Both the position numbers and the translations under genes were made by a program. Source: a virus. Taken from it: 64,000 nucleotides of DNA. The number at the start of each line of letters is the position of its first letter. Positions within the stretch are counted from its first letter, which is position 1. The DNA is taken from the IMG/VR virus record IMGVR_UViG_3300009085_000002, positions 1 through 64,000 of that record; one strand, 5' to 3'. Positions 1 through 64,000 of the stretch are shown here, piece by piece. Below the pieces are notes generated by a model. The model did not search any database. It was not told the DNA's origin and saw only the letters and a program-made list of their open reading frames with translations.

Positions 1-385
1 GTCTGCCTCTAAGGTCTATTTCTTGATAGGATAGTATTTCAGATCCAGCATATACTATATTATTATCAAGCATATTAGTATATCCACGATCTGTACCTTT
101 ATATATAATACCTCCTAGAGTTATTTTTAGCAGAACTAAAGTACTGATGTTTGAGCTATGATAATGTTTTCTTGCTACTGCAAGTTTTTTTAATATTGTG
201 CATAATTTAAATTGCTTCATTATATAATTATAGTTGAATACATTTACAGATTCACGAGGAGAATTAATTTTACCTAAATCTATTCTACTTCTAACTATAT
301 GAGAATAGTACGTATCTTTCTCTTTCCAGCATAATTTATATCCTGTTACAGTTTTTAGTTTTGTTTTCTTGTTTATATCACACAT
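1..385 (-). CDS. Hypothetical protein, 3' end beyond window
   Basis: An open leftward frame starts at ATG 385-383 and runs without a stop to the window edge, giving 128 residues. The visible part is basic and polar, with no recognised motif or membrane segment. It is the last leftward gene seen here, 2 bases beyond the stop of the 388-717 gene, which suggests one transcript. The frame is uninterrupted and its codon use matches the neighbours. Function unknown. Confidence 0.6.
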   Translation of the reverse strand, partial: MCDINKKTKLKTVTGYKLCWKEKDTYYSHIVRSRIDLGKINSPRESVNVFNYNYIMKQFKLCTILKKLAVARKHYHSSNISTLVLLKITLGGIIYKGTDRGYTNMLDNNIVYAGSEILSYQEIDLRGR

Positions 386-387
386 AT

Positions 388-717
388 TTATGACTTCTTA
401 ATTAGATCTAATACTGCTTGAGCGCTCTTTTTAGTTCTATAATTAAACCATTTATTAAAAGGATGATTTTCTTGGCCACAACCTGCTTCATCTAAATCAT
501 TATAATCCTTTATTTTTAATCTTATTGGACATTTTCCACAGTTTAGTAATGTTTTAGTTCTGGTACTAAAATATAATTTACAATAAGCACAATGATTTGT
601 AAGACTTTTTAATTGTGGGTGTTCACTAAGTAAATCCCAAGGGTCATAGTCACCTCCGCATTTAACTATATATTCCCATTTTAGTATACATAGTTCTTTT
701 GCTTCTTTTTTATTCAT
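388..717 (-). CDS. Small Cys-rich, probably zinc-binding protein
   Basis: A 109-residue protein with paired cysteines: HCAYC near residue 45, NCGKCPI near residue 61, and a later GCGQ. This spacing suggests a small zinc-binding fold such as a treble clef. The N-terminal part (KWEYIVKCGGDYDPWDLL) resembles a family of small phage proteins of unknown role that also carry CPxC pairs; that resemblance is from memory, not a search. It starts at ATG and lies directly upstream of the partial gene at 1-385. Possible roles are nucleic-acid or protein binding. Confidence 0.65.
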   Translation of the reverse strand: MNKKEAKELCILKWEYIVKCGGDYDPWDLLSEHPQLKSLTNHCAYCKLYFSTRTKTLLNCGKCPIRLKIKDYNDLDEAGCGQENHPFNKWFNYRTKKSAQAVLDLIKKS

Positions 718-745
718 ATATTATAATTTATTATTTAATTTAAAT

Positions 746-785
746 AAAAACCTTAGTTACTAGTTATACTTTCACTAAGGTTTTT
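746..785 (-). terminator. Intrinsic terminator, bidirectional form
   Basis: A 12-bp perfect inverted repeat (AAAAACCTTAGT at 746-757 and ACTAAGGTTTTT at 774-785) encloses a 16-base loop. On the minus strand the stem ends in a T run, so it can terminate the short gene at 800-973. The A run on the other side would let it work for rightward transcription too. Confidence 0.8.
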
Positions 786-799
786 GTCTAATAAATTTT

Positions 800-973
800 T
801 TAAAAAAAGTACTTTTGGGTTATAGGGGGAGGAATACTCCAACCTTCACACCAATTGTACCAATACCATTGCTGGGTCACAGAATCCCATTTTTTAATCC
901 AACAATCAGGTCCTTCACCTGCTATAATCTTACTTATCTCTTCTTGAGATAAGGGTTTTTTTCTAATATTCAT
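800..973 (-). CDS. 57-aa peptide resembling a double-glycine-type leader precursor
   Basis: The ATG at 973 is preferred over a longer upstream frame because a -7-like box (TATATTTG on the minus strand, 1007-1014) lies inside the longer version. The N-terminal 19 residues, MNIRKKPLSQEEISKIIAG, resemble the Bacteroidota leader pattern of ribosomal natural-product precursors (LSxEExxKIxGG), here with A-G in place of G-G. The remaining part is short and aromatic (YWYNWCEGW), with two cysteines and a PPP stretch. No maturation or export gene is visible nearby, so it could instead be an ordinary small phage protein. It has its own terminator at 746-785. Confidence 0.55.
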   Translation of the reverse strand: MNIRKKPLSQEEISKIIAGEGPDCWIKKWDSVTQQWYWYNWCEGWSIPPPITQKYFF

Positions 974-1006
974 AATTAATAAAGTTATTTTGTAAAATGT
1001 ATTTTG

Positions 1007-1014
1007 CAAATATA
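1007..1014 (-). promoter_or_regulatory. Possible -7 box of Bacteroidota promoter
   Basis: The minus strand reads TATATTTG, matching TAnnTTTG, 34 bases upstream of ATG 973. No TTTG is found 20 bases further upstream, so this is only half of the consensus. Confidence 0.3.
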
Positions 1015-1043
1015 GTAAAAAATGTAAAACATACATTATAATG

Positions 1044-1469
1044 TTATTTTAAAGTATTCATGTATTTAAGTACTTCTTGAATATCTTTTTTATCTACTCT
1101 AACACACCCTACTTTGATATAATCTTTATTATATTCTATACTATATTCATCAAGATCTGTAACTTCTGGTAAAATATATTTAAATTTAGGATCTAAAGTT
1201 ATAGAAATAATTTTTACATTACAGCTTTCTATTTCTTCCATTGTACCATTATTAACAGCCCAAGAATATCTATAACCTAATTTATTATTACAGTTTACCC
1301 CACTCATTATATTTTGACATAAATAAATAAAAGCTTCTTCTTCATCTTTATATATTCTTCCTGTACATTTTTTACCTCCAATTATTGCAGTAAATTTGCT
1401 ACCAGTAGGTATATTTTCCCAGTTAGGTATTTTTGTTGTTTTTATTGTAAATAAATCTGTATCTTTCAT
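1044..1469 (-). CDS. Hypothetical protein
   Basis: A 141-residue soluble protein from ATG, without signal peptide or membrane segment. It contains a beta-rich-looking segment (TGSKFTAIIGGKKCTGRIY) and several scattered cysteines but no metal-binding pattern that can be named. It is followed closely by the gene at 800-973 and preceded by the 1483-1767 gene with a 13-base gap, so the three are probably co-transcribed. Function not recognised. Confidence 0.6.
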   Translation of the reverse strand: MKDTDLFTIKTTKIPNWENIPTGSKFTAIIGGKKCTGRIYKDEEEAFIYLCQNIMSGVNCNNKLGYRYSWAVNNGTMEEIESCNVKIISITLDPKFKYILPEVTDLDEYSIEYNKDYIKVGCVRVDKKDIQEVLKYMNTLK

Positions 1470-1482
1470 AGTTATTATTAAT

Positions 1483-1767
1483 TTAATTTCTTTTAAAAGT
1501 ACAATCAGGCTTACCTATTTTAGTTAATGAATTAGTAGAGATAAAAAGAATATTTTCATCTGGATAAATTCTATTAAATTCTGATTCAAATTCACTTTCA
1601 GCTCTCAAATACTCTTCATTTGTCACATAGAAATCCGTAGGCAGTATTTCTATAATATGAGTATTAGTAGTTGACTTTAATTTATAATTAATTGTTATAT
1701 CTATGTTATTAAAATACTTAATAATATCATTAAACCATTCAAATATAAATTCTTTTGGTGTTATCAT
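1483..1767 (-). CDS. Hypothetical protein
   Basis: A 94-residue protein from ATG. It is mixed alpha/beta in appearance, with an acidic middle region (EEYLRAESEFESEFNRIYPDE reads as one helix). Its start overlaps the end of the upstream gene at 1764 in a 4-base ATGA-type arrangement, indicating translational coupling. No family recognised. Confidence 0.6.
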   Translation of the reverse strand: MITPKEFIFEWFNDIIKYFNNIDITINYKLKSTTNTHIIEILPTDFYVTNEEYLRAESEFESEFNRIYPDENILFISTNSLTKIGKPDCTFKRN

Positions 1768-2018
1768 TTTTCTAAATCGTAGTTAAAAAGTTTACTTAGT
1801 AATTTTGATTTATTGGCTTTATATTCAATAATACCTAAACTACATATAATAATTAAGAATATAAATACTATTGTATTACAAAAAGGAATAATCCAGCTAA
1901 TATTAAATGTACAACTTTTACTTGATAATATATCATATTTATAAAGTACTCTGTATAACCATCTTATTCCTATAACAGATAGAATGTAAATTATTAAAAT
2001 TATAATTAGTATTTTCAT
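1764..2018 (-). CDS. Small membrane protein, two TM segments
   Basis: An 84-residue protein with a hydrophobic N-terminal segment (residues 2-20, rich in Ile and Leu) and a second segment at about residues 43-65, with a short lysine-rich tail. This is the look of a small inner-membrane protein, for example one acting on the host envelope or on superinfection. No family recognised. It overlaps the downstream gene by four bases. Confidence 0.6.
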   Translation of the reverse strand: MKILIIILIIYILSVIGIRWLYRVLYKYDILSSKSCTFNISWIIPFCNTIVFIFLIIICSLGIIEYKANKSKLLSKLFNYDLEK

Positions 2019-2019
2019 A

Positions 2020-2808
2020 TTAGTTCATTTTTTCATTAGTTATTAATTCATCACTAGCTTCTTTACCCCATGCAGTTATTATTAAATAGTGCTTTATATA
2101 TTTGAATATAACTGGTTGCAAAACAATTGGATCTGGAATGGGTTTTTTAATTAATTGATAGCTTTTTATTTCTGTATTCTTTAAATTAAAATATGATGGT
2201 GGTGCAACAATTTCTAATGAGCATTTTAAAAACTTATAATCAGAACTTGAATGATTGTTTTCCTTTTCTTTTAAATATTTTTTATACTCTTGTTTAGATA
2301 TGTATGCAGAATAAGGATCTCTATCATAATTTGCTGATAAGGTACTAATAATTATAAAACATTTATCATTTTCATCAATTTTAAATTCTTCAATTCTTTG
2401 TAAATTTTCATCAGGTACTGTATCAATATAATTATTGATTGAACTATAAATTAATTTATATTTATTACATATTTTCTTAACCGAGTCCTCAGTAATAAAT
2501 TTATATATAGGGTATTTAATAGAGAAATAATTAATTGACTCTATTAAATCTTGTTTTAATTCATTTTCTTTTTTTAGCTCATCTAACCTACTAATTTCTA
2601 CTTTTGCTTCCTGAACTTCTTTTGTATTAATAAATCCTAATTTTTCTAAACGCTCAGATTTATTAATTAATAATTGTTTATCTGTATCTAAACTATTATA
2701 TATTTTTGCTTCTTGTAATAGTTTATCTACTTCAGTATAAAATGTTTCATGAATTTCTTCAATGATTTTATTTGTGTCTTTATTAATAACTTTTTTAAAT
2801 AAATTCAT
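2020..2808 (-). CDS. Coiled-coil protein of unknown function
   Basis: The ATG at 2808 gives 262 residues starting MNLFKKVINKD. A longer frame begins with GTG at 2844, but the ATG is preferred. The first half is strongly charged and helical (about residues 15-85, many Glu and Lys with regular Leu), typical of a coiled coil. The second half is mixed and ends in an acidic tail. There are no membrane segments. It sits at the head of the leftward run 388-2808. Function not recognised. Confidence 0.6.
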   Translation of the reverse strand: MNLFKKVINKDTNKIIEEIHETFYTEVDKLLQEAKIYNSLDTDKQLLINKSERLEKLGFINTKEVQEAKVEISRLDELKKENELKQDLIESINYFSIKYPIYKFITEDSVKKICNKYKLIYSSINNYIDTVPDENLQRIEEFKIDENDKCFIIISTLSANYDRDPYSAYISKQEYKKYLKEKENNHSSSDYKFLKCSLEIVAPPSYFNLKNTEIKSYQLIKKPIPDPIVLQPVIFKYIKHYLIITAWGKEASDELITNEKMN

Positions 2809-2851
2809 ATTATTATGTTTAATTATAGTTTTAATTTCCACCACTCAATTC

Positions 2852-2944
2852 TTATATGAATAGCAAAATACTTACACTGTATAAAGATAAAATATTCACT
2901 AAATGGATTTGGAATCTAAATAATTTATTTATAAAATTTTTCAT
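2852..2944 (-). CDS. Very small hydrophobic peptide (30 aa)
   Basis: A short frame from ATG 2944 encodes 30 residues with a hydrophobic C-terminal half (LVNILSLYSVSILLFI), possibly a single membrane helix. It fills the gap between two leftward genes and is on the same strand. The reading frame is short enough to be chance, so confidence is low. Confidence 0.3.
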   Translation of the reverse strand: MKNFINKLFRFQIHLVNILSLYSVSILLFI

Positions 2945-2954
2945 AAGCCTAACA

Positions 2955-3134
2955 TTATTGTTTTATTAAATTTATTTCTGGTCTTAATGTTGATTCTTTA
3001 TATACACATTTATTAGTTTGATAAGGATATTCTATACAACCTCTACCACCCATTTCATACCATTTTCTTTTAACTTGTTTGCATTTGCACCATGCACCCA
3101 GATTATTAAATTTACAATCAATTTTTATTGTCAT
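2955..3134 (-). CDS. Small Cys-rich protein (59 aa)
   Basis: A 59-residue protein from ATG 3134 with six cysteines (IDCKF, WCKCK, RGCIE, NKCVY, with the first and second pairs 9-10 residues apart). The pattern could bind a metal, or bridge by disulfides. The segment MGGRGCIEYPYQ lies between the pairs. No family recognised. It is on the same strand as its neighbours and uses the same codons. Confidence 0.5.
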   Translation of the reverse strand: MTIKIDCKFNNLGAWCKCKQVKRKWYEMGGRGCIEYPYQTNKCVYKESTLRPEINLIKQ

Positions 3135-3234
3135 GATTAATTATATTAAAATAAGATTAAATTCATTTGTATTTAAACAAAATTTCTATTTTAGTTTTTT
3201 ATTGGGTAAAATGATGGTGTGTAGATGAGAGGTG

Positions 3235-3269
3235 AAAAGGGATGTAGGGGTTTATAGCACTCTACACCC
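3235..3269 (-). terminator. Intrinsic terminator after the 3280 gene
   Basis: On the minus strand GGGTGTAG pairs with CTACATCCC (one bulged T), loop of 14 bases, followed by TTTTC. It lies 10 bases past the stop of the 3280-3513 gene. The rest of the 145-base stretch 3135-3279 holds nothing else recognisable. Confidence 0.65.
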
Positions 3270-3279
3270 TTATGAATCC

Positions 3280-3513
3280 TCATTTACAGTAATTACCATT
3301 AAACTTATGACCTCTTATTACTAATGGTACATTAAGACTACATTTAACCAATTTAGTGCTGTTAGGTATTCTAATTTCCTTAACAACACCATTAATTAGT
3401 CTAAGAATAGTTCTCTTAGATAGTCTTCTTTGTTGTCTATTAATACCATCACTTGTAGGATTGAATCCTTTAGGTAATGCTTTAATTTGCTCATGATTTA
3501 GTGGTGTGTTCAT
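3280..3513 (-). CDS. Small basic protein, possibly nucleic-acid binding
   Basis: A 77-residue, strongly basic protein from ATG 3513. The middle part (INRQQRRLSKRTILRLINGV) is rich in Arg and Lys and helical, which would suit nucleic-acid or ribosome contact. The C-terminal part looks beta-rich. It has its own terminator at 3235-3269 and a structured 210-base region upstream, so it may be a single-gene transcript. No family recognised. Confidence 0.55.
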   Translation of the reverse strand: MNTPLNHEQIKALPKGFNPTSDGINRQQRRLSKRTILRLINGVVKEIRIPNSTKLVKCSLNVPLVIRGHKFNGNYCK

Positions 3514-3724
3514 AATATAATTATTTTAAAGTTAATAGTCAATTAAAAATGTCTAGGTTACTAACCTTTGACCAGGTTACTGTGAGTAGAAGCTTTTTAC
3601 TACAAGTTTAACACCATGTAGGTTTAACACCAAGGGTTTAAGACTTATAATCCTTCTACATTCCTAGACTATTTACTGAGACTTCCTTTACTCAGTAAAC
3701 CACAGTGGAAGTATTTTAGAATAG
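3514..3724. repeat. Intergenic region with direct repeats and competing hairpins
   Basis: No gene is seen in these 211 bases. They hold two copies of GTTTAACACCA (3606-3616, 3622-3632; 16-base period) and two AGGTTACT copies near 3551 and 3572. A 9-bp hairpin TTTACTGAG/CTCAGTAAA (3672-3680, 3691-3699) competes with an overlapping ACTTCC/GGAAGT pairing. On the minus strand this would be the leader of the 3280 gene or the trailer of the 3725 gene. Confidence 0.45.
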
Positions 3725-3958
3725 TTAATTTTTATAGTCATATAATTCTTCATATAGCTCTTTAGCCAACTTCTCAAGAACTATTCTTTTATTTTCTCCT
3801 TGTAATCCTGTTTTTTCATAGTATAAATTACTAGGTAATCTATAAAAAACAGTAATAATTGGATTATGATCTGGTCCAGTTTTACTAACTACACCATTTT
3901 CTAATGCAGCTCCAAATTCTTTTTGAACTGTTTCTGCTAATTTAACTCTATAGTCCAT
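3725..3958 (-). CDS. Hypothetical protein (77 aa)
   Basis: The ATG at 3958 (MDYRVKLAETVQ) is chosen over an in-frame TTG at 3985. The protein is small and soluble, with a helix at the start (KLAETVQKEFGAALE), a short beta-like centre and a helical C-terminus (LEKLAKELYEELYDY). No family is recognised. It stands alone on the minus strand between two non-coding stretches. Confidence 0.55.
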   Translation of the reverse strand: MDYRVKLAETVQKEFGAALENGVVSKTGPDHNPIITVFYRLPSNLYYEKTGLQGENKRIVLEKLAKELYEELYDYKN

Positions 3959-4016
3959 AATATAATTATTTAAGTGAATAATCAAAAAGCAATTCTACCA
4001 ACAATTACTATAGGTA

Positions 4017-4253
4017 TTAGTATAACTCATTATACCATTCTATAGCTTCTGTTAGTGAATCTGTAAACTTATTAAATAGTAATTTATGTTCTTTAGCATT
4101 ATTACTTTGAGTTACACAAAATTTAGAACATATTTTATCATTCTCTATTGTAAAATGAATGAATAGTCTTTTTAATTCTTTAACAGAACTTGCTAATATA
4201 TAAGTATGTTCTATTATATTATTAAGATCTATTACATTTATTGTGTGTTTCAT
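4017..4253 (-). CDS. Hypothetical protein (78 aa)
   Basis: A 78-residue soluble protein from ATG 4253, with alternating beta-like (HTINVIDLNNIIEHTYIL) and helical parts and no metal-binding pattern. It follows the inverted repeat at 4273-4381 and precedes the 3725 gene. Function not recognised. Confidence 0.5.
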   Translation of the reverse strand: MKHTINVIDLNNIIEHTYILASSVKELKRLFIHFTIENDKICSKFCVTQSNNAKEHKLLFNKFTDSLTEAIEWYNELY

Positions 4254-4272
4254 ATAGATAAAATTAAGAAAA

Positions 4273-4381
4273 ACTGGAGGATATAAAACAAAACCTAAAA
4301 CATTATTTAATACTAAAACAGATATATGAAAAAAAAATCTAGTAAATGAGTCACAATTAAAAGAACGAAATATCCTCCAGT
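4273..4381 (-). repeat. 12-bp inverted repeat with large loop, terminator-like
   Basis: ACTGGAGGATAT (4273-4284) and ATATCCTCCAGT (4370-4381) are perfect inverted copies 85 bases apart. On the minus strand the second arm is followed by TTTTTC, as in an intrinsic terminator for the 4388-4561 gene, but the loop is unusually long and contains an A9/T9 run. The loop contains no convincing gene. Confidence 0.5.
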
Positions 4382-4387
4382 ATATTT

Positions 4388-4561
4388 TTAGTTAGATAAA
4401 TATAAGAATAATGTCCAGCTTATTATTACTAATACAAGATGTATCATGTTGTAAGTTGTATACTTATTACTATAGTATCTATTTATCACATAATTTATAC
4501 CACTGATTATATAAGTTATTGATAAAGATAAACTAATTGCAAATACAATATAATACCACAT
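4388..4561 (-). CDS. Small membrane protein (57 aa), two TM segments
   Basis: A frame from ATG 4561 encodes 57 residues: a hydrophobic segment at residues 3-20 (YYIVFAISLSLSITYIIS), a polar basic loop, and a second hydrophobic segment at about residues 40-55. Two short helices with a basic loop fit a small inner-membrane protein. It shares strand and codon use with its neighbours and ends seven bases before the inverted repeat 4273-4381. Function unknown. Confidence 0.5.
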   Translation of the reverse strand: MWYYIVFAISLSLSITYIISGINYVINRYYSNKYTTYNMIHLVLVIISWTLFLYLSN

Positions 4562-4619
4562 ATTATTTAGTTTTAAGTTAAATTCAAAGTAACTACAGAG
4601 TATTATTAACTCTGTAGTA

Positions 4620-4868
4620 TTAGTTCATTGACTCTAAACTCTCTAAGTTTATAAATAAATCTTCTTTTGACAATGTGTCATTATAGAAGTATATATTTAG
4701 AGAGTCAGATCTTTTATTATTAGAGTTAGTTGGCATATTTTCCAACACTCTAATCATTTCTTTTTCAATCTTAATTGTTTGATATTTGTAATATAAATAA
4801 GTTACAAATATACCTAATGCAAATGCACCAGAAAAAACAAAGAAGATTATTAATGATAGTTTAAGCAT
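4620..4868 (-). CDS. Single-pass membrane protein (82 aa)
   Basis: ATG 4868 opens an 82-residue protein with one long hydrophobic N-terminal helix (about residues 3-27, LSLIIFFVFSGAFALGIFV), followed by a polar, helical tail of about 50 residues. This is an N-anchored membrane protein with a soluble domain. An adjacent terminator hairpin (4892-4924) lies just upstream, so this gene probably has its own start of transcription. Function not recognised. Confidence 0.6.
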   Translation of the reverse strand: MLKLSLIIFFVFSGAFALGIFVTYLYYKYQTIKIEKEMIRVLENMPTNSNNKRSDSLNIYFYNDTLSKEDLFINLESLESMN

Positions 4869-4891
4869 AGTGGTAGATTTAATTAATTAAT

Positions 4892-4924
4892 AAAAACCTA
4901 AGAGGACTATTATATCCTCTTAGG
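4892..4924 (-). terminator. Intrinsic terminator
   Basis: A 10-bp perfect stem CCTAAGAGGA/TCCTCTTAGG (4897-4906, 4915-4924), 8-base loop; on the minus strand it is followed by TTTTTATT. It would end transcription of the tiny gene at 4974-5063. Confidence 0.8.
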
Positions 4925-4973
4925 AAATGTCTAAATTAATTTTATGTAATACAAAAGTTGAATAGAACTAAAT

Positions 4974-5063
4974 CTATCCAATAAGATTAATAGCTATTAC
5001 AGCTAAGCTAGCTACAAAAACTATACTATAGAATATTGTAGCAGAAATTTCTAAAGTTTTCAT
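4974..5063 (-). CDS. Tiny single-TM peptide (29 aa)
   Basis: A frame from ATG 5063 to TAG 4974 encodes 29 residues, MKTLEIS followed by a continuous hydrophobic stretch of Ile, Val and Ala ending LIG. It lies between two terminators (5115-5136 upstream, 4892-4924 downstream), so it appears to be the only frame of its own transcript, which supports it being real. Very small membrane peptides are common in phage early regions. Function unknown. Confidence 0.45.
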   Translation of the reverse strand: MKTLEISATIFYSIVFVASLAVIAINLIG

Positions 5064-5114
5064 ACTAATAAGTTTAAGATTAAATATATAAGATTAAAGA
5101 AAATACAAAAGAGA

Positions 5115-5136
5115 AAGCAGGAAATTAATCCTGCTT
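5115..5136 (-). terminator. Intrinsic terminator after the 5147 gene
   Basis: An 8-bp perfect stem AAGCAGGA/TCCTGCTT with a 6-base loop, 10 bases past the stop of the 5147-5518 gene. On the minus strand it is followed by TCTCTTTTG and more T-rich sequence. Confidence 0.65.
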
Positions 5137-5146
5137 AATTAGCTTA

Positions 5147-5518
5147 CTAAGCTTCTGAACCTTCTTTAATAGAAGCTCTAGTTGTACTGGCAACTTCTAT
5201 TGGTTCAATTTCAAACATATCTGCTGGGCCATATTTATGGCAATACTCTGCAATTTCCAGAGCAGATACTTCAGCAACTTTAGTATAAGTAAACCTTCTT
5301 CCATAAGTAGGATCAGCCTCAACTTCTCTTACTTGAAATAAGTAGGACTTACCTACCTGTAGTTGCATATTTTCTGCTATTGTACCAGAAAGTACATTCC
5401 TGTTAGGAAATATTCCTGACAATACATTAAGAATTACAGGTTCCTTACCATTTTTGTCTAATGATGCATTAGGACCATTAAACTTACTAGCTACTGCTAA
5501 AATTAGTGCGTTAAACAT
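5147..5518 (-). CDS. Hypothetical protein, beta-rich (possible OB-like fold)
   Basis: A 123-residue protein from ATG 5518. The region from about residue 30 to 85 has repeated beta-like strands (VILNVLSGIFPNRNVLSG, KSYLFQVREVEADP, RRFTYTKV), reminiscent of an OB-type barrel, but this is a guess from pattern only. The C-terminal tail is acidic. Its codon use includes more G and C than its neighbours. It has a terminator at 5115-5136 and a long structured leader upstream (5560-5645), suggesting it is strongly expressed and regulated by its 5' region. Confidence 0.6.
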   Translation of the reverse strand: MFNALILAVASKFNGPNASLDKNGKEPVILNVLSGIFPNRNVLSGTIAENMQLQVGKSYLFQVREVEADPTYGRRFTYTKVAEVSALEIAEYCHKYGPADMFEIEPIEVASTTRASIKEGSEA

Positions 5519-5559
5519 AACTTTAAATTTTAAAAATTAATACATAAATTACACTGGCA

Positions 5560-5645
5560 ATAAGCAAATGGGTACTCCCATCAGCCCAATGCAAACTTTG
5601 GTGGGGGTGCTTTAGGGTAGGTACTACTCATACCTGGTAACATAG
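5560..5645 (-). promoter_or_regulatory. GC-rich leader with two mutually exclusive hairpins
   Basis: This non-coding island is much richer in G and C than its surroundings. TGGG (5569-5572) can pair with CCCA (5577-5580) through a 4-base loop. The same CCCA can instead extend a CCAA/TTGG stem (5586-5589, 5598-5601) by pairing with TGGG (5602-5605). A further GGTA/TACC hairpin lies at its far end. In the leftward direction this is the 5' leader of the 5147-5518 gene. Riboswitch-like or protein-binding control is possible; no known class was recognised. Confidence 0.4.
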
Positions 5646-5744
5646 ATAATTTTGATAATTTTATGTTTAGTAATATAAAGTACTATATTTAAATAAATAT
5701 AATTTAACTAAATATGTGCTATTTATATGTCTTTAGATATAATA

Positions 5745-5844
5745 AATAAAAAATCCCTGAGTAGTTAGAGTTACATGCAGGGATTTGAGGAATTGCTCAT
5801 GACTATTAATTGTAATACCATGCAAGCAATTATTGAATTAAAGA
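5745..5844 (-). ncRNA. Candidate ~100-nt small RNA
   Basis: A complete Bacteroidota promoter on the minus strand (5850-5881) is followed 60-100 bases later by an intrinsic terminator (5751-5786). The predicted transcript starts near 5844 and ends near 5745. Besides the terminator it holds one stem, AATTGCT/AGCAATT, extended by CATG/CATG across a 2-base bulge. The only frame inside it is 16 codons long (from an ATG near 5815), so it is more likely an RNA than a gene. Its own leftward neighbour, the 5147 gene, would need a separate promoter. Confidence 0.5.
5751..5786 (-). terminator. Intrinsic terminator of the small RNA
   Basis: A 9-bp perfect stem AAATCCCTG/CAGGGATTT (5751-5759, 5778-5786), with a T-rich run (TTTTTTATTTATT) continuing on the minus strand past the stem. 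Confidence 0.75.
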
Positions 5845-5849
5845 TATAG

Positions 5850-5881
5850 CAAAGATAATACTAAAAAAATTAAAAATCAAG
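5850..5881 (-). promoter_or_regulatory. Bacteroidota-type promoter, leftward
   Basis: On the minus strand a CTTG box (5881-5878) and TATCTTTG (5857-5850) are separated by exactly 20 bases, matching TTG/TTTG-N20-TAnnTTTG. The start of transcription should lie near 5844. Confidence 0.65.
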
Positions 5882-5911
5882 TAAAATTAAATAAAAATAA
5901 TTAAAAATAAA

Positions 5912-5943
5912 TTTGCATAATATATTAATTTTTATTATATTTG
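5912..5943 (+). promoter_or_regulatory. Bacteroidota-type promoter of the rightward genes
   Basis: TTTG (5912-5915), 20 bases, TATATTTG (5936-5943): a full match to the consensus. Start of transcription should be near 5949, 12 bases before ATG 5961. This rules out the TTG start at 5913 as the true start of the first gene. Confidence 0.8.
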
Positions 5944-5960
5944 CTAAAGAAATTTGTTAT

Positions 5961-6353
5961 ATGTCACATCAACTAATAATTGTTATTGTACCCTGGTTAT
6001 TATTAATTTTAGAAGGACTATCTGAAGGCTTATATGATAAAGATTTTAAAAGTTTATCTAAGAAATTTCAGGCATTACTAATTATTTCATGTTTTATATT
6101 TCTTCCACAGTTATCCTGGTGGAAAGAAATGAGTTTATTTTTTGTAGTTTATTTAAGTTATAGAATACCAGTAATAAATCTTACTTATAATAATGTAAGA
6201 GAGTTTAATTGGTATTTTTTAGGTACTACTTCTATAACTGATAGAATTGTTAAAGTTATTTCCAGAAGAATTCCTTTATGGTTTATATATACATTTTTAT
6301 TTATGGTGGGTATATTAGTAACTGCATTAGGATTTTATTATAAATTTGTTTAA
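5961..6353 (+). CDS. Membrane protein, several TM segments
   Basis: The ATG at 5961 gives 130 residues (MSHQLIIVIVPWLLLILEG). An in-frame TTG 48 bases upstream is rejected because it lies within the promoter. Four hydrophobic stretches are visible, at about residues 4-18, 36-50, 57-72 and 110-128, so it is an inner-membrane protein. The pattern of short helices and the WW motif do not point to a named family. It is the first gene of the rightward run and would have a very short leader. Confidence 0.65.
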   Translation: MSHQLIIVIVPWLLLILEGLSEGLYDKDFKSLSKKFQALLIISCFIFLPQLSWWKEMSLFFVVYLSYRIPVINLTYNNVREFNWYFLGTTSITDRIVKVISRRIPLWFIYTFLFMVGILVTALGFYYKFV

Positions 6354-6369
6354 TATAAAAATTAAAATT

Positions 6370-6654
6370 ATGCATTATTATGAATTAATACAATTTCTAA
6401 TTAAAGAATCCCTAGAGAGAGGTATAAAACCTACGATTCTTGTACTAGACAAATTAACTAGAAAAGAATTTTTTAAAGATTCCATGATTAATATACAACA
6501 TTTAGATGGAAGTTTTGTATATTCTTCCAAAGAAATAGAAGATATTTTAGAGAAAAAGGAAATTAAATTAATAACTTTGTCTGGAATTGATTTATCTATA
6601 GAACAAAGTGATGAGATAGAATCATTTAATAAAATACATATAGAACTAAAATGA
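6370..6654 (+). CDS. Hypothetical protein (94 aa)
   Basis: The ATG at 6370 (MHYYELIQFLI) is preferred to a TTG at 6346 that overlaps the previous gene. The protein is small, soluble and mixed alpha/beta, with repeated KE/EE residues in the second half. It overlaps the next gene by four bases (ATGA), so translation is coupled. Function not recognised. Confidence 0.6.
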   Translation: MHYYELIQFLIKESLERGIKPTILVLDKLTRKEFFKDSMINIQHLDGSFVYSSKEIEDILEKKEIKLITLSGIDLSIEQSDEIESFNKIHIELK

Positions 6655-7127
6655 AAAAATTACTAAAAGATTTATTTTTTGATTATTATCTTCCTAAAAT
6701 AGGTTTAGGATTTTTATTGATTCTTATAGGAGATATTTATTATGATTATATTGTAGGTTTCTGTATATTTATACTAGGGGTACTTATACTAGGAATTACT
6801 TTTTTAACTAGTCTATATTTTGCAATAAAAAATCTAAATATAATAAGTAAAATAAAGAGATTTAAGGCAACTCAACTTAGAAAAAGATATGCTAGGGCAC
6901 ATACTACCTTAGATAGTGAGGGGTTTATTAAGATACTTCATTATAAAAATTCGTGTTACTATAAAGATTACTATGTAGAATCTAATATAATTAAAGATGC
7001 CTGTAGAACTAGAAAACAATTAGAAAAAGAGTTTTTAAAAGTAAGAACTGAATATATAAATAATTTACTGGAAATAGATGAATTAAAATTAGAAATACTA
7101 TATCTAAATAAAAAATATGAAAAATAA
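6651..7127 (+). CDS. Membrane-anchored coiled-coil protein
   Basis: A 158-residue protein with two hydrophobic segments near the N-terminus (about residues 15-35 and 38-60), then a basic stretch, then a C-terminal helix with regular Leu and Glu/Lys (from residue 115), which looks like a coiled coil. The topology suits an envelope-associated protein. It overlaps both neighbours by a few bases. Function not recognised. Confidence 0.6.
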   Translation: MKKLLKDLFFDYYLPKIGLGFLLILIGDIYYDYIVGFCIFILGVLILGITFLTSLYFAIKNLNIISKIKRFKATQLRKRYARAHTTLDSEGFIKILHYKNSCYYKDYYVESNIIKDACRTRKQLEKEFLKVRTEYINNLLEIDELKLEILYLNKKYEK

Positions 7128-7482
7128 AGTTATAAAACTTAAAATAAAAAGTCCAATTGGCTGGGTATATTTTAATGATTGGAAAGAATTAAAGTTTATA
7201 ACTAGTGATTGTATAGGTTATTTTACACGAATAAGAAGATCTTATGAAAGTAAACCTATTACAAAAATTAAATATATGATCCCAGGAAAGAACAAGAATG
7301 AATTTACATTAATATTTCAAGAGTCGTGGTTTAATAAAGGAGATATATTAGAAACTCAGGATAAACTCAAATATAAAGTAGTTAAAGTTTATAAATATAA
7401 TTGGTATAGGAAATTACGTAATTTTTTAGGATTAAGTTTTAAATCATCTAAATGTATTAAAGTAAAAGAGTGTGGAAAATAA
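7117..7482 (+). CDS. Hypothetical basic protein (121 aa)
   Basis: A 121-residue, strongly basic, apparently beta-rich protein from ATG 7117 (KSPIGWVYFNDWKELKF near the N-terminus; KGDILETQDKLKYKVVKVYK later, which resembles a small SH3-like or barrel segment). No family recognised. It overlaps its upstream neighbour by 11 bases and the next gene by 11 bases. Confidence 0.55.
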   Translation: MKNKVIKLKIKSPIGWVYFNDWKELKFITSDCIGYFTRIRRSYESKPITKIKYMIPGKNKNEFTLIFQESWFNKGDILETQDKLKYKVVKVYKYNWYRKLRNFLGLSFKSSKCIKVKECGK

Positions 7483-7771
7483 TATTTTAGATTTTAAAAA
7501 GAGATTATTAATTAATGAAGAAATAGAATGTAAAAATAATACTTCTATTAAGTTAGGGCCACTAAAAAGTACAAGATTACAAGAGAATATATCTTATACT
7601 TTCCATTTATGCTCTAAGTTTCATAGTGAATATATTTTTGGAGAATCTTTTAGGGATTTAATCACTTTAGATAAGGAGGATATAGAATATTTTAAGAGGA
7701 AATATTTACCTAAATTAGAAGAAGAATTAAATAATAAATTAGAAAATATTAAAAAAGAGTATGGAAAATAA
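7472..7771 (+). CDS. Hypothetical protein (99 aa), GTG start
   Basis: The start is GTG at 7472, overlapping the upstream stop by 11 bases. The same arrangement recurs at the next junction, where a nearly identical sequence (GAGTATGGAAAATAA against GAGTGTGGAAAATAA) begins the 7761 gene with ATG, which supports the GTG. The protein is soluble and ends in an acidic helix (LPKLEEELNNKLENIKKEYG). Function not recognised. Confidence 0.55.
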   Translation: MENNILDFKKRLLINEEIECKNNTSIKLGPLKSTRLQENISYTFHLCSKFHSEYIFGESFRDLITLDKEDIEYFKRKYLPKLEEELNNKLENIKKEYGK

Positions 7772-8246
7772 ATATTATACTCCTAATATAACTGAATTCT
7801 ATGTAGGATTTGAATGCGAATTCTTTAATAATCAGCAAGATAAGATATGGAAGAAGGAGATATGTGATGAAGATGCTGTTTCAATTGCATATACCACATA
7901 TGAGCACGGTACTTCTGAATGGGAAGATAATATAACTAAAGTATTTAGAGTTAAATACTTAGATAAAGAAGATATAGAAAGTTTAGGATTTAAACAAATA
8001 GAGTATAATAAATCTTTTAGTTCTTCTTGGGCAACACAGTTTGAAAAGAAAGATTACATACTTTATTTAAGTTCAATTCACATAGATTCAAATTCAAAAG
8101 CACTCTTAATAGGTATATCTATAAAAGATAAAGTTAGGTGTTTAAATAAAGATATGACTTATAAAGAAGTTTCTATATTTAGAGGATTTATTAAAAATAA
8201 ATCAGAACTTAAAGTATTATTAAGGCAGTTAAATATACGAGAATGA
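7761..8246 (+). CDS. Hypothetical protein (161 aa)
   Basis: A 161-residue soluble protein from ATG 7761 with mostly beta-like segments (ITEFYVGFECEFFNN at the N-terminus, YILYLSSIHIDSNSKALLIG later). It resembles small phage proteins of this size whose function is unknown. The stop overlaps the start of the 42-codon frame at 8243 as ATGA. Function not recognised. Confidence 0.55.
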   Translation: MENKYYTPNITEFYVGFECEFFNNQQDKIWKKEICDEDAVSIAYTTYEHGTSEWEDNITKVFRVKYLDKEDIESLGFKQIEYNKSFSSSWATQFEKKDYILYLSSIHIDSNSKALLIGISIKDKVRCLNKDMTYKEVSIFRGFIKNKSELKVLLRQLNIRE

Positions 8247-8371
8247 AATATTTATATTTTAAACATAAATTAACACAAGTAACTGGAGTTATGACAGTAG
8301 ATCCTAGAGAAGAACTTGAAGTATTAAAGCTCAAGTATAAAAATTACGACGTTAAATTATTAAATTTTTAA
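8243..8371 (+). CDS. Very small protein (42 aa)
   Basis: A frame of 42 residues from ATG 8243 (MKYLYFKHKLTQVTG) to TAA 8371. It overlaps the previous stop as ATGA and ends four bases before the next ATG, so it fits the operon exactly, which is the main reason to believe it. The second half is helical (DPREELEVLKLKYKNY). Function unknown. Confidence 0.5.
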   Translation: MKYLYFKHKLTQVTGVMTVDPREELEVLKLKYKNYDVKLLNF

Positions 8372-8374
8372 TGT

Positions 8375-8665
8375 ATGATTAAAGAATTCACATTAGGAGC
8401 AGTTAAATGGAAAGTAGAAATAAATAATAAACTTACAGATGAGAATGGGATATATGGTAGATGTATTCCAGATAGTTCTAAAATAATTCTAGCGGATAAT
8501 TATAGAAGTGTAAAAAGAACTAAAGAGTCTGTAGAAGAAACATTATATCATGAAGTTGTACATGCTATATTAAGTTCTTTAAATTATATAGATTTATATC
8601 AGGATGATTTATTTGTACAACAATTAGCAGTATTATTATATCAGTTTGATAAAACTAAGAAATAA
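8375..8665 (+). CDS. Small zinc-metalloprotease-like protein
   Basis: A 96-residue protein with HEVVH at residues 59-63 in the setting EETLYHEVVHAILSSL, the HExxH zinc signature of metallopeptidases such as the ImmA/IrrE and SprT-like groups. The N-terminal part forms probable beta-strands (FTLGAVKWKVEI and CIPDSSKIILAD), as expected before the active-site helix. It is shorter than most such peptidases. Its substrate is unknown; a host repressor or regulator is a possible target by analogy. It overlaps the next gene by one base. Confidence 0.65.
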   Translation: MIKEFTLGAVKWKVEINNKLTDENGIYGRCIPDSSKIILADNYRSVKRTKESVEETLYHEVVHAILSSLNYIDLYQDDLFVQQLAVLLYQFDKTKK

Positions 8666-9594
8666 TGAATATAATACAAATAGTAGATAGTTTTAAACAA
8701 AAGCCTTATCTTATAAGAATGGGTAAGTCTAAGATATCTAAAATACTTAATTGTACTGAAGAAGATGTAGTTAAAGCTAGAAAAATTATTAAAAATAAAC
8801 AAACTAATCGTGCAATAAATATGGTAAAGGCACGATCACCAAAAGCAAAAATATTATTATTTGATTTAGAAACTTCTCCAATAACAGCTTATGTATGGAA
8901 GACTATAAAAGAATTTATACAACCAGAACAAATAATAAGAGATTGGACCATATTAACTTATTCAGCTAAATGGTTAAATGAAGATAAAATATTTAGCGGC
9001 ACTGCAAAAAATGAAAAAGATTTTAATGATTATAACTTAGTTAAAGAAATGTGGTACTTACTAGATGAAGCTGATATAATTATAGCCCATAATTGTAATA
9101 GGTTTGATAGAAAAAGAATAAATGCCAGATTTTTATTTCATGGTCTAACTCCACCTAGTCCTTATAAAGTTATAGATACTTTAGAGATTGCTAAGCATAA
9201 TATAGGAACTACTTATGGTAAATTGGATTTTTTAGCTAAATATATAGGTAATGAAGGTAAGATGGAACATGAAGGTTTCTTATTATGGAGAAAATGTATG
9301 GAAGGAGATCTTGTTGCATGGGATACAATGTCAGAATATAATAAAAAAGATGTAATTGAATTAGAAAAATTATATTTAACTCTAAGACCTTGGGATAGTA
9401 GACATCCTAACTTAGGAGTATTTAAAGAAGATCCTAATATGTGTTGTACTAAATGTGGTTCTAAAAATTTAGAATATATGAAGGATGTTTATACTAATAC
9501 ACGTGTATATAAATTATATAAATGTAATGATTGTCATGGATGGAGTAGGAGTAGAACTGGACAAAATAAAACTAAAGCATTAATAACACAATAA
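8665..9594 (+). CDS. DnaQ-like (DEDD) 3'-5' exonuclease with zinc ribbon
   Basis: A 309-residue protein. Residues 1-45 look like a helix-turn-helix (SKISKILNCTEEDVVKARK). Then comes an RNase H-like exonuclease fold: LLFDLETS (Asp67, Glu69), IIAHNCNRFDRKRINAR (second Asp), and MSEYNKKDVIELEKLY (third and fourth acidic region, with the Tyr of the DEDDy type). The C-terminus has CTKCGS and YKCNDCHGW, a four-cysteine zinc ribbon. It probably trims DNA or RNA 3' ends; its target is unknown. It is adjacent to the metalloprotease-like gene in one transcript. Confidence 0.75.
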   Translation: MNIIQIVDSFKQKPYLIRMGKSKISKILNCTEEDVVKARKIIKNKQTNRAINMVKARSPKAKILLFDLETSPITAYVWKTIKEFIQPEQIIRDWTILTYSAKWLNEDKIFSGTAKNEKDFNDYNLVKEMWYLLDEADIIIAHNCNRFDRKRINARFLFHGLTPPSPYKVIDTLEIAKHNIGTTYGKLDFLAKYIGNEGKMEHEGFLLWRKCMEGDLVAWDTMSEYNKKDVIELEKLYLTLRPWDSRHPNLGVFKEDPNMCCTKCGSKNLEYMKDVYTNTRVYKLYKCNDCHGWSRSRTGQNKTKALITQ

Positions 9595-9604
9595 ATTATA
9601 AATT

Positions 9605-9919
9605 ATGCAAAACGAAGAATTAAAACAAGAAGATGTAATTAAAGAAGAAGTTAAAATTGAAAAAACTGAAAAAGATAAGAATAATAGAATTAAAGAAGCT
9701 AAAATTAAATTAGAACATTATAAAAATTTTCTAAAAACAGAGTTTAATTTTTTAGATTTAGAAAATAAATTTTTAAAAGCTAAGATAGATAATCACTTCT
9801 TAACTCAGAAATATAATGAAATATTTAAGCCTAAATCAACTATTGAACCTATAGTTGAAAAGATGGAAGAAGATAAAGAAGAGCCTTCAGTAAAAAATAT
9901 GAATGGTGAAACTATCTAA
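9605..9919 (+). CDS. Charged coiled-coil protein (104 aa)
   Basis: A 104-residue protein from ATG 9605 composed almost entirely of Glu, Lys, Asp and helix-forming residues, with regular leucines (EHYKNFLKTEFNFLDLENK), typical of a coiled coil. It is the last gene of the rightward run 5961-9919. A small scaffold-type or regulatory role is possible, but no family was recognised. Confidence 0.55.
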   Translation: MQNEELKQEDVIKEEVKIEKTEKDKNNRIKEAKIKLEHYKNFLKTEFNFLDLENKFLKAKIDNHFLTQKYNEIFKPKSTIEPIVEKMEEDKEEPSVKNMNGETI

Positions 9920-9964
9920 TTATTAAATGGTTAAATATAAAGTTCTTTGATTTATAAAAATAAA

Positions 9965-9996
9965 TTTGCTTTTTGAGTTATTTTTTATTACTTTTG
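9965..9996 (+). promoter_or_regulatory. Bacteroidota-type promoter of the structured RNA
   Basis: TTTG (9965-9968), 20 bases, TACTTTTG (9989-9996): a full consensus match. Start of transcription should be near 10002. No gene starts within 420 bases, so it drives an RNA first. Confidence 0.7.
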
Positions 9997-10001
9997 TTAA
10001 G

Positions 10002-10348
10002 TGATCTTGCTACCCCTCAGATTTTAGAGTAGTAACCTAAAAGGAAAGGGAGAAGTAGATTTGTAAGGATAAGAACTCCAAAAGAGTACACTTCATTGAC
10101 AAGTAAGATACTATCCTGAGATAATCTATAGTCACAAAAAGTTCTTAAATATAATAGTTAGGTAAATGGGGATTCAAGCTTAAGGGTAAAGGAGCTTCCC
10201 TAATTGGACTTCACATCCAATTTTCAGTGATGATAATTTGATTAGTTAATGACTATGAGATAACGTACGGCCTAATTAGAAGTTTTAAGAATGCTTATTA
10301 GAACAAGAGTAGTAAAAGTCTCTAGGGGTTTACTTATGTTCTTTTTTT
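10002..10348 (+). ncRNA. Candidate structured non-coding RNA (~350 nt)
   Basis: This gene-free stretch has its own promoter and ends in a stem plus T7 run. It is visibly richer in G and C than its surroundings and folds by eye into: a hairpin CTAC/GTAG (10010-10013, 10029-10032); a three-way junction GGATA/TATCC (10067-10071, 10112-10116) holding ACTC/GAGT and ACTT/AAGT hairpins; a domain closed by ATCTATAGTCA with TGACTATGAGAT (10124-10134, 10250-10261; one bulged G), holding a GGG-AAGCT/AGCTT-CCC hairpin and a 7-bp AATTGGA/TCCAATT hairpin (10202-10208, 10216-10222); and the terminator. No frame longer than a few codons is seen. No known RNA class was recognised. Confidence 0.65.
10301..10348 (+). 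terminator. Intrinsic terminator of the structured RNA
   Basis: GAACA (10301-10305) pairs with TGTTC (10337-10341) and GTAAA (10312-10316) with TTTAC (10329-10333), with an internal loop, followed directly by seven T. A further 7-bp hairpin ATTAGGT/ACCTAAT (10349-10355, 10371-10377) lies just downstream, before the 10427 gene. Confidence 0.55.
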
Positions 10349-10426
10349 ATTAGGTATTAATTAGTTAAGAACCTAATTATTAGAATATAATAGTAAAGTT
10401 GCGTTACATATATTCAGATAACAACT

Positions 10427-10807
10427 ATGGCAGAAAATAAAAAATTGAAAACTATTGACATAGTTGCTAAAGATCATAAAGAGGTTTTTGACAACTATGT
10501 AAGATTTATTGTAAAACCAATATATAATTTAACTGAGAGAGAAGCTGAAGTGGCTTCTCTTTTATTATACATGTTTAATGTAGAAATTAGTAAAGGTGAA
10601 AGTATAAAGGCAGCAATGTTATTTGTATTTCATCCTGATTCTAAATTAAAGATTATAGAAGAATTAAAAATAACAGAATATACTTTAAATAATATTTTTT
10701 CTACTTTAAGAAAGAAGAAATTTATAAAAGAAAAAGAAATTGAGAATATTAATTTAATTTATGATCCTTCTAAATACAAAGGAATAACATTATATATAAA
10801 TGAATAA
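10427..10807 (+). CDS. Small winged-helix-like protein
   Basis: A 126-residue protein with an all-helical middle part. LTEREAEVASLLLYMFN and LKIIEELKITEYTLNNIFSTLRKKKFIKEKE look like a helix-turn-helix followed by a wing, so it may bind DNA. It is the first gene after the structured RNA and lies upstream of the terminase. Position suggests a role in packaging or in regulation of the late genes, but that is inference. It overlaps the next start by eight bases. Confidence 0.5.
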   Translation: MAENKKLKTIDIVAKDHKEVFDNYVRFIVKPIYNLTEREAEVASLLLYMFNVEISKGESIKAAMLFVFHPDSKLKIIEELKITEYTLNNIFSTLRKKKFIKEKEIENINLIYDPSKYKGITLYINE

Positions 10808-10982
10808 GACTTTACCTAATAATATATATGTAGAATCTGATCTTGGTACATTTTTAGAAACTTCTATAAATATTCTTTTACAATTAGAAGATAATGAGAA
10901 TATTAAGACAGACAGTACTATTTATATAGGTAAAGAATATAATATATTAACATTTAATTCTTATGTTGTACAAACTAGTTAA
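10800..10982 (+). CDS. Hypothetical protein (60 aa)
   Basis: A 60-residue protein from ATG 10800, overlapping the previous gene by eight bases and the next by twenty. The overlaps suggest a genuine coupled gene, but the protein has no recognisable motif; it is mildly acidic and likely alpha/beta. Function unknown. Confidence 0.45.
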   Translation: MNKTLPNNIYVESDLGTFLETSINILLQLEDNENIKTDSTIYIGKEYNILTFNSYVVQTS

Positions 10983-11223
10983 AAGTGAAGTAGATAAAAT
11001 AGCAAAAGCTAAAAAAATACCTAAGAGCTATTTGATGGATATTTTTGAAACTCCTTTTGAGTTGGCTGCACAAATTATAAAACAAGGTCCAGATGAGAAG
11101 GGTAAGTTTAAAAATATAAGAATACCTGGATTTTGTTTATTTTATGTTTCTAAGAGAAAACAAGAAAGTTATTTAAGAAGATTAGAAGAAAAATTACAAT
11201 ATGAGTCTAATAAAAAACTTTAA
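10963..11223 (+). CDS. Small basic protein near the terminase
   Basis: An 86-residue basic protein from ATG 10963. It has an N-terminal helical part (VDKIAKAKKIPKSYLMDIFE), a central stretch with KNIRIPGFCLFYVS, which resembles the IRIPGFGxFxV turn of small phage proteins found near packaging genes, and a C-terminal charged helix. Function unknown; a role near the packaging machinery is inferred from position only. It overlaps the next start by 23 bases. Confidence 0.5.
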   Translation: MLYKLVKSEVDKIAKAKKIPKSYLMDIFETPFELAAQIIKQGPDEKGKFKNIRIPGFCLFYVSKRKQESYLRRLEEKLQYESNKKL

Positions 11224-11737
11224 CATACAAGATAATTTTTGGGAATATAATCAACAATTATCTATTATAGGATCCATTAGTGAACTTTATAATAAAGATA
11301 AAAGTCCACATAAACAAGATAGTTCTAAGATTATGTGGGCTATAGTAATGTTAATAGATATAAATTCTTCAAATAAATATAGAACTTTATCAGAAGAAGA
11401 TAGAAAGAAATTAATAATTACAGATTATTTAAAGAATCCTAAATTTAAATGGGAAGATTATAAAGATATAATTAATGATTATAAGAAATTAGCATTATCT
11501 CCAGAAGAAAGAAGACTTATGGAACATGATATAAAAATGGAAGAGAGGTCTACATTTATAAAAAATACTAAATATAGCTTAGATACTGCTAATTTATTAG
11601 ATAATATGGAAAAGAATAGGGTATTATTAGGAAAAATTAGAAAAGAATTAGTAGAATTAGCAACAGAAAAAGATGGAAATTCTATGAGTGTAAGAGGAGA
11701 TAAAAAATTATCAGCTAGGGAACAAGGTATAATATAA
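11201..11737 (+). CDS. Candidate small terminase subunit
   Basis: A 178-residue, largely helical protein directly upstream (two-base gap) of the large terminase. The C-terminal half (SLDTANLLDNMEKNRVLLGK and the charged helices around it) looks coiled-coil, with a basic C-terminal tail. A small terminase is expected just before terL and would recognise the phage DNA and regulate packaging. Size and position fit, but no diagnostic motif was seen; a structural or unknown role is equally possible. Confidence 0.45.
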   Translation: MSLIKNFNIQDNFWEYNQQLSIIGSISELYNKDKSPHKQDSSKIMWAIVMLIDINSSNKYRTLSEEDRKKLIITDYLKNPKFKWEDYKDIINDYKKLALSPEERRLMEHDIKMEERSTFIKNTKYSLDTANLLDNMEKNRVLLGKIRKELVELATEKDGNSMSVRGDKKLSAREQGII

Positions 11738-11738
11738 T

Positions 11739-14700
11739 ATGAGCTTATTTATAAGAATAAATAATAGAAAAAACTTTTTACTTAAAGAAATTCCTTCTTT
11801 ACATCCAGATAGTATGGCTTATATAGAATATTGGGGAGAACAAACTAAAAGGTGTATAGAAGGTTTTTGGGGAATAGATGATAATAATATACCTTGTAAT
11901 ATAGGAGAAGTTGGTTGGGATAAAGATATAAATTCTAGTAGTTGGAGATTTATACCACCTGTTCTTTATTTTTATATTAATTTTGGAACTATTTTACATA
12001 AACCAGAAGATGCTCCTAAATCTGAGCCACAACAAAAGATGAAACCATTATTAAGAGATTTTGATTGGGAATTTCATTATAATTGGATAGAAGCTAGAGG
12101 ATTCTCTGGATTTGAAGAAGATGAAGAATATACTTGTTTAGAAGATGTATTAGAATGGAAGTTAGGAAGATTAACTAAGAAAAATATACATAAGTCTGCT
12201 TTTAATAAAGATCACAAATTAAAGGAGTATGTACCTACCAGAGAATATATAAGAAGATTGTTTAATAAACCTATGGGTACGCCTATATATCAAAATGAAC
12301 CTAAGAGCTTCTTTGTATTATCTTCACGTGGTGGTGGTAAGTGCCTAAAAAACAGTGAATTAGTATATTATAAAGATAGGGTTGGAACTATTGGAGAAGT
12401 TAAAGCAGGAGATGAAATATATGGATCTGATGGTAAATTAACTGTAGTTACTAATGTATACCCTCAGCCAAAAAAAGTATTATATAAACTACAATTAAGA
12501 GATGGTAGAGAAATTATTTGTTGCGAGGAACACATATGGAAAGTTTTTGATAAATCTAATAGAAAGTTTTTAAATTTAAAATTAAAAGATTTTAAAGATT
12601 CCTATTATAATATAAGAATAGATTCTAAGCATAGAGAGAAATATAAAGAAGCTAAATATGTAAAGGAATTTAAATATGCTATACCAAATAGTATAGGCGT
12701 AGACTTTTCTGAAAAAATACTTCCTATAGACCCATATACTTTAGGTTTATTATTAGGAGATGGGTGTATAACTAATAATTATTATTCTATTAAATTTACT
12801 ACAGGAGATAGTCAACTAGTAAATTGGTTAAAAAATAAGTATCCTGATAAAATATCTATTTATAATAAAGGAAAAAATTATGAATTAACTTTTAGAGGTT
12901 CATTTCTAAATAAAGAATTAACTTGTTTAAACTTATTAGGTACTTACTCTAATACTAAATTTATTCCTAATATATACTTATATAGTAGTAGAGAACAAAG
13001 ATTAGAGTTATTAAGAGGATTAATGGATACAGATGGATTTGCAGATTCTAGACATACGGAATATTATACAACTTCTAGTAAGTTAGCAGATAATGTAGTA
13101 TTTTTGTTACAAAGTTTAGGCATACAATGTAAAAAATCTATTAAAGAGAGTAGTTATAAAGATAAGAATAATAATAAAGTAAAATGTAAGGATTGTTATA
13201 GAATTAGCCTATACACAGATAAAAAAATATTTAATTTAGATAGAAAACAGTCTAAAGTTCAGAAATTATCTAAGACTTCTAAATCTAAATTAGAAAAATC
13301 TTTTATAACTAGTATTGAATATTATGGAGAAGATTATTCTACTTGTATAAAAGTAAGTAATAAGGATCATTTATTCTTAACAACAGGATTTACTATTACA
13401 CATAATTCTTATGATGGTGCAGCTTGTGATGCACATGAACTCTTATTTGATGGATTGAAAAAGTATATACCAGGAACTATTTCTAAAACTGTTGTTAGTA
13501 TTGTAGTAGGTGCATCTATTGGAGATAAATCTTCTGAAACTATAGAAAAAATAGTAACAATGTTTGAAAATTTACCTGGTGGTTGGAAAGAAAATACTAT
13601 AGAGGCTAGACCAAGCCCATTTGCTAAGATAATGGTAGGTTCTACTAAACCTAATAATGGAGATAGTCCTTGGAGAAATGAAATACCTGTTAATGTTGGT
13701 GGTATTGATAAAGTTATGGGTTCTGGATGTAAATTAAAACATGTTATTTTTACTAGTAATAATCCTCAAGCTGCTGCTGGAGGTAGAAATACTATTATAC
13801 ATGTAGAAGAAGTTGGTTTATGCCATAATTTATTAGATGTACATGGATCTAATGAAGCAAATCAATTTATAGACCATTATATAGGAAGTTCTTTATATAC
13901 TGGCACTGGAGGTAATGTTGATAAAATTATGGAATCAGAGAAGATATTTAGAAATCCTAAAGATTATAGAATGCTTGCATTTGATGATATATGGGAGAAT
14001 ATGGGTAGTATAGGATGGTTTGTTCCTGCAACACATACTAATAATAAATTCAAAGATGAGAATGGAAATACTGATGAAGAAGAAGCTATGGCTTTCTATG
14101 AGAAAAGAAGAGAAGATAAAAGAAAGTCTGTAGACTCTAAAGCATTAGAATATGAAATGATGAATTATCCTCTTATTCCTTCAGAAATGTTCTTATCTAC
14201 CAAATCAAATAGATTTCCTTTAAATATACTTAGATTAAGAAAGTCTGAATTAATATCTACCGAATTATCTAAAGGTTTAGGTATGACTGGATTTTTTGAA
14301 GAAGAAGAGGGAGAATCTGTATGGAATCCTACTCTAGATGTAGTTCCAATTAGAGAATTTCCATTATCTAGAACTTCTAATAGTACAGGTTGTATTGAAA
14401 TGTGGGAATTACCTAAGAAAGATAATGATGACGAAATAATTAGAGGAAGATATATTGCAGCTTTAGACCCTGTAGATGATGATGAAGAAAATACTATAGG
14501 GACTAAAAGATCTCTACAATCTTTTTGGATATTAGATCTATGGACAGATAGATTAGTTTTAGAATATACTGGTAGAACTGAGTTTGCAGAAGATTTTTAT
14601 TCACAGTGTTTATTAGCTACTTTATTTTATAAAGCTACAATACTATATGAGAATCAAAAGAAAGGATTCTTTACTTTTATGGATAAAATGAATTATCTTA

Positions 14701-15107
14701 GTTTATTAGAAGATAATCCAAAACAACTACAAAGTACTGAAGATTTAGGTATAGGTAAAATTAAAAATACTAAAAAGGGAGCTTATTTAACAGGACATTT
14801 AAAAAATTGGGGTTTAGAAATGTTAAATGAGTATTTAAGAAAAACTGCATACGGAGAAGAATCTAAGACAAATGCAACTAAATTAAAATCTTTAGGGCTA
14901 GTTTTAGAATTATTATCTTATGGACCTAAAGTAAATGTAGATAGAATTTCCTCATTAATAATACTAATGATATATAGGAATTTAAAAGAGAAAGAAGTTT
15001 TAGAAAGTAAAACTAGAAAAGTAAAAGCTTATGTAAAAGATCCTTTTATAGAAAGAAATTATGGTAAATTTGAAATATTTGATAAAAAGAATATATGGAC
15101 AATATGA
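11739..15107 (+). CDS. terL: Terminase large subunit, split by an intein
   Basis: A 1122-residue precursor. Removing the intein (residues 202-556) leaves a 767-residue packaging motor. The ATPase has Walker A SSRGGGK at residues 195-201, with Ser557 completing GGGK-S after splicing. A probable Walker B is IIHVEEV near residues 686-692. The nuclease has the motif YIAALDPVDDDE (Asp910), followed by ILYENQKKG (a second acidic residue near 970), matching the RNase H-like fold of TerL. It pumps DNA into the procapsid and cuts it. The gene lies between the candidate small terminase and the portal, and overlaps the portal start by 13 bases. The product can work only if the intein splices out. Confidence 0.9.
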   Translation: MSLFIRINNRKNFLLKEIPSLHPDSMAYIEYWGEQTKRCIEGFWGIDDNNIPCNIGEVGWDKDINSSSWRFIPPVLYFYINFGTILHKPEDAPKSEPQQKMKPLLRDFDWEFHYNWIEARGFSGFEEDEEYTCLEDVLEWKLGRLTKKNIHKSAFNKDHKLKEYVPTREYIRRLFNKPMGTPIYQNEPKSFFVLSSRGGGKCLKNSELVYYKDRVGTIGEVKAGDEIYGSDGKLTVVTNVYPQPKKVLYKLQLRDGREIICCEEHIWKVFDKSNRKFLNLKLKDFKDSYYNIRIDSKHREKYKEAKYVKEFKYAIPNSIGVDFSEKILPIDPYTLGLLLGDGCITNNYYSIKFTTGDSQLVNWLKNKYPDKISIYNKGKNYELTFRGSFLNKELTCLNLLGTYSNTKFIPNIYLYSSREQRLELLRGLMDTDGFADSRHTEYYTTSSKLADNVVFLLQSLGIQCKKSIKESSYKDKNNNKVKCKDCYRISLYTDKKIFNLDRKQSKVQKLSKTSKSKLEKSFITSIEYYGEDYSTCIKVSNKDHLFLTTGFTITHNSYDGAACDAHELLFDGLKKYIPGTISKTVVSIVVGASIGDKSSETIEKIVTMFENLPGGWKENTIEARPSPFAKIMVGSTKPNNGDSPWRNEIPVNVGGIDKVMGSGCKLKHVIFTSNNPQAAAGGRNTIIHVEEVGLCHNLLDVHGSNEANQFIDHYIGSSLYTGTGGNVDKIMESEKIFRNPKDYRMLAFDDIWENMGSIGWFVPATHTNNKFKDENGNTDEEEAMAFYEKRREDKRKSVDSKALEYEMMNYPLIPSEMFLSTKSNRFPLNILRLRKSELISTELSKGLGMTGFFEEEEGESVWNPTLDVVPIREFPLSRTSNSTGCIEMWELPKKDNDDEIIRGRYIAALDPVDDDEENTIGTKRSLQSFWILDLWTDRLVLEYTGRTEFAEDFYSQCLLATLFYKATILYENQKKGFFTFMDKMNYLSLLEDNPKQLQSTEDLGIGKIKNTKKGAYLTGHLKNWGLEMLNEYLRKTAYGEESKTNATKLKSLGLVLELLSYGPKVNVDRISSLIILMIYRNLKEKEVLESKTRKVKAYVKDPFIERNYGKFEIFDKKNIWTI
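12342..13406 (+). mobile_element. Intein with LAGLIDADG endonuclease in TerL
   Basis: Residues 202-556 (355 aa) of the terminase precursor. The insert begins with Cys202 (CLKNSELVYY), ends TITHN-Ser, and removing it joins GGGK to SYDGAACD. The start Cys, the final His-Asn and the following Ser are the residues needed for protein splicing. An N-terminal Hint block has GEVKAGDEIYGSDGK and a conserved EHIWKVFD region. Two LAGLIDADG motifs (LGLLLGDGCI near residue 336, LLRGLMDTDGFA near 425) form the endonuclease. The C-terminal block HLFLTTGFTITHN completes splicing. Its placement inside the Walker A motif means that alleles lacking it present the homing site. Confidence 0.92.
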
Positions 15108-17452
15108 TAAAATCCTTACCTTCACAAAAGAAGTTAAGAAAACAAAGAACAACTCCATGGTGGAAGGAGTCTATAGATGCCTGTATACAACTAGCTATTG
15201 ATAATTATAGTGCAAATGGAATTAGAGATAATATGATTTCTAATTATTATTTATGGGCTAGCCAATTAGATACGGATGATATAGAAAGAACTTTAAATCC
15301 ATTTAATATTAGAGGTGCTAATTTTCCAGCTAAACCCCAACATTATCCTATAGGTAACCAGAAATTAGCTACTTTAATAGGAGAAGAAAAAGAAAGAAAC
15401 TTTTCTATAAGAGCTTTTGTATCAAACCCTGAAGCTGTCTCTGAGAAGGAAAAAAGAATAATGGATGATGTAATAGATAAATTATTAATCTATACTAATC
15501 CTAATATTACTAAAGATTTAGACGAAAGAAAACTAAAAGAAGCTTTAGATAAATTATCAAAATGGAAAAATTATGATGCACAAGATATAAGAGAAAAATT
15601 TGCCAACTCTATTATACAATATGCAAAAAATATTCATAATATAGATTTTATTAAAAATCAAGGATTTAAAGATTTAGCTTTAAGTGCACATGAAATTTAT
15701 AATATAGATATAATAGGTAAAAGAATTAAGTTAAGAAAATGTAATCCTTTACATATTTATACTTATGGATTAGGAGAGTCCTATAAAATAGAAGATGCAG
15801 ATATAATAGTAGAAGATTGTTATATGTCTATAGGATCTGTTATAGATGAATTTTATGAATATTTAACATCAAAAGATACTACAGATTTAGAAGAAGCTGC
15901 TGGATATGGTAAATCTCATCCTGAAAATAGTATGTTTACTGGAGAAGTAGGATCTCCTACACTTAGTCTTACTAAATATTTTAGTCCTTTGTCACCTACT
16001 AATATAGAAGAGATACCTTTTGATTTAGATAGTTTTCCATCAGAATCCTATGATAGTAAAGGTAATATAAGAGTTACAAGAGTAACTTGGAAATCCAGAA
16101 GAAAATTAAAAGTTGCAGAATATAAAAATGAAGATGGGGAGGCTGTAACTAAGATTTGGGATGAAGAATTTATTCCAGACCCTAATTTAATTGGTTTAGA
16201 GGTTAAAGAGTATTGGGTAAATGAATGGTTAGAAGCTATTAGATTAGGTGCAGATAAATATATTAGAATGAGAGTTAAGCCTATACAATTTAGATATATG
16301 GATAGTTTAATGTTAGGGGGTTCTGGCTATGTAGGAACTATTTTAAGAACTAATAATGGAATTCCTGTATCTTTGATGGATAGATTAAAACCTTTTTCTT
16401 ATATGTATGATTATATAATGATGAAATTAGAATTATTATTAGCTAGAGCACATGGGCCTGAAACTGAATTAGATTTAGCTAAGATACCTGATGGATATAC
16501 TATGGATCATATAATGTATTTTTCTCAGGTTATGGGCTATAGACTTTTAGATTCTTTTAAAGAAGGAGAAAAAGGAGCTTCTAAAAATATAATGGCTGGT
16601 AATTTTAATACTACTGGCAGAGTACTTAATCCAGACTTTAATTCTTTTGTTAGTATGTATATTAATATACTTACATTATTAGAAAATGAAATGGGAAATG
16701 TTACTGGAGTCACTAAACAAAGAGAGGGTAATGTAGGTAATAGAGAAACTATGGGTGGTATTGAAAGAGCAGTTACTCAAAGTACATATAATACAGAGGA
16801 ATTGTTTATGACTCATGAAGATACTATCAAAAGAGTCTATGATTATTTAGTTATTGCATATAAACAACTCTATATTAATGAGAAGCCTTTACATTTACAA
16901 TATGCATTAGATGATGGTACTCCTATTAGTGTTATGATAGATGGAGAACAATTTGCTTCTGCTGATTATGATACTATAGTAGGTAAAGATAGAGATGTAG
17001 ATCAAATTAAACAAATTATGAGAGAATCTGCTTCCAATATGTTACAGAGTAGAATGATTACTTTTTCTCAATTTGTTAAAACTTATAGGGATCCATCTAA
17101 TGCTTCCACTTTAAGAAAACTTGAACAGTTTGAAGAGGAACTGTTGCAAAAAGAGAAACAGTCTTCTGAAGAACAAAATAAAATTGAGATGGCAAAACTA
17201 CAAGATAAACTTGCTGATAGAGATATGATAAAATATAAAGTAGATCAAGATAATTTAACTCAATTACAGATTGCAGCAATGTCTAAAGGTAGAGATAAAG
17301 AATCTGTTCAAGAGGAGCAATTAAAAAGTGAAAGATTAGAAGCTTTAGAACTTAAAAAAATAGAATCTAAAGAAAGAATGCAAGAAAAAGAAATGAGTTC
17401 TAAAGAAAAAATAGAAGATAAAAAGGAAATTAAGAAAAAACAAAGTTCATAA
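15095..17452 (+). CDS. Portal protein
   Basis: A 785-residue protein in the classic position after terL, with the size usual for crAss-like portals. The N-terminal region is largely helical. The middle region (MRVKPIQFRYMDSLMLGGSGYVG and later) fits the portal fold, and the last 100 residues are Lys/Glu-rich with repeated KIESKERMQEKE-like segments, a long charged tail. It should form the ring at the capsid vertex for DNA entry and tail attachment. Two possible ATG starts (15095 and 15104) differ by three residues. The gene overlaps the terminase by 13 bases. Confidence 0.8.
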   Translation: MDNMIKSLPSQKKLRKQRTTPWWKESIDACIQLAIDNYSANGIRDNMISNYYLWASQLDTDDIERTLNPFNIRGANFPAKPQHYPIGNQKLATLIGEEKERNFSIRAFVSNPEAVSEKEKRIMDDVIDKLLIYTNPNITKDLDERKLKEALDKLSKWKNYDAQDIREKFANSIIQYAKNIHNIDFIKNQGFKDLALSAHEIYNIDIIGKRIKLRKCNPLHIYTYGLGESYKIEDADIIVEDCYMSIGSVIDEFYEYLTSKDTTDLEEAAGYGKSHPENSMFTGEVGSPTLSLTKYFSPLSPTNIEEIPFDLDSFPSESYDSKGNIRVTRVTWKSRRKLKVAEYKNEDGEAVTKIWDEEFIPDPNLIGLEVKEYWVNEWLEAIRLGADKYIRMRVKPIQFRYMDSLMLGGSGYVGTILRTNNGIPVSLMDRLKPFSYMYDYIMMKLELLLARAHGPETELDLAKIPDGYTMDHIMYFSQVMGYRLLDSFKEGEKGASKNIMAGNFNTTGRVLNPDFNSFVSMYINILTLLENEMGNVTGVTKQREGNVGNRETMGGIERAVTQSTYNTEELFMTHEDTIKRVYDYLVIAYKQLYINEKPLHLQYALDDGTPISVMIDGEQFASADYDTIVGKDRDVDQIKQIMRESASNMLQSRMITFSQFVKTYRDPSNASTLRKLEQFEEELLQKEKQSSEEQNKIEMAKLQDKLADRDMIKYKVDQDNLTQLQIAAMSKGRDKESVQEEQLKSERLEALELKKIESKERMQEKEMSSKEKIEDKKEIKKKQSS

Positions 17453-17475
17453 TTTCTATATAAAAGTATGATTTT

Positions 17476-17507
17476 TTTGACTTGTTTTTATATATATAGT
17501 ATATTTG
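17476..17507 (+). promoter_or_regulatory. Bacteroidota-type promoter upstream of the scaffold gene
   Basis: TTTG (17476-17479), 20 bases, TATATTTG (17500-17507). Start of transcription should be near 17513, about 18 bases before ATG 17531. It gives the capsid genes their own start of transcription after the terminase and portal. Confidence 0.8.
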
Positions 17508-17530
17508 TTTAACATAAAGAAAATAATTTT

Positions 17531-18706
17531 ATGCCAGACCTTTTAAAGAGTCTTAAATTTGGAGAAATGTTTGAAGTGGCTGATGCAGGAAGTTTTAATG
17601 CAACTTCTGTATCAGAAGAGCCTATTATCAATAAAGATAAAGAAACTAAAAAAGAGTCTAAGTTAGAAGTTACTACTGCTGATTTAGAAGATTTAATTAA
17701 CCCTAATAAAGTTGAAACTGAACAAACTTTAGAAACTAAACAAGAACCTATAACTAGTAAAGAAGAAACTAAAGATAAAAATTTAGGAATATTTCAATTA
17801 CTTCCAGAAGCATTAAAAGAAGATGGAGTACTTGAATTTTCTGATGAAGAGTTAAAATCTTTACAAGAAAGTTCTAAAGATGAATCTGAGTTATTTTACA
17901 ATGCTTTTAAAATAGGATTAGAGAGAAAGAAACAAACTGAGTTACAGGAGTATGTAAATTCTCTAGAAGGAGATTATAAAACTTATGCAGAAGCAAGAAT
18001 TAAAGGTATAGAGCCTGATGAGTTTGTAGGATTAAATAAACTATATACTTATCATAAATCTCTAACACCAGAAGTTTTATCTCAGGATATAGAATTAAGA
18101 AAAAGTATTTTAAAAGAATACTATACTCGAACAACTCAAATGTCAGAACAGGCAATTGATAATATAGTAGATACTGAAGTTAAAATAGAAAAGGATAAAA
18201 TAAATGCTCCTATTTATTTAAGTGACTTAGTAAAGTTAGATGAGTATGGTATGATACAAATGCAGAATGATGCTATATTAAAACAACAGGAAAGAGATAA
18301 ATCTATTAAAGAAAGACATACTAAACTTAAAAGTACAGTAGAATCTTTAGTAGATAAAGAAATATTACCAGGAATTAAGATTAAAAAAGATGAGTGCCAG
18401 AAGCTTTTATCTATGCAAACTGATATAGTAGATAAATCTGAAAGATTAAATGCTATAGGAGTTTATAGAAAAAAGATAGGAGCAGAAACTTTTGATATTG
18501 TTCTGGCTAAATTAATAAAAGAAGGTATATTTGAAAATAAGGCTAATAAGAAAATTGAAGATGTTGCTTCTTCTAAAAGTAAGAAAAACTTAATGGAGTT
18601 GCTTAATTCTGGAGAATTAAAGTTTAATAATTCTGGAGTTATTCCAAAGAAAACTTCTTCAAGTAGCAATGGTAGTATTTTCAAAATTAATAGAACAGGA
18701 AGCTAA
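17531..18706 (+). CDS. Probable capsid scaffold protein
   Basis: A 391-residue protein that is acidic and Lys/Glu-rich, with long charged helices (about residues 30-110 and 230-290) and a polar Ser/Asn-rich C-terminus. These traits and its position directly before the major capsid gene are typical of an internal scaffold that templates procapsid assembly and is later released. It has its own promoter (17476-17507). No conserved motif was identified, so the call rests on composition and order. Confidence 0.65.
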   Translation: MPDLLKSLKFGEMFEVADAGSFNATSVSEEPIINKDKETKKESKLEVTTADLEDLINPNKVETEQTLETKQEPITSKEETKDKNLGIFQLLPEALKEDGVLEFSDEELKSLQESSKDESELFYNAFKIGLERKKQTELQEYVNSLEGDYKTYAEARIKGIEPDEFVGLNKLYTYHKSLTPEVLSQDIELRKSILKEYYTRTTQMSEQAIDNIVDTEVKIEKDKINAPIYLSDLVKLDEYGMIQMQNDAILKQQERDKSIKERHTKLKSTVESLVDKEILPGIKIKKDECQKLLSMQTDIVDKSERLNAIGVYRKKIGAETFDIVLAKLIKEGIFENKANKKIEDVASSKSKKNLMELLNSGELKFNNSGVIPKKTSSSSNGSIFKINRTGS

Positions 18707-18728
18707 ACTTTTTAAATAATATAAAACA

Positions 18729-20219
18729 ATGCAAATATCAAGACTGCAAGTGACAGATCCTGCACATTGGGCAGGTTTCACAGACGCTAATCACTTATAT
18801 ACAGTTGCTGGTAAAACTTCTCAACTAGTATCTGATGCTGTTGAACAGTTATATCAAGTAAACTTAGGAAGTGATGATATAGTAGCTTATTTGGACAAAT
18901 TTCCAGTAAGTTATGTAGAAGATGAAAATGTACCCTATAGGTGGTTAATTCAGGGTTATTCTGAGAGATCTATTCCTCTTATTAAGGCAACTATGGAAGA
19001 TATGTCTACTGCTCCAAGTGAAGCAGGTAAAGGACTTAGTACTTTCTATATGCACTTTGCTGAAAATTATTTTGGTAAATCTGAACAAATTGTAGGACAT
19101 AAACCAGATAAGTATGCTCTACTTATTTTAGAAGATCCTATTAATTTGGGTAGTACTTATGCATATAAAGTACAACTAGTAACTGGAGATAGAGATTTAT
19201 TTATTCCAGCTACAGAATTAACTGCTGGTAAGAAATGGTCATATGACTTTGGTTTAGTAACTAAAACTTTATCTAGAACAGGAAGTATTGTTAGACATTC
19301 TAGTCCTTACGCATTAGAAAATGATCTTTCTATGATTAGAAAAGAAGCTATTATTCCAGGTAATTTAATTAACTTTAAAACTGGTGAAAATGGTCCATTA
19401 GCATTTAAATTTGTAAATGATGAGGGTAAACCACAAGTATCTTGGATTTCTAAATTAGATTGGGATATGCTTACTCAATTTAGGAGAGATAGATCAAGGT
19501 TATATATGTATGGTAAATCTAATAAGAAACCTGATGGAACTTTTGGGAATCTAGGTGATTCTGGTTATGAAATTCAAAGTGGCTTTGGTCTATTAGAACA
19601 AGTAAGTTCTTCTAATATATTCTATTATAATTCGTTTACTGCTGATTGGTTAGGAAATATTGGTGGTCAGATGACTTATGGTAAAGTACAAGAGGACTTA
19701 AGAAATTTTGTTCTTGTTACTGGAGAAGCTGGTGCTGAATTATTCCATAAAGCAATGGAAGATAAAGCTGCTGGTATTACTTATCTATTTAATGAATCCA
19801 GATTAAAAGACCAAAAAGGAAGATTAAGTTTATCTGGTCAATTTGTATCCTATGGTTATATTAATGGTATACAATATACTGTACTAATTGATCCTATGAA
19901 AGATGATCCTATTAGAAATAAAGAATATGGTGCTGATGGTAGGTTATTATCTTCTAAAGAATTTGAAATCATAGATTTTGGTACAGCTAATGGTAAGCCA
20001 AATATTCAGAAAGTATTACTAAGTGGTAATAGATCTGATATTTATAGGTATATTGATGGATTTAGAAGTCCTTATACTATGTATAACAATACTAATACTC
20101 CTACAGTAACTTCTAGTAAAGTTGATGGATATGAACTTCTTAGAGGTCATATAGGTGGAGTTAAAATTAATAACCCAATGAGAGCTGGCAGGTTGCTCCC
20201 AAGTGAATATTTAGCATAA
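18729..20219 (+). CDS. Major capsid protein
   Basis: A 496-residue protein with no membrane segment, the usual size for a crAss-like HK97-fold capsid protein. It follows the scaffold by 22 bases. The sequence starts MQISRLQVTDPAHWAGFTDANH and contains regions rich in Gly and aromatic residues, as expected for an assembled shell. Codons favour the preferred set and show less A/T at third positions than most neighbours, consistent with very high expression. The fold itself cannot be read from sequence by eye; the call rests on order, size and composition. Confidence 0.75.
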   Translation: MQISRLQVTDPAHWAGFTDANHLYTVAGKTSQLVSDAVEQLYQVNLGSDDIVAYLDKFPVSYVEDENVPYRWLIQGYSERSIPLIKATMEDMSTAPSEAGKGLSTFYMHFAENYFGKSEQIVGHKPDKYALLILEDPINLGSTYAYKVQLVTGDRDLFIPATELTAGKKWSYDFGLVTKTLSRTGSIVRHSSPYALENDLSMIRKEAIIPGNLINFKTGENGPLAFKFVNDEGKPQVSWISKLDWDMLTQFRRDRSRLYMYGKSNKKPDGTFGNLGDSGYEIQSGFGLLEQVSSSNIFYYNSFTADWLGNIGGQMTYGKVQEDLRNFVLVTGEAGAELFHKAMEDKAAGITYLFNESRLKDQKGRLSLSGQFVSYGYINGIQYTVLIDPMKDDPIRNKEYGADGRLLSSKEFEIIDFGTANGKPNIQKVLLSGNRSDIYRYIDGFRSPYTMYNNTNTPTVTSSKVDGYELLRGHIGGVKINNPMRAGRLLPSEYLA

Positions 20220-20231
20220 TAAAATTAGTTT

Positions 20232-21143
20232 ATGAGTGAAAATATTTCTTTAAGAGAAAAATATTTACCAAATAAAAAGGTGATGTTAAAACCATTACCT
20301 AAAGGAAACAGTATGATTGGAAATGATTCATCCCACAAAGGTTATTTTATGTGGGATGGCACTTCCGTCAATATTCCTTTACCTAAAGTAAAAGAAACTG
20401 GTAGATTAATAGATATTTTTGAGAGCCAAGAGGAAAGAGAATTCTTTGCTAAAGAATTAGGAGTTCCTGTTGAAAGATTAAATGTAAATAATAAACAAAG
20501 TATTTTTAATGAAGATGACTTTATAGTCAAAGTTAGGAAAGATGAAAATTTGATGAAAACTGGTATAGTATTAGATTTATCAAATGTTGTAGAAAATATT
20601 CATTATAGAATACTTACTAAATGTTCTTCATTAGTATCTCCTTCTTGGAATGAAAGAAATGAAAAACCAGGAGAATATAGATTTGTTCTAGTAGATAAAG
20701 ATGAAGCAAAAGCAGATGCTTCTGAACTTATGAAAAAGAAAGCTAGGGCTTGGGGAATATTAAATAAATTAAATAAGAGTAAGGAAGATTTATATTCATT
20801 CTTATATATTTATAATCTTGAAAATAAAGTAACTGGAATTCTTCCAGAAGATTGTCTTAAAGAAGAATATTTTACAATGTTAGCAGAGATAGTAGAGAAG
20901 AGTCCAGATTCAGTTATTAATCTAGATAAAGATGCAGACTTTCAGGAAAAAATTCTAATACAAAGAGCTATTAAAGAAGGTTTTATAGAATATAGTGCTA
21001 AACATAATAGTTTTAGTATTTATAGCAAAGATGGAGATTTTAAAGTATTAGGTAATAGTTTAAAGAAAGTAGTTGCTTTTTATAAAGATGATATTAATTC
21101 TGAAGAAAGATTACTTTTAGAAGCTAAATTAAAAAATAAATAA
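20232..21143 (+). CDS. Probable head-associated structural protein
   Basis: A 303-residue protein starting 13 bases after the major capsid gene. The first part is polar, the middle contains NVVENIHYRILTKCSSLVSPSW, and the C-terminal third is helical and charged. It may be an auxiliary or minor head protein. It is placed in the capsid operon and has the same codon use. No motif identifies its exact role. Confidence 0.55.
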   Translation: MSENISLREKYLPNKKVMLKPLPKGNSMIGNDSSHKGYFMWDGTSVNIPLPKVKETGRLIDIFESQEEREFFAKELGVPVERLNVNNKQSIFNEDDFIVKVRKDENLMKTGIVLDLSNVVENIHYRILTKCSSLVSPSWNERNEKPGEYRFVLVDKDEAKADASELMKKKARAWGILNKLNKSKEDLYSFLYIYNLENKVTGILPEDCLKEEYFTMLAEIVEKSPDSVINLDKDADFQEKILIQRAIKEGFIEYSAKHNSFSIYSKDGDFKVLGNSLKKVVAFYKDDINSEERLLLEAKLKNK

Positions 21144-21152
21144 ATCTAAACA

Positions 21153-21989
21153 ATGACAGCAGAAGAAATGCAATACAGTTGTCAGGTGCAGTTTGATGTT
21201 TTAACTAACTATTCTGCACCTGGCATTTCTGCTAAAGAGTGGTCATCACTTCTTACAGAATCTCAGGAAGAAATACTAAGAGAAAAAATAGATTCTATTT
21301 TTCCTTCTAGAGAGATTACTATAGAAGAAACTGAAAAAATTGCAAATTATTTTAATTTAATAATAACTTCTTCTTCTGTTTCAAACACTGGAGCTTTAAC
21401 TCGTATAGTAGTAGATACTGGAAAGTTTATAAAAGAAAGTGGAGTAGCTAATGTAGAAATGACTTTTGGAAATAATATTTTTCATATTTTACATGAAAGA
21501 TTTACTAGTACTAATAATGGAGAACCTATTGTAACAACTGAGTATAAAGTTACACCTATTCCACATAATTTTATTAAAAATAATTTAGATAATCCTTTTA
21601 AAAAGCCAACTGATACTGAAATATGGAGAATAAAATATAATGATTCTGGATCTGCTCCTATAACTAAACATCAGTTAATATTTTCAGATTCACAATCTTC
21701 TACTTTATCAACATTATTACTTTATTGTACATATTATGTAAGATATTATAAAGTACCTCCTCCTATAATTATATATGATGATTCTTATGCTGATGAACCA
21801 GATACATCAACTATAAGAGGAGTAATTTTAAATACTATAAGCACTAGTAGTAATTGTTTATTAAGTCAAATAATTCATCCAGAAATAGTTACAAATGCAG
21901 TTAATAAAGCACTTGCAATCTATAAAGATAGTGCTGGATTACAATCAGAACAGTTAAAGGAAAATTTAAATCAAATACAAGATAAATAA
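21153..21989 (+). CDS. Probable head-tail connector or ring protein
   Basis: A 278-residue protein. Its C-terminal part (LLSQIIHPEIVTNAVNKALAIYKDS) resembles a region common in Bacteroidota phage connector proteins, where it packs as helices in a ring; this is from memory. The rest is beta-rich. It lies in the capsid operon, overlapping the next gene by one base. Likely role: part of the neck between portal and tail. Alternatives: minor capsid protein. Confidence 0.5.
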   Translation: MTAEEMQYSCQVQFDVLTNYSAPGISAKEWSSLLTESQEEILREKIDSIFPSREITIEETEKIANYFNLIITSSSVSNTGALTRIVVDTGKFIKESGVANVEMTFGNNIFHILHERFTSTNNGEPIVTTEYKVTPIPHNFIKNNLDNPFKKPTDTEIWRIKYNDSGSAPITKHQLIFSDSQSSTLSTLLLYCTYYVRYYKVPPPIIIYDDSYADEPDTSTIRGVILNTISTSSNCLLSQIIHPEIVTNAVNKALAIYKDSAGLQSEQLKENLNQIQDK

Positions 21990-23089
21990 TGGCACTAGAT
22001 AGATTACAAGAGTATTCAGATGATTTATTTCTACATATAAAAAGTGTACAAGACTCTGTTGAAGTTAGATACAAACAGTATAGACACATAAAAGAAGTAT
22101 TAGATTCTTATGCTAGTGCTATAGAAATATTACAAGCTGCTGGAGAATTAGAGTGGGATACTATTACTATTAATACTATAGAAAATAAAGATGAAACTTA
22201 TATAGATATAAATGCAGATATACAATGTGATGCTATAGAGTGTACTGGATTAACTAGTACTGGAGATGTAGTAATAAGTGGAGAACATAATCTATCAATT
22301 GGAAATATGTTAACTGTAGATGAAGATACTACGCTTAAAGGAGATGTTCAGATATTAAGAACTCTATTAGTAGATGTTATAACTGAAAAAACTAATAATA
22401 CTGGTACTACTATAGAAGGAGTTTTACTCAAAGATAGTAAAATTTCAGCAGGAACAGCCCCACCTACAACGGGAGATATTAATGCGACTACTTTAGTAGT
22501 AAAAACTACTTTAGATGTTCAAAGTGGGGGAAATCTTAAATCTAATAATATTATTCCTAGTAGTGGAACTGTGATAGATGCACAAGCTACTACTGTTACT
22601 CTAGGACCATTAGGAACTAAAACAACTATAAATAGTACAGGATTAGCTACAGTTAAAATTTCTACATTAGAATTAGGAGTTTCCACAGAAGGAACTAATG
22701 TTAATATAAAAGAAGCTAAAGATAATTTAACTACAGTAGGAATTGCAAGCGCTAATTATACTATATTAGATTCTGATAGAGTATTGGTAGTAAGTGATTC
22801 TACTACTTTTGGAAATACAAAACTTATAATAGGAAATCCTTCTGAAGATAAGATTGGAAAGACAACCTGGATACATAACGAATCTGTAAATGATGTTTTA
22901 TTAACTACTTTGACTTATAATGGTAGTTATACTATTAATAATAAGGTAATTGGAGAAGCTAAAGATGGTGTAATAATACCTGACAGAAGTTATATTAAAG
23001 TTATTTGTATTACTAGTACTAGTTATATTGCTCATTTATTGTCTGAGACTAAATTAACTACTTATGAAGACCCTGGTGAGGGTGTTTAA
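21989..23089 (+). CDS. Probable head fibre, beta-helical
   Basis: A 366-residue protein. The first 40 residues are helical (RLQEYSDDLFLHIKSVQDSVE), suitable as an attachment or coiled-coil part. From about residue 60 it has short repeating beta segments with regular Gly, Thr, Ile and Val (for example DINADIQCDAIECTGLTSTG and TLKGDVQILRTLLVDV), the look of a trimeric beta-helix fibre. A C-terminal segment from about residue 250 is more globular. It is likely a capsid-surface fibre, a known feature in crAss-like heads. A tail fibre is the alternative. Confidence 0.55.
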   Translation: MALDRLQEYSDDLFLHIKSVQDSVEVRYKQYRHIKEVLDSYASAIEILQAAGELEWDTITINTIENKDETYIDINADIQCDAIECTGLTSTGDVVISGEHNLSIGNMLTVDEDTTLKGDVQILRTLLVDVITEKTNNTGTTIEGVLLKDSKISAGTAPPTTGDINATTLVVKTTLDVQSGGNLKSNNIIPSSGTVIDAQATTVTLGPLGTKTTINSTGLATVKISTLELGVSTEGTNVNIKEAKDNLTTVGIASANYTILDSDRVLVVSDSTTFGNTKLIIGNPSEDKIGKTTWIHNESVNDVLLTTLTYNGSYTINNKVIGEAKDGVIIPDRSYIKVICITSTSYIAHLLSETKLTTYEDPGEGV

Positions 23090-23133
23090 ATATAAAATAA
23101 TTAATTATTTATTAACTTAAAAATTTATAAAAA

Positions 23134-24684
23134 ATGCAAAGTCAAAAACATCTAGTAAGAACTTTTGTAGCAAAAGATACAAATAACCTTACTTATGGAG
23201 CACTTATAAATGACTATTCAGATATGGCAGACGGCCAAATTGCAGTCATTGATAATGATAATAAAACAGTTGGTATTAGCGCAGCTACCAACACTATAAC
23301 TGGAAAAACTGTTGTTAGATTAGTTTGTAGGAGAGGAACAGAATTATTTTATTCTCCTTTTATAACTAAAGCTACAGTTGCAGCTAAAATAGTAGAAACT
23401 GCTGCTGCTGTGGAACAGGTAACTTATATTGGTTACAATGGAGCTTCTGGAAGTATTGATACTACTACAAGTAATGAATTTTTCATTAAAGTAATAGATC
23501 AAAGCACTATAGATTCTGATAGGATTAATAGATGGACAGCACAATATGTTTCTAAAGCTTCTACTTCTGAAGCAACTATTTCTCAGAATCTTACCTGGAG
23601 TTTATTGGAAAATATGAACAAAACTATAGGATCTTATCCTAAAACTATGTTTAAGATTTCTAGAATTAATTCTAATGCTTTAGTATCAGCAAATGATTTT
23701 GTTAATGGTATTAAAGTAGTTAATGGTTATAATGTAATTGTTGGTGCAGCTAAAATTACTTTAACTGGTACTTCTGGTACTGCAAATGTTACAGGTATTG
23801 GTGGGTTAACTAAGCTTGCTACTTTTGATACAAATTTAACTACAACTGCTACTAATTTTGTAACTGCTCATGCTGCTGCTTATCTTGCCGTAGGAGTTAC
23901 ATTAACTTCTAGTACTACTAGTTTAATATTTACTCCTACTACTGCTTATGATTATTTAGCAGATCCAGTTATTACTAATGCAACAACAGATTTAGCAGGT
24001 ACAGTATTTACAGCTTTTGAGTATACTACTAATACTGATGCAGTTGTTGGTGATTATATTAGATTAGGCGCAACTACTACTACAGCATGTGCATTAACAT
24101 CTAGTGTTTATAAAATTACAGCTTTGTCTGGTAATAAAATTACCTTAGATATTCCTATAGTTGAAGCAACAGGTACTTATGCTGCTGGATCTGCTTATCA
24201 TGAAGTTATTCCTGCTGCAACTGCTGATGCTGCTGATTTTGGTATTAAAATTCAAGGTATTTCTAGATTTACTTATGATACTTATAGACCTGGTTATACC
24301 AGATATTATAAAAATAAATTTATTGTAGGTCTTGAAAACTTTACTAATACTGTAGTTACTTATACTACTGCTGGTTATGATGGTATTGGACAATATTATC
24401 AAGTAGCAGAAATGGAATGGTTTGATTATGGGCATCAAGGTAAATATCTAAGAGTAGGTAATCCATCTCCAGAATTTTCATTAAATGCAACTTCTGGTAA
24501 ATCTTATGACTGTATTAGTTTTACTGATGTTATTAAACATACTAGTATAGTATCAGGAGATGCAGATGCACCATTTACAATTCATTTATACTTACCATCA
24601 GATTCTACAAATGCTTATGATAATGATAAGACAGTTCAAATGATAGAAGACTGGTTAAGTATAACTCTAAAAGATTATTCCTAA
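23134..24684 (+). CDS. Virion structural protein with Ig-like insert
   Basis: A 516-residue protein, last in the capsid operon, ended by a terminator at 24698-24723. Its N-terminal third is beta-rich, and residues 200-270 (LTGTSGTANVTGIGGLTKLA and onward, FVTAHAAAYLAVGVTLTSS) match a domain that is frequent in phage structural proteins, from memory. The protein has a higher Ala, Thr and Gly content than its neighbours, fitting a surface protein. Likely a head decoration or head-associated protein; a tail protein cannot be excluded. Confidence 0.55.
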   Translation: MQSQKHLVRTFVAKDTNNLTYGALINDYSDMADGQIAVIDNDNKTVGISAATNTITGKTVVRLVCRRGTELFYSPFITKATVAAKIVETAAAVEQVTYIGYNGASGSIDTTTSNEFFIKVIDQSTIDSDRINRWTAQYVSKASTSEATISQNLTWSLLENMNKTIGSYPKTMFKISRINSNALVSANDFVNGIKVVNGYNVIVGAAKITLTGTSGTANVTGIGGLTKLATFDTNLTTTATNFVTAHAAAYLAVGVTLTSSTTSLIFTPTTAYDYLADPVITNATTDLAGTVFTAFEYTTNTDAVVGDYIRLGATTTTACALTSSVYKITALSGNKITLDIPIVEATGTYAAGSAYHEVIPAATADAADFGIKIQGISRFTYDTYRPGYTRYYKNKFIVGLENFTNTVVTYTTAGYDGIGQYYQVAEMEWFDYGHQGKYLRVGNPSPEFSLNATSGKSYDCISFTDVIKHTSIVSGDADAPFTIHLYLPSDSTNAYDNDKTVQMIEDWLSITLKDYS

Positions 24685-24697
24685 TATTTAAATTAAT

Positions 24698-24723
24698 ATA
24701 AGGCTCTATAAAAGGAGCCTTAT
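24698..24723 (+). terminator. Intrinsic terminator ending the capsid operon
   Basis: A 9-bp perfect stem ATAAGGCTC/GAGCCTTAT (24698-24706, 24715-24723), 8-base loop, followed by ACTTTTCTTAT. The arms lie 14-39 bases past the stop of the 23134 gene. Confidence 0.8.
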
Positions 24724-24740
24724 ACTTTTCTTATAATTTA

Positions 24741-24772
24741 TTTGACAATTAACTTAAATTTTATTATCTTTG
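24741..24772 (+). promoter_or_regulatory. Bacteroidota-type promoter, nearly leaderless transcript
   Basis: TTTG (24741-24744), 20 bases, TATCTTTG (24765-24772): an exact consensus match. The next ATG is at 24777, only four bases after the box, so transcription should start at or next to the start codon. Confidence 0.85.
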
Positions 24773-24776
24773 TTAT

Positions 24777-24944
24777 ATGGCAAAAACTAAATATAAGCCT
24801 AAAGGAAAGTTAGGTTTAGGCACAAGATTTAAACAGCTTACTAAAAAAGTAGGTTCTTCTACTTTAGCTGCGTGGATAGGTAGAAAAAAATATGGTAAAT
24901 CTAAATTTCAAAGTCTAGCAACTAAAGGAAGAAAGGATAAATAA
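24777..24944 (+). CDS. Small basic protein (55 aa)
   Basis: A 55-residue, strongly basic protein: MAKTKYKPKGKLGLGTRF and later AAWIGRKKYGKSKFQSL, then KGRKDK. The LAAWIGRKKYGK segment resembles a small basic family encoded among phage structural genes, from memory. The composition is similar to internal head or DNA-condensing proteins. It has its own promoter, predicted to give a nearly leaderless message. Confidence 0.6.
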   Translation: MAKTKYKPKGKLGLGTRFKQLTKKVGSSTLAAWIGRKKYGKSKFQSLATKGRKDK

Positions 24945-24945
24945 T

Positions 24946-25305
24946 ATGTCTGTAACTATACCAGGATTAGCCACTCTAATAGAGTCTTTTAGAATATTTT
25001 ATGAGAAAAATCCAAAGAAAATGATTGAAAATAGGGAGTACCAAAAAGTACTTCCTTATATGTTATTATTATTAGAACAAATTAAGCCTATCTTAGAAGC
25101 TATACAAACAATATTTAATACATTTTTATTTACAGCTTCTTTAGTTGTTGTAGATGGATATATTTATTTTTGTGTTGATTCTAGTTTAAACATTAATTTA
25201 GTAGGAACTATTAGAATGGGAGAATCTGATGATGGTTTCTTTGTAATTGATAGGTTAACAATTGCTAGTGATCCTCCTGTATGGGATAATTTATTTAAAA
25301 GTTAA
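24946..25305 (+). CDS. Hypothetical protein (119 aa)
   Basis: A 119-residue protein from ATG 24946, one base after the previous stop codon. It has a helical N-terminal part (ENREYQKVLPYMLLLLEQIKPILEAIQT), and a beta-like C-terminal part with VVVDGYIYFCVDSSL and MGESDDGFFVIDRL. It is not a membrane protein overall despite the leucine run. No family recognised. It lies before the fibre gene in one transcript. Confidence 0.55.
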   Translation: MSVTIPGLATLIESFRIFYEKNPKKMIENREYQKVLPYMLLLLEQIKPILEAIQTIFNTFLFTASLVVVDGYIYFCVDSSLNINLVGTIRMGESDDGFFVIDRLTIASDPPVWDNLFKS

Positions 25306-25315
25306 AAATATAAGT

Positions 25316-28300
25316 ATGAAAAAAAAGATATTATTATGTTTAATGCTATTAGGTTCTTTATTATGTCATGGTCAATTTGATACTTCTTTTTTTTATAAGA
25401 ATGTAAAAATACAAAATAAGGACTTAGTAGTTGATACAGTTAAACTTAGATATGGAATATTATTTAGTAATGGAAGTTATCAGAGTATAGCTTTTGCTTC
25501 TAGTAATTATTATACAAAGTTACAAATAAATGATACTTTATTAGATTATTTAAGAAGTAATAATGATACAGCTACAAATTTAAGCATATCTGATTCACTT
25601 CTTAAATTCAATATGGGTAATAACTCTATATTATTTTTTGATGATACAGGAAATGTATATATAGGTAATTATCCTACAGTTCCAACACCTTCAGGTACCA
25701 GGAATGTTTTTATTGGATATCGTACTGGTTGGAAAGTTACAACTGGTTATGGTAATATAGGTATTGGATATCTATCATTAGATTCAGTAACTACTGGCAA
25801 TAAAATTGTATCAATAGGTGACTACTCAGGAACTAGAATTAAAACAGGTAATTCAAGTTTATTTATTGGATCTTTTTCAGGTCAAAATACACAAACTACA
25901 TCTGGACAGACTAATACGTTTGTAGGATATGGTTCTGGAACTCAAAATACAACAGGTTATGAAAATGCTTATTATGGTTCATTCTCTGGTAATCAAAATA
26001 TAACTGGAATAAGAAATACTGCTTTAGGTGAATATAATTATTATGGAGATTCAGCTAATGCAGGTAGTTATAATGTCTATGTGGGTTATGGGGTTGCAAG
26101 ACAAAATAGAGGGAACTTAAATATAATGCTAGGTGCATATTCTGGTTATGCTAATGTGGCTAATCAATATACAGGAGATACAAATATTTATTTAGGACCA
26201 TACTCAGGTTATGGATCTTATGGTGATAAAAATATTTATTTAGGCCCATATGCTGGTTATAATCAAACATCAGAAGATAATCTTCTCTTGATTGGCAATC
26301 AAAACTATGGATCTAAAGCCAACGAGTATACAAATTCTCTATTATACGGTAATTTTAGTACAAAACGATTATATATAAACAATTGGGTAAGTACTGATAC
26401 TATAGAAAACACAGACTCATTAACAATAAAGGCAAGTTCAAATGTTTTTAAATTTAAAAATGATGGGTTTCATGTTGGTACTAATGCAGATGGTTCTATA
26501 TATACAGGTAGTTTAACTTTTGGAAATGGTGCAAATATAGCAGATTCTTATAATACAATACAATTAGAAGATGATACTTTATTAATACGAAATACTGCAA
26601 ATGATAGCATTACATTAATACCAGGCGATACAGCTAAAATAGTATCAAATCATGATGATATATATATTAAAGAATTAACAACAGATTCAATTCATAATTT
26701 TAAAACTGATAGAATAGTTATTCCAGATCAGACATTATATAAAGGAACTCAATATTGGGGTAATAACTTAGGAGGTCGTTATTTAACTACTATAGGTGGT
26801 AATAATGTACCAGGGTGGGGAAACATAAGTGTAGGTGATAGTGCTGGAATGAATATTACTAACGGACACTATAATACATTTTTAGGCTTTAAGGCAGGAT
26901 ATGCAGCAACGCAGGCAATGGCAAATACTTGTATAGGTTATAGATCAGGGGAAAAAATAATTGGGAACGATACTATTTTTTATAACAGTGGAGTTGGATA
27001 TGCCAATACTTTCGTAGGCAGTCAGGCAGGACGTGACTGTGATACAGGAGGTTATAATACAGGTGTTGGTGTTGATGTACTACATAATTTAACCGGAGGC
27101 AAAAATAATTGTGCATTTGGGGTGCATGCTGGAAACAATACTACAGTAGGCATGTACAATTGTTATTTTGGATTTAGTTCTGGTTATAATAATACGACAG
27201 GGAGTTACAACGTAGCAATAGGATTAAATGCATTAACAGGAGGTGTTACTGTTAGTAATGCCGTAGGTATAGGACTGAATGCAGGAGCAGCTAACTTGGT
27301 AGATGGCAATATATTTATTGGTGGGCAGTCAGGTATAGCTAACACAACAGGTGCTGCTAACCAATATTTAGGATATTATGCAGGACGTTATAATCAATCA
27401 GGTGAAAATAACACTTTCTTTGGTAATTACGCAGGATATAATATGAATGGTGGTGGATACAATGTATTCATTGGCCACCAAGCCGGATATGGATCAACAG
27501 GTATTACTACACGTTATTACAACACAATGATAGGTTGTCAGGTAGCTACTGCCAACCAGGGGAACGCCAATACAATTATAGGATATCAGGCGCAGAAAAC
27601 AGCCACAAATGCAGGATCATGCACGATGATAGGGTATAAAGCCGGATATTATGAAACTGGTAATTATAAACTATATATAGCTAATTCAGACGATAGAACC
27701 CCTTTGATATATGGTGAGTTTGACAATAATAAAATAAATGTTAATGGTTCATTCGCTATCACAACTGAAAGCAATATGGGTTTAACTGATTCATGTGAAA
27801 AAACAACATTCAGTTCAGGAAATCCAGTACATACAATGATGGCTACAGACGGAGATGATTGGAGTTATACTATTAATACATCCGATCAGGCATTATTTCA
27901 AAATGCTGGTGGAGGGTATGTGTTTGATAATGATTTAAGTTATGAATTGAGACATGCATATATGGATTTTCAAGATAGCTCAGAAGTTGTTAATGTATCT
28001 CAAAACGTATATAGTTACATTACAAATGATAATAAAACATTGTTTACAACAATAGAGGCTTCAAATATTACAGAATCTGGTGATACATTGACAATAATAA
28101 CACCTGGTGATTATATTATAATGTTTTCATTTGAAGTTGAAAACTCATCGGTGGGTGATAGATATAGAATTGGTATTTTTAAAAACAACATAAAAGTTTT
28201 TTCTATAGGACAAAAATTCCCATCTGCCTCAGATACTAAAATAATATCAGGGTTTTATTATTTTGAGAATTTAGTAGCTGGGGATGATATTAGTTTTAGA

Positions 28301-28375
28301 GTTACAAATACAGTAGATAATGATGATCCTACATTTGTTACAGGTACTGTTTATTTTAGAAAAGAACATAATTAA
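25316..28375 (+). CDS. Repeat-rich fibre with signal peptide
   Basis: The ATG at 25316 gives 1019 residues; a longer TTG-started frame at 25262 overlaps the previous gene and is rejected. Residues 1-20 (MKKKILLCLMLLGSLLCHGQ) form a typical Bacteroidota secretion signal, odd for a virion protein. Two arrays of G-rich repeats follow (residues ~125-356 and ~488-811) with units such as NTFVGYGSG, ending in similar LLYGNFSTKRLYIN and LIYGEFDNNKINVNG motifs, as in fibre-like adhesins. The last ~150 residues form a beta-rich tip (GDYIIMFSFEVENSS). It is a likely receptor-binding fibre, or a surface protein acquired from the host. The second array is richer in G and C than the first. Confidence 0.6.
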   Translation: MKKKILLCLMLLGSLLCHGQFDTSFFYKNVKIQNKDLVVDTVKLRYGILFSNGSYQSIAFASSNYYTKLQINDTLLDYLRSNNDTATNLSISDSLLKFNMGNNSILFFDDTGNVYIGNYPTVPTPSGTRNVFIGYRTGWKVTTGYGNIGIGYLSLDSVTTGNKIVSIGDYSGTRIKTGNSSLFIGSFSGQNTQTTSGQTNTFVGYGSGTQNTTGYENAYYGSFSGNQNITGIRNTALGEYNYYGDSANAGSYNVYVGYGVARQNRGNLNIMLGAYSGYANVANQYTGDTNIYLGPYSGYGSYGDKNIYLGPYAGYNQTSEDNLLLIGNQNYGSKANEYTNSLLYGNFSTKRLYINNWVSTDTIENTDSLTIKASSNVFKFKNDGFHVGTNADGSIYTGSLTFGNGANIADSYNTIQLEDDTLLIRNTANDSITLIPGDTAKIVSNHDDIYIKELTTDSIHNFKTDRIVIPDQTLYKGTQYWGNNLGGRYLTTIGGNNVPGWGNISVGDSAGMNITNGHYNTFLGFKAGYAATQAMANTCIGYRSGEKIIGNDTIFYNSGVGYANTFVGSQAGRDCDTGGYNTGVGVDVLHNLTGGKNNCAFGVHAGNNTTVGMYNCYFGFSSGYNNTTGSYNVAIGLNALTGGVTVSNAVGIGLNAGAANLVDGNIFIGGQSGIANTTGAANQYLGYYAGRYNQSGENNTFFGNYAGYNMNGGGYNVFIGHQAGYGSTGITTRYYNTMIGCQVATANQGNANTIIGYQAQKTATNAGSCTMIGYKAGYYETGNYKLYIANSDDRTPLIYGEFDNNKINVNGSFAITTESNMGLTDSCEKTTFSSGNPVHTMMATDGDDWSYTINTSDQALFQNAGGGYVFDNDLSYELRHAYMDFQDSSEVVNVSQNVYSYITNDNKTLFTTIEASNITESGDTLTIITPGDYIIMFSFEVENSSVGDRYRIGIFKNNIKVFSIGQKFPSASDTKIISGFYYFENLVAGDDISFRVTNTVDNDDPTFVTGTVYFRKEHN

Positions 28376-28396
28376 TACTCACTAAAAATAAATTAT

Positions 28397-28642
28397 ATGG
28401 CAAAAATAGGATTTTTTCAAGAAGATGTAGGAATAAATTCTTCAACAAGATTAATTTTTATAATAGGCTCTATTATTAACTTATCTGTTTTAGTAGGAAT
28501 GGTTTTTAAATTAAAAGTAGATCCCATAGTAGCTGCAACTTTCTTTGGAATGGTTGAAAGTGTATTATGTGGTTTAAAATTAATACAAAATCATCAAGAA
28601 TTAAAATCAACTAATAAACCTAATAAAGAGGAGGAGGATTAA
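28397..28642 (+). CDS. Probable holin (two TM segments)
   Basis: An 81-residue protein with hydrophobic helices at about residues 18-36 (LIFIIGSIINLSVLVGMVF) and 44-60, and a highly charged C-terminal tail with several Lys and Glu. This is the topology of a small class II-type holin that opens the inner membrane at lysis. It lies next to membrane genes and a spanin-like protein. Alternative: another small membrane protein of the same size. Confidence 0.5.
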   Translation: MAKIGFFQEDVGINSSTRLIFIIGSIINLSVLVGMVFKLKVDPIVAATFFGMVESVLCGLKLIQNHQELKSTNKPNKEEED

Positions 28643-28782
28643 TGTATACTTTTATGTTTATAAGTGGAGGAGATATGTGTACTGAAAATATATTTGCATC
28701 TTCAGCTACTGAAGCATGGAAAATATTTGAAGCATCACATCCTGGAATTCATCCTATTAGTGGTCCTAAAAAGGAAACCTAA
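28642..28782 (+). CDS. Very small protein (46 aa)
   Basis: A 46-residue frame from ATG 28642, starting on the last base of the previous stop codon and ending one base before the next ATG. It begins MYTFMFISGGDMCTENIF and continues with a short helical stretch (SATEAWKIFEASHPG). The tight packing supports it being real. The 28784 gene could be translated from an upstream GTG at 28664, but this small frame would then be read over. Function unknown. Confidence 0.45.
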   Translation: MYTFMFISGGDMCTENIFASSATEAWKIFEASHPGIHPISGPKKET

Positions 28783-28783
28783 T

Positions 28784-29218
28784 ATGAGAAAATTAATAGA
28801 TATATCAGTAATAATAAGTATATTTATTTCTATAATTTGGTTATTTTATTTTGAAGATCTTGTTTATCCTAGTAATAGTAAATTTTTATTTATTCAAGAT
28901 AAAATAAATTTAAACAATAATATAGAAATTGAGTGTAATAATAATATAAGAGTGGTTATGCTATTTTTATATTATTCTAAAGAATACTTACCTTACATAT
29001 TATTACTGATATTCTATTACAAGTTTACAGAATTTAAATCTTTTTATTTTGGATCTATTATATTTTTTATTTCAATGTTTTTAATTTCTACATTATTGTT
29101 AATATTTGAAACTACCAACTATAAAGAATTAATAGGAGATCCTATAATAGGATATGGTTTAATTTTAATATTTATAGTTGCCTTATTTACTAGAAAACAT
29201 ATTATAAAAAATTTATGA
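28784..29218 (+). CDS. Membrane protein, four TM segments
   Basis: The ATG at 28784 (MRKLIDISVIISIFISIIW) gives 144 residues; a longer GTG-started frame at 28664 is rejected because ATG directly follows the previous stop. Four hydrophobic helices are visible at about residues 6-22, 63-80, 86-105 and 119-138. It is probably part of the lysis cassette or a membrane-protective protein. It overlaps the next gene by four bases. Confidence 0.6.
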   Translation: MRKLIDISVIISIFISIIWLFYFEDLVYPSNSKFLFIQDKINLNNNIEIECNNNIRVVMLFLYYSKEYLPYILLLIFYYKFTEFKSFYFGSIIFFISMFLISTLLLIFETTNYKELIGDPIIGYGLILIFIVALFTRKHIIKNL

Positions 29219-29682
29219 AAGAAAAAATTGTAACACCTAATCTATTTTTTAAATGGTTTAAAAATAACTGGAGTACAACAATAATAATAGTAACACTAAT
29301 AGTAACTGTATATGGATATATTACAAGTACTCAAGTTACTGCATATAATGTAAAAAAGTTACAAGATAAAGAGCTTATAAAGGAAAATATAGAAGATTTA
29401 AATGATCTTATTAATGAAAAAAATTCTAGAATAAATAAGTTACAATATAGAAATATATGTAGAGATATAAGTATTTCAAGAAAAAAGAGTAAAGAAACTA
29501 TTGAAACTTTATTAGAAGAAATACGAAAAGATAGTGAGGAAATTCTTAAACTAGAACAAGAAGTAGAAAGATTGATAGAAGATAAAAAAGAAGAAAAGGA
29601 CAAATTAAAGGGTATTTATTATAGAACTCTTCCTCTTAATTCTGATGAGGTGTTAGTTAATTTAAATGAATTACAAGAATGA
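29215..29682 (+). CDS. Probable inner-membrane spanin (Rz-like)
   Basis: A 155-residue protein with one N-terminal membrane helix (about residues 21-38, TTIIIVTLIVTVYGYIT) followed by a long coiled-coil (residues 50-130) with regular Leu, Glu and Lys. That is the plan of an i-spanin, which crosses the periplasm to fuse the two membranes at the end of lysis. It is followed by a protein with an outer-membrane-like C-terminus, which would be the partner. No sequence motif defines spanins, so confidence is moderate. Confidence 0.5.
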   Translation: MKEKIVTPNLFFKWFKNNWSTTIIIVTLIVTVYGYITSTQVTAYNVKKLQDKELIKENIEDLNDLINEKNSRINKLQYRNICRDISISRKKSKETIETLLEEIRKDSEEILKLEQEVERLIEDKKEEKDKLKGIYYRTLPLNSDEVLVNLNELQE

Positions 29683-30254
29683 AAAGATACAATTTTGGAC
29701 TAACTTTATTATTAATAATAATAAGTTTTATATTAGGTTTATATACTAGACCATATATTTTTAAAGAAAAAGTAGTTACTTTAATAGATACTATATTTAT
29801 TGATACTAGTACTATAATAATTGATACAGTTCCTACATTAATTACTCAAACAGTTATAATACCACAATATGATACTATAATAAAGATAGTTGAAGGAAAG
29901 ATTAGAATTGATACTTTGGAAGTAGTTCAAGACTATATATTGGCTAGAGAATATGAAACTAAATTAGATACAAATGAAGTATCTTTAGATATAATAAGTA
30001 TAGTACATTTAAATAAACTAAAAGAACAAAGATTAGCTATAAAAAATAATAGAATTACTTCTATAATCAATAAAACAGAAATTATAGATAATAGTAAAGG
30101 TTGGTATATTGGAGGTAATATAACACAATCTATTAAAACTGAGTTTGGTATATCTTCTTTATATAAGACTAAAAAGAATGATATATTTGAGATAGGTGCG
30201 CAATTTACTAACCCTAACATAGGATTAAAATTAGGTTATTATAGAAAATTTTAA
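29679..30254 (+). CDS. Membrane-anchored protein with outer-membrane-like C-terminus
   Basis: A 191-residue protein with an N-terminal membrane anchor (residues 9-25, LLLIIISFILGLYT), then beta-like repeats, and a C-terminal run with alternating residues (YIGGNITQSIKTEFG, DIFEIGAQFTNPNIGLKLGYY) that ends in a terminal Phe, the sign of beta-strands that sit in an outer membrane. With the coiled-coil protein before it, this could be a spanin-type pair that bridges both membranes. It overlaps its neighbour by four bases. No established family was recognised. Confidence 0.5.
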   Translation: MKRYNFGLTLLLIIISFILGLYTRPYIFKEKVVTLIDTIFIDTSTIIIDTVPTLITQTVIIPQYDTIIKIVEGKIRIDTLEVVQDYILAREYETKLDTNEVSLDIISIVHLNKLKEQRLAIKNNRITSIINKTEIIDNSKGWYIGGNITQSIKTEFGISSLYKTKKNDIFEIGAQFTNPNIGLKLGYYRKF

Positions 30255-30256
30255 AT

Positions 30257-30988
30257 ATGGAAAATTTTGTAACTTTAAATAAAATTATATATAGAATATG
30301 GGAATCCTTAAGAGCTGGTATATATAATGATGATTCTTTAAATGATAGAATCATAGAGAATGATATTGTAAATGCTAGAGGATTATTACTTAGAAATGAA
30401 TTAAGTAAAAATAGAACTATTGATGTGTCTATAAGACAAAGAATATCTAATATAAAAGTAGAAGAAACATCAAATCCTAATTTATATGGGTATAATAAAA
30501 TGTATCTTAAAACAAAAACAACTATTCCTAGGACTATAGAAAGATATCATAAACCTACTATAACTAGTATAACTATAGCAAATGATAGTTATAATAATAT
30601 CCCTTTATTAGATTTTAATATAGTAGATTTAGTAGGAAATGGTAGATTTAATACTAATAAGGAATTTTCATTTTTACATGATGAGTATTTGTTTATACAT
30701 AATCCAACAAGAAGTACTGCATCTAGTTATATAACATATTATAAAACTACTTATACTTCTCTATCTGCATTGACTGCTGATGAAATTAATTTAGATATAG
30801 AGGGAGTATTTCAGAATCCTAAGGATGCAAATGTATTATTAACTAATGATGATGAGTATCCATTATCTACTTGGATGGTAGATGTTATTATTGGAATGAT
30901 TTTAGATAAATATTTAAAAGTAGATGTGCGTGCTCTCAAAGATACTACTAATGATAATAATCTTAAGTTAGAAGCAACAAATGGATAG
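30257..30988 (+). CDS. Probable tail ring/adaptor protein
   Basis: A 243-residue protein from ATG 30257 (stop TAG at 30986). It has a helical N-terminal half (IIYRIWESLRAGIYNDDSLNDRI), a beta-rich centre and a helical C-terminus (TWMVDVIIGMILDKYLKVD). It stands first in the tail module, just before the IHF-like and P22 gp4-like genes, as ring or connector proteins do in crAss-like phages. The role is inferred from position. Confidence 0.55.
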   Translation: MENFVTLNKIIYRIWESLRAGIYNDDSLNDRIIENDIVNARGLLLRNELSKNRTIDVSIRQRISNIKVEETSNPNLYGYNKMYLKTKTTIPRTIERYHKPTITSITIANDSYNNIPLLDFNIVDLVGNGRFNTNKEFSFLHDEYLFIHNPTRSTASSYITYYKTTYTSLSALTADEINLDIEGVFQNPKDANVLLTNDDEYPLSTWMVDVIIGMILDKYLKVDVRALKDTTNDNNLKLEATNG

Positions 30989-31499
30989 TGGATATAAGTA
31001 CAGAACTCATGTAGGAGCAAAGGATATATATAAATATTATTGTAAGAAGACTGGTAATCCAATGAAACTTACAAGAGGTCAATTCACTAACCTTTTTAAG
31101 GAAATAATCAATCATTTTATGGATCTTATGATTCATAAAAATTTCCATTTAAAATTACCTAGAAGACTAGGAACAGTTTGTATTATTGAATATACTATAC
31201 AACTTAAAGAATATGATGGTAAATTAGTTAAAAGAGGATTAGCTCCAGATTGGTCAAAATGTCATATATTATGGGAAAAACTATATGGAAAAATGTCTTT
31301 AAAGGAGTGGGGTAAGATAAATAATAAACCTATAGTTTATTTTAAAACTAAAAGAAGATGTAAATTTCTATGGGATAAAAGAATATGTAATATTTCAAAT
31401 ACTAGAAGATATAGTATACATCATTTAAAACACCATAAACAAGAATTAGTACATAGTATAATTGAAGATGATAATTTAAAATTTAACAATAATAATTAA
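30981..31499 (+). CDS. IHF/HU-like DNA-binding protein
   Basis: A 172-residue basic protein. The core at residues 30-68 (KLTRGQFTNLFKEIINHFMD, then KLPRRLGTVCIIEY) resembles the HU/IHF pattern of two helices followed by the turn GFGTFxV, here RRLGTVCI. IHF-like genes are known to sit in the tail module of crAss-like genomes. It may bend or package DNA, or be carried in the virion. The C-terminal 90 residues are basic with many His and Lys. It overlaps the upstream gene by eight bases. Confidence 0.65.
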   Translation: MDSGYKYRTHVGAKDIYKYYCKKTGNPMKLTRGQFTNLFKEIINHFMDLMIHKNFHLKLPRRLGTVCIIEYTIQLKEYDGKLVKRGLAPDWSKCHILWEKLYGKMSLKEWGKINNKPIVYFKTKRRCKFLWDKRICNISNTRRYSIHHLKHHKQELVHSIIEDDNLKFNNNN

Positions 31500-31501
31500 T
31501 T

Positions 31502-32209
31502 ATGTTATCAGGAAAATTTGTATCATTAAAAACAATACTTGAAAAAGTATTTAGAGATTATCAGGGTACTATTAATCCTGATGATTTATATGTAGAAGAA
31601 GCTTTAGAATGGACAGGAGAAGCTTTAGGGTTATTAGGAATAAATGCAGTTTATGAGGATGTAATAGAAGAAATAGAAGTAGAAGATTATTCTTGTGATA
31701 TACCTACAGGATTAGTACAAATTAATTTTATTAGATCCGTAGATAGTTATGTTCCTATTTATAAGAGTACAGACTTAATGTATAATTCTGAGAATTCTAA
31801 GTTTTTTGGAGATAGTTATACTTATAAAGAAAATAATGGGCACTACTTGTTTAATTTTGAAGAAGACACAGTAGAAATATCTTATAAGAAATATATAACA
31901 GACACTTATGGTCCAATGATTCCTGATGATGATACATTTAGATGTTATGTAGCTGAATTTATAGCTTGTAAAGTTGTAAAAAGATTATGGAGAATAGGAA
32001 AAATACCTGATAAGATTAGAATAGATTGTGAACAAGAATTATCTTTTTATGCAAAAAGAGCTCATATGAGAGGTATAACACCAGATTTAGCAAGTATGCA
32101 AAATTTTGTGAATATGTCTTTAAGACTATTACCAAATATTAATTGTTTTGATACAGCTTTTGGTAGTTTAAGAATGCAAGGACAGAGGCCAACCCCTAAT
32201 GTAAGATAA
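31502..32209 (+). CDS. Tubular tail protein (P22 gp4-like adaptor)
   Basis: A 235-residue protein with the helical/beta layout of head-tail adaptors: an N-terminal helix (FVSLKTILEKVFRDYQ), a beta region around VEDYSCDIPTGLVQINFI, and a C-terminal helix (DSFYAKRAHMRG-like region near residues 175-205). It lies between the IHF-like and stabilisation proteins, as the P22 gp4-like protein does in crAss-like genomes. It should link the portal to the short tail. Confidence 0.65.
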   Translation: MLSGKFVSLKTILEKVFRDYQGTINPDDLYVEEALEWTGEALGLLGINAVYEDVIEEIEVEDYSCDIPTGLVQINFIRSVDSYVPIYKSTDLMYNSENSKFFGDSYTYKENNGHYLFNFEEDTVEISYKKYITDTYGPMIPDDDTFRCYVAEFIACKVVKRLWRIGKIPDKIRIDCEQELSFYAKRAHMRGITPDLASMQNFVNMSLRLLPNINCFDTAFGSLRMQGQRPTPNVR

Positions 32210-32210
32210 T

Positions 32211-35200
32211 ATGAAACATAAAATAGGATTTTCCAAAGGATTAAATAAAGATATTTCTCCAGATAAATATGATAGTGAAAATTATTGGGATGCTATGAAT
32301 ATTCAGATTATGTCTGATACAGAGCATGGTGGGTATGCAGTTTCTCAAGAATTAGGTTTAGGAACTTTATTTTTATTTCCTACAGGCCATGAATTGCTAG
32401 GATGGACTACAATGAGAAATTATTTAATTTGTTTTACTGGAAAGAAATCTACAGCAGACTATTTATATATATGGCTGCTTGAATTTGAAGGTTCAATAGA
32501 TAAGATAAAAAAATCTTCTACTCCTGGAGATTACATAACTTATATGGATACTTTAAGTACTTCTTACCATTTAAAGTACTCTGCTGATCTAAATATAAAC
32601 TTTAGTGATTCTAATGAATTAAAAATAGATTGTCTTGCAAAGTATATAAATTCTACTTACGGTAAAGTATATTGGACAGATTTTAATAACCCCCTAAGAT
32701 CTATTAATATATTAGATCCATTAGTAGCCTCTACAGATTCAGGATTACTAGATGTTATTCCTGATATAGAATTAACTAATCCTAAGTATAATGTAACTTC
32801 TACAACATCTACAGAAGTACTACCTGGAGGTATTATTCCTTCTGGTATGGTTCAATATTGTTATCAACTCTTTAATAGAACTGGTGTTTATTCTGCTATA
32901 TCTTCAATGACAGCACTGTTACAATTAACTTCTGTAAGTCATGCTGTTGCAGATCCTCATGATTATATAGGAGATAGTTTAAGCACAAGTTCAAATAAAA
33001 AAATATCTATAAATATTACTAATACAGATAGTAATTATGAATATATAAGAATAATAGGTATATATTATACAGATAGCACGAATATTCCTTCAGTAAAAGT
33101 AGTTAAAGAGGCTATAAATCCAAAGACAGGAACTTTAATTGTAGTAGATAATGGTAGTAATTATTTAGAAACACTTACTATAGAGTCCTTAATAGGATCT
33201 AGTAATTTATTTACATGTAAAACTTTAGCAGTTAAAGATAAAAGACTTTGTGCTGGTAATATAGAAGAAACTTTCTTTGAAGTAGATTATGATACTAGAA
33301 CTTATAGATTTGAATATATAACTCCTTCTCCAAGATTATATGCAAGAATACAAAATGTTGATGGTACGGAAGCAATAACAAGTGATCCTATATTATATTT
33401 GGGAGGAGCTTGGAACTATGATAGAGCTTGGTTTGATACTATAATGAACGGAGGAGAATCCATTCCAGAGGAACATGACTGTTTTATTGGTTATAATAGT
33501 TTATATGATGCTACAGCAAATAATACTAATAATCCCTTATATTTCTATAAGTGGATGTTATATGATAATGGAGATGGTACTTGGACTAGAAGATTAGGAG
33601 GTATGGGAAAAAATATAGACTATTGGTTTACAATAGATCCTATAATAATGTTAGATAATGATGTTAATTCTGAGGAATATTTATCATCAAAAGGAAATTA
33701 TAACTATGATTCTTGGTATCCTAATGCAAGTAGAGTATCAGATGCTTATGATGATTGGATTAACTATAAATGTTATACTAATTCAGGTTGCTTTAGGGGA
33801 TATCAAAGAGATGAAATATATAGATTTGGAATAGTTTTTATTAATGGAAAGGGCCAGAGATCCTATGTATCTTGGATTGGAGATATTAAAATGCCCGCTA
33901 TATGGGAAGAAGATGCAATTGAAACTATTACTGGAATATATACATTTCCTACAGCTATATGGGATAATACTTATTCAGAATTAAAAGGATGTACACTATC
34001 AATAAATTTTAAATTATATAATATACCTATAGATCCTATTACTGGTGTAGAATATAGATATCAAATAGTTAGAGTAATTAGAAATCAATCAGATCAATCT
34101 ATACATTCTCAAGGTGTATGTAGAACTTTACAAGATGTTGGAACTGCAATGACTGAGTGGTATATGGACTTTCCAATAAATGCTACTCCGGCAGGACAAA
34201 CTTATGCTAAATATTTTACTTCTCCTGAAATATGTTTTTTAGGTAGTAATTTAAATGATCTTACATCTTATTATTTAGATAATCAATACACCTTTTATGA
34301 AACTGGAGATACTGTCTATGGAGTAAATAATTTACAAAAAATGGGAGAAGAGACAAGTATATCTTCTCCTATTGAAGCTTATGTATATAAGGGAAGGACT
34401 TGGGATAGAATGTATAATACAGTTACTCCTGGATTTGAAAAGCCTTTGACTGAAGCTACTCATAAAGTAGAAACTATATTAGATAGTTTTATAGCAGATC
34501 AAGAAGTTGATACTTTAACTGAATCTTTATCAGGACCATCTGGAGGCTATACAATTCTTATGAATATTAATGAGTTTGATCCAACTAATATGTATGGAAA
34601 AGTAGCTTTTATAACAACAAATATGTTACAAAGGCATGATGATTCAATTAGTTGTGTATCTAATTTAAAAACTATTAATATAAATCAATATGGTGGGTCT
34701 ACTTATATAGCAAGACAGAATAATGAATATATAATTTGTACAGGAATACTTAATGGAGAAAACTCCAGAAAACAAGTATTTGGAGGAGATATTTATATAT
34801 GTTATTTCTCTTGGTTAATGGCTGTAAATAGAGGACTTTTAGGAGCTACTTATGCAAGCAATGTACAAATTGTAGGGTTATATCCTATAGAAACTAGGTA
34901 TAATTTAGATATGCAGCATGGTGATTTTTGGCCTTATTTAAAAGAAGTATATTTAAGTGGTTATGCTGGTAGTTCTTATGCTCCTACAACTCAAACCAAA
35001 GACTATTATTTATATAATTCTGTGTATTCTAGAGAAGAAGATGTTATTAAATATTATGCTAAACCTGTATTATTTGAAGAACAACAACATATAGATACTC
35101 AAATTAAAATATCAGATCAAGCAATAGGTTCTGAACTTATAGATAGTTGGTTATCTTTTCAAACAAATAATATTTCAGAAGTAGATACTGAGTATGGAGC

Positions 35201-36359
35201 AATAAATAAATTATTAACTTGGAAAGATAAATTATATTTTTTTCAAGATATTGGCTTTGGTATTCAAGCATTGAATGAAAGAGCTTTAATGAGAACTGAA
35301 ACTGGAGAAGAATTAGTTATGGGTTCTGGAAATATAGTAGGAGATTATGGATATATATCTACTAACTATGGAACTAAATTTATGAGATCTGTATTAGGTA
35401 CAGAATCTTCTATATATTTTATAGATTCCTTATCAAAAGCTTTAGTATCTTATAATATGTCTCAACAAATACCTATTAATAAAATTAAAGGATTAAACAG
35501 TTATTTTAATAATTATTTAAATGGGGATATTACTGTAGAAGATTACGGAAATTTAGATATAGATATAAATTCTGGATTTGATAAAGAGAATAATAGAATA
35601 TATTATACAATAAAAAATTCCTATACTATTACAGTACCTACAACAAGTAATTACTTCTTATTATATACAGGATATGCTTATAAAATGGATCTAATAAAAG
35701 AGGGATCTATTTGGTATTATGGTACAACTCCTATAACTATAACATCAATAAATACAAGTTATTCTCCAGTAAGAATATATTTTACTGGAGCAACTATAAC
35801 TAATGCTTATACTAAACTTACAATACCCTTACAATTTACTATTTCATATAATGAATTATTAAACATATTTGAATCATTTCATGATTATTTACCTGATTTT
35901 TATGTAAGTGTACAGGATAAATTATTGCAGCACACTAGAAATGCAGTATCAGGTGGTGCATCTGGAACTAGATTAACTTCTGTACATAATGCAGGATTAC
36001 CAAATAGAACTTCTTATATAACTATACTTAGTAATCAATATCCAGATTTAATTAAGACTTTTACTAATTTAGAATATGACTTATCTACAAAATATTTAGA
36101 TAAAGATATATATGATAGTAATCTTTCTTCTATTCAAGTATATAATGATTATCAGAATACTAATGAAATAACTTTAACTAGTAATAATAGTAAAAGAAGA
36201 ATGAGAACATGGAGATATACAATTCCTAGAAGTATAGCAATGACTACAGGTGATAGAACTGATGCCAGAATAAGAGATTATTATAGTAAGATAAAATTTA
36301 AATTCATAACTAATAAAATACAAAAACTTAGAAATGTGATAGTTAAGTTTTTACCATAA
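32211..36359 (+). CDS. Tail stabilisation protein (P22 gp10-like)
   Basis: A 1382-residue protein starting MKHKIGFSKGLNKDISPDKY, with beta-strand after beta-strand and no membrane segments (for example VVDNGSNYLETLTIESLIG and DYLYIWLLEFEGSIDKI). The N-terminal part fits the propeller-like gp10 family of tail stabilisation proteins, here extended to unusual length. It would form the distal tail, the muzzle-like part of crAss-like virions. The gene has a two-base gap from the adaptor. Its last 100 residues are basic (RRMRTWRYTIPRS). Confidence 0.65.
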   Translation: MKHKIGFSKGLNKDISPDKYDSENYWDAMNIQIMSDTEHGGYAVSQELGLGTLFLFPTGHELLGWTTMRNYLICFTGKKSTADYLYIWLLEFEGSIDKIKKSSTPGDYITYMDTLSTSYHLKYSADLNINFSDSNELKIDCLAKYINSTYGKVYWTDFNNPLRSINILDPLVASTDSGLLDVIPDIELTNPKYNVTSTTSTEVLPGGIIPSGMVQYCYQLFNRTGVYSAISSMTALLQLTSVSHAVADPHDYIGDSLSTSSNKKISINITNTDSNYEYIRIIGIYYTDSTNIPSVKVVKEAINPKTGTLIVVDNGSNYLETLTIESLIGSSNLFTCKTLAVKDKRLCAGNIEETFFEVDYDTRTYRFEYITPSPRLYARIQNVDGTEAITSDPILYLGGAWNYDRAWFDTIMNGGESIPEEHDCFIGYNSLYDATANNTNNPLYFYKWMLYDNGDGTWTRRLGGMGKNIDYWFTIDPIIMLDNDVNSEEYLSSKGNYNYDSWYPNASRVSDAYDDWINYKCYTNSGCFRGYQRDEIYRFGIVFINGKGQRSYVSWIGDIKMPAIWEEDAIETITGIYTFPTAIWDNTYSELKGCTLSINFKLYNIPIDPITGVEYRYQIVRVIRNQSDQSIHSQGVCRTLQDVGTAMTEWYMDFPINATPAGQTYAKYFTSPEICFLGSNLNDLTSYYLDNQYTFYETGDTVYGVNNLQKMGEETSISSPIEAYVYKGRTWDRMYNTVTPGFEKPLTEATHKVETILDSFIADQEVDTLTESLSGPSGGYTILMNINEFDPTNMYGKVAFITTNMLQRHDDSISCVSNLKTININQYGGSTYIARQNNEYIICTGILNGENSRKQVFGGDIYICYFSWLMAVNRGLLGATYASNVQIVGLYPIETRYNLDMQHGDFWPYLKEVYLSGYAGSSYAPTTQTKDYYLYNSVYSREEDVIKYYAKPVLFEEQQHIDTQIKISDQAIGSELIDSWLSFQTNNISEVDTEYGAINKLLTWKDKLYFFQDIGFGIQALNERALMRTETGEELVMGSGNIVGDYGYISTNYGTKFMRSVLGTESSIYFIDSLSKALVSYNMSQQIPINKIKGLNSYFNNYLNGDITVEDYGNLDIDINSGFDKENNRIYYTIKNSYTITVPTTSNYFLLYTGYAYKMDLIKEGSIWYYGTTPITITSINTSYSPVRIYFTGATITNAYTKLTIPLQFTISYNELLNIFESFHDYLPDFYVSVQDKLLQHTRNAVSGGASGTRLTSVHNAGLPNRTSYITILSNQYPDLIKTFTNLEYDLSTKYLDKDIYDSNLSSIQVYNDYQNTNEITLTSNNSKRRMRTWRYTIPRSIAMTTGDRTDARIRDYYSKIKFKFITNKIQKLRNVIVKFLP

Positions 36360-36389
36360 TATATATATTTAATATTAATATAAAATAAA

Positions 36390-36421
36390 TTTGATTTTAC
36401 TTAAAATAAGTATTAATTTTG
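36390..36421 (+). promoter_or_regulatory. Bacteroidota-type promoter for the cargo genes
   Basis: TTTG (36390-36393), 20 bases, TAATTTTG (36414-36421): a full match. Start of transcription should be near 36427, about 14 bases before ATG 36441. No terminator is visible between this and the previous gene. Confidence 0.75.
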
Positions 36422-36440
36422 TTAAATAAGGAATTTAAAT

Positions 36441-38552
36441 ATGTCTTATAATAATAAAAAAAATAAGAAACTATCTTTTGCTGATTTAGCAAAGAAAATA
36501 GATAAAAAGTATTCTAAAGCTTCTAAATATGATAAAGTAGCACAGGAGTCCAAAGAATCAGAATTAGAAACCCTAAGATTACAACAAGAGGGTATTAAAA
36601 ATAATCTTCCTCAGTATGGTGGAGGTGGTGCATTACAAGGGGGTGTCACTGGATTATCTACAGGTGCTCAAATAGGTACTATGATAATGCCAGGTTGGGG
36701 TACTGCTATAGGGGGAGGTTTAGGACTAATTGGTGGTGCTTTAATGGGTAGTAAAGCAGAAGATAAGGCTAAAAAAGAAGAAGAAAAAAGATATCAAGAT
36801 CAATTAGAAATGCAAAGAATTGCTTTACAGATGCAATCAAAAGCAATGCAACCTATGCAATATGCTAATATGGGAATGTCTAATAAACCAGTAGTTTCTT
36901 TTGCTTATGGAGGAGATTTAGCCAAAACAATGCAAACAGGATTAATGCAGTATAATGGACCTTTACATGGTAATAATCCTAATGGTGGTATTCCTATTGA
37001 TAAAAATGGAGTTCCTACAAATATAAGTAATAATCAACCAATAGCTTCTACTGAAGGTGGAGAACTTGCTTATAAGGGATATATTTATTCTAATAAATTA
37101 GGACCAGAAGGAGAAATAATTAATAAAAAAACTATATCAAAAACTACTACTCCTATAGAATCTATACAAAAAGTTCCTTATAAAACTATAGAACAATTAC
37201 CTTATGAAATAAAAGAAAGAATACAAGGCAGACAACAAACTAATATTAATAAAACTGAATCTACTAAAACTTATTCAGTAAGTCCTAATTTTAGACCAAT
37301 TACTTCTGAAACATTTAGACAGCATAATAAAAAAAATTCTATATTTTCAGATGATGAGTTAAAAAATATATATAGTAAAGATCCTAAAGAAGCTGCTGAA
37401 TTAGCAAACAAAAGAATAAAAGAAACTTATGGTACATTAGAAGATAATTATTTACCTTACAAGTTTGAAGCAAAAGATGGTAAGTTAAATATTAGAAATA
37501 ATAGAGCTATAGTTACATTTAATAAATCTGAATATAGTGAATCTGGAAAGAAGAAACCTAAATCCATAGGAGATACTTATGAATTATATGATTATGATAA
37601 ACCAGTTAAAGATCAATTGGGAGATATTCAAAAAAGGTTTATATTAACAGGAGAACAACCTAAGATGCAATATGGGGGAGAATTAGGAGATATATCTGGT
37701 TTAGGTTCTTTATTAGGAGATACTAGTACTGGATTAGGAAATTTAGGTACAGGACAAATTATGGACACAAGTTCTGAATTAGGTAGTGTGTCAAACTTAA
37801 GTTCAATACTAGGAGGAGAATCTGGAGGAGGATTTATGCAAGGATTAGGTAATGTAGGATCTTTTCTTAATAAAAATCAGGGATTATTAAGTGGATTATC
37901 TGGGTTAGCTTCTGAAATAGGAGTTAATAAAAGAGATATTAGAAATGCAATTCCAGCACCAGTTAATTATCAAAGAGTTACTCCTTATATGGTTAATTAT
38001 AATCAAGAAAGACAAGATATAGGTCAAACTTTTGATATTGCTGAGAATCAAGCTAGAAAAAATGCTATAAATTCTTCTAGAACTAGAGGAGAATTAATGA
38101 CAAGTATGGCTGCTGCAAATGCTGGTTTAGCAAGACAAAGAGGTAGTGCTATAGGACAATCTTATCAGAATGAACAAGTACAAAATGTTAATAGTTTAAC
38201 TCAAGCTAATAGAGTAAATTCTATGATTCAAATGGAAGAAGCAAATACTAGACAACAAGAACTAGATGCTGCTGAAGCTAAAAAATCACAAGCATATCAT
38301 AACATATCTCAGTCTTATCAAGGATTTTTAAGAGATCAGTCTGCTGAAAGAAGTCAAGATGAAGCAATGAAATATCTAGGATTAGGTAGTCCTTCTTTAG
38401 GACAAATAGAAGTAAGCGGATCTAAATATCCTTCAGTTAATGTAGGAAATGGATTATCTTATGCAAATGTAAATGGAGAAAAGATGTATTTCTATAATAA
38501 TAATCCTATAACTCAAGAACAATATAAGAGTATATTAATGGGAGGTTCCTAA
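36441..38552 (+). CDS. Probable internal virion (cargo) protein
   Basis: A 703-residue protein. Residues 1-45 are strongly basic. Residues 60-105 are Gly-rich and hydrophobic (GTMIMPGWGTAIGGGLGLIG), a pattern that could cross membranes during ejection. YGG motifs recur (QYGGGG, AYGGDL, QYGGEL), followed by a Gln/Ala-rich helical C-terminal part (SSRTRGELMTSMAAANAG). Proteins like this precede the RNA polymerase in crAss-like genomes and are packaged with it. It has its own promoter and overlaps the next start by one base. Confidence 0.6.
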   Translation: MSYNNKKNKKLSFADLAKKIDKKYSKASKYDKVAQESKESELETLRLQQEGIKNNLPQYGGGGALQGGVTGLSTGAQIGTMIMPGWGTAIGGGLGLIGGALMGSKAEDKAKKEEEKRYQDQLEMQRIALQMQSKAMQPMQYANMGMSNKPVVSFAYGGDLAKTMQTGLMQYNGPLHGNNPNGGIPIDKNGVPTNISNNQPIASTEGGELAYKGYIYSNKLGPEGEIINKKTISKTTTPIESIQKVPYKTIEQLPYEIKERIQGRQQTNINKTESTKTYSVSPNFRPITSETFRQHNKKNSIFSDDELKNIYSKDPKEAAELANKRIKETYGTLEDNYLPYKFEAKDGKLNIRNNRAIVTFNKSEYSESGKKKPKSIGDTYELYDYDKPVKDQLGDIQKRFILTGEQPKMQYGGELGDISGLGSLLGDTSTGLGNLGTGQIMDTSSELGSVSNLSSILGGESGGGFMQGLGNVGSFLNKNQGLLSGLSGLASEIGVNKRDIRNAIPAPVNYQRVTPYMVNYNQERQDIGQTFDIAENQARKNAINSSRTRGELMTSMAAANAGLARQRGSAIGQSYQNEQVQNVNSLTQANRVNSMIQMEEANTRQQELDAAEAKKSQAYHNISQSYQGFLRDQSAERSQDEAMKYLGLGSPSLGQIEVSGSKYPSVNVGNGLSYANVNGEKMYFYNNNPITQEQYKSILMGGS

Positions 38553-40861
38553 TGCCAAGATATAACTATACACCAAGTAATCTACAACCAGGTTATGTAT
38601 CTCAATTTGTACCTATAGATTACCAATTTATTACTGGAGAAATTGATAAGAGGCAACAAAGAATAGATACTGCTACTCTTAATAAAGGAAAAGCTGTAGA
38701 AGATTTAAATAAAGATTTTGCAGTTACTCCAGAAGATCAGGAATATCTTGATAATATGAGAGAAGGCATAAAAAATGATTTTAAAGATATTATAAATAAA
38801 TATGATGGGGATTTAAGTACAGCTTCCAATGATTTAGTTACTTATATAGGAAATATGAGGAGTGATCCATTTTGGCAATCAAATGAAATAAATAAGTTAA
38901 AATGGGATGAGTATGAAAAGAAAAGAATGGAGTTTGGGGATCAAGCAGTACAATTTATGAAACCATCTTCAGTAACTAAATTTGATGAAAATGGTACTTT
39001 TAGGGGTATTAAAACTCCACAAGAATTACAATATGAAATAGAAAAAAAGACAGATTCAGAACAAATAGCTACAGATATATATAAAAATTTGCAAGCAGAT
39101 AGTAAATTTAAAGGTATAGATTATATAGGGTATTGGGCTAAGTTCAATGATATAAAAGAGATTACAGATCAGAAAATTAAAGATGTAGCACATAACAGTA
39201 TTAATGCATTTAAGGAAGCAGACCCTCAGTTTCTTAGAAGAATATTATTAAATAATGGTATGTATAATGCATCTGGAATTACTCCAGAACAAGCAGAACA
39301 ATTACTTAATAAAAAAGCTAGAGAAGAAGGGGTGATATATAATGGTAAATTATATAAAGGAGATAATCAAGTAGATAATATTATTTATAATTTTTTAATT
39401 GCATCTAATGCAGATAGACCTTATGAACAAGAGGATTATAAAGTATTAGAAAATCCTTATGCTGTAGAAAAGTTAAGAGCACAATTTACTCCTCAACCTA
39501 GGCAGTATCCTGGAGAATCTGGCTATTTACAACAAGTAGACCCAATACAGGAAGTTAAAGATGCTTTAGTAAAGAATAAAGAACTTACTTTAACTGATTT
39601 AGGTGCAGTAGGAAGAATAATAGAAAACACTAATATAGAAAAAGACCCTAATGCACAAAATACATGGTTTGAAAGACTTGCGTGGAATTTAGTTCCTTCT
39701 AATATTAAAAAAGCTGGAGCAGTTCTTAAAGAAGTTAAAAATAAGCAAGTATCTACTATAATGAATTCTAAAGGAATAACAGGAGATCCTAATGATTATC
39801 TTATAAAAAAAGATATAGATGGTAATCCTACTTTAGTAAGAGCAACTCAATTTCAGAAAGTTCCTTATACTGTAACTGGAGGAGAAATGTCTCAGGAAAC
39901 TCTTAAATTTTTAAAGAATAGATACGCAGGTACTTTGTATAATGCGGGGTTAGTTCTAAGCCAAGATCCTTCTGGTAATTTAGATATAAAATCTAAGGAA
40001 GGTAAGCCTCTTAATTTCGATGAGTATACTAAAGTAAATCAGTTTGTTGCAGATAGGATTAATGATAATTATACATTATATAATCCTACTTGGGAAAATC
40101 CTATAGTTGTAGATGCAAAAGGAAAAGAATCTACTTATGGACAATCTAGAGAAGATGATTTGGGTCTTACAGAATTTAATAAGAATATTTATGGAGAGAA
40201 AGATAAAGATAAAATAATATCTTCAGCTGCAAGTAATTTAAATATAGATTTAGATAATAAAAACTTTTTCTATGTGGGAGGTAACTCAGATTATGAGGGG
40301 CAATATTTAGAAAATGCTTCTTTTAGTGATATTATTAAGAATAATAAGTTACCTTTAATAGGATTTAATGTAATTGGTAATTCTAATGATTTACCTGGAG
40401 TTGGACCAATGGATATAATTGAAATAAGAATGGGTGCGCCTGGAGGTAAAGAAATTAAAACTATTAAAACTGCCAGACCTAGATCAGATGCTTCTATATT
40501 AGATTATTTAGATGCTGGACAAAAACAAATACAGTATGGGTATGAACATAATAATGAAATAGTTATACCACTAGATAAAACTGCTCAAACAGATATTTTA
40601 AATTCAAGAGAATTAGGAGAAACTACTGAGTTCGCACAAAATCCTAAAGGAAAGTTTGTTAAAATTGTACCAGTTACTAGAGGTAATAATAGTATTGGAT
40701 TTGAAGTAATATATCCTAGTACTGGAGGAATAATGAAAAGTATGAATAATCCTACAAATGATCCAAATTTACCTAATTCTGCCTATTATCCTAGTGTAGA
40801 AGAAGCTTATAATGGTTTCTATTCTAGTTATATTGATATGTTAAGTAAACCTAAGAAATAA
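38552..40861 (+). CDS. Probable internal virion (cargo) protein
   Basis: A 769-residue, mostly helical protein with alternating charged and polar stretches and no membrane segments (for example NDFAVTPEDQEYLDNMREG-like helices near residue 60). It overlaps both neighbours by one base, as coupled virion genes do. Placed between the Gly-rich protein and the RNA polymerase polypeptide, it is likely injected or packaged with them. No catalytic motif was found. Confidence 0.55.
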   Translation: MPRYNYTPSNLQPGYVSQFVPIDYQFITGEIDKRQQRIDTATLNKGKAVEDLNKDFAVTPEDQEYLDNMREGIKNDFKDIINKYDGDLSTASNDLVTYIGNMRSDPFWQSNEINKLKWDEYEKKRMEFGDQAVQFMKPSSVTKFDENGTFRGIKTPQELQYEIEKKTDSEQIATDIYKNLQADSKFKGIDYIGYWAKFNDIKEITDQKIKDVAHNSINAFKEADPQFLRRILLNNGMYNASGITPEQAEQLLNKKAREEGVIYNGKLYKGDNQVDNIIYNFLIASNADRPYEQEDYKVLENPYAVEKLRAQFTPQPRQYPGESGYLQQVDPIQEVKDALVKNKELTLTDLGAVGRIIENTNIEKDPNAQNTWFERLAWNLVPSNIKKAGAVLKEVKNKQVSTIMNSKGITGDPNDYLIKKDIDGNPTLVRATQFQKVPYTVTGGEMSQETLKFLKNRYAGTLYNAGLVLSQDPSGNLDIKSKEGKPLNFDEYTKVNQFVADRINDNYTLYNPTWENPIVVDAKGKESTYGQSREDDLGLTEFNKNIYGEKDKDKIISSAASNLNIDLDNKNFFYVGGNSDYEGQYLENASFSDIIKNNKLPLIGFNVIGNSNDLPGVGPMDIIEIRMGAPGGKEIKTIKTARPRSDASILDYLDAGQKQIQYGYEHNNEIVIPLDKTAQTDILNSRELGETTEFAQNPKGKFVKIVPVTRGNNSIGFEVIYPSTGGIMKSMNNPTNDPNLPNSAYYPSVEEAYNGFYSSYIDMLSKPKK

Positions 40862-43800
40862 TGCCAGATCCAAAACTTGATATAAGAGCTTTAGAAGAAT
40901 TAAATAACTCAACCCAATCTAATGATATTAGACAAAAAGAGTTTGGAGATGAGGATTTAAAAAAAAAGAATCTTCCTAAATTATCTCAGGAAGATTTTGA
41001 ATATTTAGCTAATACTCAAACTGAATTAGAGCCTCATAAAGCTATAAGTAGACCTTTCTTAACATCTAAATATGATGAACCCCTTCAACCTGGAGAAAGT
41101 ATTAAAGATAATAGTTGGATAGAAAAGCATAGAGCTAATAATCAACCTTGGCATCATGAAGCTACAAATGCTATTGCAGGAGGTATTACTAAAGGAGTTT
41201 TTGGGGCAATAGAAAATATGGGGTATCTTCTAGATTTTACTACACAATTAGGTTATAATAATATTTTAGATAAAGCAGAGTCTAATGCAGTATCAGATGC
41301 ATTTAGGCAAGCTAGATTAAAAGTAGATGAAGTATTACCTATATATAAAGATAATCCTGATACATTTTTAGATGGCTGGAGAGCAACATCAGACATACTT
41401 CAGAATGTTACTGAGTTTGCTATACCTGGAGGTATTATAGCTAAAGGTATAGGTAAAGGAGTTTCTTTATTAGGAAAATTAGGTAGATATGGTAATTTAT
41501 TAGCAAATAGTGAAACTGCTACAGAAATATTAAGTACTGTTCCTACAGCATATTTAACTAATAGGATGGAATCTGCTAGAATGGCTGTAGAAGATTTTGA
41601 ACAAAATATGCAAATGCTAAGTCCCTATATTAAAGCAGGACAAATATCTTCTGAGAAAGCTGCACAAATAGCTCAAGATGAGGCTAATAAGATTTATATG
41701 AGAAATCTACCTATGATGTGGACTGATATATTAGCATTAAAAGGTATAATAAAAGGTTCTAAGTTAACTAGGGGTGCATATAATAAAACTCAAAAACAAT
41801 TAAATAGAAGTCTATTTAATAAAGTTACAGAATTTACAGGACAAAATGCTTTAGAAGGTTTAGAGGAAACTTACCAAGGAATTGCTGAAAGAGAAGCAAC
41901 TTATAATACTTTAAAGAGAGCAGGAATAGATCCTAAAGGAATATATAATGGAAATTTAGGAGAAAGAATTAGTAATTATTTAGGAGATAAATCTTTACAA
42001 TACGAAGCTTTATTGGGATTTATGGCTGGAGGTATGCAAAGATTAGGTGCTCAAGTAGTTAGTGGTGGATTTTATAGTAATAAAGATAGAGATAGAGATC
42101 AACAATTACAGAATGATAGAGAAGAATTATTAACAAGTACTTCTTCTAATTTACAAGGAATGCTTCAATCTTTTATAAAAAAAGAAACTTCTAAACAAGA
42201 AGCTATAAATAAAGGATATTCTCATGAAGCAGAACTGTGGGATGATATAGATTATATAAATAATATAACTGCACATTTATCTTATGGTACAGTAGATAAG
42301 CTAGAATCCGTGTTAGATGTTGTAGAACAAGATGGTATTAAATCCTTTGGAGAAGAATCTTCATTAACTCAAGAAGATGAGCCTCAGATTAAAACTGCTG
42401 CAAGAGAATTAAAAGATAAATTAAGGTTTGCTGAAAAGAAATGGTTAAAATATAGCAATCTACCTTTTAAATCTAGAGTTAGTACTGTAAATAATGAAAT
42501 GATATATACTTCTCTGGAAAAAGTTGGAAAAGGATTAGACTCTAAAATATCTGAGATTAAAGATGATATAAGAAAAGTTATTGAATCCTCTAATTTTAAG
42601 GAACATTTAGGAAATATAAAATTAGATGAACCTAGAAAAGCTTTCTTAGGTAATAAAGATCTTAATGCACAATATACTAACTTTATTGAGCAGACAAGTA
42701 ATGATAAAATAACTGAGTTAGAACAATTACAACAGGATAAAGCTGGAATAGAAAATTATAAAAGAAATTTAAGAACTAGTATATCAGAATCTACTACTCC
42801 TAAAGCTATAGCAAAAGCTAAAAGAGAGGAAATGAATGATATAGAAAAACAAAAGGAAAAAATAGTTGAAGAAACAAACAATCTTAAAAAAGAAAAAACA
42901 AGAGAAAATAGAAGTAAACAAGAGTATGATAATTTATCTTCTAGAGCTCCTAATGCAGATAATATTTCTAAATTAGATAATATTGATAAGGAAATAAAAT
43001 CTAATAAGTTTCTTAATAGTCGAGATAAAGAGGAATTATTCAAGAATATAAAAGCTCAAAGAGACCATTTAGAAAAGATTAAAACTCAACCTAAAGTAGT
43101 TTCTACTGAAGAGGAGGTAACTAAACCTTCGGAATTTACAGAAGGATTTACTACTTTAGAAGATATGGGTATAGAACCTCCAACAGGTACTAACAAAGTT
43201 AAAGATATACAAATAGGAAATCATATAGCTAAACTTAATTATGATAATACATATTCTTTCTTTAGAAAATCTAAAGAAGGTAAATTATCATTATTAAATA
43301 ATCCTACAGTATCTACCATTAAGGAAGCTAAAATAGTATTAAGTGAATTAAATAAAGAATTAGATATAAAAGAATCCAATAATCAGGAAGAATTATCAGA
43401 ATTATTATCTAAACAGGATAGAAATAGTGATCCTGATACTTATACTTCTGAAAGTAATAAATCTGTTAATTCTAATAACACCCAGTCAGAATTAAATGAA
43501 GGTTCTTTAAAACAACCTGGAAGTATTTTTGATACTAATAAAGATGATAAGAACTCTGGTTATTCTTCAATAACTCAAGCTTATAATACTATAGCGTGGT
43601 TAGGTAGAAAATATAGACAAGAAACTAGGGATAATAATACAGTTATAATTGATTTAGAAGATGAATTAAATGAATCTTCTTTTAAACTATTAATGGATCC
43701 AGATAAATTCCTTCCTGGATCTAAAATTACTCTAGAAGTAGAAGATGATGATTCAGTTCCAATGTATGATTTAAATCTAAGAGATTTTGAATCTATAACT

Positions 43801-46800
43801 ACTTGGGGAGAATATAAGAAATCCTTAATGGAAAATAGAGTATTTGAAGATTTAACTAATGAAGAAAAAGACTTATATATATCTAATATCCCAGTAAGAA
43901 TTATTGATGAATATAATAATAAATTAGGATATATACATAGAACTGAATGGAGTGATATAGATAGAATTTCAGGAGATGTAGAATTAGATAGAAAAAATAA
44001 TTTAGAACTAAGAAAATCTGTATATGAAAAGAGTTCATTAAATACAGAAATTACTTATAAATCCTATGGTTCTTTAATGAGTGCAGTGGATAATAAAAAA
44101 GATTCTTTAAAGAATAGATTTAAAGATCCTAACTTAGTTATATCTGTATGGAATCATGAAACTCAATCTTTACAATTGAGTAGAGATAAAAAATATAAAG
44201 GACATAAAGATGATATTTTAGTAAATACAACTTTAGTGTCTGGTATTCCTTATGTTATAGCAAAAATTCAGAAGAATACTTATATGGGTATACCTGTAAC
44301 TTCTTCTAAGATAAAAGATTATAACAAAGATTTATCTAATAGCCTATTAAAAGTAGTAGATATATGGACAAAATCAAACAGTAAACAACCTTTAATTCCT
44401 ATAGAACAATCATTAGTAGATCAAATAATGGATATGACTAATAATGATGTTAGAACTTTTAGAGGATTTAGAGATTTTATAAAAATCTTTTTGAAAGATT
44501 ATAATACTAAAGGAAAAGATCTAAAATCTTTTGATAGAAATGATTTAAAAGTATCTGATGCTGATGGTATAATTCATTTTACTGGAAACAGTATAGAATT
44601 TTTTACAGGTGGCTTAGATAAAGTATTAGAAATAGGGACTAATACTCCTATTAATTCTATAAATAATCTTAAACTTATTTTAAAAAACGTAGTAGATAAT
44701 GCTTATATTAATGTCAATCTTGATTATATGGAAAATAATAATTTCTATGTTCCGTTTATTCAAGAAAATAAAGTTATAGACTTAAACAATGGTAAATCTT
44801 ATAAAGATTTTTTAAAAGAAGTTTTGAATACCAATTTATTATCATTTAATATAGGAACTGAAGAGACTCCAAATTTTATATATACTACTCAGCAAGTAAT
44901 AACTTTTGATTCTAAGTTAAATCCTATATCTACCAGAGAAGAAAACAATACAATTACTACTCCTCAAAGTTTAATAACTAAAAATGTTAATATAGAAAAT
45001 AAAACTAAAGAAGGATTTAATGAATTCTTTGGTAAATATACTGCAAGTTTAGATGATTTTATAGATGAAATGCCTTTAGTAACTAAAGAAGAAGATATAG
45101 AAATAGATGATCCTTACATAATGAAAGGATTTAATTTCTATGAACAATCCTTAATTATTAATTCTAGTCTAGGAACTATATTAGATTTTGTAAAAGCTGC
45201 TGATGAACAAAATGCAGGTCTTAAAGTTAATAAAACTTTAGAGTCCTATAAGAAGTCTATAGAAAGTGTTAGAGATGATTATCAAGAGATTGGTAATAAA
45301 AAAATGACAGATTTCTATAATAAATGGTTAAACAATTATGATAAATTTTCTAATATTCTTAAACTAAAATTCCAAAGATTAAGGGATGTTCATAATAAAG
45401 GTTTAATTGGAGATATAGAAGAAATTCTAAATGAAGACTTTGAAGATACAACTACATTAGAAAAATCTTTTAATGATGACTTTTATTTAACTTTGAATAA
45501 AGCAAATAAGACTACAGCAAGATTTAGATATTTCTTAACTGGAATTAAAAGATTAGATAAGAATGGTAATCCTCAATTATATGCACCTGGTTTATATAAG
45601 ACTGTAAATTTTGATGAGGTATTTTCTACCTTACAAAGATTATTATCTAATATAAGATCAAATTATAATACTATGTATAATGAATTACTTCAGTATAAAA
45701 ATAGTATTGATTGGATGCCAGATTTCTTAAAAAAGTTAGATAAATCTTCAGAAAGAACTAAGAAAGAATTTGCTGTAACAATGGGATCATCATATATTAA
45801 TATGAAATTTAGTATGTGGTCTCAGCAAGGTAAAGAAAATTATTTTCAAACCTGGGATGCAAATGCTAATAGTACATCTAAATTTCTACAACAACAATGG
45901 AAAGATAATATAGTAGATACTAATTTAATAATATTAGATCCTAAAAGCACAGAGTATAAATTAAATGAAAGTATATCTAATAAGTTATTGGAAGATTTTA
46001 ATAAGTTTAAAGAATCTTTAGTTACTATAGATAATAAAGATATAATAAACTGGTTATCTAATTTAGGTATTAATGTTTCAGATGGAGTAATAAAGCACAT
46101 AAGAACTAATAATATAAGAATTCAAACTTCTGAGAGTAATAAAGTAGGAGTTAAATTAAGCTGGGATCAACAATTTGAAACTAGTGGAATATTTGGTAAT
46201 TTAAATGAGAAACTTAAAACTTTATTAAAGCAACAAAAAGATGGAGAAGAAATAAATTTTACAGATCTATTTAATGGTAGACCTATAAATACTTTTGCTA
46301 GAATAATTGCATCTATAGAAGATATTATATCACCTAATTCTTTTGTTATAGCTAATAAAACATACTATCCTTTTAGTTTAACTAAATTCTTAACAGATAG
46401 AACTAGAGATATATTAGAAGATAAGATGGTAATAAATGCATTATTAAATAATTCTTATTCTAAAGATTCTTTATTACTTAATAGAATGGTATCTAGAGAT
46501 AAGGGCGGTAATATAGAATTCTTAGATTCTAGTATTAGAAAAGTATTTGATATACAGTATACTTCTCCAGAAGCTTTAAGAAAGATAAGTGATAAAGAAG
46601 GTAGAAAAGATGAAATTAATGAGTTTACTCCACAGGAACTTGAAGCATTTCAAGCTAATCTATTCTTTGATACCAGATCAAAATTAAATAATGGAAAGGA
46701 TAGAAAAGTAATAATTACATTACCCCCACTATCTGATAAACATAATTTAATGTTATTAGAAACAATTGCATACAGACCTTCATATATTGAATCTAAGGCA

Positions 46801-49800
46801 CAATTATCCAATTCTGATCTCCAAGTATTATATAGCCAGTTAGTGCTCCCAGATTTGAGAAGAATGCTTGTAGAGAAGGAAAATTTGCCAGATATTGATA
46901 AATATAAAGAAGGGCAGAATTTATTCTATCTATTCCCTGAACTTAATAAGTTTGATGAATTTTTTGATAATAATGGAAAAATAGTAGATGATATTTTAGA
47001 CCCAAATAAAGATTATATAAGTAAAATAAAATCAATACTTAATGATTTCTATATTAAGGAAGCTAACACTATTGTAAATAAATGGAAAGAATTTGGCCTT
47101 ATAACTAAAGATAGTAGATATCTTAATGAACAATATTTTAAAGAAAATTTAGATAACAAAGAATTTGATGAACAAAACTTCTTAGCAGCTTTAGATTATT
47201 CAATTAATCATGCAATAATGAAGTCTAATATATATCAGTTATATGTTGGAGATATTGCACAATATTATAAATCTTCTAAATCTAAGAGTAAACTAGATCA
47301 AGTAAAAGATACTATAGATAATGTAGGTAAGAGATTAGCAGGTTTAAATGCCACTGGTATTGATTTAACTAATAATGATGAAAATACTTTTGATATATTA
47401 ATTGCAAAAGATATTAGTACTACTTCTTTTAATATAGAACAACTATCTAATACTTTGTACAATAAGTCTTTTACTAGGCAACAATTATTACAAATGAATA
47501 AAAAGACTTTAGAATCTGAATATCCATATTTGTATCCTTATGTATATATTAATTCTACAGATGCTCAAGAATTAACTACTTGGAGAGATCACTTATATAT
47601 AATGAATCAAAGAGGTTTACTAGATGAAGAAGTTTATAAAGAGATCTATGATAAATTAGAGCAAGGAAAAGAACTAACTTCAGAACAATTAGGTACAGTA
47701 ATGCAACCTATGAAACCTGTATACTTTGGAGATGTGTATGGAGAGAATCCACAGTTTCTTAGAAAATTATATGTTAAATCTTCTAGTTATCCTTTATTAT
47801 CTCAACTAACTAAAGGTACTAATTTAGATAATCTTAGAATTAAGTTAGAAGATTATGAAAAAGAAACTAAAAGAAATATTAGAGTTGCTTATGAATCTGC
47901 CGTTAAAGTAGGTAGTATAAAAAATAAAGCTACTCTCTTTAATGAAGATGGTATTTTTAATGAGAAGTTAGATATTAATAATCATGTGATTAAGAATGTA
48001 CCTAGAAGACACTTTAAAATTCAACAAGATATACCTTATAATGAAGCTAAGAAAGAAATATCTATGGGTACTCAAGGATCTAAACTTCTTTTTGATACAG
48101 TTAGATTTATAAAAGATAAAGTTTTTAATGGTAAAACTGGAACAGAATTATATTCTAATTATTTACAATTACATAAAGAATTATTAAAAATAGGTCAAAA
48201 AGAATTAGAAGATAAATTAAATTATAATTCTTCTACAGGAACTATAAATATTAAGAAATTACAGGAACTACTATTAAATGAAGCTATAGAAAGAGGTTTT
48301 TCAATTAATGAAATAAAAGGATTAGGTTTAAAAAATAACAAGTTTGTTATACCTCCTTATTTATCAGGTAATTGGAAAAAATACCAGGCTTTGTTAACTT
48401 CTCTGGTTACCAATAAAATTATTAAACAACAATTTCCAGGGATAGCTGTAGTACTAGGATCTGAAACTGGATATAAAATAAAAGAAGGTACTGAAGAAAC
48501 TATAAATTCTTATAATATAGTCTATACTAATAAGGATATAAAATTCTTAAAACCTATAAGATTAGTAAAGAAAGATATTTATGAAAAAAGTAAAGTAGAA
48601 GAAGAACCTTCTAAACAAGATTTAAATAATGGTAATTATATTACTTTAGGTTCTCAAGTTATATTACCTTGGAGATTTAAAGATAATGAAGGTAATCTTA
48701 TAAATATACAAGATTATTTAAATGAAGATAACACTCTAAATCTAGATAAGATAGACCCTAAATTATTAGAATGGATAGGATTTAGAATTCCTACACAAAA
48801 ACATTCTTCTATGACTAAGATAGAAGTAGTAGGATTCCTACCTAATCTGTCTGGAGATTTAATCATAGCTTCTCAGGATTTAGTTGCACAAATGGGGTCT
48901 GACTTTGATGTTGATAAGTTATATATGTATAGATATAATTATATGGTAGAAGATGGAATACTTAAAGTTGGAGTTAATGATGAAAATGCAAAAAAAATAA
49001 ATCAAAATAAAATAATAGATATATATCATCAAGTACTTAGTAATAAGGAGATAGTAAAAAAAATGATGAAGCCGTTGGATTATGGTAAGTTAAAGGAATT
49101 ATCAGATAAATATAAATCTTTTATAAAAGAAGATTCTTATAACCCACTCTCTCCTTTATGGAATATGGATAAATTCTTTCAGGCAAATTCTGGAGGTAAA
49201 TTAGGAGTAGCTTCATTTGCATTAACTAGTGTATTAAATGCACAGGCCCAAGGATTAAATCTACAATTCTTAAAAGATGATGGAAGTCCTTTTGAAATTA
49301 ATTTTGGAGATTTTAAGTCTAATGGTACTATTTCAGGAGAACATGTAATAGGAGATAATACTAGATCCATATCTGATGTAATATCTGCATATTTATCTTC
49401 TTCTGTAGATAATGAGAAAGAAAGAATACTAGAAAAGCTTAATATAAATAATCATACATTTCCTATTATTAAAGTATTAACTTTGATGGGATTTGATGAA
49501 GATGTAGTAATACCTTTTATTAACCAACCTATTATTAAACAATATATAAATGAAGTATTTAAATTAAATTCTAAGTTTTCTCAAGTAAAAGGTAAGATAG
49601 GAAAAATTGCTTTTGATAATATTATTAATTCTGATACTTATAAAACAAATACTTCTATAAAAGATTTAGAAGCTATATCAGATATTGGACCTATAGAAAT
49701 GGTTAAATTTTTAACTATGGAAAATCCTCCTAAAGATATACAAATAGGACTATTAAGGAAATTTAAAAAAATTGAAGTATTAGGAGAAACTTTACAAAGA

Positions 49801-51840
49801 TTAGAAACTACGTTTAATACTGATTCTAAAGGAGTTGGTAAAAATTTTATAGAAGTACAAACTAAATTAGACAATCTACAAAGTTTAGAAGGAGAGTTTT
49901 CCAATATTAGTAATATAGGAAATTTACTTAATAATTCTATTTCAGGATTTGCAATTACTGAAGGATTATACAATGTTAATAAATACTTTGGAGCTTTAAA
50001 TCCTTTTAATAGTAGAAGTTTTAATAAAGTAGAAGAAGACTTTAAGAAAGCTACAAATAATGTTACTTCTCCAAAGATTAAGCAATTACTTTGGAATGGT
50101 ATGAAAGCTTATCTTTATAATACTACTGGTACAGATCTATATATAAATAATATAGAACAAGAAAGAAAAAGAATCTATTTTGATACTTATAAAAAAGATA
50201 TAAAAGGGCACTACTCTTTAGCTTCTATAGTTAAAGATATACAAGATAAAAAGATAATAAAAAACTATTTATTAAGTTCATTCCAACCACAAATTGAAAA
50301 GAATGGTAATCCTTCTTTATTAAAATTTAATGCAGCACAGGGAGAATTATTTGATGATAGTATTTATTTTCAAGCTTTTTATGACTTATTAAGAAATAAA
50401 TCTTTAGGGATTTATAATGGTAAAGAATATACTACTTTAGATTTAGCAAATGATTTAGTAAGATATACAATGCTAAATGGTAATTTACAAGAATCTAAAG
50501 ATTTTGCAAGATATATTCCTGTTGATTATTTAAAGTTAAACAATCAATTCTTAAATTATCTTAATACTATAAACTTAGAAGATGATTCTAAATTTGGTAT
50601 TATAGAAGGAGGTAAAGATTGGGATATATCTAATTTTACAATTCAATTTATACAACATAATCCTTGGTACATAAACTACGAAGTTACTTCTACAAAAGAG
50701 TTATCTAGTATGGATAATAAATCTTTAACTAGTGTTAAGAAGTTTAAGATAGAAAATATAAAAGATCTTCCAGTATTTGTTAAAATTGCAACTACTAATA
50801 ATACTAAAGGATTTAATATTTATAAATTTAATGGAGAATTTTATGAAAAATTAAATGTTTTGGGTTCTAATTTCTTTACTGAATATAATATGGATAATGA
50901 TAATATACAATCATCTATATATAGGAATTTTGATCCTTTTATACCTAATAAAACTTTAGTACCTAATTCTCCTATTAATCCTATTAATCCTAAAGTATTA
51001 GATAAAAATATAGTTACTGAATTTGGAATTAAGGAAGGTAAAAATATAGAACAAATTATGATTAATATAAGAGATCATACTAGTTCAGATTTTTATAAAC
51101 ACTTAATAGATCATCTACTTAGAAATAAACAGATGATTCAAGATACTATGGTCTTAATAGATTCTAAAGTTATTGAAGCGGCTTCTTATAATTCTAGAGA
51201 TAATTTATTAACAATTAATCCTACTGCACCAGTAAGGAACTTTGAAGATACTTTGATACATGAACTATTACATGCTTATACTTCTAGATTAATTAGGAAT
51301 CCTCAAACTCCTGAACAACAACTAATTGTAATGAGATTACAGAATGTACAGGAGTTATTAAAATCTAAAATAAAAGAAGGTTTTAAAGGATTAAATCAAC
51401 AAGAATTAGAATCTTTTGAAAAGAAACTTAAACAATATAAGATTGATGGTAAAGTTACTTTTACTTCAACCGATTTATCTAAGTATTATGCAACTATTTC
51501 TTTACCCGAGCTAATATCTATGACTATAGCAGACCCTATTACTAGAGATTTAATGAAGGATATAGAAATAGAACCAAATACTTCTTTATTACAGAAAATA
51601 AAAGAAATACTTATAGATCTTTTAAATACTCTAATTTCTAAACCAGAATTTTTAACTAATACTGCTTTTAGTGAAGTGTTAAGTAATACTTTACTGTTAA
51701 CTTCTAAAGAATCTAATCTTATTGAAATTGAAGAAGGTATTAATGAAGAGAATAATTTTGTAGATTACCAAGATGATATTATCTTTACAGAAGAAGAATT
51801 AAATGAGTATGATAGTATGAATAAATGTAAAAAACTTTAA
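40861..51840 (+). CDS. Giant virion RNA polymerase polypeptide with zincin motif
   Basis: A 3659-residue protein. The catalytic signature DFDVD at residues 2681-2685, in MGSDFDVDKLYMY, matches the DxDxD metal-binding loop of crAss-like virion RNA polymerases. About 45 residues upstream GFRIPTQKHSS parallels the RxPT part of bacterial beta-prime, which supports the identification. Near the C-terminus HELLH (3467-3471, in TLIHELLHAYTSRL) is an HExxH zinc-protease signature. The N-terminal region has Gly-rich hydrophobic stretches (residues 100-130, 180-215), perhaps for membrane crossing, and a long charged coiled region follows near 600-740. Such polymerases are injected and transcribe early genes. 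It may be cleaved, possibly by its own zincin part, but this is inference. Confidence 0.8.
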   Translation: MPDPKLDIRALEELNNSTQSNDIRQKEFGDEDLKKKNLPKLSQEDFEYLANTQTELEPHKAISRPFLTSKYDEPLQPGESIKDNSWIEKHRANNQPWHHEATNAIAGGITKGVFGAIENMGYLLDFTTQLGYNNILDKAESNAVSDAFRQARLKVDEVLPIYKDNPDTFLDGWRATSDILQNVTEFAIPGGIIAKGIGKGVSLLGKLGRYGNLLANSETATEILSTVPTAYLTNRMESARMAVEDFEQNMQMLSPYIKAGQISSEKAAQIAQDEANKIYMRNLPMMWTDILALKGIIKGSKLTRGAYNKTQKQLNRSLFNKVTEFTGQNALEGLEETYQGIAEREATYNTLKRAGIDPKGIYNGNLGERISNYLGDKSLQYEALLGFMAGGMQRLGAQVVSGGFYSNKDRDRDQQLQNDREELLTSTSSNLQGMLQSFIKKETSKQEAINKGYSHEAELWDDIDYINNITAHLSYGTVDKLESVLDVVEQDGIKSFGEESSLTQEDEPQIKTAARELKDKLRFAEKKWLKYSNLPFKSRVSTVNNEMIYTSLEKVGKGLDSKISEIKDDIRKVIESSNFKEHLGNIKLDEPRKAFLGNKDLNAQYTNFIEQTSNDKITELEQLQQDKAGIENYKRNLRTSISESTTPKAIAKAKREEMNDIEKQKEKIVEETNNLKKEKTRENRSKQEYDNLSSRAPNADNISKLDNIDKEIKSNKFLNSRDKEELFKNIKAQRDHLEKIKTQPKVVSTEEEVTKPSEFTEGFTTLEDMGIEPPTGTNKVKDIQIGNHIAKLNYDNTYSFFRKSKEGKLSLLNNPTVSTIKEAKIVLSELNKELDIKESNNQEELSELLSKQDRNSDPDTYTSESNKSVNSNNTQSELNEGSLKQPGSIFDTNKDDKNSGYSSITQAYNTIAWLGRKYRQETRDNNTVIIDLEDELNESSFKLLMDPDKFLPGSKITLEVEDDDSVPMYDLNLRDFESITTWGEYKKSLMENRVFEDLTNEEKDLYISNIPVRIIDEYNNKLGYIHRTEWSDIDRISGDVELDRKNNLELRKSVYEKSSLNTEITYKSYGSLMSAVDNKKDSLKNRFKDPNLVISVWNHETQSLQLSRDKKYKGHKDDILVNTTLVSGIPYVIAKIQKNTYMGIPVTSSKIKDYNKDLSNSLLKVVDIWTKSNSKQPLIPIEQSLVDQIMDMTNNDVRTFRGFRDFIKIFLKDYNTKGKDLKSFDRNDLKVSDADGIIHFTGNSIEFFTGGLDKVLEIGTNTPINSINNLKLILKNVVDNAYINVNLDYMENNNFYVPFIQENKVIDLNNGKSYKDFLKEVLNTNLLSFNIGTEETPNFIYTTQQVITFDSKLNPISTREENNTITTPQSLITKNVNIENKTKEGFNEFFGKYTASLDDFIDEMPLVTKEEDIEIDDPYIMKGFNFYEQSLIINSSLGTILDFVKAADEQNAGLKVNKTLESYKKSIESVRDDYQEIGNKKMTDFYNKWLNNYDKFSNILKLKFQRLRDVHNKGLIGDIEEILNEDFEDTTTLEKSFNDDFYLTLNKANKTTARFRYFLTGIKRLDKNGNPQLYAPGLYKTVNFDEVFSTLQRLLSNIRSNYNTMYNELLQYKNSIDWMPDFLKKLDKSSERTKKEFAVTMGSSYINMKFSMWSQQGKENYFQTWDANANSTSKFLQQQWKDNIVDTNLIILDPKSTEYKLNESISNKLLEDFNKFKESLVTIDNKDIINWLSNLGINVSDGVIKHIRTNNIRIQTSESNKVGVKLSWDQQFETSGIFGNLNEKLKTLLKQQKDGEEINFTDLFNGRPINTFARIIASIEDIISPNSFVIANKTYYPFSLTKFLTDRTRDILEDKMVINALLNNSYSKDSLLLNRMVSRDKGGNIEFLDSSIRKVFDIQYTSPEALRKISDKEGRKDEINEFTPQELEAFQANLFFDTRSKLNNGKDRKVIITLPPLSDKHNLMLLETIAYRPSYIESKAQLSNSDLQVLYSQLVLPDLRRMLVEKENLPDIDKYKEGQNLFYLFPELNKFDEFFDNNGKIVDDILDPNKDYISKIKSILNDFYIKEANTIVNKWKEFGLITKDSRYLNEQYFKENLDNKEFDEQNFLAALDYSINHAIMKSNIYQLYVGDIAQYYKSSKSKSKLDQVKDTIDNVGKRLAGLNATGIDLTNNDENTFDILIAKDISTTSFNIEQLSNTLYNKSFTRQQLLQMNKKTLESEYPYLYPYVYINSTDAQELTTWRDHLYIMNQRGLLDEEVYKEIYDKLEQGKELTSEQLGTVMQPMKPVYFGDVYGENPQFLRKLYVKSSSYPLLSQLTKGTNLDNLRIKLEDYEKETKRNIRVAYESAVKVGSIKNKATLFNEDGIFNEKLDINNHVIKNVPRRHFKIQQDIPYNEAKKEISMGTQGSKLLFDTVRFIKDKVFNGKTGTELYSNYLQLHKELLKIGQKELEDKLNYNSSTGTINIKKLQELLLNEAIERGFSINEIKGLGLKNNKFVIPPYLSGNWKKYQALLTSLVTNKIIKQQFPGIAVVLGSETGYKIKEGTEETINSYNIVYTNKDIKFLKPIRLVKKDIYEKSKVEEEPSKQDLNNGNYITLGSQVILPWRFKDNEGNLINIQDYLNEDNTLNLDKIDPKLLEWIGFRIPTQKHSSMTKIEVVGFLPNLSGDLIIASQDLVAQMGSDFDVDKLYMYRYNYMVEDGILKVGVNDENAKKINQNKIIDIYHQVLSNKEIVKKMMKPLDYGKLKELSDKYKSFIKEDSYNPLSPLWNMDKFFQANSGGKLGVASFALTSVLNAQAQGLNLQFLKDDGSPFEINFGDFKSNGTISGEHVIGDNTRSISDVISAYLSSSVDNEKERILEKLNINNHTFPIIKVLTLMGFDEDVVIPFINQPIIKQYINEVFKLNSKFSQVKGKIGKIAFDNIINSDTYKTNTSIKDLEAISDIGPIEMVKFLTMENPPKDIQIGLLRKFKKIEVLGETLQRLETTFNTDSKGVGKNFIEVQTKLDNLQSLEGEFSNISNIGNLLNNSISGFAITEGLYNVNKYFGALNPFNSRSFNKVEEDFKKATNNVTSPKIKQLLWNGMKAYLYNTTGTDLYINNIEQERKRIYFDTYKKDIKGHYSLASIVKDIQDKKIIKNYLLSSFQPQIEKNGNPSLLKFNAAQGELFDDSIYFQAFYDLLRNKSLGIYNGKEYTTLDLANDLVRYTMLNGNLQESKDFARYIPVDYLKLNNQFLNYLNTINLEDDSKFGIIEGGKDWDISNFTIQFIQHNPWYINYEVTSTKELSSMDNKSLTSVKKFKIENIKDLPVFVKIATTNNTKGFNIYKFNGEFYEKLNVLGSNFFTEYNMDNDNIQSSIYRNFDPFIPNKTLVPNSPINPINPKVLDKNIVTEFGIKEGKNIEQIMINIRDHTSSDFYKHLIDHLLRNKQMIQDTMVLIDSKVIEAASYNSRDNLLTINPTAPVRNFEDTLIHELLHAYTSRLIRNPQTPEQQLIVMRLQNVQELLKSKIKEGFKGLNQQELESFEKKLKQYKIDGKVTFTSTDLSKYYATISLPELISMTIADPITRDLMKDIEIEPNTSLLQKIKEILIDLLNTLISKPEFLTNTAFSEVLSNTLLLTSKESNLIEIEEGINEENNFVDYQDDIIFTEEELNEYDSMNKCKKL

Positions 51841-51842
51841 TT

Positions 51843-54800
51843 ATGATATGTCCAAATTTTAATGATAAAAAAGTTAAAGAAGAATTTACTGAATTAGTAA
51901 ATGTTTTAGGTGAAAAGGTTGCATATCATGTATGGAATTTAAATAATGGATATCATTTAGATAAAGCTTCTAATGGTAAAGATAGTAAATTATTTAATGA
52001 TCTACTTAAATTATATAAAGATAATAGAAGCTTAGCAATTACAAGTAAAGCAAAATATTATTCAAGTAATATAAATTCTAAAATAAGTAAATCTGATGTA
52101 GATGAGAATAATGAACCTATATTAGAAGAGTTAAAAGAAGATAATATAAAAGATTTACTTCCCAAAACTTTAGTAAATGATAAAAAATTTACTATAGTGG
52201 AAGATAAAACTTTACTAGAAATTAGATCATTAAAAAGAAAGAGAGCTAAACTTAGAAGAGAAAGTAAAGATATACAAAATAGAGATGATATAAATAAACA
52301 GATATTAAAAATAGATCAATTAATAGAAGAAAAAGAAGATGATATTAAGAATATTAGAAGTATGGAAGCTATTAGTGATCTTGAAGATATTAAGAATAGA
52401 GATTTTAAGTTAATAGATTCTTACTTAGAACATTCTACTGAATTAGACTTTGATGATCTGGATTATATTAAGAATATAATTAAATTCTGGCAAAAAGCTG
52501 GAGATTTTACTAATGGCAGAAATCATATATTCTTTGATGAATATGATTTAAATAAATTAGAATTGGTACACAAATTTCAGTCTTGGAAGAATAATGCAGA
52601 TTTGTACTATGACAAATTAACAGATATATTAAAAGCTAAAATAGAACTATTTGTTAATAAACAGTTTCCAAATGCCAATTTGACAACTGATGATATATTT
52701 AAAATTACTAAAGATATAGGATGGTTTACTGCACAAACTATGGATATTAGTGAAATTAATAATATAATGCTTCAAGCAACCCATCAGGCAGTTAAGATAG
52801 AAAATAATAGAGCTTTTAATGAGTTTAAAGAAAGAACTGAAGAGTTAGATAAATTATATGATAAAGCTAAAAAAGCTGGAACTTCTTTATATGGTAATAA
52901 TTGGAAAGATTTATTTAGACAAGAAGATGAAAATGGTTTTGAAACTGGGGGATTAACTTATAGAATTTCTCAGAAGTTTTGGGATAACAGAATGGAATTT
53001 TATAAGAAAACTAGAGGAGTATCTTTTAATAAAGCAGTACAAGCTAAATTAACTTGGAGAAAAAATAATGAAATATTCTTTGACCCTAGAATATTATTTC
53101 CAGATCTAGAAATATATAATAAACAATATTCAGAAGAATCTAAGACTAAATTAGAGGATGAATTAAAAGAAGTATTAGGCTCTGATTATGATAAATATTA
53201 TAATAAAGCTAAAGAAGCCATAGAAACTTTTAAAGAGTATAGAAAAGCTTCATTTGATTATATAGAATCTGTTGGAGAAAATATTGAGAATGCAAAAGAG
53301 ATATGGAATGCAGAACATTCTCCATATTATTATATGGATAATATAGATGGAGAAAAATATCAAAATAAATATGCTATAAGTGCTGAGGAATTTATAAAAG
53401 CTATACCCCAAGATAAAAATGGATATTATGATGAGAAGTATAAAAAGATAGAAAGAAATATAGATATAAAAAACTATCATTCTTTTATATCAGATATTTT
53501 AGTTACTTTAAAAAATATAGTACCTCCTGAAGTATCTAAAGATATACATATTAATAGTTTACCTATACTAGATAAAGGTATAACAGAAGAATTTTCTGCA
53601 AATGGTATGCAATTAGGTATTAAACCTTTTTGGAATAAATTACAAGATAATTTAGCAAAAGCAACTAGAGAATCTGGATTAGAGGTAGGTTTAAATATTC
53701 CTAGAAATGTAGAGGGTGAAGAAATAAAAGAAGTTAAGTTTAATATTCCTATGAATATTAAATCTATAGTTGATAGAAAAATTGAATTAGAAAAAATTAA
53801 ATGGGAAAATGAGAATGGAGAATTACCTTCAGAAGAGTGGGAATCTTTAAGAAGGAAAGAACTAACAGATCAAATAAGTAAGAGTAAGAGTTGGGATTTA
53901 CCCGCATTGATAAAATTCTATACTATGGCTGCCGTAACTTATAAACATAAACATTTAGTAGAAGATCCTATTAAAGCTATTAAGAGTATTATAGCTGAAA
54001 GTAAAGGAGAAGTTACCAATAGGACAGGTATACCAGTTCAAAGAAGAGATGGTAAAACAATAGATAATAAAGATCTTAAACATCTTAAAGATCAGTTTGA
54101 TTATTACTTTCAGAATTTCTTAGGTGAACCTGGTAAATCTCCAGAAGGAATTTCTGAGACAAAGAAAGTTTATACTACTGAAGAAAAACAGTTACTTGAA
54201 GATTATAATACAGAATTAAAAACTTTAGAAGATAGATACAATAAAGGAGAATTTAATAATAGAGAAGATTTATATGTTGCACATAAGAATATTTTAGAAG
54301 AAAGAATAAAACATTTAGGAGGTAAAAGATCCACTGGTAAATATGGTGATATGATTCTTAAGTATTATCAACTTAAAGTTATGGGTTGGAATGTTAAAGC
54401 TGGTATTGCTAATATGGGATTTGGATTATTATCTAATTTAGTGCAAGGTGCAGAAGGAAGACTCTATACTAATGGATCTTTATTTAAAGCTTATAATATA
54501 GTATTTAAGAATTCTTTATTGGGTAGAATATTACCTAGTGATAGTAAAATGAAGAAAAAAGTTAGAGCTTTAATGGAAAAATTTGATGTATTAAAAGATG
54601 CATCACAAGAACTTTTCTTTAGTAGAACTCCTTCTAATGTATCTATTAAACTTAAAAAATTAGCTCCTTATGAAATAACTAAATCTACTGAATATATTAA
54701 TCAAGCTCCTATAATGATTGCTGTATTGATGGATACTAAAGTAGGAGATAAGTCTTTATGGGATTTATATGATGAAAATGGGAATTTAACTGAAAAAATA

Positions 54801-55631
54801 GATGAATCTATTATAGACCAGGTTAAAGTTAAAATTGATAAAACTAATAAGATAAATCATGGTAACTATGATAGTTTAGATTCTCCATTAATGGCTAAAA
54901 AAACTTGGATAGGTAGAGCAGCATTACAATTTAGAGTATGGGCATTAATGGGCTTTTCTAATAGATTTAGGAAAGAATATCCTGATTATCAATTAGGTAT
55001 ACAAAGAAAAGGTAGATATAGATCTGTTATAGATATATTTGGTAAGACTAGACCAGAACAATATTCTATAAATAGGGCAGGTAAATATAAAAATTTACTA
55101 GCAACAATGGATGTACTAAAAGTTAATTTACAGTATCTTATAAAGAAGTTAAGCTTTAACAAAATATACTCTGGGTTAACTTTTGAAGATGAAGGATTTA
55201 CTGAAGTAGACGCTGCAAACATGAGAGCAAATTTAACTGAACTTATTATCTATGCTTCTATGTATGGGTTTGGCGCATTAATTTCAGCAATTGCTTATGA
55301 TGATGAAGATAAAGAAGAAATGAATGCTAGAATTGCAATGGCAAACTTTTTAATGAATTCTTTATCTAGAGTTGAATCAGATGTTATGTATTATATATCT
55401 CCAGTTCAGATGGAACAATTACAGAAAAATCCTATAGCAGTTGCAGGTCTAGTAGAAGATACTTATAAAATAGTAGAAGGATTCCAAAGGTTAATTAATG
55501 GAGAAGATATAATTAAATCTGGCCCAGATAAAGATAGAAGTTTCTTATTAAGAGAAACTTTAGACTGGTTACCTTTAGGATCTCAAGTAAATAGAACAGT
55601 AAAATCTATGCAAGAAAGATTCAATCAATAA
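51843..55631 (+). CDS. Large virion-associated protein
   Basis: A 1262-residue protein with a two-base gap from the RNA polymerase gene. It begins MICPNFNDKKVKEEFTELV, then NGYHLDK and SKLFNDL, an N-terminal segment that recurs in large proteins of crAss-like phages (from memory). Much of it is helical and charged. Residues 850-880 (YQLKVMGWNVKAGIANMGF) and a Gly/Ala-rich hydrophobic stretch near 1130-1150 (ELIIYASMYGFGALISAIAY) may contact membranes. It is likely packaged or ejected with the polymerase. Function unknown. A bidirectional terminator follows. Confidence 0.6.
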   Translation: MICPNFNDKKVKEEFTELVNVLGEKVAYHVWNLNNGYHLDKASNGKDSKLFNDLLKLYKDNRSLAITSKAKYYSSNINSKISKSDVDENNEPILEELKEDNIKDLLPKTLVNDKKFTIVEDKTLLEIRSLKRKRAKLRRESKDIQNRDDINKQILKIDQLIEEKEDDIKNIRSMEAISDLEDIKNRDFKLIDSYLEHSTELDFDDLDYIKNIIKFWQKAGDFTNGRNHIFFDEYDLNKLELVHKFQSWKNNADLYYDKLTDILKAKIELFVNKQFPNANLTTDDIFKITKDIGWFTAQTMDISEINNIMLQATHQAVKIENNRAFNEFKERTEELDKLYDKAKKAGTSLYGNNWKDLFRQEDENGFETGGLTYRISQKFWDNRMEFYKKTRGVSFNKAVQAKLTWRKNNEIFFDPRILFPDLEIYNKQYSEESKTKLEDELKEVLGSDYDKYYNKAKEAIETFKEYRKASFDYIESVGENIENAKEIWNAEHSPYYYMDNIDGEKYQNKYAISAEEFIKAIPQDKNGYYDEKYKKIERNIDIKNYHSFISDILVTLKNIVPPEVSKDIHINSLPILDKGITEEFSANGMQLGIKPFWNKLQDNLAKATRESGLEVGLNIPRNVEGEEIKEVKFNIPMNIKSIVDRKIELEKIKWENENGELPSEEWESLRRKELTDQISKSKSWDLPALIKFYTMAAVTYKHKHLVEDPIKAIKSIIAESKGEVTNRTGIPVQRRDGKTIDNKDLKHLKDQFDYYFQNFLGEPGKSPEGISETKKVYTTEEKQLLEDYNTELKTLEDRYNKGEFNNREDLYVAHKNILEERIKHLGGKRSTGKYGDMILKYYQLKVMGWNVKAGIANMGFGLLSNLVQGAEGRLYTNGSLFKAYNIVFKNSLLGRILPSDSKMKKKVRALMEKFDVLKDASQELFFSRTPSNVSIKLKKLAPYEITKSTEYINQAPIMIAVLMDTKVGDKSLWDLYDENGNLTEKIDESIIDQVKVKIDKTNKINHGNYDSLDSPLMAKKTWIGRAALQFRVWALMGFSNRFRKEYPDYQLGIQRKGRYRSVIDIFGKTRPEQYSINRAGKYKNLLATMDVLKVNLQYLIKKLSFNKIYSGLTFEDEGFTEVDAANMRANLTELIIYASMYGFGALISAIAYDDEDKEEMNARIAMANFLMNSLSRVESDVMYYISPVQMEQLQKNPIAVAGLVEDTYKIVEGFQRLINGEDIIKSGPDKDRSFLLRETLDWLPLGSQVNRTVKSMQERFNQ

Positions 55632-55651
55632 TACAGATAGTAAAAAAAAAT

Positions 55652-55676
55652 AAGTCCTCAATTAAGAGGACTTTTT
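55652..55676. terminator. Bidirectional intrinsic terminator
   Basis: An 8-bp perfect stem AAGTCCTC/GAGGACTT (55652-55659, 55666-55673), 6-base loop, with a T run on the right and an A9 run on the left. It separates the rightward cargo genes from the leftward genes that begin at 55852, acting for both. Confidence 0.85.
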
Positions 55677-55684
55677 AGTTATTA

Positions 55685-55852
55685 TTATTTATATTTTCTT
55701 AAAATATCTTGAATTGATTTAAGTTTATAAGGTAATTTACTTTGTAAAGTTAATAGATGAAACTGTGCTGACATTGCTAAATAAGTGTCCTTTAATGCTT
55801 CATTAATTTCATCTACAAGGGCACTTATTTTTTTAATGTCATCTTGTTTCAT
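55685..55852 (-). CDS. Small helical protein (55 aa)
   Basis: A 55-residue frame from ATG 55852 (MKQDDIKKISALVDEIN) to TAA 55685. It is an all-helical, charged sequence with two probable helices and a basic C-terminus. It ends just past the bidirectional terminator at 55652-55676, the expected place for the last leftward gene, and is not antisense to any gene. Function unknown. Confidence 0.5.
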   Translation of the reverse strand: MKQDDIKKISALVDEINEALKDTYLAMSAQFHLLTLQSKLPYKLKSIQDILRKYK

Positions 55853-55866
55853 AATTAATTTTAATT

Positions 55867-56355
55867 TTATTTTATTCTACCACATACTCTATGTGCTACA
55901 TAATACTTAGATTTAAGGTTTATATAGAAAAACCAAATATTTTGATTAGTTATATTACAATTTTTTAAGAACTCATAGATTTCTTTAGTTAAATTTGCTC
56001 TTAATAGGTATAACCATTTCCATTCATAACAAATAGATAATTTATCTGCATAACATAATTTAGATGGATTTACTTTATCTTCTATTGAATAATACCTAGA
56101 ATGATATTTAATAAAATTATACCATTTTTTTCCAAATATACCTATTATTTTAGCACCTAATAAAGGATGTGTTTTTCCTTCCTGCCCATCTATATTAGAT
56201 TTTCCCCAATAACCTAAATCATGAATAAAAATTGCTATCCATATCCTAGGATCATAAGGAAATCCATATAATTTAATCCAAGCTATTAATACAAATATAG
56301 GATGTATAAAAAAACAATGTACACCGAATAGAATTGATTTTGTACCTATTTTCAT
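55867..56355 (-). CDS. HD-domain phosphohydrolase-like protein
   Basis: A 162-residue protein with the HD pattern: IFIHDLGYWG (His-Asp pair near residue 44), HPLLGAKII, KYHSRYYS (second His region) and CYADKLSI (the conserved Asp). These are the metal-binding residues of HD hydrolases, which cleave phosphate esters such as nucleotides. The first 25 residues are hydrophobic (VHCFFIHPIFVLIAWIKL). A possible role is to modify host or phage nucleotides; the substrate is unknown. Alternative: an HD-like protein that has lost activity, but all four conserved positions are present. Confidence 0.65.
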   Translation of the reverse strand: MKIGTKSILFGVHCFFIHPIFVLIAWIKLYGFPYDPRIWIAIFIHDLGYWGKSNIDGQEGKTHPLLGAKIIGIFGKKWYNFIKYHSRYYSIEDKVNPSKLCYADKLSICYEWKWLYLLRANLTKEIYEFLKNCNITNQNIWFFYINLKSKYYVAHRVCGRIK

Positions 56356-56438
56356 TATATTTATAAAATTTGTTACTAAATCGGTTTAGTTCTTATTAGT
56401 TTAATTGTAAGTACCTAAATGAATACTTTATATTACTT

Positions 56439-56762
56439 TTATATCTTTTTTAAACATTCCATAGATAATCTATGATAAAAGTTGTTTATTTCTTTTTTAT
56501 CTAAAGTATTATTTAATAAGTCACTCAATTCATTTGTGATATTCATGGTAAACGCATCAATACTAACAGATTGAGATCCTGAAAGAATATATTCTGATAT
56601 ATCTTTGTTAGATATATTAATCTTAGTTATTTTAAACCCAGCAGGAATGGGCTCAACTTCATTAACTTCTTTTATAAAATTATTTATAGGAGGATCATAT
56701 TCTCCAGTAATTAAAAAATTACTATCTCCTAGAATAATACTTACTACAACTTCTTTTTGCAT
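56439..56762 (-). CDS. Hypothetical protein (107 aa)
   Basis: A 107-residue soluble protein from ATG 56762. The N-terminal half has beta-like strands (EVVVSIILGDSNFLITGEYDPP) and the C-terminal half is helical. It overlaps its upstream neighbour by 19 bases. No family recognised. The 83 bases between it and the 55867 gene hold nothing that could be identified. Confidence 0.55.
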   Translation of the reverse strand: MQKEVVVSIILGDSNFLITGEYDPPINNFIKEVNEVEPIPAGFKITKINISNKDISEYILSGSQSVSIDAFTMNITNELSDLLNNTLDKKEINNFYHRLSMECLKKI

Positions 56763-56932
56763 AAATTAATTATTATTGTTTTTCTAATATTTTTTGAACT
56801 GGTGTAAAATATAACCCAATAACCTTTTTTAATTTTATAAAAGGAAAATTTAAATAAAACTTTTAATGAAGAATATATAAAACCTATTAAGGATAGTATT
56901 CCACAAATTATTAATATAGTGACTTTATCCAT
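56744..56932 (-). CDS. Small membrane protein (62 aa)
   Basis: A 62-residue protein from ATG 56932, with a hydrophobic N-terminal helix (about residues 4-23, VTILIICGILSLIGFIYSS) followed by a basic polar tail with many Lys. It overlaps the following gene by 19 bases and starts two bases after the DUF932-like gene ends. Function unknown; probably anchored in the inner membrane. Confidence 0.5.
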   Translation of the reverse strand: MDKVTILIICGILSLIGFIYSSLKVLFKFSFYKIKKGYWVIFYTSSKNIRKTIIINLCKKKL

Positions 56933-56934
56933 TT

Positions 56935-57648
56935 TTAATTAATTAGAGGAGTTATGAAATTATGTAGATCTATATGTTTTTGTATAAACGTAATAGGATG
57001 AGTTAATTTTAAAGATTCTGTAATATGATTATACATATCCCACATAGTATATTCTCTATCAGTTATTTTCCTAAAATTAGTTGAATTATATAACTGATCT
57101 TTTATACAATTTAATTGAATTGAATTAATAATATTTTCTTCTAGAAACATTCTACCTATTAATTCTGCATTAATTTTAGAATTAATAGCTACATTATCCA
57201 TTTTATTTTTATCTTGTAGTAATCTTTCAAATGTTTCTTGAATACTTTCAATACCTATTCTTATTTTTTCTTTAGCAATTTCATTAGCATTTCCAGTATG
57301 TTTTCTTTTCAGATTAATTTCTCCACAGATCATTCCATTTGTACATGCATATACAACTGCACCAACTGCAAGTCCAAAGCTCATAGATTTATCATAAGAA
57401 TTTTTAAATCCTAGTCTCATACCAATGTTAGAATTACTTGATTGAATATCAAATAAACCTATAAATTTATCTCCTTCTAAAGTAGATTTATAATTTTCAT
57501 TTAGAATAATTAAATTATTTTTATGGCATTCTTCTTCAATTAAATTTAGTATAAATTCATTTGGTATAGGAGTATATGTATTTGTTTTCTCTGGTAAAGG
57601 TGCATTTAATAAAATATCCCTATCTGGAATTAAATTTAATTTTATCAT
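56935..57648 (-). CDS. DUF932-like phage protein
   Basis: A 237-residue protein. The middle part (GMRLGFKNSYDKSMSFGLAVG, then VYACTNGMICG) fits the DUF932 family, which is widespread in phages and plasmids and is often found near replication genes; its function is unknown. The N-terminus starts MIKLNLIPDRDILLNAPLPE. The C-terminal part is helical and looks like a dimerisation region. It lies in the leftward run on the replication side. Confidence 0.65.
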   Translation of the reverse strand: MIKLNLIPDRDILLNAPLPEKTNTYTPIPNEFILNLIEEECHKNNLIILNENYKSTLEGDKFIGLFDIQSSNSNIGMRLGFKNSYDKSMSFGLAVGAVVYACTNGMICGEINLKRKHTGNANEIAKEKIRIGIESIQETFERLLQDKNKMDNVAINSKINAELIGRMFLEENIINSIQLNCIKDQLYNSTNFRKITDREYTMWDMYNHITESLKLTHPITFIQKHIDLHNFITPLIN

Positions 57649-57674
57649 ATTTTCTATAATATTTAAGTTATAAA

Positions 57675-58052
57675 TTAACGATATACTTCAATAATAGCAT
57701 CTGGATTTTCTTTGCAGGCTTTTAAATATTTCTCAACCCAAGGAATAAAATTATCATAAGTTCCCCACCCATTTGGTGAATTAAATTTTTTGAATCTTTC
57801 AGGGTCTTTTATCATTAAAGTTAGGCCAATAGATAATTTTTTAATTATGTCCTTTGCTTTTACTACTCCAACTTCTTCTGGTCTCCATAATATTTCATAA
57901 ATTCCAGCTTCACTAGCCATTTTATATAAGTTGTGTGTAATATTAGCTTCAAATATAGTTTCTTTTTCAATCTTAAAATCTTCATGACCACACTCAGTAC
58001 AAATAAAGGTAACTATTTTTCTTTCTTCAACTAGATAAACACTTAAGCTCAT
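57675..58052 (-). CDS. Conserved phage protein with a CxxC pair
   Basis: A 125-residue protein containing EANITHNLYKMASEAGIYEI, LWRPEEVG and FNSPNGWGTYDNFIPWVEKYL, segments typical of a short conserved phage family of unknown function (recognised from memory). An insertion near residue 18 holds one CTEC pair, which may bind metal. The C-terminal helix ends in CKENPDAIIEVY. It is in the leftward run and ends 26 bases before the DUF932-like gene. Confidence 0.6.
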   Translation of the reverse strand: MSLSVYLVEERKIVTFICTECGHEDFKIEKETIFEANITHNLYKMASEAGIYEILWRPEEVGVVKAKDIIKKLSIGLTLMIKDPERFKKFNSPNGWGTYDNFIPWVEKYLKACKENPDAIIEVYR

Positions 58053-58058
58053 ATTTAT

Positions 58059-58229
58059 TTATTTTTCTATAATTTCATATTCAAATGATATATCTTCTTC
58101 TGTTATATCTACAATAGACTCTTTTATACTTTTTAAATCTTCTTGTTCTATATCTGATAAGCTATAAATCATTTCTTTTCTTTTTAAATCCATAAGTTCC
58201 TCTAGTGGAACTAATACATATTTTGTCAT
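58059..58229 (-). CDS. Small acidic protein (56 aa)
   Basis: A 56-residue frame from ATG 58229 to TAA 58059, strongly acidic (IEQEDLKSIKESIVDITEED) and helical. Its start overlaps the stop of the 58226-58540 gene as ATGA, and it ends six bases before the next gene, so it fits the run exactly. Function unknown. Confidence 0.5.
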   Translation of the reverse strand: MTKYVLVPLEELMDLKRKEMIYSLSDIEQEDLKSIKESIVDITEEDISFEYEIIEK

Positions 58230-58540
58230 ATATTTTTAGATTTTTTTAATTTAGTTAATTCTTTAATATGGTATTCTAACCACTTTATTCTAATTTCTTT
58301 ATTATTTGGATCCCAATAAAAAAGATTATAAGTAGGATCATAAAATATACCTTTCTTTGGCTCATGTAATTCTATGAAGTTATATAAATTTTGTTTTTCA
58401 TTATAATCAATAATACCTACGAAACATATACCTGAAATATAACAGCATAATCCATTTTTTTCATATGGCATATTTTTTTCATGCTTTAATGCTTTAACTA
58501 CTATTTTTAATAAAGTTAAAATACTTCTTTTTCTTGCCAT
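58226..58540 (-). CDS. Hypothetical protein (104 aa)
   Basis: A 104-residue basic protein from ATG 58540. The start is helical (KRSILTLLKIVVKALKHEKN); the middle has CCYISGICFVGIIDYN and the C-terminal part is a charged helix (EIRIKWLEYHIKELTKLKK). No family recognised. It follows the small hairpin at 58561-58584. Confidence 0.5.
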   Translation of the reverse strand: MARKRSILTLLKIVVKALKHEKNMPYEKNGLCCYISGICFVGIIDYNEKQNLYNFIELHEPKKGIFYDPTYNLFYWDPNNKEIRIKWLEYHIKELTKLKKSKNI

Positions 58541-58560
58541 CTTTATAATTTTAAATTAAA

Positions 58561-58584
58561 TAGTCTAGTATTTCTACTAGACTA
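58561..58584 (-). terminator. Perfect 10-bp hairpin, probable terminator
   Basis: TAGTCTAGTA, TTTC loop, TACTAGACTA: a perfect 10-bp stem. On the minus strand it is followed by TTTAATTTAA, a weak T-rich tail. It lies 13 bases past the end of the 17-codon gene at 58597-58650, in front of the 58540 gene. Confidence 0.55.
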
Positions 58585-58596
58585 TTATTACACAAT

Positions 58597-58650
58597 TTAA
58601 CAACCTCCGCCACCTTTAGGTTTCTTTGGTTTCTTAGGTTTTTTTGCCAT
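58597..58650 (-). CDS. Tiny Lys/Pro-rich peptide (17 aa)
   Basis: ATG 58650 opens MAKKPKKPKKPKGGGGC, with three KKP repeats and a Gly4-Cys end, then TAA. The base pattern codes for this repeat in a way that is unlikely to be chance, and a -7-like box (TATATTTG on the minus strand, 58672-58679) and a hairpin (58561-58584) flank it. Function unknown: a charged tail with a reactive Cys could be a crosslinking or nucleic-acid binding peptide. Confidence 0.45.
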   Translation of the reverse strand: MAKKPKKPKKPKGGGGC

Positions 58651-58671
58651 AATTAATATAAATTTAGATGC

Positions 58672-58679
58672 CAAATATA
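58672..58679 (-). promoter_or_regulatory. Possible -7 box of Bacteroidota promoter
   Basis: The minus strand reads TATATTTG, matching TAnnTTTG, 22 bases upstream of the ATG of the tiny peptide at 58650. No TTTG sits 20 bases further upstream. Confidence 0.3.
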
Positions 58680-59042
58680 CTAAAGTTTTTTATATTTTTT
58701 AAGTAATTTCTTAGCTTTATTTATTACTTCTTGTCTAGGCTCTACTTTATAAATTTCGAACCAATAACCTGATATAAGATATTTAGATTTTAAAGGTTTA
58801 TAGAAATAAAGCTCAGGAAAACATTTTTTAAATATAGTATTATCATATACATAGACTATACTATTTAATTCAAACATGAGCCAACCACAAATTCCACAAA
58901 AATCAGTATGCTCAGTATTAAAATTCTTATCAAAATTCCTATAAATATTAAATCTTACACGAGGTTTTATAATACCTGAAGTAAATTTTAAATAGTACAA
59001 ACATACTAACTTATTCCAATAGTATTTTAAGTATTTTATCAT
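58680..59042 (-). CDS. Hypothetical protein (120 aa)
   Basis: A 120-residue protein rich in Tyr, Lys and Phe from ATG 59042, overlapping the RusA-like gene by four bases. It contains CGICGWLMFELNSIVYVYD (one CxxC-like pair) and a helical basic C-terminus. It resembles several aromatic-rich small proteins of Bacteroidota phages, from memory. Function unknown. Confidence 0.5.
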   Translation of the reverse strand: MIKYLKYYWNKLVCLYYLKFTSGIIKPRVRFNIYRNFDKNFNTEHTDFCGICGWLMFELNSIVYVYDNTIFKKCFPELYFYKPLKSKYLISGYWFEIYKVEPRQEVINKAKKLLKKYKKL

Positions 59043-59569
59043 ATCTTATAAATTATAAATATTAATTCTCTTTCTTCTAAAGTATTACAGTTAATCCAGG
59101 TATATGGTCCTTCTTGAGTTATATATTTTATATTATCATTAGGTATTATATCTAATCTAATAGTCTTATTACCTAGATCTGCATCTTGTGATTGTAATAC
59201 ATCTAAAAATACTTTAGACCATAAATAACCATAGTTTCCTATATCCCAATTAGGCTCATATTTCTTAGAAGGTATTTTCCAACAAATTTCTTTATTTCTT
59301 CTTTGGACAGAACCAAAATTAATAGGTACTTTTAATTGAGTTTCTATGGCTATAGGAAAAGTAGTTACAGAAATATTAGCCCAGTCCTGATTATTAGCCA
59401 AGTATTTCTTCATATTTTCTACAACTATTTTCCTAGTCTGGGGGTGCATATTTCCTGAATATAATTGATTTCCATTAATTTTTAAATACTTATTAGGAGC
59501 TTTCTTATTATTTGTACAAGCAATATGTGTTGGAAACTCTTTATATATAATTTTATGTAATATTTTCAT
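59039..59569 (-). CDS. Possible RusA-like Holliday junction resolvase
   Basis: A 176-residue protein. The region NWDIGNYGYLWSKVFLDVL (Asp, Asn, Lys and Asp at the expected spacing) resembles the DxxN...K...D.L pattern of RusA-type resolvases. A later IIPNDNIKYITQEGP may be the end of the fold. RusA-like enzymes cut branched DNA formed in replication or recombination. It lies directly after the DNA polymerase C-terminal exon (six-base gap). The match is by eye only. Confidence 0.45.
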   Translation of the reverse strand: MKILHKIIYKEFPTHIACTNNKKAPNKYLKINGNQLYSGNMHPQTRKIVVENMKKYLANNQDWANISVTTFPIAIETQLKVPINFGSVQRRNKEICWKIPSKKYEPNWDIGNYGYLWSKVFLDVLQSQDADLGNKTIRLDIIPNDNIKYITQEGPYTWINCNTLEERELIFIIYKI

Positions 59570-59575
59570 AATATA

Positions 59576-60400
59576 TTATTTAGACCAACAATTAGATATT
59601 TTAACATCTACAACCACTGGAACTTTTTTTAATATTATTTGTCCTGCTTTTATCATAAGTTCTTGTAATTTAGCTTTCCATAGCTCTGCTTCACTTTTTA
59701 AGCACTCAGTTTGTAATTCATCATATATCTGAAGAATAATTCCAGCATTCCATTCATTATCATCTATTTCGTCTTGTATATAAATCATTGCTTGCTTAAT
59801 AATATCTGCATTAGCGCCTTGTATAGGAGAATTCATAGATGCCCTATTTATACTACCTAACCATTTATTTTTAGAAGGTGTATTAGGATTATCTTGAATA
59901 TAATTCCATTTTGGAAATTGTCTTATTCTTCTAAAAGGTTTAGGAGTTCTAATATAACCATAAGTTTGACCAAATAAACCCCTTTCTTTTAAAAAAGCTT
60001 CTACTTTAGGAACTTTAGAAAAGAATTTTTTAATTATCTCTTTTGCTAGATCTACAGATATACTAGCTGTATTGGATAATTTATATTCGGTCATACCATA
60101 GCTCAAGCCAAAGTCGATGGTTTTCTGTAAGTATCTATAAGTAATTGAAGGATTATGAGGATAAGGCTCATTAACCCTACTAATATCTATATCAAATGTT
60201 TCACTACATAATATACTATGAAGATCTTTTCCTTCTTTAAATGTATTAATCCATAGAGGTTCTTCAGATAATTCAGCTATTATCCTTAGTTCCATATTAG
60301 AATAGTCTCCCCCAACAATAACATAATTATCATCCCTTGGTATAAAACAACTTCTAATTATAGTACCTAGCTTACCCTTACGTGGTATCTGATTTAAATT
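59576..60400 (-). CDS. polA: Family A DNA polymerase, exon 2
   Basis: The second exon starts at NLNQIPRKGK (Asn = codon 60400-60398) and runs 274 residues to the stop at 59576. It carries motif A VGGDYSNMELR (Asp), the finger region LQKTIDFGLSYGMT (motif B), and motif C ILQIYDELQ with the second catalytic Asp. The ATG and GTG codons before the Asn belong to the intron and would give a truncated protein, so the ORF on its own is not the mature product. Together with exon 1 the enzyme has about 660 residues, a normal size for this family. Confidence 0.85.
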   Translation of the reverse strand, partial: NLNQIPRKGKLGTIIRSCFIPRDDNYVIVGGDYSNMELRIIAELSEEPLWINTFKEGKDLHSILCSETFDIDISRVNEPYPHNPSITYRYLQKTIDFGLSYGMTEYKLSNTASISVDLAKEIIKKFFSKVPKVEAFLKERGLFGQTYGYIRTPKPFRRIRQFPKWNYIQDNPNTPSKNKWLGSINRASMNSPIQGANADIIKQAMIYIQDEIDDNEWNAGIILQIYDELQTECLKSEAELWKAKLQELMIKAGQIILKKVPVVVDVKISNCWSK

Positions 60401-61221
60401 CACCATTTGTTATGATTTATCATTTCATAACGGTGGACTATATCATCTACTAATAATTTAATTTGTAATTTTTTTCTTTCTAAACAAAATTCATCATAAT
60501 CTTCATATAAATCAATAGAGTGTTTCCAAAAATCTGTTCTTGTACTCATCTCTTTACCTAATTTATTTTTTACAGGGTTTATACTTAGATCATAATTATA
60601 CCAATATTTAAAGGCATTCTTTAAATCTTCTACTAAATATGATGAATGAGAATACCACCTAATAATAATATTATGCTCCGTATTTCTTATATTACCATCT
60701 CCATCTATAAATCCTCTTAAAGCCATTTTAAAACAAGTTTTATTGTAAAATATTGGAAATTTTACATTACTAGTTTTATTTGGAACTCCAACACCTAATG
60801 ATATTAATAAGTCTACTAAATATTTATTACTTATAGTTAACTTATAAGAGTAATGATTGTCCTTAGTCTTAAATTTATATACAGGAGTTAATTTATCTTT
60901 AGAAAAATATTTTGATAACCTTTCTAATATTTTAGGAGAATCAGTTATAGCTAAAGCTACTCTACTATTTTTTAGATCTATGTATCCATCAGATACTATA
61001 CATCCTATATAATATGCAAATATTGGATTATTTATATCAAATAAATCTTCATTGTAAGTATACTTTATTTTTGATCTAATATTTGTTAATTTATAATCTT
61101 TTATTAGTTTTTCTATATACCATAATCCAACATTTTGTTCTTCTGCTATTTCTCTTTGGGACTTTCTATTTAAGACCCACTCATCATGTAAAAATTGTTT
61201 AGTTATTTTTATTGTATTCAT
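60400..61221 (-). CDS. LAGLIDADG homing endonuclease in the intron
   Basis: A 273-residue protein from ATG 61221. It has an N-terminal helix-turn-helix (QREIAEEQNVGLWYIEKLIK), then two LAGLIDADG motifs: YYIGCIVSDGYI at residues 70-81 and MALRGFIDGDGNI at 166-178. It makes a double-strand cut at alleles lacking the intron and so spreads it. The C-terminal codons also form the 3' strand of the intron's P7 helix (60432-60444), and its TGA stop overlaps the 3' splice site by two bases, so the gene and the ribozyme share sequence. Confidence 0.9.
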   Translation of the reverse strand: MNTIKITKQFLHDEWVLNRKSQREIAEEQNVGLWYIEKLIKDYKLTNIRSKIKYTYNEDLFDINNPIFAYYIGCIVSDGYIDLKNSRVALAITDSPKILERLSKYFSKDKLTPVYKFKTKDNHYSYKLTISNKYLVDLLISLGVGVPNKTSNVKFPIFYNKTCFKMALRGFIDGDGNIRNTEHNIIIRWYSHSSYLVEDLKNAFKYWYNYDLSINPVKNKLGKEMSTRTDFWKHSIDLYEDYDEFCLERKKLQIKLLVDDIVHRYEMINHNKW

Positions 61222-61493
61222 AGGAATATTTTATAATATTTCCACAAATATAACAAATTTTATGAAACATTCAAGTAAAAATTAAAATTATTTTTTTAGT
61301 AGTCGGACGCTTTTTCATTAATTTATTATTAATTACTTCCTGTTATTAAGTAGACTTTACTACTCAGGTAGTCTCTGAACCTTCTAAAAGTGTACTTTTA
61401 GCTTGGCTGCTGATTGCCCTTATTATTTGATGGGTTTCCAGCAATTCATCCGATTCATTATAAAAATTACTTTTTATACGCCCAATATATCTT
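60401..61493 (-). mobile_element. Group I intron in the DNA polymerase gene
   Basis: The exon end CCT (61496-61494) and the exon start AATTTAAATCAG (60400 downward) join to give P-N-L-N-Q-I-P. The upstream exon ends in U and the intron ends in G, both required for group I splicing. The core elements are clear on the minus strand: P-like AATTGCTGGAAACCCA (61431-61446), Q AATCAGCAGCCAAG (61401-61416), R GGTTCAGAGACTA (61369-61381), and S GATATAGTCC (60432-60444 region). The endonuclease gene sits between R and S. Length 1093 nt. Confidence 0.9.
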
Positions 61494-62651
61494 AGGGACA
61501 CTTACAGAAATCCTACCGGTGCTGAGTATCTGCCATATAGAAGGATGGATTCTCTTGGTAATAGGGTTTATCTCAGATAGTAAGGAGTCTCCAAAACTTG
61601 TATATAATTTATGATATTCATTATATTCTAATAACTCTTTTACTATGGGATATTTATTCTGGATCTTCCTAAGAGATTCTGATTTAGTATCTTTTAGTGT
61701 CTTATCATATTCTTTTAATATACCTAATTTTTGTTCTGGAGAATCCCAATTTATATTAACATTTACTTCATGGGTATACATATCTTCTGTTAGAACAATA
61801 GGAACTTTCTTATTTCTATTCTTCTTCTTTACAGTTATATATTTTATCTTATCTTTTAATATAAAAGAATTTAACTTTCTTTTAGACTCTTCTAAAGTTT
61901 TCTTAACTTCTGTAATAACTTCTTTTGTATACTTCTCTTTATCTAATCTTATACCTCTATAAAGCATTTTAGCAAATACTCTGACTACTTTATTTTCTAG
62001 AATTTCAACTTCTCCTGTAGAATAGAATCTTTTATTAAATCTAATTAAAGCTTCTTTCTGCTTATTTATTATAGGCTCTAATACTTTAACATCATTTGCA
62101 GCATATTCTATTACAGCTTGAGTTAAACCCATATACTGTATATTACCTCTTATAGACTTATCAAGATTAAATTTTAGATACTTTTCTGATAATTTACCTA
62201 ATGAAAACTTTCTAACTACATATTTCTTAGAATCTTCTATTGTAGATTCTTTTGCTATATCTTTTTCATCTAAATCATTATTATAACCACAATATAAAAT
62301 ATTTTCTTGTAGTTGAGTATCTGATATATTTTTAACATCTGTACTATGATGTAATAGAAACCTTAAGTCAAATTGGGCATTAGCAAATATGAAAGTTTTA
62401 TTACTTTCTAAAAGATCTTTATATCTTGATATATTAATACTTGATAAATCTATAACAAATTGATTATTCCAATCTCCTAATTGAAGAGTTAACATTTTTT
62501 TAGTATAGGGATCAAATCCTTCTGTTTCACTATCTATACCTATAAAAGCATGATTCTTAAAATAATTTATAGAATCTTCTATAGAACAATACTGAATTAA
62601 GTCTTCATTATATTTACTTAAACTAGTTTGATTAGTTACTAAATATATCAT
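61494..62651 (-). CDS. polA: Family A DNA polymerase, exon 1
   Basis: Residues 1-386 from ATG 62651. The 3'-5' exonuclease has FIGIDSETEGF (Asp40, Glu42), FANAQFDLRFLL, and YAANDVKVLEPI with the third acidic pair. The end of the exon is LSTGRISVSVP, the start of the polymerase motif that continues NLNQIP in exon 2. Reading on past 61494 gives KIYWAYKK and a stop, the intron beginning. It replicates the phage genome. The gene is preceded by the 62658-62861 gene (six-base gap). Confidence 0.9.
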
Positions 62652-62657
62652 AATATT

Positions 62658-62861
62658 TTATTTATCCAATGCATCTTTTCTATATTCTTTTAATATGTTA
62701 CAAAATTCATCTACTTCTTTAGCACTACAAAACCATAATCTACCCTTATCTCTTTTTTTTAATTGAATATATAGTTGCGTATCATAAGGATCTAGTTCTT
62801 GATCTATTACTATTCTAAATTCTTGATTAGAATTATTAGTATATACTTTCTTTTCTTCCAT
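62658..62861 (-). CDS. Hypothetical protein (67 aa)
   Basis: A 67-residue protein from ATG 62861, soluble and charged, with a central beta-like segment (NQEFRIVIDQELDPYDTQLY) and a basic C-terminus. It lies just upstream of the DNA polymerase exon 1 in the same leftward run. Function unknown. Confidence 0.5.
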   Translation of the reverse strand: MEEKKVYTNNSNQEFRIVIDQELDPYDTQLYIQLKKRDKGRLWFCSAKEVDEFCNILKEYRKDALDK

Positions 62862-62863
62862 TA

Positions 62864-63214
62864 TTATAAAGTTATATTATTTACTTGATCTTCTAGCTTA
62901 TCTAATTTTTCTTTTAGACCTTCTACTTCTTTCAGAAATAATTCTGTTTCTGTTTTTATATACTTTGATAAATTATTACTATAAGCTTCTTTATAAATTC
63001 TATAGTAAGAACTAAATATATTATGAATATTAATATTAATAAGTTTAGAGGAATTTTCTAAATCTTCTGGATATTCTTCAATATTTATTGTTATATTTGC
63101 ATATAGATCTTTAAATTTATTTCTTTGATTCAAATCCATATTATCTAAAAAGCTTAAATCTTTCTTTAATTTTTCTATTGCCCTTTCTTCTATTTTTTGT
63201 TGTAATATATTCAT
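62864..63214 (-). CDS. Coiled-coil protein (116 aa)
   Basis: A 116-residue protein, helical and charged throughout, with a C-terminal heptad-like segment (TETELFLKEVEGLKEKLDKL) and regular Leu. It overlaps the upstream gene by one base and is followed closely by the 62658 gene. Function unknown; possibly a small helper of replication proteins, from position only. Confidence 0.5.
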   Translation of the reverse strand: MNILQQKIEERAIEKLKKDLSFLDNMDLNQRNKFKDLYANITINIEEYPEDLENSSKLININIHNIFSSYYRIYKEAYSNNLSKYIKTETELFLKEVEGLKEKLDKLEDQVNNITL

Positions 63215-63696
63215 TATTTTGTTATTAAATAATTATTATTCCAAGTTGATTGTTTTGTATTATAGTTAATCCAACCCCAAGTTTCTTTTGCTATTAGAAT
63301 ATCTTTGTTTGAATAGTTTAAATACCATAAAAGCATTTCATAATATTTATCATTGTCATTATCTGGAGCATTCCAAAATATACAAAATTGCCAATAAAAG
63401 AAATATATTTGAAATGATGGTGACCATTCATATCTAGGAGTTCCAAATTTATCTTTCCAACCTAATCCATACCAAGTAATATAAATAGGCCAACCATAAC
63501 TAATTTGATATCCAAACAATGTAAAAAAGTTACAGCGTATAAACTTAGGCTTAACTTTTCTTATATTTAATATATTTTTATTAAAGCCCCAGGGATAAAA
63601 ATAAGGAGAACCATAATGTATTTTTCCTAAATAATAAACTTTCTTAGGAGATTTAAATATATTTTTAGTTTCTTTTAATATGTATCTAAGTTTCAT
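63214..63696 (-). CDS. Aromatic-rich conserved phage protein (160 aa)
   Basis: A 160-residue protein very rich in Tyr and Trp (SPYFYPWGFNKNILNIRKV; GLGWKDKFGTPRYEWSPSF). The GLGWKDKFGTPRYEW stretch is familiar from Bacteroidota phage proteins of unknown function (from memory). It has no clear membrane segment, and the aromatic content suggests a compact beta fold. It overlaps its downstream neighbour by one base and its upstream one by eleven. Confidence 0.55.
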   Translation of the reverse strand: MKLRYILKETKNIFKSPKKVYYLGKIHYGSPYFYPWGFNKNILNIRKVKPKFIRCNFFTLFGYQISYGWPIYITWYGLGWKDKFGTPRYEWSPSFQIYFFYWQFCIFWNAPDNDNDKYYEMLLWYLNYSNKDILIAKETWGWINYNTKQSTWNNNYLITK

Positions 63697-63958
63697 TTAA
63701 CTCTTTTTTAAGTTCTCTTCTAATAGTTAATATTGATTGTTTGGTTATGCTTGGAAAAAGACCTAATATACCCAAGTCATTATATTTAGTACTGACTTCT
63801 TCCATACATCTTTTAGTGACTTCTTCTATAACTTCGATTTGTACTAGTTTAATAAATCTAATTACTTGTTCTTTCGTATAGTAGAATTCATAATCATTTG
63901 TAATATCTTTTTTAGTGATAGTATCTTCTATTTTAATATACTCTTCTGCTTTTTTCAT
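63686..63958 (-). CDS. Hypothetical protein (90 aa)
   Basis: A 90-residue protein from ATG 63958, soluble and helical at its C-terminal half (QVIRFIKLVQIEVIEEVTKR). It is the first leftward gene fully inside the window at this end; its promoter, if any, is beyond 64000. Function unknown. Confidence 0.5.
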   Translation of the reverse strand: MKKAEEYIKIEDTITKKDITNDYEFYYTKEQVIRFIKLVQIEVIEEVTKRCMEEVSTKYNDLGILGLFPSITKQSILTIRRELKKELNET

Positions 63959-64000
63959 CTATCAATTTATTTATTTTTATGGTATTGATAAAACATAATA

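Follow-up and report, generated by a model that had tools for sequence, protein, structure and literature searches.

GOLLD and ROOL are structured RNAs of phages and prophages with unknown function, often found near tRNA islands; ROOL is ~660 nt long, many GOLLD RNAs exceed 800 nt, and both assemble into homo-oligomeric nanocages (PMC12286853). The DNA analyzed here (the window) covers positions 1-64000 in a virus record of 88,965 bp, and the candidate RNA that it carries (the window RNA) resembles GOLLD and ROOL in being a phage-borne structured RNA from a phage whose relatives have tRNAs in the same region, but it did not match their Rfam models and no common sequence motif was seen. Likeness to 6S RNA, tmRNA, RNase P RNA, group I introns and tRNAs is confined to general size range or location, and cmscan did not match the window RNA to any of them. 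Antitermination RNAs of the HK022 put type open a phage operon, with the promoter immediately before them. The window RNA shares this arrangement, whereas the related copies described below precede terminators or genes of many kinds. Like the phi29 pRNA, it lies near the packaging genes; unlike the pRNA, it has no Rfam match, and the family to which we compare it has no general link to the terminase.

The gene-free gap upstream of the terminase operon

The phage is crAss-like, and its nearest kin, judged by terminase and portal, are Crassvirales of the Steigviridae/Asinivirinae (phi14:2, DAC15, cr111_1). No ORF-free gap in the whole record is larger than that at 9920-10426. The initial annotation described positions 10002-10348 as a structured RNA gene that contains no protein gene and has its own promoter and terminator. 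The lack of a gene was borne out: stop codons are present in all six frames, which rules out a coding or recoded gene. The G+C content is 0.329, whereas the genome averages 0.26 and the other gaps 0.25, and just 3% of equal-sized genome tiles reach such a value. The features of the locus are listed below; P1, hp1 to hp4 and R1 refer to the RNA family described in the next section.

9965-9996, + strand: Bacteroidota-type promoter, -33 element TTTG at 9965-9968 and -7 element TACTTTTG at 9989-9996
10002-10348, + strand: candidate noncoding RNA of ~347 nt, ORF-free, promoter on the 5' side and terminator on the 3' side
10003-10061, + strand: 5' domain with P1-like hairpin, CUAC (10010-10013) opposite GUAG (10055-10058)
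10034-10040 and 10052-10055, + strand: motifs AACCTAA and GAAG of the 5' domain, similar by eye to the family P1 loop (no score with R1)
10067-10073, + strand: GGATAAG, by eye in place of (UU)GGAUCAG of the family members
10075-10087, + strand: predicted hp1, ACTC-caaaa-GAGT, at the position of the covarying family helix hp1
10088-10175, + strand: ~88 nt between hp1 and hp2, counterpart missing in most relatives
10176-10197, + strand: predicted hp2, AAGCT-taaGGGTAAAGG-AGCTT (family loop GGGUAAAAGG)
10202-10222, + strand: predicted hp3, AATTGGA-cttcaca-TCCAATT
10227-10236, + strand: GTGATGATAA, a pattern in common with family member L156 (family: GGUGAAGAUAA directly after hp3)
10300-10348, + strand: terminator hairpin AGAACA..TGTTCT followed by T7, loop CTAGGGG at 10322-10328 (compare family hp4 loop CUAGGGAG)
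10427-10807, + strand: gene of 126 aa, homologue of the crAss 'VpsT-like' regulator (so annotated in cr111_1), matched in 30+ related loci

The terminase operon begins with the gene at 10427, and the RNA stretch lies ~1.4 kb upstream of the terminase. The terminase large subunit itself (TerL, 11739-15107, 1122 aa) contains at about residues 193-557 a probable intein with a LAGLIDADG endonuclease (Pfam LAGLIDADG_3, 1e-8; Hom_end, 7e-6; weak Intein_splicing). The probable intein is inserted at the enzyme's GGGK Walker A motif and is apparently missing from phi14:2. The whole record has no tRNA genes, though DAC15, cr111_1 and the related locus L092 have tRNA islands near the locus.

Both proposed transcription signals, the promoter TTTG-N20-TACTTTTG and the stem with T7 (-9.4 kcal/mol, z -0.8), were found in place, thus at the level of sequence the window RNA is flanked by a promoter and a terminator. 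The pattern TTTGN18-21TANNTTTG matches five times in the window, against a mean of 2.2 expected, and all five matches have + orientation and lie in or at gaps preceding + strand genes. Because of this distribution the late region of the phage appears to use host-type promoters. Matches to TTTG-N-TANNTTTG are at 5912, 9965, 17476, 24741 and 36390, all on the + strand. In the relative L013 a near-identical promoter (3625-3656) occupies the place equivalent to 9965-9996; there, within 3625-3756, the promoter is followed by a tRNA-like element (GGGCAG..GTAGGTTCGACCCCTACCTCTGCCCCA) that was rejected by ARAGORN with default settings. The sequence AGAGTAGTAA occurs twice inside the window RNA, at 10026-10035 in the 5' domain and at 10306-10315 in the terminator stem.

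The ordered set of helices that had been proposed was recovered in part. The predicted fold of the whole RNA is not unusual (z -0.25, 35/100 shuffles), whereas the 5' domain at 10002-10066 is unusually stable (z -2.12, 4/200 shuffles), and the hairpins at 10176-10197 and 10202-10222 were consistently predicted. A three-way junction suggested for 10067-10116 is at chance level (-4.1 kcal/mol, z +0.31). The long-range stem 10124-10134/10250-10261 is absent from the predicted fold, where it would be pseudoknotted with the helix that closes 10145-10290.

That no known RNA class had been recognized agrees with the cmscan search against Rfam 15, in which nothing reached the gathering threshold with the window RNA (GOLLD, ROOL, tmRNA, RNase P and phi29 pRNA included) and matches at E values up to 10 were chance-level hits of the snoRNA type only. 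No match was obtained by blastn against 50,697 phage records, and direct blastn and nhmmer comparisons with phages and the related loci gave nothing significant. A piece of L198 similar to the window RNA was dropped because it lies inside an ORF. ARAGORN was negative for tRNA, tmRNA and intron-bearing tRNA in the window and gave low-quality folds only when relaxed. The 14-mer seed GAGATAACGTACGG and the pattern GGGTAAANG...GTGANGATAA were also followed in viral contigs; apart from the known member L156, the matches were due to chance.

Pairing with the anti-Shine-Dalgarno tail of 16S rRNA was considered because this tail is normally sequestered in Bacteroidota (PMC9976891). The pairing proved not to be specific, the RNAs giving a z of -0.67 as compared to -0.61 with control tails. 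Genes of the phage mostly lack Shine-Dalgarno motifs (4/84 have one). The string AACC..GGAA..UUGGAUCA presumably resembles the 3' end of 16S rRNA, a likeness that we do not claim; a search of three MAGs did not turn up the 16S end.

An RNA family at the equivalent site in related phages

Related loci were gathered by portal and terminase alignments, and even the closest relative is distant, with a terminase identity of ~52% across a part of the protein. Comparison of the gaps immediately 5' of the homologues of the 10427 gene revealed a conserved noncoding block. An HMM made from three copies found more copies, and the next profile, built from nine, matched 14 places at E values below 1e-20, a number that includes duplicate contigs and training sequences. 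Family matches found by nhmmer include L154, L169, L160, L165, L206, L172, L156, L157, L168 and L261, among others. The family RNA is within ~0.5 kb upstream of the VpsT-like gene in L154, L160, L169, L157, L206 and L176. L261, found by a DNA pattern scan and not part of the training set of the nine-copy profile, has large ORFs where the terminase and the portal would lie. None of the family copies tested had an Rfam match.

The members share a common anatomy. A -7 element such as TATCTTTG is followed by the RNA, which starts with a 5' module consisting of the hairpin ACCUAAnAAAG..GGAnG and then UUGGAUCAG. This first hairpin, P1, has a 4-bp helix, and its conserved loop is either AACCUAAnAAAAGnnGGAnG or the short AACUACG. 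After P1 the order is UUGGAUCAG, hp1, GAACAACAA, hp2 with the loop GGGUAAAAGG, hp3, GGUGAAGA and hp4 with the loop CUAGGGAGAG, followed in several members by a terminator. Two covariance models were made, in both cases with the window RNA excluded: R1 covers P1 and hp1, whereas R2 covers hp2 with its GGGUAAAAGG loop, hp3 and the GGUGAAGA tail. R1 additionally recovered L176/L179 and L193, which were absent from its training.

The initial annotation had named a lack of covariation in homologues as an observation that would speak against a structured RNA. At the level of the family we found the opposite: across the alignment of 58 copies, pairing in the P1 helix is 100%, and changes on both sides were seen in 4/4 of its pairs. 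Covariation was seen in the helices P1 and hp1. For the whole structure in the 58 copies the covariation value is 0.675, compared to 0.157 for shuffled and at most 0.133 for slid alignments, with the reservation that an alignment fitted to the model is somewhat favourable. These results show a structured RNA family, absent from Rfam, at the same site in related crAss-like phages. Terminators are visible 3' of the members L157, L156, L206 and L213, and a TATCTTTG element precedes the VpsT-like gene in L154, L160 and L169; both observations fit a separate transcript.

The module is not confined to this site. A pattern scan found the P1 module, among the matches listed, in at least ~50 viral contigs, where the copies usually stand directly after the promoter-like TATATTTG and are followed by other sequence on the 3' side. 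In two cases tested the downstream gene was NinG. In AT-rich phages (L500, L453, L466, L477, L437, L482 and others) a long pyrimidine tract (CTTTTTCTTTTCTTTC...) comes after the module, and an AGGGAG/AGGAGG motif often stands before the tract. In Flavobacteriales the module was first found, with a second pattern, in three genomes, one of them (G035) with three copies, and 4/42 genomes of the order matched it. In L550 and L568 the Flavobacteriales copies are followed by a gene whose 150-170-aa product has a weak HTH match. The MAG contigs L542, L548, L550, L567 and L568 from this order carry the module in ORF-poor regions of several hundred nucleotides, and small ORFs after the module of L567 resemble, by eye, mobile-element genes. 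Because at least ~50 viral contigs and Flavobacteriales genomes carry copies, the UUGGAUCAG-module family is widespread in the mobile DNA of Bacteroidota. No paper on it was found; the literature covered left out most subscription papers and preprints, and the family may be listed elsewhere.

This distribution bears on the idea of a packaging role, which had been raised from position. An RNA comparable to the phi29 pRNA would fit the distance of ~1.4 kb to the terminase, but the module also occurs 5' of NinG and in Flavobacteriales genomes; moreover, the window RNA has no Rfam match, and R1 found no copy in phi14:2, DAC15, cr108_1 and cr111_1. We regard a packaging RNA as highly improbable; the window RNA may still be a regulator, as was suggested together with it.

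Relationship of the window RNA to the family

The window RNA sits just 5' of the VpsT-like gene and the terminase operon, as do the members in the crAss-like branch of the family, and it agrees with the family in site, promoter, terminator and size. Its parts follow each other in a family-like order: the AACCTAA hairpin, GGATAAG, hp1 with ACTC/GAGT, hp2, whose loop contains GGGTAAAGG, hp3, GTGATGATAA and the terminal hairpin with CTAGGGG. To compare these parts with chance, a flexible descriptor consisting of hp2, hp3 and the tail was trained on ten members, with the window RNA left out. Its top score in the 88,965-bp record is at 10181 on the + strand, with motif registers that were chosen after the window had been seen, and in 8.68 Mb scanned over both strands two non-member places score higher. 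The score of the window was reached by 145/398,524 dinucleotide shuffles (p 3.6e-4), a value that is optimistic as the registers were fixed post hoc. Since the registers were set after reading the window, we take this value as support that falls short of proof.

Other methods did not recognize the window RNA. With R1 the best matches in the record were elsewhere, and 10034-10083 received 2.8 bits, which means that the 5' P1 module was not recognized. R2 gave no match at the site (4.9 bits at 10188-10238), the nhmmer family profile did not detect the RNA, and in whole-length Smith-Waterman comparisons with the members it scored no better than many other tiles of the same genome. For covariation in the helices of the window copy itself, no sufficiently close relative was found in the phage records, related loci and viral contigs. 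These negative results would be expected if the site carried an unrelated intergenic RNA or decayed sequence where the relatives keep an RNA gene, and the site does hold other items in relatives, a tRNA-like element in L013 and tRNAs in DAC15. However, the failure of R1 and R2 is not decisive, because L160 and L165 have also lost the canonical P1 loop and module and L213, member-like by eye, is missed by both models. The motif order, the descriptor result, and the intact promoter and terminator likewise argue against an unrelated sequence, which we consider unlikely. The window RNA is probably a diverged copy of the family that related crAss-like phages carry at this site; its descent from the UUGGAUCAG-module family seems quite probable, and it has not been filed as a member.

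Possible modes of action

The recurrent unit of the family is a promoter, the module, a variable 3' domain and often a terminator. The downstream gene varies among the members (VpsT-like, NinG, HTH protein, unknown). Taking into account that the module is found before NinG and in several copies in a Flavobacteriales genome, these observations argue for an action that is independent of the neighbouring gene, and the recurrent unit with its varied neighbours and bacterial copies fits a trans-acting RNA. We favour, with some confidence, a stand-alone, trans-acting noncoding RNA gene that is probably a diverged copy of the non-Rfam family.

The independence of the RNA gene, as proposed in the initial annotation, agrees with the promoter, the terminator, the lack of coding capacity and the presence of a family of the same layout at the site, but the RNA could also be solely the leader of the 10427 gene. 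In that case the terminase operon together with the 10427 gene would be driven from the 9965 promoter, with the hairpin-T7 at 10300-10348 as an attenuator and its read-through set by the structured leader. This is the main rival because no canonical Bacteroidota promoter was found in the window between 10349 and the start of the gene at 10427. The position of the family at operon heads points in the same direction, as do two members: a gene begins ~30 nt past hp4 in L261, an ATG comes no more than a few tens of bases further on in L168, and no terminator is visible. A cis-acting leader is, however, hard to reconcile with downstream genes that differ between members, with the strong terminator of several members, and with the separate -7-type element before the VpsT-like gene in several of them. 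On balance a leader seems rather unlikely.

If the window RNA is a stand-alone trans-acting RNA, a host-type RNA polymerase would start at the TTTG/TACTTTTG promoter and stop at the hairpin-T7. The RNA, presumably transcribed in this way, would then act in trans on a factor bound to it. The 5' hairpin ACCUAAnAAAG..GGAnG with UUGGAUCAG and the purine-rich loops GGGUAAAAGG and CUAGGGAG may be the binding sites, and the factor to which these conserved single-stranded and loop motifs would be presented may be a host or a phage component. More specifically, the window RNA may be one diverged representative of a large non-Rfam class of Bacteroidota phages and mobile elements, in which a covarying 5' hairpin with UUGGAUCAG, grafted onto many 3' domains, would act in trans during infection, with a component of the host as its target; we put this forward tentatively, at slightly less than an even chance.

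Structured phage RNAs of unknown function are a known kind, exemplified by GOLLD and ROOL, but the UUGGAUCAG-module family itself is absent from Rfam 15, and this widespread element of Bacteroidota mobile DNA is nameless in the resources searched. For the crAss-like phages, whose regulation is little known, the family provides a concrete noncoding gene for experiments, and the copies in bacterial genomes may permit tests in the bacterium alone.
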